Positions 1 through 57,674 of a DNA stretch of 57,674 nt are shown in pieces; positions within the stretch are counted from its first letter, which is position 1; every line of letters begins with the position of its first letter. Source of the DNA: an uncultured Paracoccus sp. (GTDB lineage: Bacteria; Pseudomonadota; Alphaproteobacteria; Rhodobacterales; Rhodobacteraceae); contig NZ_CALMYP010000006.1 of the NCBI RefSeq assembly GCF_937873615.1, forward strand, positions 1-57,674, written 5' to 3'. The notes beneath the pieces were generated by a model that ran no database searches, was not told the DNA's origin, and saw nothing but the letters and a program-made list of their open reading frames with translations. The translations under genes were made by a program, and so were the position numbers.

Positions 1-87
1 GAGTATCCCAAACCGCATGGGCCGGCCCGGATACACAAAGTTCAGGACACTCCCCCTTTGACAGCGCTTCGGCCAGTGTCGTCATGA
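1..87 (+). CDS. Possible C-terminal end of a TRAP small permease (DctQ), cut by the window edge
   Basis: Frame 1 is open from the first base and ends in a TGA that overlaps the ATG of the following TRAP large-permease gene (ATGA at 84-87). This start-stop overlap is typical of dctQ-dctM pairs. Only 28 codons are visible, without a membrane segment or a diagnostic motif, so the assignment rests on the overlap and on gene order. The dctM frame is also open to the window edge, so this reading is not compelled. Confidence 0.3.
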   Translation, partial: EYPKPHGPARIHKVQDTPPLTALRPVSS

Positions 88-1350
88 TCGTGGTCTTCTT
101 CGTCTCGCTCGCACTCGGCGTTCCGGTCGCCTTCGCAATGGTGCTGGGTGTCGTCACCACAACATGGAGCGGCGGTCTGCTGCCCACCTCGGGGATCATT
201 CAGAACATGGTTGCGGGATCGAGCAAATTCATCCTGCTCGCCATCCCGTTCTTTCTGACGACAGGCTATTTGCTGAATATCGGTGGCCTGTCGACGCGGC
301 TTATCGACTTCGCTTCGGCCCTGTTCGGTCATTTCCGTGGCGGCCTTGCGCAGATCAATGTCTTCAACAGTGTGCTGGTGGGTGGCATATCGGGATCGTC
401 CGGCGCAGACGCGGCCAGCACGACCAAGGTGCTGGTGCCGCAGATGGTCAGTTGCGGTTATTCACCCGCCTTCGCCTGCGCCGTCACTGCCGCGTCGTCG
501 GTGCTGCCCAATGTTCTGCCTCCGGCCATCGCCATGCTGGTCTACGCGTCTGTCTCCAACGTCTCGATTGCCAAGCTGTTCGTCGCGGGCATCGTGCCGG
601 GCCTGCTGATCGCGGCAGCCCTTATGATCTGCAACAATCTGATCGCCCGCAAGCGTGGCTACGAGAAATCGGGGACGCGTGCGTCTTGCGAAGTCGTGCG
701 CAGGACCTTCCTGCGTGCTCTGCCGGCGCTGGTCATCGCTGTTGCCGTGCTTGGGTGCATCCGCTTTGGCATTACAACGGCAACCGAGGCCGGCGTCATT
801 GCGCTGGTTTGGGCCTTCATTCTCGGCAAGTTCGTGTTTCGCGAATACAACTGGCGCCAGCTTGGCCGGTCTTTGGCCGATTGCTGCGTCGACAGCGCGC
901 TGATCGGCTTTCTGATCGCCGCGTCGGTGCCATTCGCATGGGTTCTGATCGCCGACGGCCTGCCACAGCAACTTGTCGGATTCGCCCGCGATTACGCGCT
1001 TGGGCCAACGGCGCTGATTGCGGTGTTGGTGCTGACCCTCTTCGTGGCCGGTTTCTTTCTCGACCTTACGCCTGCAATCCTGACCGCAGCGCCGCTGTTT
1101 CTGCCTTTGCTTACTGCCGCAGGGTTCGACCCGGTGCAGATCGGGATCATCATTGATCATCAATCTGCAGCTTGGCGGTCTGACACCCCCTGTGGGCATC
1201 CTTGTCTTCATTACGGCCCAGATCAGCAAAACCCCGGCTTCGTCGGTCTTCCGCGAGGTGATGCCTTTTCTCGCTGCGATCATGCTGGTGTTGATGCTGG
1301 TATGCGCAATCCCCGCCTTGACGCTAGGACTGTGGGCGTTGATCGGCTGA
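84..1350 (+). pseudogene. TRAP transporter large permease (DctM family), frameshifted
   Basis: This is the 12-TM large membrane subunit of a tripartite ATP-independent periplasmic (TRAP) transporter, which uses an ion gradient to import carboxylates or similar solutes. The start gives a GVPVAFAM first helix, followed by the family loop GGISGSSGADAAST near residues 99-112 and a long run of hydrophobic helices. At about 1150-1155 the frame breaks. The expected GIIMIINLQ...GLTPPVG motif is split between the first frame, which reads GII then IDHQ, and the +1 frame, which reads IINLQLGGLTPPVG and continues to 1350. One extra T in ATCATTGATC explains it. Restored, the protein would be about 421 residues, normal for DctM. 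It is either a recent pseudogene or a sequencing error. No binding-protein gene (dctP) is visible in the window. Confidence 0.8.
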
Positions 1351-1634
1351 TCATGGCTTCGGCGTCCGGTCGGCGAGATATTGATAGTCACTCCGGTCCA
1401 AAGTTCGGACACCGCGCGATTGGCGAAGTGTCGTGTCTGGCTTGGGTCCCCGTGGTAAAGGAACGCTTACCTGTGCCGAGGTCGACTTTTTGATAACGGC
1501 TTTACCACCTGACTTGCGGATACCTTCGCCGGCACAGACAAGACTGCGCATCTGCGTCGAAGGGCAGAGTTGTCCCGCAATGCGGCCATCCCCAACCGCC
1601 TCCACAACGACGCCTTGCCGCGCAACTGACCTCG

Positions 1635-1703
1635 TACAAACCATACCCGCGCCCCTCCCGAACCCGCCTTCAAAACTTGTCGACAAATAAAATACAAACC
1701 ATA
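1635..1703 (+). repeat. Pair of direct 11-mers, TACAAACCATA
   Basis: The exact 11-mer occurs at 1635-1645 and 1693-1703. The two starts lie 58 bp apart, upstream of the DHDPS-family gene. The second copy runs into a TATAAT hexamer. The arrangement could be a paired regulator site, but no regulator gene is adjacent to support this. Confidence 0.4.
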
Positions 1704-1707
1704 TAAT
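1677..1707 (+). promoter_or_regulatory. Candidate promoter of the DHDPS-family gene
   Basis: A perfect TATAAT at 1702-1707 follows TTGTCG at 1677-1682 with a 19-bp spacer, longer than the ideal 17 bp. The -35 region lies inside the perfect palindrome TTGTCGACAA (1677-1686), which could be an operator. Position and AT content fit a promoter about 60 bp before the start codon. Confidence 0.4.
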
Positions 1708-1764
1708 CGCCCCATGAACAGGCCGATTCTGGCCCTCGACGACGTGACACACAGGAGACGCGAC

Positions 1765-2727
1765 ATGGACAGGCAGATCTTCTTTGGCACCATCCCGGCG
1801 CTGATGACCCCGTGCAGGGACGACCGCACGCCCGATTACGACGCCCTTGTCGCCACCGGCAAGCGCATGATCGAGGCCGGCATGTCGGCCGTGGTCTATT
1901 GCGGGTCGATGGGCGACTGGCCGCTGCTGACGGATGAACAGCGCATGGAAGGCGTCAAGCGCCTGTGCGACGCGGGCGTTCCGGTCATCGTCGGCACCGG
2001 GGCGATCAATACCGCCAGCGCCGTGGCCCATGCCGCCCATGCCCAGAAGGTGGGCGCAAAGGGGCTGATGGTGATCCCGCGGGTGCTGTCGCGCGGCCCT
2101 TCGCCCGCCGCGCAGAAGGCGCATTTCAAGGCCATCCTCTCGGCCGCGCCGAAGCTGCCGGCGATCATCTATAACAGCCCCTATTACGGCTTCGTCACCA
2201 AGGCCGACCTGTTCTTCGCGCTGCGGGCCGAACATCCGAACCTGATCGGCTTCAAGGAATTCGGCGGTCCCGCCGACATGACCTATGCGGCCGAGAACAT
2301 CACCAGCGGCAATGACGAGGTGACGCTGATGGTCGGCGTCGATACCGGCGTCTATCACGGCTTCGTCAATTGCGGCGCGGTGGGTGCGATCACCGGCATC
2401 GGCTCGGTCCTGCCGAAGGAGGTGCTGCATCTGGTCGCGCTCTGCCAGGCGGCAGCCAAGGGCGATGTCGAGGCCCGCGCCCGCGCGAAGGAGCTGGAAG
2501 AGGCACTGGCGATCCTGTCCTCCTATGACGAGGGGCCGGACCTGGTGTTGTATTTCAAGCATCTGATGGTGCTGAAGGGCCACCCTGAATTCACCCTGCA
2601 TTTCAACGAGACCGACGCGCTGTCGGACAGCCAGCGCGGCTATGCCGAACAGCAGCTGAAGCTGTTCGACGCCTGGTATGCCGACTGGTCCAAACAGGGT
2701 GGTGCGGTGCGGAAATACGCCGCCTGA
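1765..2727 (+). CDS. DHDPS-family enzyme, probable 1-pyrroline-4-hydroxy-2-carboxylate deaminase
   Basis: This is a 320-residue class I aldolase-fold (DapA superfamily) protein. The Schiff-base lysine is K164 in IGFKEFGG, and the catalytic tyrosine is Y136 in IIYNSPYYGF. The N-terminal motif is GSMGDWPLLT (residues 48-57) instead of the GTTGE of true DapA. Together with PALMTPC and VIPRVLSRG, this resembles, from memory of the family, the hydroxyproline-pathway deaminase that converts pyrroline-4-hydroxy-2-carboxylate to 2-oxoglutarate semialdehyde. The start at 1765 is preferred over an in-frame ATG at 1714 because AGGAGA precedes it at good spacing and the family fold begins there. A TRAP permease upstream and putA downstream fit a proline/hydroxyproline locus, although the other hydroxyproline genes are not in the window. 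An alternative is another DapA-family lyase. Confidence 0.8.
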   Translation: MDRQIFFGTIPALMTPCRDDRTPDYDALVATGKRMIEAGMSAVVYCGSMGDWPLLTDEQRMEGVKRLCDAGVPVIVGTGAINTASAVAHAAHAQKVGAKGLMVIPRVLSRGPSPAAQKAHFKAILSAAPKLPAIIYNSPYYGFVTKADLFFALRAEHPNLIGFKEFGGPADMTYAAENITSGNDEVTLMVGVDTGVYHGFVNCGAVGAITGIGSVLPKEVLHLVALCQAAAKGDVEARARAKELEEALAILSSYDEGPDLVLYFKHLMVLKGHPEFTLHFNETDALSDSQRGYAEQQLKLFDAWYADWSKQGGAVRKYAA

Positions 2728-2748
2728 TCCCAAGGTTCTGAAACGTCA

Positions 2749-2776
2749 GACGCGCCGCAATCGCTTGCGGCGCGTC
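2749..2776. terminator. Bidirectional hairpin terminator between convergent genes
   Basis: A perfect 12-bp stem, GACGCGCCGCAA paired with TTGCGGCGCGTC, encloses a 4-nt TCGC loop. It lies between the stop of the DHDPS-family gene (2727) and the stop of convergent putA (2783). There is no long T run, as is common in GC-rich alphaproteobacteria. Confidence 0.8.
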
Positions 2777-2782
2777 TTGCGT

Positions 2783-5700
2783 TCAGCCGGCCAGCAGCGC
2801 CGCATTGCCGCCCGCAGCCGTGGTATCGACGCAGAGATGCCGTTCATGCGCGACATGGGCGAGGTCGGGCATGGCGGTGATCAGCGGCTGGATCTCGCCC
2901 TCGCGCGCTGCCAGCGCCTGCGCATAGGCGCGGCCGGTGTCGGCATCGCCCCACCAGATCGCCGCCGAAAACCCCTGCAATTCGCCAAGCGCCGCCGCAT
3001 CCAGCGCGCCATCGACGCGCAGGGCCTGCCCGCCAAGCGCCTCGACCGCCGCCGCCTGCGCCGCCGCCGCGACCTTGCCGGGACCGAGACACAGAACCGG
3101 CGCCCGGGCATGGGTGGACAGCCGGTTCAGCTCTCCGGTCGGGCCGGGCATGATCTCCTCGGTCAGTTCCTGCGGGCTGGCCTGCGCGAGGGCTTTTGCG
3201 ATGGCAGCCGGATCGGCGGCACCGGCGGGCTTGCCGGCAGGCAGGCTTGCGGTTTCGGGGGCGTAGAAGCGCGGCAGATAGTTCGGCCCGCCCGCCTTCG
3301 GCCCGGTGCCCGACAGGCCCTCGCCCCCGAAGGGCTGGCTGCCGACGATGGCGCCGATCTGGTTGCGGTTGACGTAAAGGTTCCCGACATGGATCGCATC
3401 GGCGATTTCCTGCACGCGGCTGTCGATGCGGGTATGCAGCCCGAAGGTCAGCCCGAAGCCGCGCGCGTTCACATCGGCGATCACCCGGTCCAGATCGGCG
3501 GCGCGGAAGGCGGCGACATGCAGGACCGGGCCGAAGATCTCGCGCTCCAGATCGCCGATGCCGTCGACCTGGATCAGCGTGGGCGCGATGAAGGTGCCGG
3601 TTTCGGGCGCGGGCCGCTGGTGCAGCACGCGGCCGCTTTGGGCATCGACATAGGCGCCGATGCCGTCCCGGGCCTCGGCGTCGATCACCGGGCCGACATC
3701 GGTCGACAGAAGCGCCGGATCGCCGACGACAAGCTGGTCCATCGCGCCTTTCAGCATCTCGACCAGATGGGGGGCGACATCCTCCTGCACATAAAGGCAG
3801 CGCAGGGCCGAGCAACGCTGCCCGGCGGAACGGAAGCTGGAGGCGACGATGTCGCGCACCGCCTGTTCGGGCAGCGCGGTGGAATCGACCACCATCGCGT
3901 TCAGCCCGCCGGTCTCGGCGATCAGCGGCGTGCCGGGGGCCAGGTTCGCGGCCATGGCGCGCGCGATCCGCCGCGCGGTTTCGGTCGAGCCGGTGAAGAC
4001 CACCCCCCCGATCCGCGCGTCCGAGGTCAGCGCCGCGCCCACCGTCGCGCCCTCGCCCGGCAGCAGTTGCAGCGCATGGACGGGCACGCCCGCCCGGTGC
4101 AGCAGGCGCAGGGCGATGGCGGCGATCAGCGGCGTCTGCTCGGCCGGCTTGGCGAGCACGGCATTGCCGGCCATCAGCGCCGCGGCGATCTGGCCGGTGA
4201 AGATGGCCAGCGGGAAGTTCCACGGGCTGATCGCGGTGACGATGCCGCGCGGCGCGCCACCCTGCCTTTCGCCTTCGGCGGCGTAATAGCGCAGGAAATC
4301 CACCGCCTCGCGCAATTCGCCCACGGCGTCGGGCAGGGATTTCCCGGCCTCGGCGGTCAAGGCGGCGAAGATCTCGCCATAAGCGGCCTCATAAAGATCG
4401 GCGGCGCGGCGCAGGGTGGCGGCACGCTCGGACGGGGTCGCGTCCCAGACCTGCGCATCGGCGATGGCGCGGGCGGCGGTGGCAGCATCGGCCTCGGTCA
4501 CCTGGGCCACGGTCTCGCCCGTGGCGGGGTTGAGGATCGGCCGCGTCGCCCCCTTTGGCACCGAAACGGTGATCGGGGCGGCATCGGGCAGCTGTGCGGG
4601 CGCGGCGGCGGCGATGTCGGCCAGCACGGCCTCGTCGCTCAGATCGAAGCCCTGCGCATTCGCGCGGCCCGCGCCGAACAGATCCGCCGGGGCGACAAGC
4701 GCTGCCGGTGCCGCCGCCGTTGCCAGCGCGGCGAAGGGATCGCGGGCGATTTCGGTTGGCGGCACGTCCTCGTCGACGATCTGATGCACGAAGGAGGAGT
4801 TCGCGCCGTTTTCCAGCAGGCGGCGGACCAGATAGGCCAGCAGGTCGCGATGCGCGCCGACCGGGGCATAGATCCGGCAGCGGCCCCTGGTCTGCCGGAT
4901 GACGATCTCGTGCAGGCGCTCGCCCATGCCATGCAGGCGCTGGAATTCGAAATCCGTGTCCCCGACCATGTCGAGGATCGCCGCGACCGTATGGGCGTTA
5001 TGGGTGGCGAATTGCGGATAGATGCGGTCGGCATGGCCGATCAGCCGCCGCGCATTGGCGATATAGCTGACATCGGTTTCGACCTTGCGGGTGAACAGGG
5101 TGAAGCCTTCCAGCCCCTCGACCTGGGCGCGCTTGATCTCGGTATCCCAATAGGCGCCCTTGACCAGCCGGACCATGATCCGGCGGTCCAGCCGTTCGGC
5201 CAATGCGTGCAGCCAGTCGATGACCAGCCCGGCGCGCTTGCCGTAAGCCTGCACGACGACGCCGAACCCGTCCCAGCCGGCCAGCGAGGGGTCCGACAGC
5301 ACCGCCTCGATCACCTTCAGCGAGATGACCAGCCGGTCCTGTTCCTCGGCGTCGATATTCATGCCCATGTTCGCGGCCTTGGCGGCACGGGCGAGGTCCA
5401 GCACCACCGGGACCAGTTCTTCCATCACCCGCTCTTCCTGCGCGACCTCGTAACGCGGATGCAGCGCCGAAAGCTTGATCGAGATGCCGGGATTGGCCTG
5501 CACCGACCCCTTGTCGCAGGATCCGGCGATGGCGCGGATGGCGGCGCCGTATTCGCGGGCATAGCGCGCCGCATCGGCCTGCGTCATCGCCGCCTCGCCC
5601 AGCATGTCATAGCTGTAGCTGTAGCCCTGCTTCTCCATCTCCTTCGCGCGATCCAGCGCCGCGCCGATGGTCTGGCCCAGCACGAATTGCCGGCCCATCT

Positions 5701-6190
5701 CGCGCATGGCGCGGGTGACGGCGGTGCGGATCACCGGTTCGCCCAGCCGGCGGATGGCGCCGCGCAGGGTGCCGACGATGCCCGGCTGGTCGTCGTCCAG
5801 CACCTTGCCGGTCAGCATCAGGGCCCAGGTCGAGGCATTGACCAGCGACGAGGTCGCCTCGCCCAGATGCCGGCCCCAGTCCGAGGGGGCGATCTTGTCC
5901 TCGATCAGCGCATCCATGGTGGTCTTGTCGGGGACCCGCAGCATGGCCTCGGCCAGACACATCAGCGCCACGCCTTCGCGCGTCGACAGCCCGTATTCGC
6001 CCAGGAAATGCTCCATCAGCGTCGGCTTGTCCTCGGCCCGGATGCGGGTGACCAGTTCGGCCGCATTGGCGCTGATCCGGGCGCGCGCCTCGGGCGAGAG
6101 GGCGGCTGTGGCGACGAGTTCGTCCAGCAGCGGCGCTGCGGGGCGGAATTTCGCTTCGGTGGTGAAGGCGTGAAGGCTGGCGGCAGGCAT
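2783..6190 (-). CDS. putA: Bifunctional proline dehydrogenase / L-glutamate-5-semialdehyde dehydrogenase PutA
   Basis: PutA oxidises proline to pyrroline-5-carboxylate with FAD and then to glutamate with NAD, channelling the intermediate. The 1,135-residue product has a PRODH barrel (roughly residues 150-440) and an aldehyde dehydrogenase module (roughly 540-1000). The latter shows AISPWNFPLAIFTGQIAAAL, the glutamate motif AETGGLNAMVVD, and the catalytic cysteine in SAGQRCSALR near residue 793. The N-terminus lacks the ribbon-helix-helix domain of enteric PutA, so it should not repress its own gene; the divergent Lrp-type gene probably does that work. About 130 C-terminal residues form the usual extra PutA tail. 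AAGGGAG precedes the start. The gene converges with the DHDPS-family gene across a strong hairpin. Confidence 0.97.
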   Translation of the reverse strand: MPAASLHAFTTEAKFRPAAPLLDELVATAALSPEARARISANAAELVTRIRAEDKPTLMEHFLGEYGLSTREGVALMCLAEAMLRVPDKTTMDALIEDKIAPSDWGRHLGEATSSLVNASTWALMLTGKVLDDDQPGIVGTLRGAIRRLGEPVIRTAVTRAMREMGRQFVLGQTIGAALDRAKEMEKQGYSYSYDMLGEAAMTQADAARYAREYGAAIRAIAGSCDKGSVQANPGISIKLSALHPRYEVAQEERVMEELVPVVLDLARAAKAANMGMNIDAEEQDRLVISLKVIEAVLSDPSLAGWDGFGVVVQAYGKRAGLVIDWLHALAERLDRRIMVRLVKGAYWDTEIKRAQVEGLEGFTLFTRKVETDVSYIANARRLIGHADRIYPQFATHNAHTVAAILDMVGDTDFEFQRLHGMGERLHEIVIRQTRGRCRIYAPVGAHRDLLAYLVRRLLENGANSSFVHQIVDEDVPPTEIARDPFAALATAAAPAALVAPADLFGAGRANAQGFDLSDEAVLADIAAAAPAQLPDAAPITVSVPKGATRPILNPATGETVAQVTEADAATAARAIADAQVWDATPSERAATLRRAADLYEAAYGEIFAALTAEAGKSLPDAVGELREAVDFLRYYAAEGERQGGAPRGIVTAISPWNFPLAIFTGQIAAALMAGNAVLAKPAEQTPLIAAIALRLLHRAGVPVHALQLLPGEGATVGAALTSDARIGGVVFTGSTETARRIARAMAANLAPGTPLIAETGGLNAMVVDSTALPEQAVRDIVASSFRSAGQRCSALRCLYVQEDVAPHLVEMLKGAMDQLVVGDPALLSTDVGPVIDAEARDGIGAYVDAQSGRVLHQRPAPETGTFIAPTLIQVDGIGDLEREIFGPVLHVAAFRAADLDRVIADVNARGFGLTFGLHTRIDSRVQEIADAIHVGNLYVNRNQIGAIVGSQPFGGEGLSGTGPKAGGPNYLPRFYAPETASLPAGKPAGAADPAAIAKALAQASPQELTEEIMPGPTGELNRLSTHARAPVLCLGPGKVAAAAQAAAVEALGGQALRVDGALDAAALGELQGFSAAIWWGDADTGRAYAQALAAREGEIQPLITAMPDLAHVAHERHLCVDTTAAGGNAALLAG

Positions 6191-6298
6191 GGAAATCTCC
6201 CTTGATCGGGCAGATGTAATCGCTTGACGGTGGACGATGCGCCCATAATGGGCCAGATTGGCAGGCAGACCGACTTATTTTTGCAAGGGCGATAGACC
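6191..6298. promoter_or_regulatory. Divergent promoter region of putA and its Lrp-type regulator
   Basis: The 108-bp gap separates two divergent genes and must hold both promoters. On the plus strand TTGACG (6224-6229) and CATAAT (6244-6249) look like promoter hexamers, but the 14-bp spacer is too short for confidence. Lrp-type PutR proteins normally act in such a gap with proline as effector, so binding sites are expected here; no clear repeat was found. Confidence 0.5.
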
Positions 6299-6760
6299 AT
6301 GACCGGGATGGACAGCATCAATCGCAGGATTCTGGCCGAACTGGTGTCGAATGCCCGCATCCCGATCACCGAACTGGCGCGCAAGGTCGGCCTGTCGAAG
6401 ACCCCGGTCGCGCAGCGCATCCGCCAGATGGAGGAGATGGGCCTGATCCAGGGCTATCGCGCCATCCTGTCGCCGCTGTCGCTTGGCCTGACCCATGTCA
6501 CCTATGTCGAGGCGCGGCTGAACGACACCCGCCAGAAGGCGCTGGAGCAGTTTAACGACGGCGTGCGCGCGATTTCCGAGATCGAGGAATGCTACATGAT
6601 CGCCGGCGGCTTCGATTACCTGCTGAAGGTGCGCTCGCGCGACATGACGCATTTCCGGCAGATCATGGCCGAACGCATCTCGGCCCTGCCGCATATCCAC
6701 GCGACGACCAGCTATGTCGCCATGGAGGCGGTGGTCGAGCAGAACTGGACCGAGATCTGA
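6299..6760 (+). CDS. putR: Lrp/AsnC-family transcriptional regulator, probable PutR
   Basis: This 153-residue protein has an N-terminal winged helix-turn-helix (LAELVSNARIPITELARKVGLSKTPVAQRIRQMEEMG split over residues 10-46) and a C-terminal RAM/AsnC ligand domain ending in TTSYVAMEAVVEQ. It is transcribed away from putA from a shared 108-bp gap. In alphaproteobacteria this arrangement is the proline-responsive activator PutR, which senses proline and turns on putA. The name is inferred from this context and not from a unique motif. The ATG at 6299 follows GGGCGATAGACC; a second ATG three codons later is possible. Confidence 0.88.
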   Translation: MTGMDSINRRILAELVSNARIPITELARKVGLSKTPVAQRIRQMEEMGLIQGYRAILSPLSLGLTHVTYVEARLNDTRQKALEQFNDGVRAISEIEECYMIAGGFDYLLKVRSRDMTHFRQIMAERISALPHIHATTSYVAMEAVVEQNWTEI

Positions 6761-6891
6761 CGCGTGAAACAAGCCGGCCGGATCGTCCAAGGGCCTTGAC
6801 GTCACGCCGAATTATGACGCGCCGCCTTGCGCCGACAGGTTTCAGGTAGGAACCTGAAGTCGCACCTGTCCAAGCGATTCGGAAGACCGAG

Positions 6892-8214
6892 ATGACCCGC
6901 ATCCTTCACCGTAATATTGGCCCCGAACTGCCCCGCGCCGTCGCGGGCGATGGGGTCTGGATCACCGATGCCGGGGGGCGGCGCTATATCGACGGCTCGG
7001 GCGGGGCGGCGGTGACCAGCCTCGGCCATGGCAATGCCGAGGTGCTGGACGCGATGCGCGCGCAGATGGACGCCATCGCCTATGCCCATACCTCATTCTT
7101 CACCACCGACGCGGCGGAATCGCTGGCCGAGAGGCTGATCGGTCTGGCGCCCGAGGGGCTGGACTATGTCTATCTCGTCTCGGGCGGGTCCGAGGCGGTC
7201 GAGGCGGCGCTGAAGATGGCGCGGCAGTATTTCGTCGAAATCGGCCAGCCGCAGCGCCGCCATATCATCGCCCGCCGGCAAAGCTATCACGGCAATACCA
7301 TCGGCGCGCTGGCGACCGGCGGCAATGCCTGGCGGCGGGCGCAGTTCCAGCCGATCCTGCCCGAGACGCATCACGTCTCGCCCTGCTACGCCTGGCGCGA
7401 CCAACGCCCGGAAGAGACGCCGGACGATTATGCCGCCCGGCTGGCGCAGGAGCTGGAGGACAAGATCCTCGAACTCGGCGCCGATCAGGTCATCGCCTTC
7501 GTTGCCGAGCCGGTGGTCGGCGCGACGCTTGGCGCGGTGCCGGCGGTGCCCGGCTATTTCCGGCGCATCCGCGAGGTCTGCGACCGCTACGGTGTGCTGC
7601 TGATCCTCGACGAGGTGATGTGCGGCATGGGCCGGACCGGCACCATCTTCGCGCAGGAACAGGAAGGCGTCAGCGCCGATATCACCACCATCGCCAAGGG
7701 TCTCGGCGGCGGCTATCAGCCGATCGGGGCGACGCTGCTTTCGGCTAAGATCTATGACGCGTTCAGGAACGGCTCGGGCCTGTTCCAGCACGGCCACACC
7801 TATATCGGCCACCCCATCGCCGCCGCAGCCGCCGACAAGGTGGTCGAGATCATGTCGCGCCCCGGCCTGATGGAAAACGTCAACGCCATGGGTGCGCGTT
7901 TGCAGGAAGGTCTGGAAGCCGCGCTCGGGCAGCATCCGAATATCGGCGATATCCGGGGCAGGGGGCTTTTCCGCGGCATCGAACTGGTCGCCGACCGCGA
8001 CACCAAGGAACCGCTGGACCCGGCGCTGAAGACCCATGCGAAGATCAAGAAGGCGGCGATGGCGCGCGGGCTGATGTGCTATCCGATGGGCGGCACCATC
8101 GACGGAGTGCGCGGCGATCATGTGTTGTTGGCGCCGCCTTATATCATCGCCCCCGAGGAGGTGGACCAGATCGTCGAGCGGCTGGCTGGCGCGATAAAGG
8201 ATGTGATCGGATAG
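6892..8214 (+). CDS. PLP-dependent class III aminotransferase
   Basis: This 440-residue fold-type I aminotransferase carries the phosphate-cup motif SGGSEAVEAALKMARQY (residues 98-113), D240 in LLILDEV, and the Schiff-base lysine K269 in TTIAKGLGGGYQPIGA. The family moves an amino group from an omega-amino acid, amine or aspartate-like donor to a keto acid; the donor cannot be read from the sequence. GGAAGA lies upstream of the ATG. It is the third gene rightward from putA and may belong to the same amino-acid catabolic neighbourhood, but it has its own 131-bp leader. The end converges with the purine operon across a small hairpin. Confidence 0.9.
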   Translation: MTRILHRNIGPELPRAVAGDGVWITDAGGRRYIDGSGGAAVTSLGHGNAEVLDAMRAQMDAIAYAHTSFFTTDAAESLAERLIGLAPEGLDYVYLVSGGSEAVEAALKMARQYFVEIGQPQRRHIIARRQSYHGNTIGALATGGNAWRRAQFQPILPETHHVSPCYAWRDQRPEETPDDYAARLAQELEDKILELGADQVIAFVAEPVVGATLGAVPAVPGYFRRIREVCDRYGVLLILDEVMCGMGRTGTIFAQEQEGVSADITTIAKGLGGGYQPIGATLLSAKIYDAFRNGSGLFQHGHTYIGHPIAAAAADKVVEIMSRPGLMENVNAMGARLQEGLEAALGQHPNIGDIRGRGLFRGIELVADRDTKEPLDPALKTHAKIKKAAMARGLMCYPMGGTIDGVRGDHVLLAPPYIIAPEEVDQIVERLAGAIKDVIG

Positions 8215-8230
8215 ACAAGCGCCGCTTGTC
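8214..8230. terminator. Short hairpin between convergent genes
   Basis: GACAAGC (8214-8220) pairs with GCTTGTC (8224-8230) around a 3-nt loop, starting on the stop codon of the aminotransferase gene and followed by CCGGCGGTTTGTG. It is a plausible weak terminator for rightward transcription. Confidence 0.5.
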
Positions 8231-8302
8231 CCGGCGGTTTGTGTCATCGTCCCGGTGCGGCGCAGTCCCCTGCGGCCGCGCAGCTGCTTCCATCCTGCCG
8301 GT

Positions 8303-8986
8303 TCAAACTTCGGGCGGATACCAGAGGCCGCTCTCGCCCCGCTCAAGAAGCGGGGTGGCGAAGCAGCCTCGGGTCCTGCTCGTCCAGTCGTCGGTTTCGG
8401 ACAACAGGTCGCGCCACCGATCAGATTGCAGCATCGCCGCACCAATGACGACTGGCGCGACATCGACCGCATCAAGCAACCGCAGCGCGGCTTGCATCGA
8501 TGCACCGCTGGAAATCACATCGTCCACCAGTGCAACCCTGCGCCCCTGAATCAGCGGCAGCATCCGAGGATCTACATAAAGCCGCTTGGTCTGATCGGGC
8601 GTGGTGATCGAGGATAGCGGAACAGAGAGCGCCTCCTCGTACCAGAACTTGCGCGAATTCCCGAGCGGTACATAGCGGCCATGTCCAAGCCGCTTCGCAA
8701 CCTCGGCCGCAAGCGTCAGACCGAGCGTCGGCAGCCCGACCACGATTTCGGGGTCCAATGGCGTCAGGCGGGCCGCAAGATCGTCGGCCAGGGCGCTGAC
8801 GACCGGGAAGCTCGCCTGGTTGATGATCAGCGAGGCAAGGGCGTGCCGGCCATCGGCCAGCGGTCGGATCGGCAACATGATCTGCCGGCCATCGGCCAAG
8901 GTCGCCGGGTAGGCGCGTTCGTGACCGATGGTCGCCGAAAAGCTGCCCGGCGGGAAGATCTCTTGCCAAAAATCATGCGGTTCCAT
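8303..8986 (-). CDS. Phosphoribosyltransferase-domain protein
   Basis: The 227-residue product has a type I PRTase fold. The PRPP loop is VALVDDVISSGASMQAAL (around residues 151-168), and an upstream strand is VVGLPTLGLTLAAEVAKRLG. Such enzymes join a purine or pyrimidine base to PRPP; some members are regulators. It is the last gene of the leftward operon, nine bases after the M20 gene, so its ribosome site lies in that short gap. Placed after nucleoside hydrolase and adenine deaminase, it would convert the released base (for example hypoxanthine) to its nucleotide. The base specificity is not visible. It is longer than minimal Hpt or Apt proteins, with an extra N-terminal segment of about 70 residues. 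Confidence 0.85.
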   Translation of the reverse strand: MEPHDFWQEIFPPGSFSATIGHERAYPATLADGRQIMLPIRPLADGRHALASLIINQASFPVVSALADDLAARLTPLDPEIVVGLPTLGLTLAAEVAKRLGHGRYVPLGNSRKFWYEEALSVPLSSITTPDQTKRLYVDPRMLPLIQGRRVALVDDVISSGASMQAALRLLDAVDVAPVVIGAAMLQSDRWRDLLSETDDWTSRTRGCFATPLLERGESGLWYPPEV

Positions 8987-8995
8987 CCGGTTCCC

Positions 8996-10153
8996 TTACC
9001 TATCCGCAAGCTCACGCTCGACCAGGCGGGTCCAGAAGCGGACGCCATTTTCGATGGCCGCATCGTTGAAATCATAGGCCGTATTATGGTGCAGCGCGCC
9101 ATCTTGCGCCGGACCGTTGCCAAGCCAGACATAGCAGCCGGGTGCCTCATGGGCGAAGAAGGCGAAATCGTCGCCGGCGGTCGAGGGCGGGAAGGCCGTG
9201 CGAACCTTCTGACCGAAAACCTCGCGCGCCGCCGCGAGCGCCCGAGCGGTGGTGTCGGCCTCGTTGATGACCGGGGGAATGCGGCGGATGAAGCGATATT
9301 CGGCGGCAATTCCGAACATCGCAGCCGTGCCTGTTGCGAGCCGCCCGATCTCTGCTTCAAGCTGGTCGCGGACTTCGGGGGAATAGGCGCGCGCCGTGCC
9401 GCCGATCTCGGCGATGTCGGGGATGACGTTCAGCGCCTGCGGATCGCCCGCCCGGACCGAACAGGCGCTGACCACCGCCGGTTGCAGCGGATCGACGACA
9501 CGGCCGACGATGGTCTGCAGCGCGGCAAGAAAACTGCCCGCCGCCGTTACCGGGTCGCGCCCCAGATGCGGCTTGGCGCCATGTGTTCCAGTGCCGCGAA
9601 AAGTCACCAGCCAACTGTCGGACGAGGCAAGCTGCGGTCCTTCGACCACGGCGATCTCGTCCACGTCGAGGCCCGGCATATTGTGCAGCCCATAGACGGC
9701 ATCGCAGGGGAATTTCTGGAACAACCCCTCCTCGACCATACGCCGGGCGCCGCCCCTGCCCTCCTCGGCTGGTTGGAAGATGAAATGCACAGTGCCCGAG
9801 AAATTCCGGCGCCGCGCCAATGCGCGCGCAGCGCCGATCAGCATGGCGGTATGGCCGTCATGGCCGCAGGCATGCATCCGGCCCGGAATCGTGGAGGCAT
9901 AGGGGCGGTCGGCGGTTTCCGGCATTGCCAGCGCATCCATGTCGGCGCGCAGGCCGATGGTCCGCCCGCCCGTGCCCGCACGAAGCGTTCCGACGACGCC
10001 GGTTTCCGCCAGCCCGCGATGAACGTCGAGGCCGGCTTCCTCCAACAGCCCGGCAACGATGTTGCTGGTCCTGATCTCCTCAAAGCCCAGCTCTGGATGG
10101 GCGTGCAGGTCACGGCGCAGCGCGACGAGGAAGGGCATATCTGTGTCAGTCAT
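8996..10153 (-). CDS. M20-family metallo-amidohydrolase (hippurate hydrolase-like)
   Basis: This 385-residue dinuclear-metal peptidase/aminoacylase family member shows DLHAHPELGFEE near the start, the metal motif GLRADMDALAMPE, MHACGHDGHTAML, and FIFQPAEEGRGGARRMV with the catalytic glutamates. C-terminal metal-side motifs include STAGDDFAFF and HHNTAYDFND. Members cut amide bonds of N-acyl amino acids or related compounds. It lies 27 bp after the adenine deaminase gene and 9 bp before the phosphoribosyltransferase gene. This suggests that the imported purine compound carries an amide group to be removed, or that a ring-opened product is handled; the substrate is inference only. Confidence 0.9.
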   Translation of the reverse strand: MTDTDMPFLVALRRDLHAHPELGFEEIRTSNIVAGLLEEAGLDVHRGLAETGVVGTLRAGTGGRTIGLRADMDALAMPETADRPYASTIPGRMHACGHDGHTAMLIGAARALARRRNFSGTVHFIFQPAEEGRGGARRMVEEGLFQKFPCDAVYGLHNMPGLDVDEIAVVEGPQLASSDSWLVTFRGTGTHGAKPHLGRDPVTAAGSFLAALQTIVGRVVDPLQPAVVSACSVRAGDPQALNVIPDIAEIGGTARAYSPEVRDQLEAEIGRLATGTAAMFGIAAEYRFIRRIPPVINEADTTARALAAAREVFGQKVRTAFPPSTAGDDFAFFAHEAPGCYVWLGNGPAQDGALHHNTAYDFNDAAIENGVRFWTRLVERELADR

Positions 10154-10180
10154 CTGTATATCCAGCGCAGCGTTCGTGTG

Positions 10181-11968
10181 TCATGGCAGCACCTCGATCA
10201 CCGGCGAGGCGATGACCTCTCCGGTTTCGACATCCGCGATGCCCCGGTCGGTCTGGTGGGGTCCGGTATTGCAGGCCAGCGTTGCGCCGAAACAGGCCTT
10301 GAAGACCAGATAGGGCGGCTGCCACGTCACGATTTCATCCATTGCGCTGCGCAGGGCCGCGAAGTCCCGTGCCACCTGTCCTAATGCCGCGGGCGAGATG
10401 AGGCCTGAAACCGGCAGTTCCAGCAGCGCCGTGACCTCGCCCCGGTGGACCACGGCCATGCCGCCGCCTGCCGCGATCACGGCATTGGCGGCGGCGGCCA
10501 TATCCTCGGGCGATGCGCCGAACACGGTCAGGTTATGGCTGTCATGCGAGACGGTGGTGGCGAAGGCACCCCGCCAGTCGCCCCATTCACGCAGGAAACC
10601 AACCCTCGGTCGGCTGTCGGCAAGCCCGTGGCGATGGGCGACGGCGATCAGCGTGACCCCCGGCGGCGGGACCACGAAGCCGCCTTCGACCTCTGCCTCG
10701 ATCTTGCCCCAGCGGGTGAAGCGTGGGCGGTCGATGCTGCGCAGGATGACGCGCCGCCCCTTGGACGGAATCCGGAAATCGTCCGGCACCAGCGGATCGA
10801 GCTTCACCGAATGTTCAAGCCCGACCCTGTCCGCCTCGGGTTGTGGGGTTTTCAGGCGGCCAGCCTCGGCCACGACCGCGCCGCTTGCGATGACCGCCCG
10901 CGCCCGGAAGTCGGAGAGGTCATCAAAGATCGCGATATCGGCCCGCCGCCCTCCCGCTATCAGCCCGAGATCGTCCCGCCCAAGCCGGCGCGCGGCATTC
11001 AGCGTCGCCGCCTGAAGCGCCCATTCCGGTGCCAGCCCGTATCGCACCAGCCGCCGCACCACATCGTCCAGCCCGCCGCCGGTTTCCAGATCGTCGGGGA
11101 AAACGTCGTCGGTGCAAAGCGTCACCGTCTGCGGCAACTGGCCGAGCGCGTTCAGCGCCCCAACAAAGCCCGGCAACAGGTGGTCGTGAGAGCCGCGAAG
11201 CTCGATGGTCAACCCGGCGCGCAGCTTTTCCAGCAGGTCCGCGCCCGAGGTCAACTCGTGATCCGACGATACGCCCGCCGCCTGAAAGGCCGCGAGATCG
11301 GCGCCCGACAGACCGCGCGCGTGGCCGCAGACGGGCTTTCCGGATGCGAGGCCGGCATTGACGATGCCGCTCATACGCGGCCCGCTGTCGATCACACCGC
11401 GCATGTCCATGACCTCGGCCAGACCGCCGATGTCGGGCCGGGCCAGCATCTCGGCAACCGCATCCGGGCCAAGATCCGCCCCCGCCCGTTCAAGGCCGGG
11501 GGCTGACGGGACACAGGACGGGGCCAGCACGATGAAGCGCAATGCCAGAGAGCGCGTGGCCGCAATGGCGTGATCGACACCGGAAAGGCCGTGGACATTG
11601 GCCAGTTCATGCGGGTCCCAAACGACCGTGGTGACCCCGCGCGGCAGCACCGCACCGGCATAGCTTGCCGGGGTAATCATGGAACTTTCGACATGCATAT
11701 GCGTGTCGATCAGTCCGGGCGTGACAAAGCCGCCCGCCGCATCAAGCGTGGTCGCGGCATCCGTGCGGCTGCCCGGTGGATGAACCGAGGCGATGAGCGG
11801 ACCGACGATCCCGACATCGGCGGGGCGATGTTCCAGCGTCACCATGTCCAGCACCGTGCCGCCCGCGATCAGCAGATCGAAGGGGGCATCGCCACGCGCC
11901 GCCGCGACCGCACGCCGCCGCAACGCCGCATCGGTAAGGTCGCGGATGTCGCATGCTTGGTCCGTCAT
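10181..11968 (-). CDS. ade: Adenine deaminase
   Basis: The 595-residue amidohydrolase-superfamily enzyme deaminates adenine to hypoxanthine and ammonia. The signature GLIDTHMHVESSMITPASYAG (first metal site) is clear, followed by PHELANVHGLSGVDHAI and a C-terminal Ade domain with DSHNLTVFG and GGMAVVHRGEV. The start at 11968 (MTDQACDIRDLTDAALRR) is chosen because its ATG overlaps the stop of the nucleoside hydrolase gene (ATGA). The open frame reaches 49 codons further upstream, but that peptide is antisense-like and inside the neighbour. The length fits bacterial Ade proteins. Confidence 0.93.
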   Translation of the reverse strand: MTDQACDIRDLTDAALRRRAVAAARGDAPFDLLIAGGTVLDMVTLEHRPADVGIVGPLIASVHPPGSRTDAATTLDAAGGFVTPGLIDTHMHVESSMITPASYAGAVLPRGVTTVVWDPHELANVHGLSGVDHAIAATRSLALRFIVLAPSCVPSAPGLERAGADLGPDAVAEMLARPDIGGLAEVMDMRGVIDSGPRMSGIVNAGLASGKPVCGHARGLSGADLAAFQAAGVSSDHELTSGADLLEKLRAGLTIELRGSHDHLLPGFVGALNALGQLPQTVTLCTDDVFPDDLETGGGLDDVVRRLVRYGLAPEWALQAATLNAARRLGRDDLGLIAGGRRADIAIFDDLSDFRARAVIASGAVVAEAGRLKTPQPEADRVGLEHSVKLDPLVPDDFRIPSKGRRVILRSIDRPRFTRWGKIEAEVEGGFVVPPPGVTLIAVAHRHGLADSRPRVGFLREWGDWRGAFATTVSHDSHNLTVFGASPEDMAAAANAVIAAGGGMAVVHRGEVTALLELPVSGLISPAALGQVARDFAALRSAMDEIVTWQPPYLVFKACFGATLACNTGPHQTDRGIADVETGEVIASPVIEVLP

Positions 11969-12891
11969 GCCCGCCCCGCCTCGGCCAGCAGCGCCGAAAG
12001 GATGAGGCCGCGCACCGCCTCCGCGTCGCAATCGGCGGCATAGGCGGCATTGAACTCGGCATGGCTCGGGCGCGTCTCGACAACGGTGCGGCCACGGGTC
12101 AGCGCACCGCAGCATTCGACGGCGATATGGGCGGGCGCGAAGGTGACCAGATCGGGTCGGGCGAAGGCAACCGCCGCCGCCGGATCGTAAAGCGCCATGG
12201 CAGGCCGTCCGCGACTGGTGGCGATCTCGACATAGCCGGCCAGCAGATCGGCCAGCAGATCGGCATTACTTCCGCCCGCCGAACTTAGCGGCGCGATATC
12301 CTCTGGGCCGACCAGAATCCGGCGGCAGAAATCCAGATCGACCATGCGAAGCGGCAGGCCATGCGCCAGAATGATCGCCAGTGCCTCAGGGTCCGCCAAA
12401 GCGTTGAATTCGGCCGAGGCGGTGTGATTGCCACGGCTCAACCCGCCGCCCATCCAGACCAACTCATCAATCCGACCGGCAAGGTCGGGCCGCGCCAGCG
12501 TCAGCGCGGCGAGGTTGCCAAGCGGGCCGAGCGCCAGGATGCGGCGCGGTGCCGGTGCCGCCTCCAACCAGCGGCAGAGCGCGGCGAAGGCGTCATGCGC
12601 CGGGCTGGTTGTCACGTCCGGCAGCGTTTGACCGCGCGTCGGGATGCCGCTTTGGCCAAGAATGTACTCAGCCGTCTGCAACTGCCCCATGACCGGACGC
12701 GCCGCCCCGGCATGGATCGGGAAGTCCCAACCGAAAGCCGTCGCTGCGCCAACGGCGTTACGGCACACCTGTTCAAGGGTGCTGTTGCCGAAAGACAGCG
12801 ACACGCCGTCGATGGTCAGCCCGGAATGCTGCACCACCAGGATCGCGGCAATGTCGTCAAAGCCCATGTCGGTGTCGATCCAGACCCCCAT
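11965..12891 (-). CDS. Inosine-uridine type nucleoside hydrolase
   Basis: This 308-residue protein of the IUNH family cleaves the N-glycosidic bond of ribonucleosides. The Ca2+-binding motif is at the very N-terminus, IDTDMGFDDIAAILV (residues 4-18). Further features are ILALGPLGNLAAL, ELVWMGGGL and the final active-site segment MALYDPAAAVAFARPDL. The start at 12891 sits 4 bp after the stop of the ABC ATPase gene, and the motif begins within five residues. The open frame extends upstream through the ATPase gene without family similarity. The partner ade gene overlaps its stop. Base preference is unknown; the context favours purine nucleosides. Confidence 0.9.
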   Translation of the reverse strand: MGVWIDTDMGFDDIAAILVVQHSGLTIDGVSLSFGNSTLEQVCRNAVGAATAFGWDFPIHAGAARPVMGQLQTAEYILGQSGIPTRGQTLPDVTTSPAHDAFAALCRWLEAAPAPRRILALGPLGNLAALTLARPDLAGRIDELVWMGGGLSRGNHTASAEFNALADPEALAIILAHGLPLRMVDLDFCRRILVGPEDIAPLSSAGGSNADLLADLLAGYVEIATSRGRPAMALYDPAAAVAFARPDLVTFAPAHIAVECCGALTRGRTVVETRPSHAEFNAAYAADCDAEAVRGLILSALLAEAGRA

Positions 12892-12895
12892 CGCA

Positions 12896-13918
12896 TCAAC
12901 CCAGCACTTGCAGCGGGGCGGCGCTGTCGACCGGCAGGTCGAAGGCAACCTCGGCCCCCAGCGGATAGGCGGGCAATGCGGCATCGGTCTCTGCCTTGAT
13001 GGTGCCGAGCGGGGTTTCCAGAACATATTCGCGGCTCGACCCGGCGAAAGAGACCCCGCGCACCCGGCCCTGCAACGGTCCGGTGCCGAGCGGCACGGCG
13101 CGCGGGCGCCAGGCCAGCCCGGCGGCATCAGGCAGGGGCCGACCGGGTGCGATTTCGCCGGCATCGGTCGCCAGACGATCGCCTTTGATGCGGGCGATAT
13201 TCTCGAATCCGACGAAATCGGCGACGAAGGCAGAAGCCGGGCGATTGTAGATGTCTTCCGGCGTGCCGATCTGCTCGATGCCACCGCCGCGCATCACGAC
13301 GATCCGGTCGGCAAGCGCCAGTGCCTCGACCTGGTCATGAGTGACGAAGATCATCGTCACGCCGCTTTCCTTCTGCACGCGCTGCAATTCGGTCCGCATC
13401 TCCAGCCGCAGCCGGGCGTCCAGATTCGACAGCGGCTCGTCCAGCATCAGCAGCTTGGGCTGCATCACCAGAGAGCGTGCCAGCGCCACCCGCTGCTGCT
13501 GGCCGCCGGAAAGGTCGGGCGTCTTGCGCCCGGCAAAGTCCGACAGCCCGACTGTGGTCAGCCCTTCCTCGACACGGGTTCGCAGCGCCGTGCCGCTCAG
13601 GCCGTGCAGCTTCAGCCCGAAGGCGACGTTATCGAACACGGTCAGATGCGGGAACAGGGCGTAGGACTGGAAGACCAACCCGATCTCGCGCCGGTTGGCC
13701 GGCACGCGGGTGATCTCGCGCCCGTCGAGTGTGATGCGCCCGCCAGCCACCGGCATCAGCCCGGCGATGGCGCGCATCGTCGTGGTCTTGCCGCAGCCGG
13801 ATGGCCCCAGCAGGGCCACAAGCTCGCCAGCGGCGATGGACAGGCTCAGCCTGTCGACGGCGACGGTTTTACCGTAAGCGAGGGTCAGCCCCTCCAGCAC
13901 GAGATAGGCATCAGACAT
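12896..13918 (-). CDS. ABC transporter ATP-binding protein, polyamine/iron type (PotA-like)
   Basis: This 340-residue ATPase has Walker A GPSGCGKTTTM, Q-loop VFQSYALFPHLTV, signature LSGGQQQRVALAR, Walker B LLMLDEPLSN and the H-loop VTHD. A C-terminal TOBE-like regulatory domain is present (about residue 260 onward). The start MSDAYLVLEG at 13918 overlaps the upstream permease gene by 8 bp. A start 11 codons upstream also exists, but it would lie deeper in the permease gene. It energises the importer encoded by the next three genes. Confidence 0.93.
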   Translation of the reverse strand: MSDAYLVLEGLTLAYGKTVAVDRLSLSIAAGELVALLGPSGCGKTTTMRAIAGLMPVAGGRITLDGREITRVPANRREIGLVFQSYALFPHLTVFDNVAFGLKLHGLSGTALRTRVEEGLTTVGLSDFAGRKTPDLSGGQQQRVALARSLVMQPKLLMLDEPLSNLDARLRLEMRTELQRVQKESGVTMIFVTHDQVEALALADRIVVMRGGGIEQIGTPEDIYNRPASAFVADFVGFENIARIKGDRLATDAGEIAPGRPLPDAAGLAWRPRAVPLGTGPLQGRVRGVSFAGSSREYVLETPLGTIKAETDAALPAYPLGAEVAFDLPVDSAAPLQVLG

Positions 13919-14690
13919 AGCGCGAGAACCCCAAAAGACGTTCGGCGGCAAAGACGACCGCCATGGACATGAAGGCGAGAAGCGACGACAGCGCGGCGAT
14001 GGAGGGATCGAAGACGATCTCCATATAGCCCAGCATGTCGATGGGCAGCGTGCGGACGCCCGGCCCCGACAGGAACAATGAGACCGGCACCTGGTTGAAG
14101 CTGGTCACGAAGCCGAGGATGAAGGCCGCAAGGATGCCACCCCGGATATTCGGCAGGATGACGCGGAAGAAGGCGCCCATCCGCGACGAACCGAGAAGGA
14201 CAGCCGCCTCTTCGATATCGGTGCGAAGATTGGCCAGACTGGCCGAGACGACCCGCACCGCATAGGGCAGCACCAAGGCCGTATGGGCAAGAAACAGCGC
14301 CAGCGTGATCGACAGCCCGACCGGAATGACGAAAAAGCGCAGCAGCGCCAAGCCGACGATGATGCCCGGCACGATGATCGGCATGGAGACCATGAAGCGC
14401 ACGGTCTCGGACCCCGGCAGGCGATAGCGTGACATGGCGTAAGACGCCGGAATACCGAGGATCAGCGCCGCAAGCGTGCTGCCGACAGCGAGGAACATCG
14501 AGATCGCGAAGCTCTGCCGGAAGCTTTCCACCGTGAAGACCTTGACGATCCACTTGAGCGAGAACCCCTGCGGCGGGAAGGCCAGCGTGTCGCCGGCCGA
14601 GAAAGAGGCGGCGACAATGATGATGAAGGGTCCGATCAGGAACCCGAGAACCAGTAGCAGGACGATAGGGCCCGCAGTATTGCGCATCAT
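13911..14690 (-). CDS. ABC transporter permease (PotC-like)
   Basis: The 259-residue protein has about six membrane helices and the EAA loop around DIEEAAVLLGSSRMGAFFRVILPNI (residues 142-166), which docks on the ATPase. The N-terminal helix reads PIVLLLVLGFLIGPFIIIVAASF. It overlaps the upstream permease gene by ATGA and the downstream ATPase gene by 8 bp, so translation of the three is likely coupled. Confidence 0.92.
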   Translation of the reverse strand: MMRNTAGPIVLLLVLGFLIGPFIIIVAASFSAGDTLAFPPQGFSLKWIVKVFTVESFRQSFAISMFLAVGSTLAALILGIPASYAMSRYRLPGSETVRFMVSMPIIVPGIIVGLALLRFFVIPVGLSITLALFLAHTALVLPYAVRVVSASLANLRTDIEEAAVLLGSSRMGAFFRVILPNIRGGILAAFILGFVTSFNQVPVSLFLSGPGVRTLPIDMLGYMEIVFDPSIAALSSLLAFMSMAVVFAAERLLGFSRYV

Positions 14691-15514
14691 GATTTCCTCC
14701 GCACGCTCGCGATCCTGCGCAGCAGGATATTCGCGGCAAAGCTCATCGAGATCAGGATCAGGGCGATGACACTGGCCGAGGCGAAATCGCTGGCGACAGT
14801 GACCCGCTGGTAAAGCAGCGTCTCCAGCATCAGCACCTTCGATCCGCCGAGGATCGCGGGGGTGATATAGGCCGTCATGGCGCCGGTGAAGACAAGCGTG
14901 CCGCCGATCACCAGCCCCTCGCGGGTCAGGGGCAGGATCACTTTCCAGAAGACCTGAAACCAGTTCGCCCCCAGCACCCGCGCCGCAGGCACCACATCGC
15001 GCGGCAGGTTTTCCAGCGCGCTGATCAGCGAAATGATCATCAACGGCAGGAACAGTTGCAGAAGCCCGATGAAGACCGCCGTCTCGGTGAACAGGATACG
15101 CAGCGGCTCGTCAGTCAGGCCGACGAAGGACAGCGCCTGATTGACGATCCCGGTGCGTCCGAGAATGACGATCCAGGCATAGGTCCGCGCCACCGGCGAG
15201 ATCATCAGCGGCAGCACCACCAGCCCGATCATCCGACCCTTGGCCGAGGCGGGCAGGGGCACGATGGCGTAAGCCGCCGCATAGCCCAGAACCGCCGCAA
15301 CCGCAGTCACCAGGAAGCCTAGCTTCAGCGTGCGCAGGAACACTGCCCGGTTGAGCGGTGAGGCGAAGAAATCGATATAGGCCGAGATGCTCCAATGCCC
15401 CGGGGCGCGGAACCCCTCGGAAAGCAGAAGCACCACCGGCACCAGAAAGACCGTGGCCGCGAAAAGCGCGGCAGGCAGCGCGAGCGCCAGGGCCTCCTTG
15501 CGGTTCTGGAACAT
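14687..15514 (-). CDS. ABC transporter permease (PotB-like)
   Basis: This 275-residue inner-membrane subunit has the typical six-helix core. Its EAA-type loop is NLPRDVVPAARVLGANWFQVFWKVILP. It begins 65 bp after the binding-protein gene, behind a strong hairpin, and overlaps the next permease gene by four bases. The PotB/PotC pairing supports a spermidine/putrescine-type importer architecture. The neighbouring enzymes suggest that the cargo is a nucleoside or a related compound. Confidence 0.92.
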   Translation of the reverse strand: MFQNRKEALALALPAALFAATVFLVPVVLLLSEGFRAPGHWSISAYIDFFASPLNRAVFLRTLKLGFLVTAVAAVLGYAAAYAIVPLPASAKGRMIGLVVLPLMISPVARTYAWIVILGRTGIVNQALSFVGLTDEPLRILFTETAVFIGLLQLFLPLMIISLISALENLPRDVVPAARVLGANWFQVFWKVILPLTREGLVIGGTLVFTGAMTAYITPAILGGSKVLMLETLLYQRVTVASDFASASVIALILISMSFAANILLRRIASVRRKS

Positions 15515-15534
15515 GTCGGGGAATCCTTGCTTGG

Positions 15535-15561
15535 TCCGGCGGGGCGAACGGCCCCGCCGGA
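15535..15561. terminator. Strong intercistronic hairpin after the binding-protein gene
   Basis: An 11-bp perfect GC-rich stem (TCCGGCGGGGC with GCCCCGCCGGA) and a 5-nt loop lie between the substrate-binding-protein gene and the first permease gene. In ABC operons such hairpins cause partial termination or protect the 3' end, keeping the binding protein in excess over the membrane subunits. That role here is inference. Confidence 0.7.
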
Positions 15562-15579
15562 TCTATCAGGTAAATGTGC

Positions 15580-16602
15580 TTACTGGCCGACCTTGGCGTT
15601 CCATTCCTCAAGCCAGGCGTCGCGATTATCGAGCAGCATCGCCGAGGGCATCAGATCAAGGCTTTCGGCGGTTTCGGCGCCATAGGTGATGTTGTTCGCC
15701 ACCTCGTCCGAGACCTGCACCTCGGCATTGGCCGGGCTGTCAACCATGGCCTCGGCCAGTTTGGTCTGCACTTCGGTCGACAGCCAGAAATCCATGAACT
15801 GAAGGGCGAGGTCGCGGTTCTGCGAGCCCTTGGTGACGACCATGACATTCATGCCGCCGCTTTGCCCTTCGCTCGGCGTCGCCCAGGCGATCGGCAGGTC
15901 CAGCTTCGCCAGCGGCGCCCATGCAAAGCGCCCGATGGGGGCGGCCCAGATCTCTTCCTGCTGCATCAGCTGCACGAGTTGCGAGGATTTCACATAGAAG
16001 GTGACAATCTCGTCCTTCTGCTCGCCGATGGCCGCGATCGGGGCCTCAAGGTTGGCGGTGTCGGAACCGAGCGCCTTGCCAAGCATGTAAAGCGCCGGCG
16101 GTCCCTGGTTGGTGGTCACGTTGGGAAAGGCGATATGCGATACCACGTCTTCCTTGAGCAGATCAGCCCAGGATTCGACCGTCATCTTGTCGCTGCGATA
16201 GGCAATGGAGGTGGCGTAGAAAGTATAGCCGACACTCATGCCGTCGCCGTTCGGATCCTTGGCGAAGTCGTAAAGCTTGTCGTAATTCGTCAGCTTCGCG
16301 TGGTCGACCGGATCGATCAGCCCCTTCCGGCTGGCATCAAGCGCATCCGCCATCGACACCACCGCCATGTCGATCACCGGGCTGGCCTTGTTGGCCTCGA
16401 TCTTGGCAAGGCGCTCGACGCTGTTGCCGGTTTCCACGACCAGTTTGCAGCCGCACTGGGCCTCGAACGGGTCATAGACGATTTCCTTGAACTCATCCTG
16501 CGCGAAGGCATAGACCGAGATCGTCAGCGTCTTTTCCTGAGCCTGTGCAAATCCTGCCGAAAGGACGAGGGCGGCTGTGCCGGCAAGCAGTGTCGTCTTC
16601 AT
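15580..16602 (-). CDS. ABC transporter periplasmic substrate-binding protein (PotD-like, family 1)
   Basis: This 340-residue precursor has a signal peptide (MKTTLLAGTAALVLSAGFAQA, cut near AQA-QE). A bilobed binding fold follows, with TISVYAFAQDEFKEIVYDPFEAQCGCKLVVETGN and a C-terminal region WNAKVGQ. Two cysteines close together in CGC are unusual for the family and could form a disulfide in the periplasm. Its ATG overlaps the stop of the LacI-family gene (ATGA). Ligand identity cannot be read directly; the enzymes in the same operon point to a purine nucleoside or a derivative. Confidence 0.9.
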   Translation of the reverse strand: MKTTLLAGTAALVLSAGFAQAQEKTLTISVYAFAQDEFKEIVYDPFEAQCGCKLVVETGNSVERLAKIEANKASPVIDMAVVSMADALDASRKGLIDPVDHAKLTNYDKLYDFAKDPNGDGMSVGYTFYATSIAYRSDKMTVESWADLLKEDVVSHIAFPNVTTNQGPPALYMLGKALGSDTANLEAPIAAIGEQKDEIVTFYVKSSQLVQLMQQEEIWAAPIGRFAWAPLAKLDLPIAWATPSEGQSGGMNVMVVTKGSQNRDLALQFMDFWLSTEVQTKLAEAMVDSPANAEVQVSDEVANNITYGAETAESLDLMPSAMLLDNRDAWLEEWNAKVGQ

Positions 16603-17660
16603 GTTGGTTCTCCTTGTTGGGGTGTTTTCTTTGCTTTGATCCGGGCGGGCGCGGTTGTCTGCCGAATGACCAGGGTCATCGGCACACGCGGATGTTCGGC
16701 GCGCGCGGGCGATGGTGCGGAGGGCGCGCCAGCGGCGTCCTCGTCGATTGTGCGCAGCAATGCGGCGATGGCCCTTTCTGCAACCGCCTTCATGTCGGTG
16801 CGCGCGGTTGTAATGCCGGGTGCGATCACCGAGGAAAAGGACAGGTCGTCAAAGCCGGTCAGGCTGGCCTCCTCGGGGACGCGGATGCCCGCACGCTGCA
16901 ATTCGGTCAGAACGCGCAAGGCGATAAGATCGGAAACCGCGGCAAAGGCGGTGATGCCCTGCCCGACCAGCGACGGCAGCCCCAATGGTGCGGTCTCGCC
17001 GTGGCCCCGCGCATGGTCTTCCAGCCAAAGGATGTCCATCTGCGCCCCGGCCATGCCGAGCCGCGAGCGCAATCCGCCGATGCGGTCATTCTGGACCACC
17101 GACCCAGGATTGTTGCCGATCAACAGGAAACGGCGGTGACCGAGCGACAGCAGGTGATCGGCGACCAGTTCGCCACCCTGCCAGTGATCGGCGGACACCG
17201 TGTTGCCGGGGGTCGAGGGGCTGTCGATGACGGCAAAGGGGCAGCCGATATCCGTGATTCGGGTGCTGTATCGCGGCACGATGACGACGCCGTCCACACC
17301 CAGCTCCATCAGATGGCTGATGGCCTCGGTCTGCCCTGCGATGGTCCCCCGGGCGTCTGCGATCAGCACACCGTGGCCAGCCTCGGAAGCGGCATTTTCG
17401 ATGGCGCGCGCGATCTGCGGGAAAAGCGGGTTGCTGATATCGGGCAGCACCAGACCAAGCACCTGCGCCCTGCCTGTGCTGAGGGCCCGCGCCGTTCGGC
17501 TGGGTCGGTAGCCCAGTTCGCGCGCCGTATTGCGGATCCGACCGGCAAGCGCCTCGGACACGCGACCCTTGCCCGAAAGCGCGTTCGACACCGTCGCCAC
17601 CGAAACATCAAGCGCGGCGGCAATCTGGTTCAAATTCGGTCGAGGGCGTCCGGCGTTCAT
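16599..17660 (-). CDS. LacI-family transcriptional regulator
   Basis: The 353-residue protein has an N-terminal LacI helix-turn-helix (LNQIAAALDVSVATVSNALSGKGRVS, residues 10-35), the hinge YRPSRTARALSTGRAQVLGLVLPDI, and a periplasmic-binding-like effector domain ending in TGFDDLSFSSVIAPGITTART. It is the first gene of the nine-gene leftward operon and is translationally coupled to the binding-protein gene. A LacI-type operator lies 16 bp before its start, so it should repress itself and the whole operon until a purine-type effector binds. A C-terminal tail of about 45 residues after the core fold is longer than usual. Confidence 0.92.
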   Translation of the reverse strand: MNAGRPRPNLNQIAAALDVSVATVSNALSGKGRVSEALAGRIRNTARELGYRPSRTARALSTGRAQVLGLVLPDISNPLFPQIARAIENAASEAGHGVLIADARGTIAGQTEAISHLMELGVDGVVIVPRYSTRITDIGCPFAVIDSPSTPGNTVSADHWQGGELVADHLLSLGHRRFLLIGNNPGSVVQNDRIGGLRSRLGMAGAQMDILWLEDHARGHGETAPLGLPSLVGQGITAFAAVSDLIALRVLTELQRAGIRVPEEASLTGFDDLSFSSVIAPGITTARTDMKAVAERAIAALLRTIDEDAAGAPSAPSPARAEHPRVPMTLVIRQTTAPARIKAKKTPQQGEPT

Positions 17661-17675
17661 CGATCCGCGAGGTGA

Positions 17676-17687
17676 TTAAGCGTTTAA
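17676..17687. promoter_or_regulatory. Candidate LacI-family operator
   Basis: TTAAGCGTTTAA at 17676-17687 is nearly palindromic around a central CG, the usual layout of LacI-family sites. It lies 16 bp upstream of the regulator start, where a bound repressor would block the operon promoter. Confidence 0.55.
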
Positions 17688-17840
17688 CCTACGCTAGACG
17701 ATTCGTTTCGCCTTGTCGATTCTCGAATTTCGACCTGCTCGGCGAACCCGTGGCACCGGACCACCGCATGACGCGGATGATCCTGGCGGCCATATGGTCC
17801 AAAGCCGTCGCTTCGCCGTTCCGGGGGGTTATTCCATGCA

Positions 17841-17887
17841 CGCTCCCGCGACAGTCTGATTCACCGGCTGCTCATGTCGCGGGAGCG
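17841..17887. repeat. 13-bp perfect inverted repeat with 21-nt loop
   Basis: CGCTCCCGCGACA (17841-17853) is repeated as TGTCGCGGGAGCG (17875-17887). The stem is very stable. With the next hairpin it lies just downstream of the small minus-strand gene at 17938-18201, so it may end that transcript or form part of a structured RNA. Confidence 0.7.
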
Positions 17888-17891
17888 GCAT

Positions 17892-17930
17892 AACCCGTCG
17901 TTCTATGTGGGGGAGGGACACAGACGGGTT
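17892..17930. terminator. Second hairpin downstream of the small minus-strand gene
   Basis: AACCCGTC (17892-17899) pairs with GACGGGTT (17923-17930), eight perfect pairs around a 23-nt loop. It starts 7 bp after the stop codon of the small gene on the minus strand, a suitable place for a terminator, although no U run follows. Confidence 0.45.
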
Positions 17931-17937
17931 GGCTGTT

Positions 17938-18201
17938 TCATATCGAATCTCGTCTTCTAGAGGCCCGCCCGCCGCGATGTAGCGGTCGTTTCGGTTCGGG
18001 GGTCAGGCCAATCCTTTGGATCTTCGCGGCGATCTCCATGAATTCGCCGCTGAGTGTTGCGCCCAGATAGGGGGCGAGGTCAAAGACGCCAGTCTCGATC
18101 TGCTTCCCGGCCCTTTTGAGCAGCACGAGTGCTGCCTTGGCCTGGGGCGGCAGGCCCGCAGGATCGCCTGACTGGATGTCGTGGCTGATGACGTTGTCCA
18201 A
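17938..18201 (-). CDS. Small hypothetical protein (87 residues, TTG start)
   Basis: I do not recognise this protein. It starts with TTG at 18201, preceded by AAAGGC at good spacing. It is mildly hydrophobic in the middle (AALVLLKRAGKQIETGVFDLAPYLGATLSGEFMEIAAKI in several pieces) and ends in an arginine-rich tail. It has no signal peptide or domain motif. Two hairpins follow its stop. It stands divergent to the MarR/receiver gene pair. It may be a regulator of that pair or an unrelated small protein. Confidence 0.45.
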   Translation of the reverse strand: MDNVISHDIQSGDPAGLPPQAKAALVLLKRAGKQIETGVFDLAPYLGATLSGEFMEIAAKIQRIGLTPEPKRPLHRGGRASRRRDSI

Positions 18202-18430
18202 GATGCTGCCTTTACGTTGCTGATTGAGCGAGCATTCGGCCCAGGTGGGTTGATTTCAGATTATCCGCAAAGGTCCCGTCTCCGATAGATTCGCAGTTGT
18301 AGAGAGCGGGAACGATTCCGTATCTTTGTGGGCCATTCGATGGGGCCAGACGACAGAATCCGGGTCTTGCTGCTACTGTTGGGTGCAATTGCCAGACGTT
18401 GCGACCGGGGCTATCATTCAGGAATGAACG
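18202..18430. other. Divergent intergenic region before the MarR gene
   Basis: These 229 bases separate the small minus-strand gene from the MarR gene and must hold both promoters. I see no clear promoter hexamers and no strong palindrome. Confidence 0.4.
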
Positions 18431-18919
18431 ATGGATCCTTTGTCGATGGGTGAAAGCAAGCTCGAAAGGCACTCGACAGGACGCGCGCTCGCTTCGGCGG
18501 TGCTCCTGGAGAAGGTCGTGCGCGACGCGTATGAGAAGCGGCAATCCTCGGAAGTTCAGCCGCTGCAATGGTCCATCCTGCGCTATCTCAGCATGTCGAG
18601 CGAGGACCGCAGCACGATCAGCTGGATCGCGGGCTTTCTGGGCATCACCCATGCCCCCGTCGTGCGCGCCGTTAAGACGTTGCAGCAGCGCAATTACGTC
18701 GCCTTGCACCCCAACCCTGCCGACGGTCGCAGCAAGATTGTCCGGCTGTCCGAACAGGGTTTGGCCCAGTTGAACGACGACCCGCTTCTGGCCGTGGCCG
18801 AGCGGATTGAAATGCTGGCGGAGGATGAAAAGATGGCCTTGATCTCGTCTGTCAAACAACTGATTTCGAATAGGAATTTTGAAGGGGAGGAAAGCGATGG
18901 CGTCGATCCTTCTCGTTGA
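18431..18919 (+). CDS. MarR-family winged-helix transcriptional regulator
   Basis: This 162-residue dimeric DNA-binding protein has the MarR core: QWSILRYLS, the helix pair STISWIAGFLGITHAPVVRAVKTLQQRNYV and the wing HPNPADGRSKIVRLSEQG (around residues 96-113). Dimer helices lie at both ends. AGGAA precedes the ATG at 18431. Its last 23 bases overlap the receiver-domain gene, whose own ribosome site lies inside the MarR coding sequence, so the two are almost certainly co-translated. The pairing suggests that the MarR output is tuned by the receiver protein. Confidence 0.88.
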   Translation: MDPLSMGESKLERHSTGRALASAVLLEKVVRDAYEKRQSSEVQPLQWSILRYLSMSSEDRSTISWIAGFLGITHAPVVRAVKTLQQRNYVALHPNPADGRSKIVRLSEQGLAQLNDDPLLAVAERIEMLAEDEKMALISSVKQLISNRNFEGEESDGVDPSR

Positions 18920-19268
18920 CGACAACACATTGGTCATTGCTGCCTTGACGGACCTGCTTGAAGCGGACGGCCATGACGTGATCGCGCATGAAGGCGTGGC
19001 CTCGGCCGTCGCATTCATCGAGGGCGGGACCCATGTCGATGTGGCCTTGATTGACTACTGGTTGTCCGGAGAAACGGCTGAGCAGGTGCTCGTTGCCTTG
19101 CGCCGGACACGCCCGGATGTGGCGGTTGTGCTTATCACCGGCGGCAGCGAAACGGCCAGTGTGGAAACAACCCGTTGGCTGGGCGTGTTGGACGGCATCG
19201 ACGGCTTTCTTCAGAAGCCGTTTCTGCGCGAGGATCTGCGCCTGCTCTTTGAGAAACTCGGGCTGTGA
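18897..19268 (+). CDS. Stand-alone response-regulator receiver protein
   Basis: This 123-residue single REC domain without an output module has the acidic pair D8-D9 (LLVDDN), the phospho-acceptor D53 (VALIDYWLSG), T81 (LITGGS) and the conserved lysine K107 (FLQKPF). The start at 18897 is chosen because GGGGAGG stands just before it; an in-frame TTG lies six codons upstream. The gene overlaps the MarR gene. Such proteins relay phosphate or bind partners, and the hybrid kinase 1 kb downstream on the other strand is the obvious candidate donor. Confidence 0.9.
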   Translation: MASILLVDDNTLVIAALTDLLEADGHDVIAHEGVASAVAFIEGGTHVDVALIDYWLSGETAEQVLVALRRTRPDVAVVLITGGSETASVETTRWLGVLDGIDGFLQKPFLREDLRLLFEKLGL

Positions 19269-20141
19269 TCAGGCGGGCGGCGTGCTTAGCAGATCGGCAT
19301 AGGTTCTGGGCAAGTCGCTCAGGCTGAAGAATGAGGGCGTATGCGCCTCCTCGATCAGTTTGCGTGGCGACATGTCCAGCTTCTCGATGACGAGACGCGA
19401 AAGCCTGGGCATATCCGGCAACTCATCCCGGGTGATCGCGTGAAAGCCGATCAGCGTGTTGGACGAATGTTCCGAGAGCCGCGTCGGCTTTGCATAGGCC
19501 ATGGAGATCATTTGCGACGGCTGCGCGAAGAACGTCAGGAAGACATAACCCTGATCGGCAATGTGCAGGCAGATTCCGCGATACTCGCGATCCTTCAACC
19601 GGGTTCCTTTGGGGAAGAATTCGCGCGGGGCATAGCCCCGGATGACCATGGCGCCATCCTGTCGCGAAATCCGAAACAGCTTGCGAAGGATGGTATTCTT
19701 GCGCGCGGCACACCATTGCCACATGGCATATAGCCCGTCGTCCAGGGCGCCGCCATCGTCGAAGAAATCATGCTCGGATACTGCAAAGCCAATCGCGGAC
19801 ATCCACGACACACTATGCGCGGGCTTCGGGCCAGAGCTTTTCACCAGCATCATCTCACCCAGAAGACTTTCGTTCAGCGGATCGGTGAGGATGCGGGCAT
19901 CAACCATGAAATAGTCGCAGATCTTCTTGAGGACATGGGGTTTGGGAAAGCTCTCGGCGCGAAGATAGCGTTGAAACTGAATGCGCCCGATATCCAGATC
20001 GTTGCGGACCTTGGTCTGGGTGCCTACCAGCGAGGTCAGCAGACGAAGATTGTTGCCGAAGACCGGCAGAACCGATGTGGCTGCGACGAAATTCGTGGGC
20101 GCCCGCTCTCTCTTGAGCTTCAAAATGTTCTGTTCCAGCAT
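19269..20141 (-). CDS. Helix-turn-helix protein of unknown function
   Basis: In this 290-residue protein, residues 30-85 resemble a Cro/CI-type helix-turn-helix (LRLLTSLVGTQTKVRNDLDIGRIQFQRYLRAESFPKPHVLKKICDYF in pieces), the kind that reads phage-like operators. The remaining 200 residues, including FRISRQDGAMVIRGYAPREFFPKG and a conserved-looking YRGICLHIADQGYVFLTFFAQPS, match no family I can name and may sense a ligand. Its stop abuts the receiver gene stop, so the two genes converge with no gap. It is likely a regulator of the same signalling island. Confidence 0.7.
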   Translation of the reverse strand: MLEQNILKLKRERAPTNFVAATSVLPVFGNNLRLLTSLVGTQTKVRNDLDIGRIQFQRYLRAESFPKPHVLKKICDYFMVDARILTDPLNESLLGEMMLVKSSGPKPAHSVSWMSAIGFAVSEHDFFDDGGALDDGLYAMWQWCAARKNTILRKLFRISRQDGAMVIRGYAPREFFPKGTRLKDREYRGICLHIADQGYVFLTFFAQPSQMISMAYAKPTRLSEHSSNTLIGFHAITRDELPDMPRLSRLVIEKLDMSPRKLIEEAHTPSFFSLSDLPRTYADLLSTPPA

Positions 20142-20335
20142 CTTTGGATCCGGCAGCTGGCAGCTAGGCCTGTCAGCAACCGCCTTCTGCTATGAAAGGA
20201 ATATTAAGTGCTAATAGCACATAATCTACCGTTAAGCAAGTTTGACGGCATTTCACAAGCCGTTTCCCGCTCATTCCGCGACGTCGCGGGGCAAACTTGT
20301 CAATCGGGGCTTACTTGTGAAGGCCACTGACCCAA
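20142..20335. other. Intergenic region between the HTH gene and the kinase gene
   Basis: This is a 194-bp AT-rich gap that should hold the promoter of the HTH gene. GTGCT-AAT-AGCAC at 20208-20220 is a short perfect inverted repeat in the most AT-rich part and could be an operator. Nothing else stands out. Confidence 0.4.
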
Positions 20336-22654
20336 TCACAGGTTTTGAATGAGAAGGTCCAGTTCCGACCAGGCAAAGGGCTTTTCAAGGCGGGCGTCAA
20401 ACAGGCTTGCCGTTCCGTTGGGCCGTTCGCTTTCCATGTTTCCGCTGATGAGAATGACCCTGCTGCCACTTGCGCCACCACGGATGAGCCGGGCAATATC
20501 GACCCCGCTGCCATCGCCAAGGCGGAGATCGGTCACGACGACATCGAAGGGTCCGTCGGCCTGCAACCGATGCGTGGCTTCCGCAACAGATGTGGCCGTG
20601 GTCACACGATATCCCCGGCCGTCCAGATAGGTGCGCCCGACCTCGCAAATGTCGGGCTCATCATCCACGAGCAGCACCGTCCTGCCTTGATCCGGCGCAA
20701 CAAGCGGGCGCTCGCCCCGCTCCTCTGCGGCTTCGACCGCGTCCCAGGGGGCGCGCGGCACGGCGATCATGAAGCAGGCGCCGTGCCCGACCTCGCTGCG
20801 GAATGACAGCTTGCCGCCGAATTCTTCGGCCACGTTATAGGCCAGCGTCAGCCCAAGCCCGGTGCCCTTCTCGGCCGGTTTGGTGGTGAAGAACGGGTCC
20901 ATGATACGCTGACGAATATTCTCTGGAATGCCAGGGCCGTCATCCTCGACGGTAAAGACGATGAAATTCTCGCGCGCGGCGCCAACAGGCAGATCGTCGT
21001 CAGGTCCGGCCTCGCGCAAGGTCAGCCGGATAGGCCCCTTGTCGTCGATCGCATCGCGCGCATTGATCACGAGGTTGAGCAGCGCATTTGTCAGCCGGGG
21101 GCGGTCCACGCTGATATAGGCATCATGGACGCCAATCTCGCTGCTGATGCGGATTTCATTGCCGATCCGGCCCTTGAGAAGCACCTGTAGATCCCGCAGG
21201 ATCTCCGCTGCGTTTTCGATACTGACCTCGGCTCTGGATTTGCGCAGGAAGGTCAGCAGGGTGCGGACCACCGACCTGCCCTGCCCAACGGCGGCCATGG
21301 CGATGTCGAGGCTCCGCTTGCTTTCGGGCGAAGGGTTGCGGCTCTGCTCCAACTCGATGGTGCCAGACAGGATCGCGAGGATATTGTTCATGTCATGGGC
21401 GATACCGCTGGCGAGGATGCCCAGGGATTCCAGCTTTTGCCGCTGAAACAATTCCTGCGCGAAGGCGCGGGCCTCGGTCTCGTCCGAAATCATCAGGGCC
21501 TCGCCGCCATCGCCCAGATCGATGCCGATCAGATGCAGAATGCGGTTATCCTTGAGTTCGACGTCGATGTCGAAAAGGTTTTGCCCATCGTTGCCCGACG
21601 CCATCCGGCGGGTGATCCGGCGTGTGACCGAGCGGACCCCCTCTGCGGCTTCGAGCCTGTCGATGAAGGCCTGAGCATCCTTGCCGAATTTCTCGGCCGC
21701 AACTTCGCTCAGGCAGTCCAGAATTGGCGCATTGCGGTTGTACCAGGTCAGATCCCCGGTCGGAGAAATGTGCAGCGCAGCGCGATTGGCCACGGACAGG
21801 ATCTGCTGGATAATGCGGATATACTGCTCGTTCAGCGAAATCTGTTCTTCAAGCCGGGTGACGGTCCGGGCAAGGTCGTGGCGCTGTTCCAGCAGATCCT
21901 CGATGATCGAGTGGATGAAGCGGGCACTGTCGTGGATTTCGGCGAAGCGGAAATTCTCCGCGCTCGGCAATGGCACGGTATCGCTCTTGCCAGCCCGGCG
22001 AATCCAGCTTGAAAGCGCGCGCAGCCCGGAAATCAGTGGCAGGCTGGTCGTCCAGTAGATCGACGCCGACACCAGCACGATGATCATTGCCGCTTGCAGC
22101 AGGATTGCCAGCAGGCTCGGCTCGATCAGGTTGCCCGCAGTTTCACCGACCATCACCTTGACCGACAATTCGCCCTGGCGACCCGAAGAGACGTCGATCT
22201 TCCTTTGCATCTCCAGGTTCGATTCCCCCCAGATCCCCTGCAGCATGTCGATGACCCAGGAAGTCGGCGGCGGCGGACGTTCGGAATGCGCGAGCACCTC
22301 GCCGAAATCGTCTTTCAGCGTCGCCGAGAAAATGCCGGTCGCGTTCAGCAAGCCGTCAGTGACCTTCTGCGCCTGAGTGCGGTCCAGATATTCGACCGCC
22401 AGTTCCGCCGGTCCATTGGCGCCGATCAGGACGGAGTTGACGGTTTCAATCTCCCACCGATGCAGCGCCCCTCCCGCAAGGAGCACGGTGATGGCAACCA
22501 CAATGACGGTCAGGCCCGCGACCAGGCCAGAGGTCAGGCGAAAGATGCGGTTGACACTCGGGATCGGCGAACCATTTGCGCCGATCAGCCGCCCGGTTTT
22601 GTCCTGCTTGCTGTCGGCTTGCGTCTGCGGCCTTACCCGTTGGTCGAGGTCCAT
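20336..22654 (-). CDS. Membrane-bound hybrid sensor histidine kinase with C-terminal receiver
   Basis: This 772-residue hybrid kinase starts with a membrane helix at about residues 40-62. A periplasmic sensor of about 115 residues follows, then a second helix (182-202) and a coiled coil near 250-290. A PAS-like region (about 290-395) precedes the dimerisation helix with the phospho-histidine H420 in SGIAHDMNN. The ATPase domain carries N-box NALLNLVINARDAID, G1 VEDDGPGIPE, F-box DPFFTTK and G2 GTGLGL. The receiver (658-772) has D664-D665, acceptor D709 and K758. It lies 100 bp downstream of a periplasmic binding-protein gene, suggesting that the binding protein presents the signal. No HAMP domain is obvious. 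The receiver would pass phosphate on, possibly towards the nearby single REC protein. Confidence 0.93.
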   Translation of the reverse strand: MDLDQRVRPQTQADSKQDKTGRLIGANGSPIPSVNRIFRLTSGLVAGLTVIVVAITVLLAGGALHRWEIETVNSVLIGANGPAELAVEYLDRTQAQKVTDGLLNATGIFSATLKDDFGEVLAHSERPPPPTSWVIDMLQGIWGESNLEMQRKIDVSSGRQGELSVKVMVGETAGNLIEPSLLAILLQAAMIIVLVSASIYWTTSLPLISGLRALSSWIRRAGKSDTVPLPSAENFRFAEIHDSARFIHSIIEDLLEQRHDLARTVTRLEEQISLNEQYIRIIQQILSVANRAALHISPTGDLTWYNRNAPILDCLSEVAAEKFGKDAQAFIDRLEAAEGVRSVTRRITRRMASGNDGQNLFDIDVELKDNRILHLIGIDLGDGGEALMISDETEARAFAQELFQRQKLESLGILASGIAHDMNNILAILSGTIELEQSRNPSPESKRSLDIAMAAVGQGRSVVRTLLTFLRKSRAEVSIENAAEILRDLQVLLKGRIGNEIRISSEIGVHDAYISVDRPRLTNALLNLVINARDAIDDKGPIRLTLREAGPDDDLPVGAARENFIVFTVEDDGPGIPENIRQRIMDPFFTTKPAEKGTGLGLTLAYNVAEEFGGKLSFRSEVGHGACFMIAVPRAPWDAVEAAEERGERPLVAPDQGRTVLLVDDEPDICEVGRTYLDGRGYRVTTATSVAEATHRLQADGPFDVVVTDLRLGDGSGVDIARLIRGGASGSRVILISGNMESERPNGTASLFDARLEKPFAWSELDLLIQNL

Positions 22655-22754
22655 GTGACGATACTAGCGCTGCTGGCCCGGCGAGCAGTCCCGGTGCTGG
22701 CTTTGGTGCCAAAGCGCATCGGCTTCACCAGTTGCGCCGCCATGACCCATCCGA

Positions 22755-23606
22755 TCACTGAAGCCCAGGTAACTGACGATCATCATACCACTCCTTCCAG
22801 ATCTGATCGAATGTCCCATCGTGCCGGGATTCCCGATAGGCGGCGCGCAAATCGTCGCGCAATCCGGGATCGACATGCAGGCTGGCGGTCAGGTGATTCG
22901 TTGCCGGCTTGAACTACGGGGTCTCGATGCCGACCAGCTCGTTCGGATCGAATGGCAGGTCAGGCCCCGCCATCCGTTTAAGCGCATGATAGCTGAACCA
23001 GTCCGTAATGGCGCCAAAGACGCGCCCGGTCGCCACACGCGTGCCAAGTGCCTGAACCAACCCCTCGGCCTGCAATGACCCCGCCGAGACCGTGCCGATG
23101 AAATGCGCGGCAAAATCGGGGTCCGTCTTCAGCCTGCGGTCAAATTCCGGCTCGATCACTGCGGCAGAGACGCTTTCGAAGATGCGGTCCCCAATGGTGA
23201 AATCATCCAGGGATTCGAAGCGGGTATCGGCATTTTCCTTGCGAACGACGATATAGAATTCGGCCTGTCCACAGGGGCCGATGAAATCCATGACCTTCGC
23301 CCGCTCCTCCCGCCATGTCACATTGGGCAGAAGCTGGATTTCGCCGGTTTCCAGCATCTTGAGCGCGCGCGCCCAGACGAGGTATTCCTGCATGGGCTGA
23401 AGCGTGACCCCGATCCGGTCGCACAACAGGCGTGAAAGCTCGATCTCGAACCCTGTCCACCTGCCGTCGCCCAGGGAAACGCAACGCGGCGGCGCATCGA
23501 GCGTGCGCTGAATCAGGACCGTGCCGCCGGGCGCGGCGCGAGAGAGAAGCGGGGCCGCAAAAGTACCCGCAGCCAACCCGGAGAGGAGATCACGACGTTT
23601 CATCAC
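22755..23606 (-). pseudogene. Periplasmic solute-binding protein (amino-acid type, family 3) interrupted by an amber codon
   Basis: The intact reading frame runs from 23606 to a TAG at 22914-22916 and gives 230 residues. It has a signal peptide (MMKRRDLLSGLAAGTFAAPLLSRAAP, tat-like twin-lysine-arginine start) and a family-3 fold (GFEIELSRLLCDRIGVTLQPM, LLPNVTWREERAKVMDFIGP). After the TAG the same frame continues for 52 codons to TGA at 22755-22757 and supplies exactly the missing C-terminus, including LRDDLRAAYRESRHDGTFDQIWKEWY. So one base change to TAG truncates the protein. It stands just upstream of the hybrid kinase gene and may have been its ligand sensor. Whether the short product still works is unknown. 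Confidence 0.85.
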
Positions 23607-23755
23607 ATGCTCCGACGCGTATTCTGTGCTGGTCCCTGCCAGATCGGGCTGCTCTGGACGGAGGCTGGGCCATACTACCGCATATCTGGCGATTTGTCAG
23701 TTCCCCGACGCATCGGTATAGGACCAACTGGGCGTGTTGAGGTTTAATGATATTG

Positions 23756-23779
23756 CATCTACACCGCTCGGTGTAGATG
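23756..23779. promoter_or_regulatory. 24-bp palindrome in a divergent intergenic region
   Basis: CATCTACACCG (23756-23766) is followed after two bases by CGGTGTAGATG (23769-23779). This 11-bp perfect inverted repeat lies between the divergent binding-protein and glycosyltransferase genes, about 70 bp before the latter. It has no T run and is better read as an operator than as a terminator. The whole gap (23607-23850, 244 bp) holds no gene. Confidence 0.5.
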
Positions 23780-23850
23780 GTGCGAGTCGCGGGATGTGGT
23801 TGACGGTCGCAACTGTCTGCACGGTCTCAGGCTAACGACGGACAGTCCAA

Positions 23851-26325
23851 GTGCTTTATATTTGCGTTCCGGTTCGTCGCAAGAAATGCGAGAAGACCGG
23901 AGAGTATCGGTTTGCCACTCTCCTAGAAGGCGAGCTTCAGAAGCTGGGACACCAGACCGAGCTTGTTCTGGCCGATGACATCGCACCACAACCTGTGCCG
24001 GGATCTGCCGCACTGCATATCTGCGGCGCATCCATCAACCTGCCTATCACCGGTATTCCCAACCTTCTGTGGCTGGTCTCCAGCCCGCATCTGCTGACAT
24101 GGCCGCTGGCGCGGGCTTATCAGCACCTTTTCGTCGCCTCCGCCTTCTTTGCGGAGCGTCTGAAGGAGCTGGGGCTGACGCATGTCAGCTATCTGCCGCA
24201 ATGCACCGATCCTGATATCTTCACGCCACCCGATCCCGCAGCGCCACGCGAACGCGACTTCTTCTTCGCCGGAAACCTGCGCAACGACTTTCGCCGCACC
24301 ACCGTGGAATCGCTGCTGCGCCTTGGCGCCGAGATCGAAATCGTCGGGCAGGGATGGAGATCCGCTTACCCTGATGCCGGCGTTCGGCAACGCTGGATCG
24401 ACACGGACCAGCTCGCTGGCAAATATCGCGCGAGCCGCTTCGTTCTGGACCATCACGAGCCGGCGATGTTGCGGTATGGCTTTCTGAACCACCGGGTTTA
24501 TGACGCCCTTGCCTGCGGCGCCCGTGTAATCAGCGATCAGGCTGCCATCCCGCCTGAGCTGGCCGCTGCGGTCATGGTCGTCAACCCTCGCCGCATGACC
24601 GCCGATGTCATTCGCGAGGCGCTGAGCCTGCCTGACCGGACGCCGGCAGAGATTGAGGAAACGCGTCAAGTTCTGGCGCGAGACTATTCGTTCAAGACAG
24701 CCGCCAAGGTGATTTCCGAACAGGCAAGCGCACTTGTCGCACGCGCGTCCTGTCATCGCCGGCCTTTGGAAGGTCTGGACACGGCGGTGGGGCCATTTGC
24801 CGCCACCAACCAAGCGGAACCCAGGTTGTATGTGACGGACGACCGGGGGCTTCATCAGGAACTTGTGGAAAAAGCCGGAAGCTGGAAGCTTTGGGACGGC
24901 GGCGCACAGGATAGCGATCTGCTGGTCGCGGCGCATGACCTGTCGGCGGCGATGGAAGCCATGCCGGAACGGCAGGCGGTGGTGATGCTGACTCCGACCG
25001 GTCGGGCGAAAATGCAGCCGGGCAGTTTCGAAGATCAGGAGGCAATGCTGATCGTGCCACGCCTCAATATGATCGGAACTCTGGCAACGGATGCCAAGCT
25101 TCGCTCACGCCTGCGCTTCGCGACGGTCGGGACCCGCAACGAAACGTCCGGCTTGATGCAGGCCGCCGCAGAGATATTGGAGAGTTGGCCGAAGGCGCCA
25201 ATCGCGCATTTCACCTATGTGGTCGAAACGCTCCACCAGGCCTTGCTTACCGGGCAGTCCGTTCCGCCACAGGTTCTGGCCGTGTTGGAAGGCGCGATGC
25301 TGCGCTTCGACCCGGAGGGCAGGCTGCCTCCCACGGACATGAATGGCATGAAGATCGTCCGGGCTTCGGCGTCGAATGGCCGTTACTTGCTTGGTCGCAG
25401 CGACGTTCAGCATGACTCAGCCGAGGCGGCATCGGAATGGCATCAGCCGAATGGTCGCTCCGAAGGCACGGGGCCTCAGTCACCGGAAGATTTCGTCGTC
25501 CTCGCCCCGCGTGAGCGGACGCCGCGATTTGCCGGTGAGATCGGCGTCTTCCTTCATATCTTCCATGTCGAAGCGGCCACGCGGCTCAGACAGGTCATTG
25601 ATCGCTTGCCCACGGCCCGGCGCATCTATATCTCGACCGACCGCGAGGAAAAGGTCGGGATCATTGCCAAAGCGTTCGAGGCAGACATGGCCTCGCAGCG
25701 CGCAGAGATCAAAGTGTTTCCAAACTGCGGTCGTGACGTCTTTCCGAAGCTGTTCGGCTGGATCGAAGAACATCGCCGGCACCCGTTTGTCCTGCATCTG
25801 CACAGCAAGAAATCAGCGCATCTGACCGACACTGAATTGTCTTGGTTCGACGATCTGGAACAATGCCTCGCGCCCGACGCGGGCACGGTGAATGCGATCA
25901 TTGCCGCCTTCAAGAATGCGCCCGGGCTGGGCATGTTTGGCCCACGGCCATTCCCCAAGGTCGCGGGCAACATTCGTTGGGGACATAACATATGGCAGGG
26001 GCGCGAGTTGCTGCGGCGGATGGATCTGCCGCTGGCACTGGCCGAGGAGCCGGTGCGCTTCCCGGCGGGCAGCATGTTCTGGGCGCGGCCCGAGGCGCTT
26101 GAACCGCTTTTCGCCTTGAACCTGACGGCGGCGGATTTCCCGGCCGAATCCGGCCAGCTGGACGGCACGGTTGCGCATGCGCTGGAACGCTGCCTGGCAT
26201 TGTCGACCATGCGGGCAGGTCTGCGCTATCTGGAAATCGGGCCATCATCCGAAGGGCAGGAACTTGTCGATATTGCTGGCATTCGCGGACTGATCAAGGA
26301 TCTGGTCGCCAGCACGCCGAATTAG
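23851..26325 (+). CDS. Two-domain glycosyltransferase: GT-B domain plus RgpF-like (rhamnan synthesis F) domain
   Basis: In this 824-residue cytoplasmic protein the N-terminal half (to about 310) is a CgeB-like GT-B glycosyltransferase. It has FFFAGNLRNDFRR and the sugar-nucleotide region NHRVYDALACGARVISDQ. A linker of low similarity follows. From about residue 560 the RgpF module begins: GEIGVFLHIFHVEA, VFPNCGRDVFPKLFGW, FVLHLHSKKSAH, and FPAGSMFWARPEALEPL near residue 730, ending in ESGQLDGTVAHALER. RgpF-type domains build rhamnan or related surface polysaccharides. It opens the glycosyltransferase cluster. The start codon is near a weak ribosome site, so the exact start is uncertain. Confidence 0.85.
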   Translation: MLYICVPVRRKKCEKTGEYRFATLLEGELQKLGHQTELVLADDIAPQPVPGSAALHICGASINLPITGIPNLLWLVSSPHLLTWPLARAYQHLFVASAFFAERLKELGLTHVSYLPQCTDPDIFTPPDPAAPRERDFFFAGNLRNDFRRTTVESLLRLGAEIEIVGQGWRSAYPDAGVRQRWIDTDQLAGKYRASRFVLDHHEPAMLRYGFLNHRVYDALACGARVISDQAAIPPELAAAVMVVNPRRMTADVIREALSLPDRTPAEIEETRQVLARDYSFKTAAKVISEQASALVARASCHRRPLEGLDTAVGPFAATNQAEPRLYVTDDRGLHQELVEKAGSWKLWDGGAQDSDLLVAAHDLSAAMEAMPERQAVVMLTPTGRAKMQPGSFEDQEAMLIVPRLNMIGTLATDAKLRSRLRFATVGTRNETSGLMQAAAEILESWPKAPIAHFTYVVETLHQALLTGQSVPPQVLAVLEGAMLRFDPEGRLPPTDMNGMKIVRASASNGRYLLGRSDVQHDSAEAASEWHQPNGRSEGTGPQSPEDFVVLAPRERTPRFAGEIGVFLHIFHVEAATRLRQVIDRLPTARRIYISTDREEKVGIIAKAFEADMASQRAEIKVFPNCGRDVFPKLFGWIEEHRRHPFVLHLHSKKSAHLTDTELSWFDDLEQCLAPDAGTVNAIIAAFKNAPGLGMFGPRPFPKVAGNIRWGHNIWQGRELLRRMDLPLALAEEPVRFPAGSMFWARPEALEPLFALNLTAADFPAESGQLDGTVAHALERCLALSTMRAGLRYLEIGPSSEGQELVDIAGIRGLIKDLVASTPN

Positions 26326-26354
26326 GAAAACGGCGACCTTCCAGAAGGGTATGG

Positions 26355-27359
26355 TCACAACGCGGCACGCTGTTCCAGCCCCTGCAGCACTTTGGGCAGG
26401 TGCCGCAATGCAACGGGTCTGGCAGTCCGGATGCTCAGCAATTCGGCCATTTGCGACAGCCGTCCGAAACCGATACGGTTTTCCGCCATGCCGTGGCGGA
26501 TATAATGTTTGAAGCCGCTGCGCACCCTGCCCCCGGCGACGGCGCTGGCAACATCTGCGTAGCGCGCGAGGTATTCGGTCTCGTCCGCCTGTGCCGCAAG
26601 CTGCTCGATCCTGAGTGCCGCGTCGCGGTCCCCAACTGCAAGCGCCAGGCGGAACATGCAGTCCTGAAGCCGCTGATCGGGATGGCTGAAAAGCGGTGCG
26701 CTGCGCAGCGCCGCCATGACCCGGACATGATCGGGCGAGGTCGGTGCTTCCAGCATGTCGCGCAGCAGCGCACTTACGTCGTCATAGGGGCATGGCCTTG
26801 TCGGGGAACAGGTCGAAATGAGATCGAGAAGCCGGCTGGCCGCCGATTCTGTCGCGACCCTTTCCCTCACCGGGTTTGACTGCGTCATTGCCTGCCCCGA
26901 CATCGGGGCCCGCATCGCGCTTATGCGCGGCACCGAATCCGATGGGTCAGCACCGACTGGATGCAGAACGACGGCGCTGCCGGTCAGGATCAGGCCACGA
27001 CTGCTGGCCGCAAGCGTGTCATAGGCAAGCCAGGGCGCGCCGAGGAAATAGACGGAATCATAGGCATCCTGCGCGGCGAGGTGACGGGCGACGAGATGTG
27101 ATTTGCTGCGACCTGTGCTGACGCCGTGCGGCAATTCCAGAAATTCAATGAAGGTTCCGGGCAGGCTCAGCCCGATCGCGATGGCTTGCCGGGCTGTGGC
27201 GGGCAGCGTGCTGCTGACCGGCACGAAAATGTCGATCAAATGCTCTCGTGCGGCTTCGGCCATCATATCGGCATATCGGGGGATGATCGGTTGCCCGTCG
27301 GCCGCCATCTCTGGCTCATCGAGGATGAAGCAGAGCCGTCCCGGCGGGCGGGCGATCAT
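26355..27359 (-). CDS. Glycosyltransferase-paralogue lacking a catalytic domain
   Basis: The first 130 residues of this 334-residue protein (CFILDEPEMAADGQ, AAQDAYDSVYFLGAPWLAYDTL) resemble the N-terminal Rossmann-like part of the neighbouring fused glycosyltransferase at 30368. The last 110 residues carry the same tail as both neighbours (LFSHPDQRLQDCMFRLAL, then EYLARYADVASAVAGG, HYIRHGMAENRIGF). The GT2 catalytic block present between these parts in the paralogues is absent. It may be a deletion derivative or a regulatory or scaffold subunit. Its start overlaps the stop of the upstream glycosyltransferase gene by four bases (ATGA), so they are coupled. Function unknown. Confidence 0.75.
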   Translation of the reverse strand: MIARPPGRLCFILDEPEMAADGQPIIPRYADMMAEAAREHLIDIFVPVSSTLPATARQAIAIGLSLPGTFIEFLELPHGVSTGRSKSHLVARHLAAQDAYDSVYFLGAPWLAYDTLAASSRGLILTGSAVVLHPVGADPSDSVPRISAMRAPMSGQAMTQSNPVRERVATESAASRLLDLISTCSPTRPCPYDDVSALLRDMLEAPTSPDHVRVMAALRSAPLFSHPDQRLQDCMFRLALAVGDRDAALRIEQLAAQADETEYLARYADVASAVAGGRVRSGFKHYIRHGMAENRIGFGRLSQMAELLSIRTARPVALRHLPKVLQGLEQRAAL

Positions 27360-29491
27360 GTGCTGGACCCTTCGCCGGGAGGCCCTGCCTGAACCATCGC
27401 CACATGGCCTTGGGCCTTCAGCCAGCGCAGGATTTCCGACAGCCGCATGACCGAGCCGTTCATGTCGTTGAACAGTTTTGCGACCTCGTAGGCAGAATCG
27501 AAACCCTGCCGACCCTCGGTTTCGCCGCGGCGCAGGAAATGCTGCAACCCGCCCGCAACCTGCTTTTTTGCGACAGCTGCGGCGACATCGGGGTTCCGGT
27601 TCAGGTAGTCGGCTTCCTCCTGTCGCAGAATATCGCGGATCAGTTTGTGCACCTGTTGATAACGCCCCGACCGCAGCAGCAGCTCGACCAAGGCGACCCG
27701 GATGGCCAGTTCCTCTGCCGGTCCCGGCTTTGCGCGCAGCAGCGCATCGATCATGCCAGATTGGTCGGTATCATCCGATTCGGATCGGGCAAGGGTCCGC
27801 AGGTCGTTGAGGATGATACCGATTTGAGGTTTGGCCTCATGTAGCCTCTGCTGGATGCGCGACGCCAGCGTATCGGCATTCGCGACCGGCGTTTGCCCGC
27901 GGATCAGTCGATCTTCCAACGCCTGCCGGGCGGCGACTGGTCCGATCTCGGTGCGGGCAACATTGGCGGGCGTCTTGCCCCCTGCCGGCTTGCCTGCCTC
28001 GCGAAGATGCCGGCGCTCGGCATCAACGTCCCGCGCCCGCCGACCGCTTCCGAGAAGCAGATAGTCGCGCCAACTCTCTGGCTGCGCCGTAATGTCTATT
28101 TCATTCGCAACCCGCGCGAAATTGCGGATGGCCGATGTGCTGGAGATCATGCTGGGGCGACCGACCTCGTAGAGAAAGGCCGGATAGGGGCAAAGTTCGA
28201 CCCGCATTCCCTGCTGCACGGCGCGCAGGTACAGCTCGAAATCCTCATGGCCGACACCCTTCAGCGTGGAATATCCGCCAAGCCTGTCAAACGCCTTGCG
28301 CGAGATCAGCGCGGTTGCCGGCCCGAAGACGTTCTCCTCGACCGCCAGCGAAAGCGGGCCGCCGCCGAGCGGGTGGTGGTCGATCCGGCCGGGAAATCTG
28401 TCCGGGTCGGGCCAGGCCTCGAAACGACGGGCCTCGTCCATCGGGACCTGCAGGCCGGTGACGATATCTGCGCCAGTGGTCGTGGCTGCGGTTACCAGCC
28501 GGCGAACCATCTCTGGCAGCGCGATATCGTCATCGTCCAGAAAGCACAGATAATCGCCCGTGGCCGATCGGGCAGCCGCGTTACGGGCAGCGCCCAGATA
28601 GCCGTTGGATTGGCGCAGCAACTTGCCGCCAAGTCGTTCTATTGTTGGCTCGATCTCGGTCAGCGCAGCCTGCACCCTCGCATCGGGAGAGCCGTCATCG
28701 ACCACGATCAACTCAAGATCGGGATAGGTCTGACGCGCCACCGAAGCAATGGCATCGACCAGCTTTTCAATCCGCTGATAATTGGTAATGCAGAGGCTGA
28801 CGCGTGGCGGCAGCGCGTCGGTCGGGGATATGTTTTTCCTGGGCGTTGGCTGTCCGGCATGAAAATCCAGCCCGCCAGACGCGTCGGGGATCATCAGGCA
28901 ACGCTCCGGCGGCGGCGTGCTCCAACGCTTTTCAGCCAGCCATTCGAACATCTGGCGGTCCGGTCCGATCAGATAATCCGTCCGCGCAATGCACTCACGC
29001 TCCATGTAATCGGTCTTGAGTTGCGCGGCCTCGGTGAAAAGGCTGTCATCACGTTCCAGCATCCAGCGACAGGGTCCGCGCAAATGGAGGGCGAAGACAG
29101 CCTCATTGAAGGCAAGACCCTGATCGCGCGCCAGCAGGCAATGAAAGGCAAGACCGCCACGATCTGCGAAGTGGAGGATGTCGAATTCCTGCTGCATGTT
29201 CAGCAGATGCTGGAACACGCCATAGCTGATCGCTGCGGGCGTGCCGGCGTCACGGCTGTAGCGCGCCGGGTCCGGGTTCTGCACGCGGATGTTGTGCTTG
29301 GCAAAGCGGTCCGTGATGTCGGTTTGCGCCGCCCTGTCGAGGCGATGGGGCGACAGATGAAGAATGGTAACACGATGGTTCGGCGCAAGCCGTTCGGCCA
29401 GTTCACAAAGACCGGGGTCGAGGCAGTCTGTCGGCCCCGCTGCCGCCAGTTGGTCAGTCACAAGGCAGACGGAAAGCGGTCGGTCGATCAT
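27356..29491 (-). CDS. Family 2 glycosyltransferase with GT-B-like N-domain and shared C-terminal tail
   Basis: Residues 1-220 of this 711-residue protein form a GT-B-like N-domain. Residues about 230-450 are a GT-A (family 2) domain with VSLCITNYQRIEKLVDAIAS, the nucleotide-binding IVVDDGSPD, and the DXD-type motif CFLDDDD. The C-terminus has the paralogous tail DYLNRNPDVAAAVAKKQ, LQHFLRRGETEGRQGF. It transfers a sugar, probably onto a surface glycan; the sugar is not evident. It is translationally coupled on both sides: its start overlaps the sulfotransferase-like gene and its stop overlaps the next gene. Confidence 0.88.
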   Translation of the reverse strand: MIDRPLSVCLVTDQLAAAGPTDCLDPGLCELAERLAPNHRVTILHLSPHRLDRAAQTDITDRFAKHNIRVQNPDPARYSRDAGTPAAISYGVFQHLLNMQQEFDILHFADRGGLAFHCLLARDQGLAFNEAVFALHLRGPCRWMLERDDSLFTEAAQLKTDYMERECIARTDYLIGPDRQMFEWLAEKRWSTPPPERCLMIPDASGGLDFHAGQPTPRKNISPTDALPPRVSLCITNYQRIEKLVDAIASVARQTYPDLELIVVDDGSPDARVQAALTEIEPTIERLGGKLLRQSNGYLGAARNAAARSATGDYLCFLDDDDIALPEMVRRLVTAATTTGADIVTGLQVPMDEARRFEAWPDPDRFPGRIDHHPLGGGPLSLAVEENVFGPATALISRKAFDRLGGYSTLKGVGHEDFELYLRAVQQGMRVELCPYPAFLYEVGRPSMISSTSAIRNFARVANEIDITAQPESWRDYLLLGSGRRARDVDAERRHLREAGKPAGGKTPANVARTEIGPVAARQALEDRLIRGQTPVANADTLASRIQQRLHEAKPQIGIILNDLRTLARSESDDTDQSGMIDALLRAKPGPAEELAIRVALVELLLRSGRYQQVHKLIRDILRQEEADYLNRNPDVAAAVAKKQVAGGLQHFLRRGETEGRQGFDSAYEVAKLFNDMNGSVMRLSEILRWLKAQGHVAMVQAGPPGEGSST

Positions 29492-30231
29492 GCGCCCGGC
29501 TGCCGCTGCGAAAGCTCGGGATAATCGAAACCCAGCCAGTGCTCCTGCGAAAGATCGAGCGTTGCCGCGATGAAGCGCAGGTCATCCGGGGTCATCTCAG
29601 CATAGGGCCGGTTTCTGCGATCGGCCCATGCGGACTGTGCCATGTCCTCATCCACCGGCACCAGTTGCTCAACCGGCTTTTGCCGGGTCAGCCGGGACAG
29701 GGCGGCCACGAATGTCGCCGGGTCGTCGCGCACCTCTTCATAGCACAGGATCATCCAGTTCCTGTAGAGGTGGCGCACCTTGAGCTGGCTGCGGATCTTG
29801 AGATTGCGCAGCTCAACCACATTGGCGATGCGCGCACCGGTCATTGGATGGCGATCCAGCATCAGCTCTCGTCCGGTGACATCTTCCATGACCTGACCGC
29901 TGATGAGTTCGGTGTTGAAGACAGAGGACCATTCATGGCGGATGAAGTCGCTGAAACCCGCGGGTTTGAACCAGTCACCTGCCTGATGTGGGTTGCGGTG
30001 GATGCTTCTGATCCAGTCAAGTGCCCCGCGCACGATCACCAGGCCCAGTTCATCGTCATGACAGAAGGCCGGATTGACGAAATCGTGCTTTTCCCAGTTA
30101 TAGCTGTTGGAAAAGGCCAGATCCGGCAGGTTGCGCGCGATCAGTGCCCGTAGGAAATTGGTTCCGCTGCACCGTTCGCCGTAAAGCCGATAGCGCGTGA
30201 GCGTGACGTCATTTGTCCTTGCGAGGCGCAT
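29488..30231 (-). CDS. Sulfotransferase-like P-loop protein
   Basis: This protein of about 247 residues carries YRLYGERCSGTNFLRALIARN near the N-terminus, a phosphosulfate-binding P-loop of the kind in sulfotransferases, and RNWMILCYEEVRDDP further on. PAPS-dependent sulfation of a glycan is the likely role, given the glycosyltransferase neighbours. The start at 30231 (MRLARTND) is uncertain, because no strong ribosome site precedes it; an upstream TTG at 30240 is in frame. It heads a three-gene minus-strand operon with ATGA overlaps. Confidence 0.75.
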   Translation of the reverse strand: MRLARTNDVTLTRYRLYGERCSGTNFLRALIARNLPDLAFSNSYNWEKHDFVNPAFCHDDELGLVIVRGALDWIRSIHRNPHQAGDWFKPAGFSDFIRHEWSSVFNTELISGQVMEDVTGRELMLDRHPMTGARIANVVELRNLKIRSQLKVRHLYRNWMILCYEEVRDDPATFVAALSRLTRQKPVEQLVPVDEDMAQSAWADRRNRPYAEMTPDDLRFIAATLDLSQEHWLGFDYPELSQRQPGA

Positions 30232-30367
30232 AGTTAACAACCGGAAGCCCGTATTCCAGATCAGGCTTGTTGCAGGATTTCCGGCAGATGTCTATCGGTG
30301 TGCGATCTTGTCCGCCGGATCTGGACAGGCGGCTTACAAATGGGAACGGGTGGAGCAGTTGGACAGC

Positions 30368-33152
30368 ATGAGGTCGGGCAAGGTGAAGAAGAAGGTTTGC
30401 CTGGTTCTGGACGGACCTGAACCAGGAGATGACGGCCGCCTTGCATTGCTTGACGAATTTGACGGGCTGGCCGATCTGTGCGGCGCTTTCCATGTCGATA
30501 TCCTCATTGTCGGCTGGCCAAGCATTTCGAACGGCCTGAGACAGCGCATGACCGAGCCGCTCAGATCGCTTGGGGCAGCTATCCGCTTTGTCGACCCCTC
30601 GGATTATGCGGACATTCAGCCCGAGACCGCCCATCGCGGCAAGAGCCTCGCCATATTTCGCCATCTGTCAGAGGAGGGCGACTACGATATAGTTCACTTC
30701 CTTGGCCTGCCTTGGCTGGCTTTCTACACGCTCTGCGCCCGCAGTCAGAGCACGGCTTTCGTCGATAGCGTCATCGTGTTGCAACCGGACAGCCTGGATT
30801 CCTGGCGCTTTCGCGAGGGAGACGGGCTTCCCGTGGATGCGATGGACCTGATCCTTGAATTCATGGAACAAGGGGCCGTCGCCCGCGCCGACTATCTGGT
30901 CATGCCGAGCGTCTATTCGCTGGATTGGATGCGAGAAAATTGCTGGACCCTGCCGCCAGAGGAACGCTGCCGGGTTATCCTGCCGGCGGCTGCGCCAAGC
31001 GAAGCGGTATCCGGCAGGGTCGACAAGGTTGAAGAACTGATCTTCGTTACCTCCGAGACCGCGCCGAACGATTCCCGGGTGATGATCGGCGCGCTCAACC
31101 GTCTTGCCCCACGGCTGGTGGACGACGGGATCCGGGCGTCCCTGCTGACTCGCTTTCACACGGACGAGTTTTACCATTCCGGCACCGACCTGATCGAGGG
31201 CGCCGAGGGGTGGGATTTTCCGTTGGCGATCTTTCCAGCAGACCAAAAGGCGGCACTGAAGGCCCGGCTGTCTGCCGCGCCGAATGCCGTGATGATCCTG
31301 GCGGAAGAAAAGCCCTTCAGCGCGCGCGGTGTCGCGCCGGCTATCACGCATGGGGTCCCGGTCGTCACCTCCTGTCTGGGTGGCGCGAACGAAGTGATTG
31401 CATCGACCCAGCGGGCCGAGTTGACTTGCGAGATGACGGCGGAAGCTTTGGCCAAGCACCTGGCATCCGCCCTGGAAAACGGGCTGCCCAGACCCATCGT
31501 CAGCGAGGCGGCGCGGAACAGCCGGGCCATTCATTCGCTCTATGACGAGGCGACTGGCCGCTTTTCCCCACCCGCGTCAGCCAGCGTCGACCTTCCACTG
31601 GTGACGGTCTGCATCACCCATTACCAGCGTATCGGCAAGTTGCGAGAGGCGCTTCGATCCGTTCTGGCGCAGACCTATCCCCGGATCGAGATCATTGTCG
31701 TCGATGATGGTTCGCCAGATGCAGAGGTCCAGGCCGAGCTTGATCGGCTGGAACCGGAACTACACCGGCATGGCGGTAGGCTGATCCGGCGCGAAAACGG
31801 CTATCTCGGCGCTGCCCGCAATAGCGGCGCTGCAGCCGCGCGGGGTCTTTACGTCTGCTTTCTCGATGATGACGATCTGGCTCTGCCAGACATGGTTCAG
31901 ACACTGGTTACCGCTGCCCGTAGCACCGGCGCAGAGATCGTCAGCGGACTGCAAACACCGATGCCGAACAGCCGTCGCGACGAGGCCCTGCCCGATCCGT
32001 TGGCCTTTCCGGGGAAGGTGGAATTCTTCCCGCTTGGCGGTCCACTTGCGCTGACCCTGACGCATTATTGCCTGGCAAATGCATCCTCGCTGATCCTGTT
32101 AAGCGCCTTCCAAGAGATCGGCGGTTATACGGAACTTCGCGATGTCGGCGGAGAGGATCACGAATTTTATACACGCGCCCTACAGAACGGGATGCGGATC
32201 GAGATCAGCCCGCATCTCGCCTATCTGTATGAAACCGGCATTCCGAGCATGTGGGGAAAGCACTCGCATCGGCGACATATGGCGCGCGTTGCGACCAGTA
32301 TCGAGTTGGATCACCGGGCGCCGCAACTGCGCGACCTGTTGCTACTGACGGCCAGCGACCGCGCCCGGCAGTTAACTTCCAGTATTCGAAGATTGCAAAT
32401 GGTCAACAGCGCGCATGTCGACATTCTGCAACAGCTCCACGGCGCGAACGACCTGCCGGACCAGTTGCGGCATCTGAGCAATTATGCGCATCAGCTTGGT
32501 CGGGATGGGATTGCCCGCGCATATCATGCCAGTCTGACATCGCGGAAGAAGCAATCCGCGCCAGAGCACACGGTCCCAAAACCGGCTGCTGTCAGCCCGG
32601 GGGCCAAAGCTGCAGCCTCTCATCGGAATGCGCCCAGAGATGAGAATTTTCCGGAGCATCTGCAACGCCTTCTGGGTGATCTTGCTGCCGACGCCGATGC
32701 GCCAGTCTTCGTACAGGATGCCCGCCTGGGCGAGATCGGGGACATTGTTCGACGAGGCATGTCGCGATCGTCGTGCCTAAACCTGATGGCGGAGCTTGGC
32801 GGGTTTTCTGCGACCTTCCGGGACCGCCCCCTTTTCGCGGTAACCATGTTCGAGCTCGCGATGCGCGCCGAGGATTGGGTCGAGGCGAAGAAACTTGTCG
32901 ATTCGGCGGCAGCGATGGGTGAGACAGCCTATCTGGCGCTTTATCCGGATGTCGCAGGTGCCGTCGAACAGCGCCTTCAAGAGCGGCCTGCAGCACTACG
33001 CGACATGGGGCCGGAAAGAGGGCCGAGAGGGATTCGCGCTGGTGACGGCGTTGAGCACGGTTGCCACGTCAATCACTGGCCAGGACGTTCAACTGGACCG
33101 ACTGCACAAGACGCTGCGGCAGTTATCACGCGGTCGCCTGAGCAGCCAATAA
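30368..33152 (+). pseudogene. Fused GT4/GT2 glycosyltransferase, frameshifted near its C-terminus
   Basis: The main frame starts at ATG 30368 (MRSGKVKKKVCLVLDG). It encodes a GT-B region (to about residue 350, with EKPFSARGVAPAITHGVPVVTS), then a family 2 domain with PLVTVCITHYQRIGKLREAL, IVVDDGSPDAEV and CFLDDDD. Near 32971 the shared tail AYLALYPDVAGAVEQ breaks. The right continuation (AFKSGLQHYATWGRKEGREGF...) lies in the +1 frame and runs to 33152, while the original frame runs on as nonsense to 33172. One extra C or two missing bases explain it. Restored length is about 928 residues. The catalytic parts precede the break, so the product may still be active. The plus-strand frame extends upstream to 30197 inside the neighbouring gene; I reject that extension. 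Confidence 0.8.
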
Positions 33153-33354
33153 AGTGCGACACGCCGGAATGACCAAGGACAGGACAAAACCGACCCCGGG
33201 AACGCTGGCCTGAATGAGTCTATGGCATCCACTCCAGCGAGCAGTGCCTTGCGAAGCATCTCGCCCAGAGGAGACCCGGAAGGTCCTGAGCGCAGAGCGG
33301 TAAATTCGGTGCTCCCGCCGGCCGGTATCCATCGGGCTGTATCGCCGTCGCCTG

Positions 33355-35292
33355 TTACTCCGCGGACGGATCCGGTGGCTTGCTCATCCAGATTTCGCGC
33401 AGCATGACGTGTGTCCCAAGCTGCGCCGCCAGAGAGAAGGGCTCAACCCCGCTGCGCACATGCGCACCGGCGATCAGGCTGTGATCCGCCAATGTCACGG
33501 CGCGATGCCCACGCGCGTCGAACTCCAGCCAGAAGGCCCAGTCGATCCGCTCTCCATTCCGCCGCGTCGAATCGAAACCGATGGAGCGGAGGGCCGAGGT
33601 TCCGATCAATGCCGTCTGACCGCGCAGCTCGTCCAGACGGCGGGCCACGGCTGAAGGCAGAAGCTGATGCGCGAGCGGATCGTGCCGGCACCCAACCGCT
33701 TCCGGGACGATCAGCGCATCGGTTGGCATGTTCAGGCCGTTCCAGCTTGTCACCATGCTGGACAAGGCAGTCGCCGCCAGGCGCTGCCCGGGCCTTAGAA
33801 CCAGTGCCAACTCGGTGGCGCAGGTCTCGGCCAGGGTATTGAGAAGGGCCGGTTCCCCCAGTCGCGGCTGCGAAATGACCCGCAGATCTGGCAGCCTGTC
33901 CAGCAGGGCACGAATCCGGGGCCCGAAGCTTATTCCGGATCCGTCACAACACAGAATTACCTTCGGCAAGCCGGGCGATTGTGCGGCAATGGAATCGAGC
34001 GTTGCGGCGAGGGCATTCGGTTTCAACTCGGTCAAGGGAATGAGGATGGTGACGTCCCCCGCCCCGATCGGTCGGCTGGCGCCGGGATGAAGACTGCGAC
34101 CGCGCTTGCGATCCAGTTCCTGCAGATAGACATCCGAAAGCGCCTTGGCGACCACCTCGGGCGCGAGGGTGTCCTGACAATGCGCCCTGATCCTTGCGCG
34201 GATGGATGCTGAATCTTCCAGCATTCCTTCGATTTTCGTCCGTATTTCCCGGATGCTCTGCATCCTGCAATCCAGCGCGATTTCTCGCAGATCGGCAGGC
34301 AGGAATTCGAACATGGCATTGCCGTCGTGAACGATTGGAATCAAGCCTGCGTCGATGGCCTCGACACAGGCATAAGAAAAGGTCTCGTTCAGTCCCAGAT
34401 GCGGGGCGAAGGCGCCAGGCTCCATCAGATCCAACACCGCTTGTCGCGGCAGTTGCTGATGATGGTGCATCCTTTCCGCCAGTTCAGGCTCCAGTCGCTC
34501 ACGCAGAAAATCGAGCGCGGATTGCCCCGAAAACTCGACCGTTTTGGCCTGTCCGATCAGGTCGATGCGTCCAACCGGCACTATGGAATTTATGACATTG
34601 GCGACCATGGCCAGCCGGTTGATGCCCTTCTGCAGCGACAAGCGGCCCTGAAACTGGATGTTGTGGGTGGGCGCGGCATCGGTCAGCACTTCCGGTCGAA
34701 AGACATAGGGCTCTCGGACAAGGCTGACCGGCGTGCGCACCCCGATCTCGCGCAGCATCTTCCGCGAGGCTTGCGACGGAACGATCAGGTGATCGCTGAT
34801 ACGCATCAGCATCCGCTCGGCCACAATGGCCGCATGATCGCTGGCAGAGGGATATTGCTGATTGGCTTCCGCAATGACTTCGTGCAGGCCGTGATTGAAG
34901 GTGGTCAGCAGGCGCCGCGCACTGTTCTTGCTGCTTTGAAGCTTCCGAAAGGCGATCAGGCCGGGGGCGTGGAAATCCACACTTTCGATAACGTCGACAT
35001 CCCATTGATCGGCCAGCTTGATCACCAGATCGGACAGGTGATGCGAGACCATCTCGGAATAATGTCGTTCGCCTTCGCCCAGTTTCGCAGGATTCACAGC
35101 CTCGATACGGACACGGTCGGCATGGAAGGGCACGTAATTGCGGGGGCGTTCCACCACATCGCCGCTTTGCCATGTAAGAAGGTAGACCTCATGCCCTGCC
35201 GCCTCCAGCGCGGGCACGACGTAATGAAAATAGACACCAATCCCACCACCGGGGAAGAGTGGAGTCTCAGGTGACAGGAAAAGGATCTTCAT
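33355..35292 (-). CDS. GT4 glycosyltransferase with C-terminal GT2-like domain
   Basis: The N-terminal 390 residues of this 645-residue protein are a GT-B family 4 glycosyltransferase: MKILFLSPETPLFPGGGIGVYFHYVVPALEAAGH at the start (in two pieces), QFQGRLSLQKGINRL, and the donor-side motif HLGLNETFSYACVEAIDAGLIPIVHDG. From about residue 410 a weaker family 2-like domain follows (VTILIPLTELKPNALAATLDSIAAQS, VILCCDGSG) without a clear DXD. It probably adds a sugar to the same surface polymer. It converges with the frameshifted GT4/GT2 gene; the 182 bp between them hold no gene. It lies downstream of nrdJ on the same strand but 132 bp away. Confidence 0.88.
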   Translation of the reverse strand: MKILFLSPETPLFPGGGIGVYFHYVVPALEAAGHEVYLLTWQSGDVVERPRNYVPFHADRVRIEAVNPAKLGEGERHYSEMVSHHLSDLVIKLADQWDVDVIESVDFHAPGLIAFRKLQSSKNSARRLLTTFNHGLHEVIAEANQQYPSASDHAAIVAERMLMRISDHLIVPSQASRKMLREIGVRTPVSLVREPYVFRPEVLTDAAPTHNIQFQGRLSLQKGINRLAMVANVINSIVPVGRIDLIGQAKTVEFSGQSALDFLRERLEPELAERMHHHQQLPRQAVLDLMEPGAFAPHLGLNETFSYACVEAIDAGLIPIVHDGNAMFEFLPADLREIALDCRMQSIREIRTKIEGMLEDSASIRARIRAHCQDTLAPEVVAKALSDVYLQELDRKRGRSLHPGASRPIGAGDVTILIPLTELKPNALAATLDSIAAQSPGLPKVILCCDGSGISFGPRIRALLDRLPDLRVISQPRLGEPALLNTLAETCATELALVLRPGQRLAATALSSMVTSWNGLNMPTDALIVPEAVGCRHDPLAHQLLPSAVARRLDELRGQTALIGTSALRSIGFDSTRRNGERIDWAFWLEFDARGHRAVTLADHSLIAGAHVRSGVEPFSLAAQLGTHVMLREIWMSKPPDPSAE

Positions 35293-35424
35293 CTGCCGAT
35301 TCTGACTTTGGGCCTGGCTTGGTAACGGGAAGAACCCTGCGGTGGCGCAAATGCAAGTGGATTCGCGCCGCCGCGCCCCTGACAGCCCGCAACCTGCCTC
35401 AAGCCGTGCGCCGGGCCAGGTTTG

Positions 35425-37689
35425 TCACCCGCATTTCGAATGCCCGCAGCTCGGGCAGGTCATGCAGCCCTCGACCATGCGCATGCCGTATTGGCCGCAG
35501 CTCGGGCAGGCCGGGCCGCGGGGGCGTTCGCCGACGGCCACGACCTCGGCTTTCGGGTCGGATTTCAGGCCCATGCCCTCGCCGGCGAGGAACCCCGTCG
35601 CGATCATGTGGCGCTCGATCACGCCCCCGATGGCGGCAAGGATCGAGGGGACGTAACTGCCCTGCATCCAGGCCCCGCCGCGCGGGTCGAAGACGGCTTT
35701 CAATTCCTCGACCACGAAGCTCACATCGCCGCCGCGCCGGAACACCGCCGAGATCATCCGGGTCAGCGCCACGGTCCAGGCGTAATGTTCCATGTTCTTC
35801 GAATTGATGAAGGTCTCGAAGGGCCGGCGGTGGCCGCCCTGCACGATGTCGTTGATGGTGATATAGATGGCGTGCTCGCTGCCCGGCCATTTCAGCTTGT
35901 AGGTGGCGCCTTCCAGCGCGCCGGGCCGGTCCAAGGGCTCGGTCAGATAGACCACATCGGCGCCGGTATCGGCCTCGGGCGCGGCCTCGGTCTTTTCGCT
36001 GACCGACAGCACGCTGCCGGTCACATCGTTCGGGCGATAGGTGGTGCAGCCCTTGCAGCCCAGATCCCAGGCCGACAGGTAGACATCCTTGAAATCCTCG
36101 AAGGAAATATCCTCGGGGCAGTTGATGGTCTTGGAGATCGAACTGTCCACCCAGTCCTGCGCCGCCGCCTGCATGGCGACGTGATCCTTCGGCGCGAGGG
36201 TCTGGGCGTTGACGAAGTAATCCGGCAGCGCCGCCTCGCCCTTCAGGTCGCGCCACATCTGGACGGCGTAATCGACGACCTCCTCCTCGGTCCGGCTGCC
36301 GTCCTTCTGCAGCACCTTGCGGGTATAGGCATAGGCGAAGACCGGCTCGATCCCCGAACTGACATTGCCGGCGTAAAGGCTGATCGTCCCGGTCGGCGCG
36401 ATCGAGGTCAGCAGCGCGTTGCGGATGCCGTGCCTGGCGATCGCCTCGCGGACATCGGGGTCCATCCGGCTCATGAAACCGGATTTCAGATATTCATCGG
36501 CATCGAACAGCGGAAATGCCCCCTTCTCCTTCGCCAGATCGACCGAGGCGAGATAGGCCGAGCGCGCAATCGCCTTCATCCAGTCCCGGGTCTGTTCCAC
36601 CGCATCCGGCGCGCCGTAACGCAGGCCCAGCATCAGCAGCGCATCGGCCAGCCCGGTGACGCCCAGCCCGATGCGACGCTTGGCCTCGGCCTCGGCCGCC
36701 TGCTGGGGCAGCGGGAATTTCGACGCATCGACGACATTGTCCATCATCCGCACGGCAGTCCGCACCAGCTCATCCAGCGCCTTCCGGTCCAGCTTCGCGG
36801 CATCGGTGAAGGGGTTTTCGACCAGCCGGGCGAGGTTGATCGACCCCAGCAGGCAGGCGCCGTAAGGCGGCAGCGGCTGCTCGCCGCAGGGGTTCGTCGC
36901 GGCGATGGTCTCGGCATAATGCAGGTTGTTGGCCTTGTTGATGCGGTCGATGAAGATCACGCCGGGCTCGGCGTAATCATAGGTCGCGCGCATGATCCGG
37001 TTCCACAGGTCGCGGGCCTGAACGGTGTGATAGACCCGGCCCTCGAATTTCAGGTCCCAGGGCCCGTCGACCTTCACCGCTTCCATGAAATCGTCGGTGA
37101 CCAGCACCGAAAGGTTGAACATGCGCAGCCGGGCGCTGTCCTGCTTGGCCTCGATAAAGGCCTCGATATCGGGGTGATCGCAGCGCATCGTCGCCATCAT
37201 CGCGCCGCGCCGCGATCCCGCCGACATGATCGTGCGGCACATCGCGTCCCAGACATCCATGAAGGTCAGCGGTCCCGAGGCATCCGCCGCCACCCCCTTC
37301 ACCGCCGCGCCGCGTGGCCGGATGGTCGAGAAATCGTAACCGATCCCGCCACCCTGCTGCATGGTCAGCGCAGCCTCTTTCAGCATCTCGAAGATCCCGG
37401 CCATGCTGTCGGGGATGGTGCCCATGACGAAGCAGTTGAACAGCGTCACCGCCCTGCCTGTCCCGGCCCCGGCAAGGATGCGCCCGGCGGGCAGGAACCT
37501 GAAATCCTCCAGCGCGGCATAGAAGCGGTCCTCCCACTTGGCCGGGTCCGCCTCGACCCGGGCGAGGTCGCGGGCGACGCGGCGCCAGCTATCCTCGACC
37601 GAGGCATCGACCGGCTGCCCATCTGCATCCTTCATCCGGTATTTCATGTCCCAGATCTGTTCGGCAATCGGGGCGGCAAAGCGGCTCAT
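35425..37689 (-). CDS. nrdJ: Adenosylcobalamin-dependent (class II) ribonucleotide reductase
   Basis: The enzyme makes deoxyribonucleotides from ribonucleotides using B12 and does not need oxygen. The 754-residue product has FLPAGRILAGAGTGRAVTLFNCFV with the first redox cysteine, the radical-site region TNPCGEQPLPPYGACLLGSINL, and IAPTGTISLYAGNVSSGIEP. It ends in a cysteine-rich CPSCGQYGMRMVEGCMTCPSC...C tail typical of NrdJ. Start MSRFAAPIAEQIWDMKYR at 37689 is chosen because conserved residues begin there; the frame stays open 20 codons further but reads as leader. A weak NrdR-box-like sequence lies 33 bp upstream. Confidence 0.95.
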   Translation of the reverse strand: MSRFAAPIAEQIWDMKYRMKDADGQPVDASVEDSWRRVARDLARVEADPAKWEDRFYAALEDFRFLPAGRILAGAGTGRAVTLFNCFVMGTIPDSMAGIFEMLKEAALTMQQGGGIGYDFSTIRPRGAAVKGVAADASGPLTFMDVWDAMCRTIMSAGSRRGAMMATMRCDHPDIEAFIEAKQDSARLRMFNLSVLVTDDFMEAVKVDGPWDLKFEGRVYHTVQARDLWNRIMRATYDYAEPGVIFIDRINKANNLHYAETIAATNPCGEQPLPPYGACLLGSINLARLVENPFTDAAKLDRKALDELVRTAVRMMDNVVDASKFPLPQQAAEAEAKRRIGLGVTGLADALLMLGLRYGAPDAVEQTRDWMKAIARSAYLASVDLAKEKGAFPLFDADEYLKSGFMSRMDPDVREAIARHGIRNALLTSIAPTGTISLYAGNVSSGIEPVFAYAYTRKVLQKDGSRTEEEVVDYAVQMWRDLKGEAALPDYFVNAQTLAPKDHVAMQAAAQDWVDSSISKTINCPEDISFEDFKDVYLSAWDLGCKGCTTYRPNDVTGSVLSVSEKTEAAPEADTGADVVYLTEPLDRPGALEGATYKLKWPGSEHAIYITINDIVQGGHRRPFETFINSKNMEHYAWTVALTRMISAVFRRGGDVSFVVEELKAVFDPRGGAWMQGSYVPSILAAIGGVIERHMIATGFLAGEGMGLKSDPKAEVVAVGERPRGPACPSCGQYGMRMVEGCMTCPSCGHSKCG

Positions 37690-37721
37690 GAGGGCATTCC
37701 TTGTGGTTTTATGCGGCTGCC

Positions 37722-37737
37722 CCACTAAATATTGATT
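37722..37737. promoter_or_regulatory. Candidate NrdR box upstream of nrdJ
   Basis: CCACTAAATATTGATT matches about 12 of 16 positions of the ACACWATATAKNGTGT NrdR consensus, 33 bp before the nrdJ start. NrdR boxes normally come in pairs and a good second copy was not found, so confidence is low. Confidence 0.3.
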
Positions 37738-37783
37738 TGACACGCGCACTCAAGCAGAATTTTTGCTCAGCATGTCGCAGCAG

Positions 37784-37803
37784 GGCCAGATTTTCATCTG
37801 GCC
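37784..37803. repeat. Perfect 8-bp hairpin upstream of nrdJ
   Basis: GGCCAGAT (37784-37791) and ATCTGGCC (37796-37803) flank a 4-nt TTTC loop, about 95 bp upstream of the nrdJ start. It could be a regulatory site or the end of a former upstream gene. Confidence 0.5.
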
Positions 37804-38039
37804 ACGACAGAGGGCAAAAATCAACGCGCCGATCCACTTCGCAGACAACTGAAAATAGCCTGACAATGCCGTTCGAGGCCATGCTACGCGCCGCGCGTGC
37901 GAGCGGGTGCCGAAATCGACCCGTCCGATCAGCTGCGATGACACAGCCATCGCGGTACCCGGGGCCGCGTTGCGTCGATGCTGGGCTGGAACGTGCTCCT
38001 CACCATGCCGGAACGCGTCGCCTCCATCACGTCACGCGA

Positions 38040-38370
38040 ATGGGCGCAGGTTTCCTCACCCGCACAGCTGACGAATGGCAGGACTTCCTGCGGCAGCACC
38101 AGTTGCCGGCGGGCCGGATCCGCACGATGCAGAAGGCGCTGGCCGACCCGCAGCGTGCTTCAGGAAACCCCGGCGCCGCTTGGTCGCAGCGGCACCCATA
38201 AGGTGCCCGTGGCGCCCTTCCTGATGTCCGATGGCAACCCCAGCATCGAGCGCCCCGCCCCCGCCATCGGCGAGCACACCAATGAGGTTCTGGAGGCGGC
38301 GGGCTTCACACCCGAGCAGATCGAGGCCCTGATCGCCTCGGGCGCCGCGAGCCGCCATACTGCGGGATAG
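38040..38370 (+). pseudogene. C-terminal remnant of a CaiB/BaiF-type CoA-transferase
   Basis: Two pieces of one protein family lie in different frames. The first reads FLTRTADEWQDFLRQHQLPAGRIRTMQKALADPQ (38050-38157, in two halves of the family consensus). The second reads PVAPFLMSDGNPSIERPAPAIGEHTNEVLEAAGFTPEQIEALIASGA (about 38210-38357), the usual family C-terminus with GEHTNEVL. The frame changes near 38155. The N-terminal 300 residues are gone. Family III CoA-transferases move CoA between organic acids. This is a dead fragment next to a dead sulfatase. Confidence 0.7.
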
Positions 38371-38519
38371 CTTGCGACCGCTTGTGCTGGGAGGCGGATG
38401 GAACGTGGGGATGCCGTGCGGCGGCGGTCCGAGCCTGGCCAATGATTGCTGCGGCCTTGACTTTGCACCTTCAACTACGGCTTCTTCTGGCGCACAGATC
38501 GAACAGATTGGCCTTCAAC
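38371..38519. other. Gap between the CoA-transferase remnant and the sulfatase
   Basis: No gene and no clear ribosome site were seen in these 149 bases. Confidence 0.3.
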
Positions 38520-38890
38520 GTGACTGACGCCCGCAAGAACATCATACTTTTCAGTTTCGATGACTGCATCGCTCCGAGGAAATATCGCACCGTATTCGGT
38601 GAACCGTTGTACACGCCGAACCTCGATCGCATCTGCGCGGAATCCACGTCGTTTCACGCCGCCTATTGCCAGGCGCCGATCTGCGGGCCGTCGCGCGCGA
38701 GTTTCATGTAGGGACGTACCCCCCATCAATCGGGCGTATTCGACAATAGCGAGGATATCTTCGCCCATGTTCCGGTCACGGAATTCTGGTCGCACAGCCT
38801 GAAGGATGCGGGTTATTTCTGTTCCTCGGGTGGCAAGGTGCATCACCGCTACAAGCCGGTGCGGCGGCGCTTTCACTATGCGCTTTATTC
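38520..38890 (+). pseudogene. N-terminal part of a sulfatase: in-frame TAG, then IS insertion
   Basis: The frame begins at GTG 38520 and encodes the N-terminus of an alkaline-phosphatase-fold sulfatase (KNIILFSFDDCIAP, PLYTPNLDRIC). The formylglycine signature is present: C55 in CGPSRASFM at residues 55-63. The next codon (38709-38711) is TAG where the family has Ser or Thr before GR; the frame resumes as GRTPHQSGVFDNSEDIFAHVP. The gene is then split at 38890 by the IS1595-family element. Joining across the element, with one target copy removed, restores the frame exactly (ALYSDEQKHF) for 434 residues. The sulfatase would have cut sulfate esters, perhaps on a polysaccharide. The TAG alone suffices to kill it. 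Confidence 0.88.
38883..38890. repeat. Left copy of the 8-bp target-site duplication of the IS
   Basis: CTTTATTC directly precedes the left inverted repeat, and the same octamer follows the right end at 41185-41192. Eight bases is the size expected of IS1595-family elements. Confidence 0.95.
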
Positions 38891-38954
38891 GGCGATTGTA
38901 TATTTGACAAACCCATGCCTCGCAGGTGATTATTGCCCTGCGTGACAGGCCGGA

Positions 38955-39104
38955 TCAGTCGGACGATTTCTTGTCGTCCGGCTTCTGCTTCACGATCTGC
39001 TTCAACCGTTCCTCAAACCGCTCGTCGTCGTCGTCCGTCTCTAGCTGGCGGGCGGCTTCCTTGAACTTGTCCAATTGACTCTTTTTCGCGTCAGGTGTTC
39101 CCAT
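38955..39104 (-). CDS. IS passenger: 49-residue charged mini-protein
   Basis: ATG at 39104 to TGA at 38955-38957 encodes 49 residues. The protein is strongly charged: it has a helical, lysine- and glutamate-rich N-terminus (KKSQLDKFKEAARQLE), a run of four aspartates, then RFEERLKQIVKQKPDDKK. It looks like a short coiled coil or helix pair and has no enzyme motif. The gene is divergent to the DUF3800 gene; the two start codons lie only a few bases apart, so the 5' ends overlap on opposite strands. I do not recognise the family. The consistent charge pattern and the shared start region suggest a real gene, perhaps an antidote or adaptor of the DUF3800 protein. Confidence 0.6.
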   Translation of the reverse strand: MGTPDAKKSQLDKFKEAARQLETDDDDERFEERLKQIVKQKPDDKKSSD

Positions 39105-39109
39105 GTGTC

Positions 39110-39961
39110 ATGCCCGGTATTTCAGAACCATACGAGTATGTTCTCTACATTGATGAAGCCGGGGATGACGGCCTCAAACGAGTTAAGCCTATAGATGAAA
39201 GCGGTGGAAGTGAATGGCTGTGCATCGGCGGCCTGTTGATCCGCTCCCAATATGAAGCCGATACAGTTAAGTGGGTCAAAGACATTCGCAAAGATATCAA
39301 TGCCGTCCAAGGCCCGGCCCTGCATTATCGCGACCTGTCCCCAACGAAGCGACGCCGAGCCTGCGAGTTGCTGGCTGAGCATCCGTGTAGGTTTTTTGCT
39401 GTCGTGTCTAACAAGAAGAATATGCGCGGCCACAACAATATTCGCGCATCCAGGCGCGGGGGCAAGCAGTGGTACTACAATTATTGCGTGCGACTACTGA
39501 TGGAGCGCGTCACAGACTTCTGCTTGCGGGATAGCACGAAACGATACAAAGAACCGCGCTTTGTGAAGGTAATATTCAGCGCGCGAGGTGGACACTCTTA
39601 CGGCCAGACCAAAGCTTATTGGGAGCTTCTAAAGGCGCAGGCAGCAGGTGGCTCGACCTTCCTAAGCAAACGCGAGATTGCCCATCAGGTATTGAAATAT
39701 GCGTTGGTTGATTATGTACCGCATTACAGCGTTGCGGGATTGCAACTGGCCGATGTCATCGCGAGTTCTGTCTACCAAGCTGCCGACGCCTTGGGTCCGA
39801 AATGGGCGCTGGAGCCTGCTATAGCGCTTGAGCCAAGAATGAGCAGAGAGGCGGGTGTGATCGCAGATTACGGTATCGTACTTCAGCCATCACCGCCATG
39901 GAAAGCCGAGCTGACCGACAATCAAAAACTGATCTTCAAGCATTATGGATACCGCTTCTAG
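39110..39961 (+). CDS. IS passenger: DUF3800-domain protein
   Basis: This protein of about 283 residues has the DUF3800 hallmarks: EYVLYIDEAGDDG at the N-terminus with the D-E pair, LCIGGLLI, and the C-terminal GLQLADVIASSVYQA. Families with this domain are predicted to have an RNase H-like fold and a nuclease or nucleic-acid role; they often sit in mobile or defence-related regions. The start is taken as ATG 39110 (MPGISEPYEY); GTG at 39095 is an alternative. It is transcribed opposite to the transposase and converges with the 62-residue gene, the stops overlapping by two bases of CTAG. It is unlikely to be needed for transposition and is best seen as cargo. Confidence 0.85.
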   Translation: MPGISEPYEYVLYIDEAGDDGLKRVKPIDESGGSEWLCIGGLLIRSQYEADTVKWVKDIRKDINAVQGPALHYRDLSPTKRRRACELLAEHPCRFFAVVSNKKNMRGHNNIRASRRGGKQWYYNYCVRLLMERVTDFCLRDSTKRYKEPRFVKVIFSARGGHSYGQTKAYWELLKAQAAGGSTFLSKREIAHQVLKYALVDYVPHYSVAGLQLADVIASSVYQAADALGPKWALEPAIALEPRMSREAGVIADYGIVLQPSPPWKAELTDNQKLIFKHYGYRF

Positions 39962-40146
39962 GGCGCGTGGGCCCCGGCCCCAAGTTGCATCAAGTCTGTT
40001 AGGCTGCCATCCATCTGGACAACCGTACCTGATACCGCCAGAGCCGCTTGCTGCGCTCCGACATGGGGTGATCCGGCGTATCCCACGCCATGAATCGTCG
40101 CATATATGGTGGAATCTGTCACTAGAAATATTTGATTCCGCGACAT
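39958..40146 (-). CDS. IS passenger: 62-residue mini-protein
   Basis: ATG at 40146 follows GGGGAAAGGACTAG, a good ribosome site, and lies 16 bp after the transposase stop, so it is probably in the transposase operon. The 62 residues start MSRNQIFLVTDSTIYATIHG and run to GAGAHAP. They are mildly hydrophobic, without a membrane helix. I cannot name a family. The gene converges with the DUF3800 gene with overlapping stop codons. Such compact packing and the good ribosome site support a real gene. Confidence 0.6.
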   Translation of the reverse strand: MSRNQIFLVTDSTIYATIHGVGYAGSPHVGAQQAALAVSGTVVQMDGSLTDLMQLGAGAHAP

Positions 40147-40162
40147 CTAGTCCTTTCCCCGC

Positions 40163-41116
40163 TTATGAGATCCAGTTAGCCCGACCATAGGTGAGGCGCT
40201 TTCCGACCATCCCGCGAAGCGCAATTTCGGCGCGCTCCATATCCTCAACCCCATTGTCTGCGCGGCTGTTATAGCGAAACTCGAACTCTGCCGCGTAACG
40301 GTGCAGGTGCTTCTTGCCGCAATGCTGGTAGACGCCCTTCATGCCGCGCTTGAAGATGCTGAAATAGCCCTCAATCGTGTTGGTGTGGACGACGCCACGA
40401 CCATACTCGCCCTTGCTGTGCGTGGTGAAATCGTGGCCAGCAAAGTCAGCCGCGATGCCGGTGTATTGCTTCGCTTCGTCGGTGTAGACGGTCGCCTCTT
40501 TGGCGATGTTCTCGCGCAGGATCGGAAGAAGCGTTGCCTTGGTCACATCGTCCACGACGATAGACTTTGCGCGGCCCGTGGTGCGATCCACGAGGGACAA
40601 CATGGCGTTCTTGTGGGCATAGCCGCGTGCGCCCTTGGCTTTCTTGTGCTTGGTGCCGATGAAGGTTTCGTCAACTTCGACCACGCCACCGCCGTTGCCG
40701 AAATTCACGGCGCCGTCGCCGCGCATGGCTTCGCGGATGCGGTGAGACATGAACCATGCGCTCTTGTGGGTGATTTCGAGAACGCGGTGAAGCTGGTGGC
40801 TGCTGATGCCCTTCTTGCTGGACACCATCAGGTGAATGGCTTGCAGCCACTTGTGCAGCGGAATGTGGCTTTCTTCAAAGATCGTGCCAATGCGCACGGT
40901 GAACTGCTTGCGGCACTCGGCGCATTTCTTGAGGCCATGACGTTCAACGCCTTCCGGGTTCTTCTTGGACGGCTTGGAGCGAACGCCGGTCAGCACATAG
41001 ACCTTGCCGCAGTTGCCGCAATGCGGGCAGACCGGACCATCGGTCCAGATGATGCTTTCGACGTGCGCGAAGGCTGCGGCTTCGTCGTGCATGTAAGGCC
41101 TGGACAGAACGGACAT
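40163..41116 (-). CDS. IS1595-family (ISXO2-like) transposase
   Basis: This 317-residue transposase has a zinc ribbon near the N-terminus with CPHCGNCGK and CAEC. The helix-turn-helix-like KGISSHQLHRVLEITHKSAWFMSHRIR follows. Catalytic motifs are VEVDETFIGTKHKK (first Asp), VYTDEAKQY (second Asp) and NTIEGYFSIFKRGMKGVYQH (third residue region). GAGGAAG precedes the ATG. The frame is intact, so it should be functional. It recognises the 25-bp ends and makes the 8-bp duplication seen at both sides. Confidence 0.95.
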   Translation of the reverse strand: MSVLSRPYMHDEAAAFAHVESIIWTDGPVCPHCGNCGKVYVLTGVRSKPSKKNPEGVERHGLKKCAECRKQFTVRIGTIFEESHIPLHKWLQAIHLMVSSKKGISSHQLHRVLEITHKSAWFMSHRIREAMRGDGAVNFGNGGGVVEVDETFIGTKHKKAKGARGYAHKNAMLSLVDRTTGRAKSIVVDDVTKATLLPILRENIAKEATVYTDEAKQYTGIAADFAGHDFTTHSKGEYGRGVVHTNTIEGYFSIFKRGMKGVYQHCGKKHLHRYAAEFEFRYNSRADNGVEDMERAEIALRGMVGKRLTYGRANWIS

Positions 41117-41184
41117 GGCGGCTTCCTCAACTCTATGACCTCAATATAGGATCATGAGTTGGGTTTGTCAAATATACAATCGCC

Positions 41185-41192
41185 CTTTATTC
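41185..41192. repeat. Right copy of the 8-bp target-site duplication
   Basis: CTTTATTC follows the right inverted repeat and matches 38883-38890 exactly. Confidence 0.95.
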
Positions 41193-42126
41193 CGACGAGC
41201 AGAAGCACTTCAAAGATGACATGCATATGCCGCCAGATGTCGAGAAGAAGAAATATGGCGGCAATCGCGGCGGTTGGGGCACCACGAACGAGAAGGACGA
41301 CGATATCTATTATGACCATCAGTCGGCCGATTCCGCGATCGAGTTCCTGCAGAACCGCGCGCCCGGCGGACCTTTCTATCGCGAGGTGGGCTTCTATAGT
41401 CCCCACGGTCCGCATTATACACCCGCGCGATTCAAGGAAATGTATAACCAGAAGGCCTTCAGGATGCCCGAGGAATGGGCCGGGGGCTTCGACACCAATG
41501 CTTACGCGGACGAGATTTTCCTGCAGAATATCGACCCCGCGAAGAAACAATGGTGGCAACAGAGCGTACGCAACTATTATTCCGCACTGAGCCATGGCGA
41601 CTATCATCTCGGCAGGGTGTGGGATGCGTTGAAGGCTTCGCCACATGCCGAGAACACGATTTTCATCATTGTCGCGGATCACGGTTTTCATCTCGGCAAC
41701 CTGAACCGTTACAAGAAGACGACGCAGTGGGAGCAGGTGGCGGGCGTGCCGCTGATCGTCCACGACCCCAGCCACCCCGAGGCGCGTGTCGTGCAGGATC
41801 CGGTTGCCATGCTGGATCTCGGTCCAACGGTGCAGGATTATTGCGACATCGCCCCGGCGCCGGGCACGATGGGTAAATCGCTGCGACCGCTCGTCGAAGG
41901 CGGCAGCGATCCCGACCGGGCCATTGCGACCTTCTATTTCGACAATGTCTCCATCCGGAAGGGCGATTTCCGGTTGATCCGCTATGTCGACGGCAGCACG
42001 CAGCTTTACGATCTGCGTACAGATTACTGGCAACTGCACGACCTTGGCCCCGACCATGAACAGCATGAACCGATGCTTCAGGCGCTGATCGAATGCAGCC
42101 GCGAATCCGGGCTGGAAATCGCCTGA
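41193..42126 (+). pseudogene. C-terminal part of the interrupted sulfatase
   Basis: This fragment continues the sulfatase frame from CTTTATTC. It carries the second metal-side and phosphatase-fold features: FYREVGFYSPHGPHYTPARF, the loop FIIVADHGFHLGNLNRYKKTTQWE (metal-binding DHG) and a C-terminal FYFDNVSIRKGDFRLIRYVDG. It looks like the iduronate-2-sulfatase group. It has no start of its own and cannot be made as an enzyme in the present arrangement. After excision of the IS it would still need the TAG at 38709 to be reverted or read through. Confidence 0.85.
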
Positions 42127-42190
42127 CCGATGCAGGCGGGCCGCGTCCTCGCCAGCTCTTGGGTCTCGGCAGGAGACGGCGTAGCAACAC

Positions 42191-44530
42191 CTATGCCGAT
42201 CCGGCCTTGCTCAGCAGGTTGACAAACAACCGGAATGCGCCGGGGACAAGCGCATCCATCTGCTGCGGCAGCGACAGCGCGCAATAGCTGTGCTGCCCCT
42301 GCCCGATCCGGGCCGAGATCAGCGCGCCCAGAAGCGGCGCCTCGCCCCGGTCGTGCAGCGACAGAAGCGGCTGATAGGCCGGGTCCCACTCGGCGGCGAA
42401 GTAAAGTCCGCGATCCTTGACCCAGCCGGTCCAGTCCCCGGCCCCGATGCGGTTCGGGCCATTGAGCAGCGGGTGATCGGGCAAGAGCACATCCACCGCA
42501 GCCTCGGGGTCGGTGACGCGCCAACGCAGCGATGGCGTGCCGACGCGCAGGAAACGCGGCCCGCTGTCGGCGGCACTCCAGCCCCGGTCGGGCCGCTGAT
42601 AGAAGCTGAGAAGATTGCCGCCGCCCTCGACATAGGCGCGCAGCAAGCCGGAGGAAAGATCGCCGCGCGCCATGGCCATGACGCCCAGAACCACGCTGTC
42701 GAATTCCGCCAGCCGGCCCGGATCGGGGCGTTCGATCAATTCGATCTGCGCGCCAAGGCGCTCCAGCCAGTCGGCGCTGCGGTCGGTTCCGGCAATGACG
42801 CCGATACGCCCTGGCGGCGGCGGGGTGTCGACCGCGAGCACAGTCAGGATCGCCGGCGCAAGCAGCGCCTTCTGCCGACCATCCGGCAGGGCGAAACGGC
42901 GGATGGCGGTGGCCTCGGTGCCGTCCGGGTTCTTGACCGCAAGACTTTGCCGAGCGGGCGCGGCTCCATCCGGCCATGAGAGGCGCAGGGCATTATCGGG
43001 CAGTTTTTCGACCGAAAGCCCCGCGACCGGCGGCAAGCGGGCGCTCTCGGGAGTGAGCACCACGCGGGTGCTGCGACGGGATGGGAGCAGCAGCACCGCA
43101 TCGGGCGAAATTTCGGCGGTTTCTGCCGGCAGGATGCGCAGACCCGTCTGCGCCGCGACCGGCAGGGTCAGGCGGTGGCCGTGCAACTCCGCCTCGATCC
43201 CCGCGTAAAGCGTGGCGGTATCGCCAAGGGGCGACCAGAGCGGCGAGAAATTGGGCGTCGGCGGGGCATCGGGGGCGATGGCCAGCCCGGACTCGCTGAC
43301 AGCAACGCCATCCGGCGCATGAAAGCGGGTGTTCAGGATGCGGATATTGTCGGCTTGCTCGACGGCAAGGGTCAGCGCCGCTTGTGTGCCGGTGGCGGGA
43401 TCGCTCGGCGCGACGGTCAGTTGCGGGCGAATCCCTGTGGCCTCGGCCAAGGCGAGGTCGATTTCGCGGCGCTTGTTGGCGATGCGGTGGCCGTGGGCAG
43501 CCGCGAAGGCCGGGGGAAGCTTCGCCTCAGCCGCGCGCAGGCTGTCTGCGGCGCGCAGCAGGGGCGTCAGCACGGCCTCAGTATCGGGAAAGGCAAGGAT
43601 CGCCTGATCCATGGCCTGCGCGGCCTCAGCAAGCTCCGGCAGGCCCACCATTGCGGCAAGCTGGTGCAGATCGGCGGGCAGCCCCTCGGTCAGGTCGCTT
43701 TCGGGCGCGCCACCGACAAGATGCAGCGGCCAGTCGCGCTGCGGCGGGTCGGGCCAGATGCCCATACCCTGAGACGCATGGCGACGGCGCGACCATTCGC
43801 CGATGCGGTCGTAGGGAACGCCGAAGACCGGGGCGCGCGCATCGGCATGGACCGTCAGCGTGGTCGCGGGCGGCGGCACCTCGTCGTCATAGGTGCCGCC
43901 ACAGCCGGACCAGCCGGGCAGGTAGAATTTCGTCACCGTCCAGGGTGCCAGCGCGCCGCCATGGACATCGCCAAGCTGCGCCTCCGGGTCGGCGGCAAGT
44001 GCCAGCGCCGCTTGCGCCGCCCGTGTCATCGCCCGGTGATGGCCGTGCTGTCCGGGCACGTCCAGAAAGGTCGGCAGCACGATATCGGGTCGCAGCGCCC
44101 GATAGGCCCCGGCCAGCCGCCGCACCACCAGATCGCCCTGCCAGCGGCGCAACGTATCCTCGCCATCCTTGGAAAAGCCGAAATCATGGACCGGATCGGA
44201 GGTGCCGAAGCCCAGCCAGGCGATATGGGCATCCAGCACCTCGGCAGCGGCCTCCATCTCTGCGGTGCGGATTAGGCCGAGCGCATCGCCGCGTTCGGGG
44301 CCGAGCGCGTTCTGCCCGCCCTCGCCCCGGGTCGAGCAGGCAATGGCGATCCGCATCCCCCGCCCGAAGCGCAGCCAGGCCAGAAGCCCGCTATGTTCGT
44401 CATCGGGATGGGCGCCGGTATTCATGAAGGTGACGGTGGACCGCAGCCGGCCAAGCGCCCGCCAAAGGCGCAGGATGCCGGGCTGCGCCTCGTCCCGGAT
44501 CAGCGATTGCAGGGTCGTGCTATCGGTCAT
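42191..44530 (-). CDS. PIG-L family deacetylase with long C-terminal extension
   Basis: In this 779-residue protein, residues about 25-260 are the LmbE/PIG-L zinc amidohydrolase fold. It has NTGAHPDDEHSGLLAWL (metal-binding AHPDDE) and GQHGHHRAMTRAAQAAL. Members remove acetyl from GlcNAc-containing compounds, for example in mycothiol- or bacillithiol-like synthesis and glycolipid pathways. A beta-rich middle follows, and a C-terminal module (about 555-775) resembles a glutamine-amidotransferase or ThuA-like fold (IGVIAGTDRSADWLERLGAQIE). It is downstream of and close to the ROK gene on the same strand, next to a sugar ABC operon, so an N-acetylated amino sugar may be its substrate. The start at 44530 was chosen as the second of two close ATGs. 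Confidence 0.85.
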   Translation of the reverse strand: MTDSTTLQSLIRDEAQPGILRLWRALGRLRSTVTFMNTGAHPDDEHSGLLAWLRFGRGMRIAIACSTRGEGGQNALGPERGDALGLIRTAEMEAAAEVLDAHIAWLGFGTSDPVHDFGFSKDGEDTLRRWQGDLVVRRLAGAYRALRPDIVLPTFLDVPGQHGHHRAMTRAAQAALALAADPEAQLGDVHGGALAPWTVTKFYLPGWSGCGGTYDDEVPPPATTLTVHADARAPVFGVPYDRIGEWSRRRHASQGMGIWPDPPQRDWPLHLVGGAPESDLTEGLPADLHQLAAMVGLPELAEAAQAMDQAILAFPDTEAVLTPLLRAADSLRAAEAKLPPAFAAAHGHRIANKRREIDLALAEATGIRPQLTVAPSDPATGTQAALTLAVEQADNIRILNTRFHAPDGVAVSESGLAIAPDAPPTPNFSPLWSPLGDTATLYAGIEAELHGHRLTLPVAAQTGLRILPAETAEISPDAVLLLPSRRSTRVVLTPESARLPPVAGLSVEKLPDNALRLSWPDGAAPARQSLAVKNPDGTEATAIRRFALPDGRQKALLAPAILTVLAVDTPPPPGRIGVIAGTDRSADWLERLGAQIELIERPDPGRLAEFDSVVLGVMAMARGDLSSGLLRAYVEGGGNLLSFYQRPDRGWSAADSGPRFLRVGTPSLRWRVTDPEAAVDVLLPDHPLLNGPNRIGAGDWTGWVKDRGLYFAAEWDPAYQPLLSLHDRGEAPLLGALISARIGQGQHSYCALSLPQQMDALVPGAFRLFVNLLSKAGSA

Positions 44531-44542
44531 GGCTGTCATCCA

Positions 44543-45649
44543 TCAGGCGGGCAAAGGCGGGGCATCGCCGGGATCGGATCGCGCTGTGAGCACGTCGAAA
44601 AGGGGCAGCGCCGCCGCCCCGGTTGCCGCCGTCAGCGGCCCGGCCATGCCGGCAATGGGACCGGGCGGGGCGATACCGCCGGCCAGCAGGGCATCGCAGA
44701 AACGCTCCACCGCGCCGGGGGGAAGATCGCCCGAAACGATCACCCGCTCGGGGTCGAAAATGTCTTCCAGCAGGCTCAGAACCTGCACCAGGGGCGGCAC
44801 CGCGCGGGCGATCCAATCGGAAACCGCCGCATCGCTGGCATCGTCGCGCAGCCCCGCCGCCGAGGCCAGGGCGTCAAGCGGCGCGTCCCCCTCGGCCAGA
44901 TGCATGAGGCCGATCTCGCCGGCATTGCCATAGGCGCCGCGCAGGGGCCGACCGCCGGCAACGATACCAAGGCCCACGCCTTCGCCGAAATAAAGCGTCA
45001 GGAAATCGCTCATCCTCGCGCCGGCACCGAACAGCGCCTCGGCCAAGGCGGCGGCATTGGCGTCATTGTCCAGATGAACCGGCACATCCAGCACCGCCTG
45101 CAGGGGCGCAATCGGGTCAGGCCCGGACCAGGCAGCGGCCCCACCCAACCCCGCGCGGCGGCGCAGGGGCCCGAAAGGACCGGGCGCGACCACGCCGACC
45201 CCGGCAAGCGGCGCGGGAATATCCTTGCGCAGCGCCTCGGTCCGGGCGGCCAGCAGGGGCAGCACCGTGGCTGGCGCGGCATCCGCGACCCGGAACCGAC
45301 CGGAGGCGCGCAGGCTGCCGGCAAGGTCCATCACCACCCAATGCACCCGGTCCTGCGCCAGCTCATAACCGATCGAGACCGCGCCGCCGGGATTGACCGC
45401 ATAGCGCGCGCCCGGCTTGCCACGACCCTTGCGCTCGGGACCGAGTGCGCTGATCCAGCCATCGGCCAGCAGCGTATCGACGAGATTGCCGATGGTCTGC
45501 GGCGTCACCCCAAGAGCCAGGGCCAGCTTGCGCCGGCCCATCGGCCCCTGCGCCCGCAGAAGATCCATCAGCCGTCCGGCATTGCGTCCGCCGCCCGGCC
45601 GGATGGCGCGCTGCTGGGGATCGGCTGGCTGGCTGGCTGGCTCGGACAC
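44543..45649 (-). CDS. ROK-family regulator with N-terminal tetranucleotide repeat
   Basis: This 368-residue ROK protein has an N-terminal winged helix (RLMDLLRAQGPMGRRKLALALGVTPQTIGNLVDTLLADGW in two pieces) and a C-terminal sugar-kinase-like fold (VHLDNDANAAALAEALFGAG, FGEGVGLGIVAGG, GNAGEIGLMHL). The usual zinc site of NagC-type proteins is not obvious. GTG at 45649 follows AAGGGAAGGGGAC and is taken as the start. Near the start, the codons for SQPASQPADP contain five exact GGCT copies (45623-45642, plus strand). It is divergent to the sugar ABC operon and most likely represses it; the PIG-L gene follows it. Confidence 0.88.
   Translation of the reverse strand: MSEPASQPADPQQRAIRPGGGRNAGRLMDLLRAQGPMGRRKLALALGVTPQTIGNLVDTLLADGWISALGPERKGRGKPGARYAVNPGGAVSIGYELAQDRVHWVVMDLAGSLRASGRFRVADAAPATVLPLLAARTEALRKDIPAPLAGVGVVAPGPFGPLRRRAGLGGAAAWSGPDPIAPLQAVLDVPVHLDNDANAAALAEALFGAGARMSDFLTLYFGEGVGLGIVAGGRPLRGAYGNAGEIGLMHLAEGDAPLDALASAAGLRDDASDAAVSDWIARAVPPLVQVLSLLEDIFDPERVIVSGDLPPGAVERFCDALLAGGIAPPGPIAGMAGPLTAATGAAALPLFDVLTARSDPGDAPPLPA
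45623..45642. repeat. Five tandem GGCT copies inside the ROK gene
   Basis: An exact (GGCT)5 tract, 20 bp long, lies just after the GTG start of the ROK gene. Gain or loss of one unit would shift the frame and abolish the regulator, as in phase-variable genes. Confidence 0.85.
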
Positions 45650-45835
45650 CGTCCCCTTCCCTTCCGATTACAGGTGAAGCCCGCAGCCAGACTGCGGGCC
45701 AGACCAGAAAAAGACAAGCGCCTTTCATTATTATTGACAGAACCCCCGTCGCGGCGCAGCCTGCAGAGCCAGAGAGATCTGCAACGAGCGCCCCGCAGGA
45801 CGCGCAACCAGAAGCTGACCCCGAAGGGAGGACCC
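45650..45835. promoter_or_regulatory. Divergent promoter region of the ROK gene and the sugar ABC operon
   Basis: The 186-bp gap holds an 8-bp hairpin (45679-45686 with 45692-45699; GCCCGCAG with CTGCGGGC) and a consensus -35 hexamer TTGACA at 45734-45739 on the plus strand, with no good -10 at the usual distance. The hairpin is a candidate ROK operator or a leader structure. No gene lies here. Confidence 0.45.
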
Positions 45836-47077
45836 ATGACCTATCGCATGATCGCCGCCGCAGCCCTCGCCGGCTCAACCATCTTCGCCAGCCAGGCGGG
45901 TGCCGTCGAGATCGAGTATTGGCAATATGTCTATGACACCCGCGTCAAGGCGATGGACCAGCTGATCGCGAGTTTCCAGGAGGCCAATCCCGACATCACC
46001 GTCAAGCAGGTGACCTTCCCCTATGCCGATTACCAGACCCGCATCGTGGCGGCGAACATGGCCGGCCAGGCGCCCGACGTGATGCAGCTGTTCTATGGCT
46101 GGGCCGACAAGTTCATCGAGGGCGGGCTGATCCAGCCCCTGCCCGAAGAAGCCTTCCCCACCGCCGAGATCGAGGCCGAATTCTTCCCCATCGTCAGCGC
46201 CATGCAGCGCGACGGCAAGTATTACGGCCTGCCGACGGCGGTGCGCTCGCTGGCGCTTTTCTACAACAAGAAGCTGCTGGACGAGGCCGGCGTGGCACCG
46301 CCGACCAATCTGGATGAGCTGGTCGCCGTCGCCAAGGCCACCGCCAAGGCCGATGCCGGCGGCAATCTGGAAACCGTGGGCATCACCATGGACCCGGCCG
46401 GTCAGGACCACCACTGGTGGCGCGAGGTGCTGGACCGCCAGATGGGCGGCGCGCCCTATAACGAGGATTACACCCAGGTCACCTATGCCGACGAGGCCGG
46501 GGCAAACGCGCTTGGCTTCTATCTCGGCCTCGCCCGCGACGAGAAGGTGACGCAACTGGGCTTCATGGACGAGGGTCAGGCCGCCTTCAAGGCGGGCCGC
46601 GCCGCGCTGACCATCGACGGCACCTTCCGGCTCGGCTCTTTCGGAGAGATCACCGATTTCGAATGGGCGGTGACGGAATTGCCGGCCAATGCGGCAGGCG
46701 AGCGATCGAACTATGCCAGCTATTTCGCCAATGCCATCGGCGCCAAGACCGAGGGCGAGGAGTTGGAGGCCTCGATCAAGTTCCTGCAATATGTCAGCTC
46801 GCCCGAGGCGATGAAGATCTGGCTGGAGGTGGTCGGCGAATTGCCGGCGCGCCGCAGCGCCGCGCTGACCGATGAGAACCTGGCCAATCCGATCTACGCG
46901 CCGTTCCTGAAAGGGCTGGAATACGCCCATACCACGCGCTTCGTGGACGAGGCCGGGCAGCGTCAGGTCGCCATCGACATGATCAACCGCGTCATGCTGG
47001 AAGACCAGCCGATCCCGGATGCCCTGGCCGAGGCCGCTGCCGCCGAGCAGAAGATCATCGACGACGCGGCGAAGTAA
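45836..47077 (+). CDS. Sugar-type ABC transporter substrate-binding protein (family 1)
   Basis: This 413-residue precursor has a clear signal peptide (MTYRMIAAAALAGSTIFASQAGA-VEIEYW). The fold is of the UgpB/MalE cluster: VKAMDQLIASFQEANPDITVK, APDVMQLFYGWADKFIEGG, PTAVRSLALFYNKKLLDEAGV, and FLQYVSSPEAMKIWLE near the C-terminus. GGGAGG precedes the ATG. It is the first gene of a five-gene rightward operon, so it captures the ligand in the periplasm. A sugar or sugar-derived ligand is likely, but the neighbouring lyase opens other possibilities. The start is far downstream of the start of a longer open frame, whose N-terminal part is antisense noise. Confidence 0.93.
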   Translation: MTYRMIAAAALAGSTIFASQAGAVEIEYWQYVYDTRVKAMDQLIASFQEANPDITVKQVTFPYADYQTRIVAANMAGQAPDVMQLFYGWADKFIEGGLIQPLPEEAFPTAEIEAEFFPIVSAMQRDGKYYGLPTAVRSLALFYNKKLLDEAGVAPPTNLDELVAVAKATAKADAGGNLETVGITMDPAGQDHHWWREVLDRQMGGAPYNEDYTQVTYADEAGANALGFYLGLARDEKVTQLGFMDEGQAAFKAGRAALTIDGTFRLGSFGEITDFEWAVTELPANAAGERSNYASYFANAIGAKTEGEELEASIKFLQYVSSPEAMKIWLEVVGELPARRSAALTDENLANPIYAPFLKGLEYAHTTRFVDEAGQRQVAIDMINRVMLEDQPIPDALAEAAAAEQKIIDDAAK

Positions 47078-47092
47078 AGCCGTCAATGACAG

Positions 47093-47127
47093 CCCCCTGC
47101 CCGCCTCGGTGATGGCGCGGGCGGGGG
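47093..47127. terminator. Imperfect GC-rich hairpin after the binding-protein gene
   Basis: CCCCCTGCCCGC (47093-47104) pairs with GCGGGCGGGGG (47117-47127), with one bulged T. It lies between the binding-protein stop and the first permease start and probably reduces read-through into the membrane genes. Confidence 0.5.
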
Positions 47128-47157
47128 TGCCGCATCCCTTGCGCAGGATCGCAACCG

Positions 47158-48075
47158 ATGACCGCTGAAACCCACGAACAGCCCGGACGGCGCGGGCTGA
47201 CGCTGGCCCGCAGGCAGGCGCTCTGGGCCTGGGCTTTCCTTGCCCTGCCCGTCGTCTTCTATGTGCTGATCCGCTTCTATCCCACGGCGCAGGCCTTCTG
47301 GCTGTCGCTGACCGATTGGGACCTGATGTCGAAGCCGGAGTTCATCGGGCTGGAGAATTATCGCCAGATGCTCGCCGATCCGGTGTTCTGGAAGGTGTTC
47401 AAGAATACCTTCCTTTACCTGATCATCGGCACGCCGCTCAGCCTGCTGATGTCCTTCGCCATCGCCTATTATCTCGATAAAACGCGATTTCTTCACGGCT
47501 TCCTGCGCGCGCTTTACTTCGTGCCCTATATCACCACGGCCGCCGCCATGGCCTGGGTCTGGCGGTGGTTCTATCAGCCCGCGCCAACCGGCCTGATCAA
47601 TGACCTTCTGGGAAGCTTCGGCTTTGCGCAGATCCCGTTCCTGAAATCGACGACATGGGCGCTGCCCTCGATCCTGGTCACGGCGATCTGGGCCGGTCTG
47701 GGCTTTCAGATCATCATCTTCCTGGCCGGGCTGCGCGCCATCCCGACGACCTATTACGAGGCCGCCCGCATCGACGGGCTGGGCGAAGGCGCGATCCTGC
47801 GCCGCATCACCCTGCCCCTGCTGAAACCGACCATGGTGTTTCTGGTCGTCTTCAGCTCGATCGGGTTCCTGCGCATCTTCGATCAGGTCTATAACATGAC
47901 CTCGAACGATCCGGGCGGGCCGCTGAATTCCACGAAGCCGCTGGTGCTGATGATCTATCAGACGGCGTTTTCATCTTACGACATGGGCTATGCGGCGGCG
48001 CAGACGGTGGTGCTGTTCACCATCCTGCTGATCGTGTCGCTGTTGCAGCTTTGGGTAATGAGGGACCGGGCATGA
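47158..48075 (+). CDS. Sugar ABC transporter permease (MalF/UgpA-like)
   Basis: This 305-residue protein has six membrane helices (WAWAFLALPVVFYVLIRFYP first) and the EAA loop TTYYEAARIDGLGEGAILRRITLPLLKPTM near residues 200-228. The stop overlaps the next start (ATGA at 48072). It forms the transport channel with the next gene product. Confidence 0.93.
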   Translation: MTAETHEQPGRRGLTLARRQALWAWAFLALPVVFYVLIRFYPTAQAFWLSLTDWDLMSKPEFIGLENYRQMLADPVFWKVFKNTFLYLIIGTPLSLLMSFAIAYYLDKTRFLHGFLRALYFVPYITTAAAMAWVWRWFYQPAPTGLINDLLGSFGFAQIPFLKSTTWALPSILVTAIWAGLGFQIIIFLAGLRAIPTTYYEAARIDGLGEGAILRRITLPLLKPTMVFLVVFSSIGFLRIFDQVYNMTSNDPGGPLNSTKPLVLMIYQTAFSSYDMGYAAAQTVVLFTILLIVSLLQLWVMRDRA

Positions 48076-48911
48076 GCGATGGCAGCCATTGGATGCACCG
48101 GGTCAGCCCGGGTGCGACCCTTCGCTGGACGGTGCTGTTCATCGGCGGGCTGATCATGATCACGCCGCTTCTCTACATGTTCTCCAGCTCGTTGAAGCCG
48201 GGGGCAGATATCTATGACCTGCGCCTGATCCCGGCGCGGGCGACGCTGGACAATTACCGCGCCGTGCTGTCGGACGGCCGCTTCATGCGGTGGTTCCTGA
48301 ATTCGACCTTCATCGCCACCTGCGTGACCCTCTCGACGCTGTTTTTCGACAGCCTGGTCGGCTATACGCTGGCGAAATTCCGGTTCCGGGGCAGGCAACT
48401 GGTCTTCATCGCCATCCTGTCCACGCTGATGATCCCGACCGAGATGCTGGTCATCCCCTGGTATCTGCTGTCGGCGCAACTCGGCTGGATCGACAGCTAT
48501 TGGGGGATCATGTTCCCCGGCATGATGACCGGCTTCGGCACCTTCCTGATGAAGCAGTTCTTCGAGACTGTCCCCGACGATTTCCTTGAGGCCGCGCGCA
48601 TCGACGGGCTCAGCGAATTCGCGATCTGGTGGCGGGTGGCCATGCCGCTTGTCACCCCTGCCCTTTCGGCACTGGCGATCTTCGCCTTCCTCGGCAACTG
48701 GACGGCCTTCTTCTGGCCGCTGATCGTGACCACCTCGCAGGAGCTTTACACCCTGCCCATCGGCCTGTCGTCCTTCGCGGTCGAGGCGGCAATCAAATGG
48801 GAGATGATCATGACCGGTGCCGCCCTTGCCACCATCCCGACGCTGATCGTCTTTCTTGTCCTGCAACGCTATATCGTCCGCGGCGTCATGCTGGCCGGGC
48901 TGAAAGGCTGA
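48072..48911 (+). CDS. Sugar ABC transporter permease (MalG/UgpE-like)
   Basis: The 279-residue membrane subunit has EAA loop VPDDFLEAARIDGLSEFAIWWRVAMPLVTPAL. The ATG at 48072 overlaps the previous stop. An in-frame start at 48051 lies inside the previous gene and is less likely. Only one base separates its stop from the start of the lyase gene. Confidence 0.92.
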   Translation: MSDGSHWMHRVSPGATLRWTVLFIGGLIMITPLLYMFSSSLKPGADIYDLRLIPARATLDNYRAVLSDGRFMRWFLNSTFIATCVTLSTLFFDSLVGYTLAKFRFRGRQLVFIAILSTLMIPTEMLVIPWYLLSAQLGWIDSYWGIMFPGMMTGFGTFLMKQFFETVPDDFLEAARIDGLSEFAIWWRVAMPLVTPALSALAIFAFLGNWTAFFWPLIVTTSQELYTLPIGLSSFAVEAAIKWEMIMTGAALATIPTLIVFLVLQRYIVRGVMLAGLKG

Positions 48912-48912
48912 A

Positions 48913-50402
48913 ATGGCCGATTACGACCGCTTCCCCGACCCGACCTATGCCCGCACCGTGCTGGCGCCGCTGTTCGAAGGCGCCAAGCGTTTCCATGCCG
49001 GCGCCTTCGACGCCATCGACCGCGCCCATCTGGTCATGCTGGCCGAAACCGGGATCCTGCCCGCGAAAGAGGCCGGACAGATCGCCCGCGCGCTCGACCG
49101 GATCGCGGCCGGGCGCGACCTCGACGCCATGACCTATACCGGCGAGGTCGAGGATTATTTCTTCTTCATCGAGGCAGAACTGAAGCGCCGCCTCGGCCCC
49201 GATCTGGGCGGGCGGCTGCACACGGCGCGATCCCGCAACGATATCGACCATACCATCTTCAAGATGGCGCTTCGGGTCAGGATCGACGCGCTGCTGGACC
49301 AGATGCGCGACCTTGCATCGGCCCTGATCGCAACCGCAGAGCGGCAAAGGGATACGCTGATCGTGGCCTATACGCATGGTCAGCCGGCCCAGCCCTCGAC
49401 CTTCGGGCATTACCTGTCGGCGGCCATCGAGATCCTGCTCAGGGATATTCAACGCATTGAATATACTCGTGAAATCGTTGATCTGTCCTCGATGGGTGCT
49501 GCTGCCATCACCACATCCGGCTTTCCCATTGACCGCGATCTGGTGGCGCATCTGCTGGGCTTTTCGGCAGCGCAGCAGAACAGCTATTCCTGCATTGCCG
49601 CCGTCGATTACATGACCGCCACCTATGCGGCGCTGGAACTGCCAATGCTGCATCTGGGCCGGCTGATCCAGGACCTGCAATTCTGGTCCGCCTTCGAGGT
49701 CGGCCAGATCCATGTGCCCGATGCCTTCGTGCAGATCAGCTCGATCATGCCGCAGAAGCGCAACCCGGTCCCGATCGAGCACTTGCGCCACCTTGCGAGC
49801 CAGGCCGCCGGGCGCGCCCGCACCCAGATCAGCATCGTCCATAACACCCCGTTCACCGACATGAATGACAGCGAGGGTGAAACCCAGGAAGCCGGATATG
49901 CCGCGTTCGACGTGGCCGAGCGGGTCCTGTCGCTGCTGACGGCGCTGATCCCGGCGCTCAGCATCGACGAGGACCGGGTGGCCGCGACCACCGCACGGGC
50001 CTGCATCACCATCACCGAACTGGCCGATACGCTGGTGCGCGACGAAGGCCTGTCCTTCCGCATCGCGCATGAAATCGCCGCAGCAACCGCCCGCGCCGTG
50101 GTGGCAAGCGGCAGCAGCCTGTCCAAAGGATATGCCCCCTTCGCCGATGCCTTCGCGCAAATCGTATCCCGCCCCCCTGCCCTGTCGCCCGAGGCTTTCG
50201 CCGAAGCCGTCTCGGCCCGGAACTTCGTCAACCGCCGCGACCGTTTCGGCGGCCCTGCCCCCTCGGCCCTCGACGCCGCCTTCGCCGGATACAAGGCCGC
50301 GCTTGCGGCGCTTGACAGCCGCATCGCGGCCAGACGGCAGGTGCTGGAAGCAGCCGCCGCCGAACTCGTGACCTGTTTCGACCGTTTGAAGGACAATGCC
50401 TG

Positions 50403-50403
<1 letters not shown>
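48913..50403 (+). CDS. Argininosuccinate lyase-like C-N lyase in a transporter operon
   Basis: This 496-residue protein belongs to the fumarase/aspartase superfamily. Superfamily motifs are clear: THGQPAQPST (154-163) and the catalytic loop SSIMPQKRNP (276-285). Two positions differ from true argininosuccinate lyases: the ExDxHxxxE stretch reads VEDYFFFIEAEL (79-90), without the histidine, and the HTGRSRNDQ stretch reads HTARSRNDID. These lie in the substrate pocket, so the substrate is probably not argininosuccinate. A fumarate-releasing lyase of an N-substituted aspartate, such as the EDDS-lyase type, is the best family analogy. It sits between the permease and ATPase genes of an ABC importer, which suggests catabolism of the imported compound. 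Paired with PIG-L, it hints at an amino-sugar-aspartate or metal-chelator-like substrate; this is inference. Confidence 0.8.
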
Positions 50404-51443
<1,040 letters not shown>

Positions 51444-51560
51444 GCAGTTGACGGCTGTCTCCTCAGCAATGCGGTTCTGAAATGGCTTGACCATGCAGAT
51501 CGGGAAGCAGGCGCGCGCGCCTTTGTCTTCGGGGAAGGTCAGTCACCGACCCCGGCAGCC
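51444..51560. other. Gap between the sugar ABC operon and the MFS gene
   Basis: The two genes converge here. I see no hairpin or other feature in these 117 bases. Confidence 0.4.
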
Positions 51561-52760
51561 CTATGCACCTGCGCCCGGAACTGGCGCCGCATTGCGCCTC
51601 AGAACCGGACGCAAGGCCGCGATTCCCATAACCGGGCCGAGCGCCATCAGCGCCAGCGTGCCCGGCCAGCCGATCCATCCCGCCACGACCGGCGTTGCCT
51701 GCACGGTCAGGATGGTCAGCGCGAATCCCAAGGCCGTCTGCATGGTCATCAGGCTGCCCGCGACCTCGGGCGGGGCGGCATCCGCGATCATGGCCGAAAA
51801 TTGCGCGCTGTCCGGGATCACCAGAGCCCCCCAGGCGAGGATCAGCAGAAAGCTCAGCCAGACCGGGCCGCCGAAGCTCAAGGCCACGGCAATCGCCATG
51901 CTGCCCGATCCGAGCATCGCCCAGGCCGAAACCCGCGCCTTGCCGACCCGATCCGCCAGCCGCCCCGCCGGCGCGCAAAACGCCGCGCCAAGCGCAATCG
52001 CCAGAAAGGCGGTCATGGCCGCCAGTTGCCCGGCCTGATCGCCGGGCATACGCCGCCCAAAGCCGATGGCGGCGGCCGTGCCGATCCAGCCCCACATGGC
52101 ATAAAGCTCCCACATGTGGCCCAGATAGCCGCCGGTCGCGCTGCGGATCCGCTGGTCCGACCACATCAGCCCGATGGCGCGCGCCGAAAACGCCGTCGCC
52201 CGCACGTGATGAGGCCCGAGCCGCAGCGCGAAACTGCCAAGCGCCGCCAGCAGGGACGCGATTGCCGCCGCGGCGACGACCGGTCGCCAGGCCGTCCCAC
52301 CCGCCCAGGCGAACAGATAGGGCATCGCCGAACCCGTGGTCAGCGCCGCCACCAGCAGCCCGACCAGAAAGCCGCGGTCGCGCTGGCTCCAACCCACGGC
52401 GATCTTCATGCCGGGCGGGTAGATCCCGGCAAAACCTGCCCCGGCCAGAACCCTGAGCGCAATGGCCGCGTTCGAGCCAAGCGGCACCAGAAACAGCCCC
52501 GCCGTCGCCGCCGCGTTCATCAGCGCCGCGCAGGCGATCACCCGGCGCGGGTCGAAGCGATCCGAAAGGCCCAGCACCGCCGAACTGACCGCCCCGATCA
52601 CGAAGCCCGCCTGCACACCCGAGATCAGCAGCGCCTGCCGGACCGGGCCGAAGCCGCCTTCGCGCGCCATGTCGGACAGGACCGCCGCCGTCGCGAACCA
52701 GGGCGACATGCCGCAGACAAGAACGAGGCAAAGCAGGGCAAGGGCAACGCGCTTGGTCAT
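51561..52760 (-). CDS. Major facilitator superfamily transporter
   Basis: The 399-residue protein has about 12 membrane helices and the usual MFS loop between helices 2 and 3 (AVLGLSDRFDPRRVIACAAL). It probably exports or imports a small molecule across the inner membrane; no substrate can be inferred. The start at the second of two adjacent Met codons is uncertain. It is divergent to mog. Confidence 0.85.
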   Translation of the reverse strand: MTKRVALALLCLVLVCGMSPWFATAAVLSDMAREGGFGPVRQALLISGVQAGFVIGAVSSAVLGLSDRFDPRRVIACAALMNAAATAGLFLVPLGSNAAIALRVLAGAGFAGIYPPGMKIAVGWSQRDRGFLVGLLVAALTTGSAMPYLFAWAGGTAWRPVVAAAAIASLLAALGSFALRLGPHHVRATAFSARAIGLMWSDQRIRSATGGYLGHMWELYAMWGWIGTAAAIGFGRRMPGDQAGQLAAMTAFLAIALGAAFCAPAGRLADRVGKARVSAWAMLGSGSMAIAVALSFGGPVWLSFLLILAWGALVIPDSAQFSAMIADAAPPEVAGSLMTMQTALGFALTILTVQATPVVAGWIGWPGTLALMALGPVMGIAALRPVLRRNAAPVPGAGA

Positions 52761-52840
52761 CACCCGCTTCTATGCCGGATTTGCGGACATGCAAATGTCG
52801 CCCCTTCCCTTCACCGCCAGTCCCCGCCAGACTGCGCGCC

Positions 52841-53380
52841 ATGACAGACACAAGCCGCCCCGCCCGCATTGCCATCCTCACCGTTTCCGACCGCGCCGCC
52901 TCGGGCGCCTACGAGGACAAGAGCGGCCCCGGCGCCGAGGCCTGGCTGCGCGAGACCGTCACCTCTCCGATGGAGATCACCCGCGTCATCACCCCCGACG
53001 GGCGCGAGGTCGTAGCTAACAAGCTGCGCGAACTGGCCGAAACCGCCGACCTGATCCTGGTCAGCGGCGGCACCGGCCCCGCACCACGCGACCTGACGCC
53101 CGAGGCCGTCAGCGACGTGGCCGAACGCGAATATCCCGGCTTTGGCGAGGAAATGCGCCGCGCCTCGCTTCTGGAAGTGCCGACCGCGATCCTGTCGCGC
53201 CAGACCGCCGTCAGCCGTGGCAGGACCCTGATCATTACGCTTCCCGGCAAACCCTCGGCCATCGCAACCTGCCTGAATGCGGTCTTTGCCGCCGTGCCCT
53301 ATTGCCTCGATCTGCTCGGCGCGGCTCGGATCGAGACCGACCCGGCGAAGATAAAGGCCTTCCGCCCGAAGGCGAAGTGA
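52841..53380 (+). CDS. mog: Molybdopterin adenylyltransferase (Mog-like)
   Basis: Mog activates molybdopterin with ATP so that molybdenum can be inserted. The 179-residue product has ILTVSDRAASGAYEDKSGP, the nucleotide motif VSGGTGPAPRDLTPEAVSDVAE, and LPGKPSAIATC, then a C-terminal FRPKAK as in the Mog family. The ATG at 52841 is chosen over one 23 codons upstream because the family similarity begins there. A truncated quinone-reductase fragment starts on its stop codon. Confidence 0.9.
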   Translation: MTDTSRPARIAILTVSDRAASGAYEDKSGPGAEAWLRETVTSPMEITRVITPDGREVVANKLRELAETADLILVSGGTGPAPRDLTPEAVSDVAEREYPGFGEEMRRASLLEVPTAILSRQTAVSRGRTLIITLPGKPSAIATCLNAVFAAVPYCLDLLGAARIETDPAKIKAFRPKAK

Positions 53381-53454
53381 TGCGGGCGCTTCTGGTCACC
53401 ACGCATCCGGTCGCGGACAGCCTGAACCGGCACCTCGCCCGCGCGGCGGGCTGA
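53380..53454 (+). pseudogene. N-terminal stub of a NAD(P)H-quinone reductase
   Basis: Twenty-four codons (MRALLVTTHPVADSLNRHLA then RAAG, stop TGA 53452-53454) match the beginning of the NQO1/flavodoxin-fold family, whose members start with a short strand and TTHPxxxSxN. The rest is missing and the next gene converges 7 bp later. The ATG overlaps the mog stop, so an operon partner of mog appears to have been deleted. It could also be a tiny real peptide, but I think it is a remnant. Confidence 0.6.
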
Positions 53455-53460
53455 GGCGGT

Positions 53461-53907
53461 TCAACCCTGTCTGCCCATTGCCTGCCGGGCAAAATCGGCA
53501 ATCGCCTGGGCCGGGCGCGCGCCCGCCGCCCGCGTCACTTCGCGCCCCTTGCGGAAAGCGATCAGCGCCGGGATACCGCGAATGTTCCATTTGGCCGAGG
53601 CATCGGGAAATTGCTGGGTGTCGATCTTGGCCAGCCGGATCTCGCCCTTCAGCATGGCCGCCGCCTTTTCGAATTCCGGCGCCATCGACCGGCACGGCCC
53701 GCACCAGGGCGCCCAGAAATCGACCAGCAGCGGCACATCGTCATTGCGTGCCGCCTTCTGCAGCGTGTCGAAATCCACGACCGAGGGCTTTGCCGGCATC
53801 AGCGCCGCCCCGCAGACCCCGCATTTCGGCCCGGAGGCCAGCTTCTCGGCCGGCACCGCATTCACCTGCGCGCAGTCCAGGCAGGTCAGTTTCAGCTTCT
53901 CGGCCAT
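53461..53907 (-). CDS. trxC: Thioredoxin 2-like protein (TrxC type)
   Basis: In this 148-residue protein, the first 35 residues carry two CxxC pairs (CLDC, CGVC) that form the zinc-binding domain of TrxC. A thioredoxin fold follows with DFWAPWCGPCRSMAPEF and the cis-proline RGIPALIAF. It reduces disulfides, especially under oxidative stress. The start MAEKLKLTC at 53907 is preferred; seven codons upstream are also open. It is downstream of the membrane-protein gene with a 54-bp gap. Confidence 0.9.
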   Translation of the reverse strand: MAEKLKLTCLDCAQVNAVPAEKLASGPKCGVCGAALMPAKPSVVDFDTLQKAARNDDVPLLVDFWAPWCGPCRSMAPEFEKAAAMLKGEIRLAKIDTQQFPDASAKWNIRGIPALIAFRKGREVTRAAGARPAQAIADFARQAMGRQG

Positions 53908-53961
53908 GGCGGATCCCTTTCGCTGCATCCGCCGACTATATCAGCCCGCCATGGTCCCGCT

Positions 53962-54522
53962 TCAAGAGGTCGCCACCGCGGCGCGGCGCTGGATCAGGCC
54001 GCTGCCCCAGACCAGCAGAGCCGATCCGACGACAAGCGCGCCCAACTCGACCAGAAGCGGCGGCATCAGCGGCGGCAGCGACACCGGAATGGCGCCAATC
54101 GCATAAAGCACCCCGCCGATCCGCAGCTGCCCGCCCATGCGCCATGTCACCGCGCAGACCGCCAGCGCCGACAGCAGGAAGGTCACGCCGATCACCTTCA
54201 GATGCGGGCCGATGACGGCAAGGATGGCGCCGATCTCGGCGCCTTGCAGCGCGGGGAACAGGAAGTTCATCAGGAAGGTCACGACCATCAGCCCGGCCAG
54301 CCCGGCCATGGTCAGCACCAGTGCCAGCAGCGACAGCGGCCCGTCATTTTTCAGCGACAGCCAGAAACCGGGAAAGCCGATCAGCCCCATCAGCGGCACA
54401 AAGCCCCCGATGCCCGGATTGGCCGCCGGCGCGACCGCGTCCACCAGCGTATCCGCGAAATAGGCCAGCCCCGCTGCGCAAAGCGCCATGCCTGAAAGAT
54501 GAAGAAACGCTCGGGAAGTCAT
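53962..54522 (-). CDS. Hypothetical multi-pass membrane protein (DUF4386-like)
   Basis: This 186-residue protein has about six hydrophobic helices (SGMALCAAGLAYFADTLVDAV, FVPLMGLIGFPGFW, LALVLTMAGLAGLMVVTFL and others). I do not recognise the exact family; size and layout resemble DUF4386-type proteins. It is divergent to the PadR gene across 81 bp with a perfect palindrome, so PadR probably controls it. The start ATG 54522 is taken because the first membrane helix follows closely. Confidence 0.7.
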   Translation of the reverse strand: MTSRAFLHLSGMALCAAGLAYFADTLVDAVAPAANPGIGGFVPLMGLIGFPGFWLSLKNDGPLSLLALVLTMAGLAGLMVVTFLMNFLFPALQGAEIGAILAVIGPHLKVIGVTFLLSALAVCAVTWRMGGQLRIGGVLYAIGAIPVSLPPLMPPLLVELGALVVGSALLVWGSGLIQRRAAVATS

Positions 54523-54550
54523 GATATGCACCTGTGTGAAGAACCGTTCT

Positions 54551-54564
54551 GTCCTATATAGGAC
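54551..54564. promoter_or_regulatory. Perfect 14-bp palindrome, candidate PadR operator
   Basis: GTCCTATATAGGAC is perfectly symmetric and lies in the 81-bp gap between the divergent membrane-protein and PadR genes. It overlaps the probable promoter elements of both, which suits an autoregulated PadR site. Confidence 0.65.
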
Positions 54565-54603
54565 TACACATATATGATTCGTCCAGTATAAATTCGGAGC
54601 GCC

Positions 54604-55158
54604 ATGTCCCTGAACCACGCCATTCTCGGCCTTCTGACCTATCAGCCAATGTCGGGTTATACGCTGAAGACCCGGTATTTCGACCGCTCCATCGCGCATT
54701 TCTGGCCCGCCGATCAGGCCCAGATCTATCGTGTTCTCAATGTGTTACAGGCGGACGGCCTGGTCACAGCCGAGACCGTCGCCAGCGACACCCGCCCCAA
54801 CCGCCGCGAATTTTCCATCACCGATGCCGGCCGCGCCGCGCTGACCGGCTGGCTGGCCGAAAACCAGACCCCGCCGGTGGTGAAGGACCCGTTTCTGGTC
54901 CAGCTTTATTTCGGCCGCCTGCTCAGCCGCGAGCAGATGCTGCGCGTCCTCCACACCCGCCGGGCCGAACACGAAAAGCTGCGCGATTACTTCGATGCCC
55001 TGGAAATCCCTCAGCCCGACAGCGCCGAGATGCGCCGCCAGGCCCTGTTCGGTGCCCTGACGCTGGACTTCGCCCGCCGGCGAGAGCGCATGACCCTCGA
55101 ATGGCTGGACGCCTGTATCGAGGTGGTCAGCACCCTGCCAACGGACCAGAGCATATAA
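54604..55158 (+). CDS. PadR-family transcriptional regulator
   Basis: This 184-residue protein has the PadR winged helix at the N-terminus (LNHAILGLLTYQPMSGYTLKTRYFD, AQIYRVLNVLQADGLVTAE) and the VirR-like helical dimerisation domain from about residue 95 (QLYFGRLLSREQMLRVLHTRRAEHEKLR). It likely represses the divergent membrane-protein gene and itself through the palindrome at 54551. It ends 8 bp before the convergent gcvP stop. Confidence 0.9.
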   Translation: MSLNHAILGLLTYQPMSGYTLKTRYFDRSIAHFWPADQAQIYRVLNVLQADGLVTAETVASDTRPNRREFSITDAGRAALTGWLAENQTPPVVKDPFLVQLYFGRLLSREQMLRVLHTRRAEHEKLRDYFDALEIPQPDSAEMRRQALFGALTLDFARRRERMTLEWLDACIEVVSTLPTDQSI

Positions 55159-55166
55159 GCCGCGCC

Positions 55167-57674
55167 CTACTCCGCCGCTTCGGCGTAATCCTCCAGCGGC
55201 GGGCAGGTGCAGATCAGGTTGCGGTCGCCATGGACGTTGTCGACGCGGCCCACGGGGGGCCAGTATTTGTCGACGCGGAAGGCGCCGGGCGGGAAGCAGC
55301 CCTGCTCGCGGCTATAGGCGCGGTCCCATTCGGCGACCAGATCCTCGACCGTGTGGGGGGCGTGGCGCAGGGGGCTGTCCTCGGCCGCGATCTCGCCATT
55401 GGCGACCGCCTGGATCTCGGCGCGGATGGCCAGAAGGGCGGTGATGAAGCGGTCGATCTCGGCCTTGGTTTCGCTTTCCGTGGGTTCCACCATCAGCGTG
55501 CCGGAAACCGGCCAGCTCATCGTGGGGGCGTGGAAACCGTTATCGATCAGGCGCTTGGCGATGTCATCCACGGTCACGCCATGCTCGGCAAAGGGGCGTG
55601 TGTCGATGATGCATTCATGCGCCACCCGACCGCGATTGCCCATGAACAGGATCGGATAGGCCCCGGCCAAGCGGCTCGCGATATAGTTCGCGTTCAGGAT
55701 CGCCACCCGCGTCGCCTGGGTCAGCCCGGCCCCGCCCATCATCAGGATATAGGCCCATGAAATCAGCAGGATCGACGCGCTGCCATATTGCGCCGCCGAC
55801 ACCGCACCCTCTCCGGTCTGAGGATCGCCCGGCAGATGCGGCGCCAGATGCGCCTTCACGCCGATCGGCCCCATGCCAGGGCCCCCGCCGCCATGCGGGA
55901 TGGCGAAGGTCTTGTGCAGGTTCAGGTGGCTGACATCGCCGCCGATCTCTCCCGGGCGGACCAGCCCGACAAGCGCGTTCATGTTCGCACCGTCGATATA
56001 GACCTGCCCGCCGTGATCGTGGGTGATACGGCAGACCTCGCGCACGGTATCCTCGAAGACGCCATGCGTCGAGGGATAGGTGATCATCACCGCCGCCAGC
56101 TTCTCGCCCGCGGCACCCGCCTTGTCGGCAAAATCCTCCAGGTCGATATCGCCATTGGGGGCGGATTTCACCACCACGACCTTCATCCCCGCCATCTGGG
56201 CCGAGGCCGGGTTGGTGCCATGGGCCGAAACCGGGATCAGGCAGATATCGCGCTGGGTGTCGCCATTCGCACGATGGTAAGCCTGAATGGTCAGCAGCCC
56301 CGCATATTCCCCCTGCGCGCCGCTGTTCGGCTGCATGGAAAACGCATCATAGCCGGTGATCGCGCACAGTTTCTGCGTCAGGTCCTCCAGCATCTCGGCA
56401 TAGCCCGCCGCCTGATCCGCCGGGGCGAAAGGATGCAGCGCGCCGAATTCCGGCCAGGTGATCGGCATCATCTCGGCTGCCGCGTTCAGCTTCATCGTGC
56501 ACGACCCCAGCGGGATCATCGCCCGATCCAGCGCCAGATCACGATCCGAGAGGCGGCGCATATAGCGCATCATCTCGGATTCCGCCCGGTTCATGTGGAA
56601 GACGGGATGGGTCAGGTAATCGCTCTCGCGCAGCAGCGCCTCGGGGATCGCCGGCGCCGTCGCCGGCTGGGCCGCGTCCTCGATCCCGAAGGCGTCCAGC
56701 AGCCGGGCGATGACGCCGGCATCGGTGGTCTCGTCAACCGAAATCCCCACGCGGTCGCGCCCGATCCGGCGCAGGTTGATGCCGTGATTGCGCGCCGCCG
56801 CAAGGATGCCCAGTTGCCCCACGCCCACCCGCACGGTGATGGTGTCGAAAAACGCCTCCGGCTCGACCTCGGCCCCGGCCGCGCGCAGCGCATTGGCCAC
56901 CGTCACCGCGTTCAGATGCACCCGCTGCGCAATCGCGCGCAGGCCGACCGGCCCGTGGAAGACCGCATAGAAGGACGCCATCACCGCCAGCAAAGCCTGC
57001 GCCGTGCAGACATTGCTGGTCGCCTTCTCGCGCCGGATATGCTGCTCGCGCGTCTGCAGCGCCAACCGGTAGGCCTTGTTGCCCTTGGCGTCGATGGAGA
57101 CGCCGACGATCCGCCCCGGCATGGCCCGCTTGAACTCGTCCCGGCAGGACATGAAGCCGGCATGAGGCCCGCCATACCCCATCGGCACCCCGAAACGCTG
57201 GCTGGAGCCCACGCAGATATCCGCCCCCATCGCCCCAGGCTCGCGCAGAAGGCACAGCGCCAGCAGATCGCTTGCCACCACCGCCACCGCACCGACGGCG
57301 TGCAGGGCGTCGCATTCCGCCGTCAGATCGCGGATATGCCCGAAGGTCCCGGGATATTGAAAGATCGCCCCGAAGACGGTGGCCGGGTCCAGATCCTCGG
57401 GCCGCCCGCGAACGATCTCGATCCCCAAGGGCTCCGCCCGGGTCTCGATTACCGAGATCGTCTGCGGATGCAGGTTGTCGCTGACGAAGAAGGCCTTGGA
57501 CTTCGACTTCGCCACCCGCTGCGCCATCGCCATGGCTTCCGCCGCCGCCGTCGCCTCGTCCAGCAGGGACGCATTCGCCACCGGCAGCCCGGTCAGGTCG
57601 CTGACCATGGTCTGATAGTTCAGCAGCGCCTCAAGCCGGCCCTGCGCGATCTCGGGCTGATAGGGGGTATAGGC
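55167..57674 (-). CDS. gcvP: Glycine dehydrogenase (decarboxylating), GcvP, cut by the window edge
   Basis: The P-protein of the glycine cleavage system decarboxylates glycine with PLP. The frame runs past the right window edge, so the N-terminus (roughly 100 residues of about 950) is missing. Seen are the PLP lysine in [23 protein letters not shown], the N-terminal-half SGxxxSLLDExTAAAEAM region near the visible start, and [21 protein letters not shown]. The C-terminus ends EDYAEAAE with TAG. The genes for GcvT and GcvH would be expected upstream, outside the window. Confidence 0.95.

What the first reader, a model, noticed from the sequence alone, without database searches (positions are those of the whole stretch)
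38891..41184. A recent, intact IS1595-family element carrying three cargo genes
The ends are perfect 25-bp inverted repeats and the 8-bp target duplication is exact (38883-38890 and 41185-41192). Besides the transposase it encodes a DUF3800 protein and two mini-proteins, packed with divergent starts at one end and overlapping stops at the other. IS elements with non-transposition cargo are uncommon and this set is unnamed to my knowledge. It may be a portable defence or addiction module that helps the element persist.
Basis: partly seen in the sequence, partly recalled or inferred. Interest (0 to 1): 0.75.

Follow-up and report, generated by a model that had tools for sequence, protein, structure and literature searches.

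The report
Jumping gene carrying nuclease–RNA pair
A small bacterial jumping gene carries, besides its own transposase, a nuclease-like gene paired with a structured RNA (misread at first as a tiny protein), a pair also seen in phages that may act as a toxin with its RNA restraint, though that function is untested.

Summary
The insertion is real: perfect 25-bp ends, an exact 8-bp target duplication, an intact IS1595 transposase, one copy in a Paracoccus genome. (1) The 49-aa protein belongs to the IS: relatives lie on the transposase strand in 40 of 64 complete elements, with differing cargo. (2) The DUF3800 protein is a predicted RNase HII-like nuclease under purifying selection. (3) The 62-aa ORF is very probably not a gene. 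Its place is a ~124-nt structured RNA ending 3 nt from the DUF3800 stop, convergent with it, with a promoter-like site and strong covariation. Models of it find the RNA behind DUF3800 in 33 of 48 DUF3800 loci and 33 of 50 viral-contig loci, and in 0 of 75 control loci (50 holding a complete IS1595 element). It grades into Rfam's DUF3800-VII RNA. The nearest sister element (transposase 93% identical) carries a PIN-domain cargo instead; others carry HEPN, NYN, Panacea or RelA/SpoT genes, though most sister cargo is unnamed. So this IS lineage has a cargo slot, at times filled by nuclease or toxin-like modules, here a DUF3800–RNA pair. Most likely function: an RNA-restrained nuclease (addiction or anti-phage). 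This is inferred, not shown.

The parts
38883..38890 (.). left copy of the 8-bp target duplication (CTTTATTC)
   Evidence: read directly
38891..38915 (+). left inverted repeat, 25 bp
   Evidence: the motif scan of the window finds only these two sites at 17 of 24 or better
38955..39104 (-). sp49: 49-aa gene belonging to the IS lineage, predicted helical hairpin
   Evidence: weak AlphaFold model of two helices, pLDDT 64.6; dN/dS 0.19-0.45 against three relatives
39110..39961 (+). DUF3800 gene (283 aa from ATG 39110; open frame from GTG 39095), predicted RNase HII-like nuclease
   Evidence: PF12686; AlphaFold pLDDT 88.7; Foldseek best hits RNase HII/HIII/H2; dN 0.071, dS 1.27 against L024, dS saturated against three others
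39965..40088 (-). structured non-coding RNA, about 124 nt, divergent relative of Rfam DUF3800-VII; replaces the proposed 62-aa ORF
40094..40122 (-). sigma-70-like promoter of the RNA: -35 GTGACA (40122-40117), 17-nt spacer, -10 GACGAT (40099-40094); predicted start near 40088
   Evidence: the window scores 8 of 12 at -31
40163..41116 (-). IS1595-family transposase, 317 aa, intact
41160..41184 (-). right inverted repeat, 25 bp
41185..41192 (.). right copy of the 8-bp target duplication (CTTTATTC)
   Evidence: read directly

Best explanation
Anatomy (shown by sequence analysis): an IS1595-family element made of (i) an IS backbone, i.e. inverted repeats, transposase and the lineage's own 49-aa protein, and (ii) a cargo slot that here holds a two-part module: a DUF3800 gene with a predicted RNase HII-like fold and, convergent with it, a structured RNA with a promoter-like site of its own. 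Mechanism (inferred): the RNA is made from its own promoter, folds into a closed multi-branched structure and binds the DUF3800 nuclease, keeping it inactive while transcription continues. Loss of the RNA (element loss, or a phage that shuts down host transcription or attacks the RNA) would free the nuclease to cleave RNA or RNA-DNA hybrids and stop the cell. The pair would thereby help its carrier (IS or prophage) to persist and may protect against other phages. Steps shown: existence, structure, conservation and linkage of RNA and protein; predicted fold; exchange of cargo within the IS lineage. Steps inferred: RNA–protein binding, inhibition, toxicity, trigger.
For: RNA is real: 31 pairs; on 28 matches 26 pairs show changes on both sides, 155 double-change cells against 44.4 +/- 5.4 shuffled, 94% of cells paired against at most 47% when slid (one of the 28 rows is an off-target match). 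On 33 viral-contig matches 207 cells against 64.7 +/- 6.2 (3 of the 33 are identical to genome loci that went into the model). RNA core identity to five relatives 79-90%; third codon positions of the adjacent gene 42-60% in the three relatives compared. Linked to DUF3800: 33 of 48 DUF3800 loci, each on the opposite strand within about 30 nt of the end of the DUF3800 match; 33 of 50 viral-contig loci; 0 of 75 control loci in 682 kb, of which 50 hold a complete element and none a DUF3800 relative at E 1e-3. Own promoter: 46 of 60 upstream regions score 8 of 12 or better against 4% of random sites (the 60 are not independent). Nuclease: Foldseek E 4.5e-5 to RNase HII, probability 1.00; invariant D20, E21, E137, D220. 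DUF3800 is described in print as an RNase H fold nuclease next to CRISPR effectors and as linked to putative ncRNAs (PMC10910872, PMC12669027, passages). Pair in an isolated phage directly after its S24-type repressor gene, and an S24/repressor-like gene within 900 nt upstream in 7 of 32 viral loci looked at. In 25 DUF3800 loci without this transposase no neighbour protein of 60 aa or more is shared by three or more loci, apart from frames overlapping DUF3800 itself, and sp49 is found in one of them, L047 (L048 has a chance-level match), so no protein antitoxin is apparent. Some sister cargo is toxin-like: PIN, PIN_10 + DUF433, HEPN, NYN, Panacea x2, RelA/SpoT. Precedent for an RNA that neutralises a phage-encoded toxin by direct binding: AbiF–RCd22 (PMC12373285, abstract).
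Against: No toxicity, binding or defence data. 15 of 48 DUF3800 loci give no hit; in L033 and L034, about 60% identical to the window's DUF3800, the RNA seems to be missing, which is awkward for an obligatory antitoxin. In one of nine close relatives (L030) the 62-aa frame is open. PADLOC gives no hit for DUF3800. The RNA is one copy, convergent and separately promoted, unlike known type III antitoxins. The folding energy of the window RNA alone is only mildly unusual (z -2.26). Foldseek TM-scores are only 0.37-0.51 for the five significant hits. The Pfam make-up of sister cargo was not compared with a genomic background, and 45 of the 60 cargo ORFs first scanned had no Pfam match above cut-off.
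Confidence: 0.42

Rival explanations
1. The RNA is a cofactor or guide that activates or aims the DUF3800 nuclease (an RNP effector) rather than an inhibitor.
For: DUF3800 proteins occur beside Cas12a2-type and VI-F CRISPR effectors (PMC10910872, PMC12669027 passages); the RNA is a single structured unit with very conserved internal blocks.
Against: Both ends are closed in the outer stem; no variable segment at either end that could act as a guide was seen in the 10-row alignments.
Confidence: 0.22
2. The RNA is a regulator of expression: a cis or antisense element for the DUF3800 mRNA 3' end or for transposase read-through, without binding DUF3800 protein.
For: It is convergent with DUF3800 and starts 74 nt past the transposase stop on the transposase strand.
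Against: It is conserved 3' of DUF3800 in loci where no transposase of this kind was found (L028, L029, L031, L035-L039 and others) and absent from all 75 control loci, 50 of which hold a complete IS1595 element. Structure, not complementarity to the coding region, is what is conserved.
Confidence: 0.15
3. The 49-aa protein is the antitoxin of DUF3800 (protein toxin-antitoxin pair with divergent starts).
For: Adjacent divergent genes in the window and in L025, L030, L032, L043, L045, L058.
Against: sp49 occurs with PIN, Panacea, RelA/SpoT and other cargo and in elements with no recognised other cargo (L078, L109, L130); of 25 DUF3800 loci without this transposase only L047 has a clear sp49. 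On the transposase tree it is a clade feature: 35 of 38 rows inside one clade (support 87/84), 1 of 19 outside.
Confidence: 0.06
4. Ordinary hitchhiking passenger: DUF3800–RNA does something for the host (RNA or R-loop processing) and was captured by chance.
For: DUF3800–RNA occurs outside the IS; sister cargo is diverse and mostly unnamed.
Against: Patchy distribution (RNA model in 3 of 101 genomes, with stricter filters) and 50 DUF3800 loci in viral contigs fit a selfish or defence gene better than housekeeping.
Confidence: 0.15

Closest known systems
Rfam RF02967, DUF3800-VII RNA (one of the DUF3800-associated RNA motifs; original report recalled as Weinberg et al. 2017, not held)
   Same: Same place and orientation (3' of DUF3800, opposite strand), same outer-stem and internal-stem architecture, shared core words. 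My models and RF02967 hit the same coordinates within a few bases in L052 (R1), and in L055, L056, L182, L183, L185-L188, L190, L194 and L204 (R2).
   Different: The window RNA is longer (124 nt against 90 model positions) and scores below Rfam's reach (no match at E 1 or better in 3 kb); here it sits inside an IS.
IS1595-family elements with passenger genes (tIS; MTnSag1 and tISCpe8 as cited in PMC5704250, passages)
   Same: IS1595 transposase, inverted ends of 25 bp, target duplication, non-transposition cargo.
   Different: Cargo is a nuclease–RNA pair; the lineage has its own conserved small protein and a slot with exchangeable genes, some toxin-like.
Toxin-antitoxin gene pairs in Tn3-family transposons (PMC7157771, abstract and section list)
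   Same: Transposon lineage carrying exchangeable TA-type modules; PIN and HEPN toxins appear in both.
   Different: Different transposase family; the presumed toxin's partner here is an RNA; a separate small IS-specific protein is present.
AbiF–RCd22 and type III toxin-antitoxin systems (PMC12373285, abstract and passages)
   Same: Protein with a structured ncRNA partner, found in prophages.
   Different: Predicted RNase HII-like fold, unlike the Cas13-related AbiF or ToxN; RNA convergent, single copy and with its own promoter-like site, not an upstream repeat array; neutralisation not shown.

Membership tests
IS1595 family | ISXO2-like DDE transposase | tested here: met
   PF12762 E 2.9e-35, NF033547 200 bits against cut-off 75
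IS1595 family | terminal inverted repeats and 8-bp target duplication (8 bp recalled) | tested here: met
   54 of 64 accepted elements, the window's included, have 7 or 8 of 8 matching flank bases (duplication was a bonus in choosing the ends)
DUF3800 (PF12686) | profile match above gathering score | tested here: met
   45 bits against 21
DUF3800 (PF12686) | RNase H fold with acidic active site | tested here: met
   predicted model only: pLDDT 88.7, Foldseek RNase HII E 4.5e-5; invariant D20 E21 E137 D220; activity not tested
Rfam DUF3800-VII RNA (RF02967) | score at or above the family's gathering threshold | tested here: not met
   no match in window 38500-41500 at E 1 or better; related through intermediate loci only
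Rfam DUF3800-VII RNA (RF02967) | location 3' of DUF3800 on the opposite strand (as seen in the Rfam hits here) | tested here: met
type III toxin-antitoxin system | antitoxin RNA repeats upstream of and co-transcribed with the toxin | tested here: not met
   single copy, convergent, own promoter-like site
type III toxin-antitoxin system | toxic protein neutralised by direct RNA binding | not testable with these tools
   needs experiment
protein (type II) toxin-antitoxin pair sp49–DUF3800 | conserved co-occurrence of the two genes | tested here: not met
known anti-phage defence system | match to a PADLOC profile | tested here: not met
   no PADLOC family for DUF3800, transposase or sp49; the one E 0.029 match was for the 62-aa ORF

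The most novel reading that the evidence does not exclude
DUF3800 plus its convergent RNA is a new type of RNA-restrained toxin/defence system (RNase HII-like nuclease held by a single structured RNA from its own promoter), spread by temperate phages and by an IS1595 lineage whose cargo slot exchanges toxin modules, with the 49-aa protein as the common helper that lets one IS carry many different toxins.
Probability: 0.28. Interest if true: 0.85.

Novelty: new variant of a known kind. Interest (0 to 1): 0.62.

Why it matters
DUF3800-associated RNAs are known as motifs in Rfam; as far as I saw, what they do is open. Here such a pair is found as a clean two-part module, with its own promoter-like site, on a self-contained mobile element of 2.3 kb and in an isolated phage. 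That makes a direct test possible: express DUF3800 with and without its RNA, then challenge with phage. It also shows how a small IS lineage can act as a shuttle for exchangeable cargo, nuclease and toxin-like modules among it, and it corrects a misreading of a structured RNA as a mini-protein.

Tried and rejected
62-aa protein: rejected, frame broken in eight of the nine closest relatives (open in L030) with nucleotides conserved, and the covariation is that of an RNA. RNA on the plus strand: weaker (consensus energy -27.5 against -37.6; z +0.32 against -2.26). sp49 as DUF3800 antitoxin: rejected by distribution. sp49 as a widespread host protein: it lies within 4 kb and on the same strand of a transposase in 18 of 23 places in 385 genomes (transposase at E 1e-30) and in 15 of 22 places in 325 genomes (transposase at E 1e-60; own genome and G312 in both). 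Of the 12 unlinked places 11 were fetched (weak G140 was not); 7 of the 11 have an IS end at 19 of 24 or better within 800 nt, against 5% of 400 random places. PADLOC: nothing. PDB sequence search with the DUF3800 profile: best E 0.09, not convincing. sp49 structure: low confidence. Literature: no paper on DUF3800 in IS1595 elements in the listings (open-access library only; listings seen, most papers not opened; Weinberg 2017 and the tISCpe8 paper are not held; Siguier 2009 seen only as a reference). Plasmid searches with DUF3800 and sp49 gave 2 and 1 records. Weak points of the controls: 25 of the 75 control loci hold no accepted element; DUF3800 loci were fetched by DUF3800 similarity, so the share of DUF3800 among elements is not a frequency; the search for shared neighbours saw only ORFs of 60 aa or more. 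In one search the stretch folded for L129 was the wrong one; the right one shows no unusual fold (z -0.38), nor does L096 (z +0.84).
Full report
1. The element. Window 38891-41184 has 25-bp perfect inverted repeats and identical 8-bp flanks CTTTATTC. It encodes an intact IS1595-family transposase and is the only copy in its 3.86-Mb genome. The insertion lies in a sulfatase gene: the part after the element matches PF00884 (E 1.9e-24), the part before it weakly (E 1.5e-4, below cut-off).

2. The IS lineage carries cargo as a rule. I looked by script for ends and target duplications around transposase relatives in the loci fetched by transposase, DUF3800 or sp49 similarity. This accepted 64 non-identical elements, the window's included, of 1.04 to 4.36 kb; 54 have 7 or 8 of 8 matching flank bases. 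The rule was a duplication of at least 7 of 8 or ends of at least 20 of 24, with the duplication as a bonus in choosing the ends. Three of the 64 were flagged doubtful (L096, L103, L108). 15 transposase matches without clear ends and 3 duplicates were dropped, as were the short search loci L002-L023 and matches lacking the protein's start. Of 60 cargo ORFs picked by hand for Pfam, 15 had a match above the curated cut-off. One is a nested transposase. The other 14 are PIN, PIN_10, NYN, HEPN, DUF3800 (3), SocA/Panacea (2), RelA_SpoT, DUF433, N6_N4 methylase with Mrr_cat, DUF1828 and KTSC. The other 45 had none. In a further call (112), 3 more DUF3800 and 1 more PIN protein passed the cut-off. 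I had no genomic background to compare with, so enrichment for toxin families is an impression, not a test.

3. Cargo is exchanged. On a tree of 57 of the 64 transposases (7 shorter than 250 aa left out) the window element (DUF3800) is sister, with support 100/100, to L066 from the same genus, whose cargo is a 286-aa protein plus a PIN-domain protein. Its transposase is 93% identical, its ends match at 22 of 24 and it has its own 8-bp duplication. DUF3800 and PIN labels (set by hand) each need 9 changes on the tree, no fewer than shuffled labels (means 7.6 and 7.5). In one genome (G542), two elements with nearly identical transposases carry DUF3800 (L134) and a Panacea-domain gene (L135).

4. 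The 49-aa protein (sp49) belongs to the IS. It is found in 40 of 64 elements, in all 40 on the transposase strand, behind the transposase gene or (L138) overlapping its end. On the tree it marks one clade of moderate support (87/84): 35 of 38 rows inside, 1 of 19 outside. It occurs with different kinds of cargo. Genome scans with its profile place it near a transposase in 18 of 23 and 15 of 22 places; 7 of 11 unlinked places fetched keep a lone IS end. Its role is unknown; a transposition or regulation helper is my guess.

5. The 62-aa ORF is an RNA. Aligned with nine relatives of the DUF3800 locus, the ~170 bases after the DUF3800 stop are strongly conserved, but the 62-aa frame is broken in eight of the nine; in L030 a frame of 69 codons stays open. 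On the minus strand the region folds into a closed structure: GCGTGGG at 40088 pairs with CCCACGC ending at 39965, around further stems and two hairpins. The minus strand is favoured over the plus strand in energy and through G-U pairs. RNA core identity is 79-90% to five relatives; third codon positions of the neighbouring gene are 42-60% identical in the three relatives compared.

6. The RNA goes with DUF3800, not with the IS. A covariance model of ten sequences (R1) searched over the window and 48 DUF3800 loci matched the window and 26 loci at E 1 or better; nine of these 26 were in the model. A second model from 26 sequences (R2), run on the loci not in it, added seven more: 33 of 48. All lie on the strand opposite DUF3800 within about 30 nt of the end of the DUF3800 match. 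The only other match is a chance-level one at window 30810 (E 0.21 and 0.68). In 75 control loci (682 kb; 50 with an accepted IS1595 element, none with a DUF3800 relative at E 1e-3) neither model matched at E 1. The 15 DUF3800 loci without a match are L033, L034, L045, L051, L053, L057, L059, L063, L064, L067, L068, L093, L096, L129 and L134; L057, L063 and L064 hold partial matches. L033 and L034 are close DUF3800 relatives that seem to lack the RNA (no unusual fold in L033, z +0.19; one long hairpin of another kind in L034). At the same place L045, L051, L059, L067, L068 and L093 have unusually stable folds (z -2.1 to -7.2), L096, L129 and L134 do not; L053, L057, L063 and L064 were not folded. 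In viral contigs, a search with the DUF3800 alignment gave 50 loci; R2 matched 33 of 50, all behind DUF3800 on the opposite strand, three identical to genome loci.

7. Covariation. On 28 R1 matches (one of them the off-target window match) 26 of 31 pairs show changes on both sides; 155 double-change cells against 44.4 +/- 5.4 in shuffles; 94.4% of cells paired against 34-47% when slid. On the 33 viral-contig matches (31 distinct): 26 of 31 pairs, 207 cells against 64.7 +/- 6.2. These alignments are fitted to the model, which favours it, and shared descent inflates cell counts.

8. Relation to Rfam. No Rfam family matches the window at E 1 or better. But DUF3800-VII (RF02967) matches L055 and L056, L052, 13 of 20 viral loci scanned and the phage locus L204 in the same place and orientation. 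My models hit the same coordinates within a few bases in L052 (R1) and in L055, L056, L182, L183, L185-L188, L190, L194 and L204 (R2). So the window RNA is a divergent relative of DUF3800-VII, not a curated member.

9. Promoter. 46 of 60 RNA loci have a sigma-70-like site scoring 8 of 12 or more with the -35 box near -31 from the model start, against 4% of random places; 23 of 60 score 9 or more against 0.5% (related loci are not independent). The window scores 8. The predicted start falls at the first base of the outer stem.

10. The protein. Alignment of 35 DUF3800 proteins (35 of 43 from the window, the others partial or left out) shows invariant D20, E21, E137 and D220, with a DEAG motif that recalls RNase HII (motif recalled). 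AlphaFold gives pLDDT 88.7; the five significant Foldseek hits are RNase HII, RNase HIII and archaeal RNase H2, with TM-scores of 0.37-0.51. dN/dS against L024 is about 0.06.

11. Phages. An isolated phage, Rhizobium phage RHph_TM3_3_3, has DUF3800 directly after a gene annotated as S24 family peptidase/repressor, with the RNA convergent behind it. Among 32 viral loci looked at, a repressor-like gene lies within 900 nt upstream in seven: L165, L176, L184 and L198 by similarity to the phage repressor, L173, L175, L191 (and L176 again) by Pfam, with ten proteins scanned. An integrase gene precedes it in L187. Such places are typical of genes expressed in lysogens (recalled).

12. Reading. The parts fit an RNA-restrained nuclease. 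No protein antitoxin is apparent: in 25 DUF3800 loci without this transposase no neighbour of 60 aa or more is shared by three or more loci, apart from frames overlapping DUF3800 itself, and only one of them (L047) has a clear sp49. AbiF–RCd22 gives a working precedent for a phage-encoded toxin bound and neutralised by its ncRNA (PMC12373285, abstract and passages). Whether the DUF3800 RNA restrains or activates the protein cannot be told from sequence.

13. Novelty. IS1595 elements with passenger genes and DUF3800-associated RNAs are both known kinds. New, as far as the listings of five library searches show, are their combination, the divergent RNA, the IS-specific small protein and the exchange of cargo, some of it toxin-like, in this lineage.

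Noticed in passing
38382-38711 and 41221-42126: The target gene is a sulfatase; besides the insertion its first part also ends in a stop codon (38709-38711), so it was perhaps already inactive.
   Followed up: partly
L067:5815-5951 and L068:5278-5420: Elements with a different, 235-aa DUF3800 have a stable multi-branched fold in the same place (z -2.1 to -3.9, both strands alike), not matched by the RNA models; possibly another DUF3800 RNA class.
   Followed up: partly
L051:4862-5000: Two strong hairpins and a terminator-like stem after a DUF3800 gene (z -7.2), not matched by the models.
   Followed up: no
L204 (MN988468.1): Isolated Rhizobium phage with repressor, DUF3800 and DUF3800-VII RNA in a row.
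   Followed up: partly
L087, L138, L100, L098, L135: Sister elements carry a DNA methylase/Mrr fusion, a RelA/SpoT-domain protein, a HEPN protein and Panacea-domain proteins.
   Followed up: partly
L071:4120-4560: sp49 appears fused to a longer C-terminal part (146 aa).
   Followed up: no
L069:5818-5940 (G008): A relic of the same element's left end (85% identical over 123 bp) in another genome of the genus, next to transposase-like sequence of another kind.
   Followed up: no
L030, 3' of DUF3800: The one close relative in which a 69-codon frame stays open across the RNA; its match to the 62-aa ORF is 46% over 54 residues.
   Followed up: partly
window 30810-30894: Chance-level match of the RNA models (E 0.21 and 0.68) far from any DUF3800 found.
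   Followed up: no
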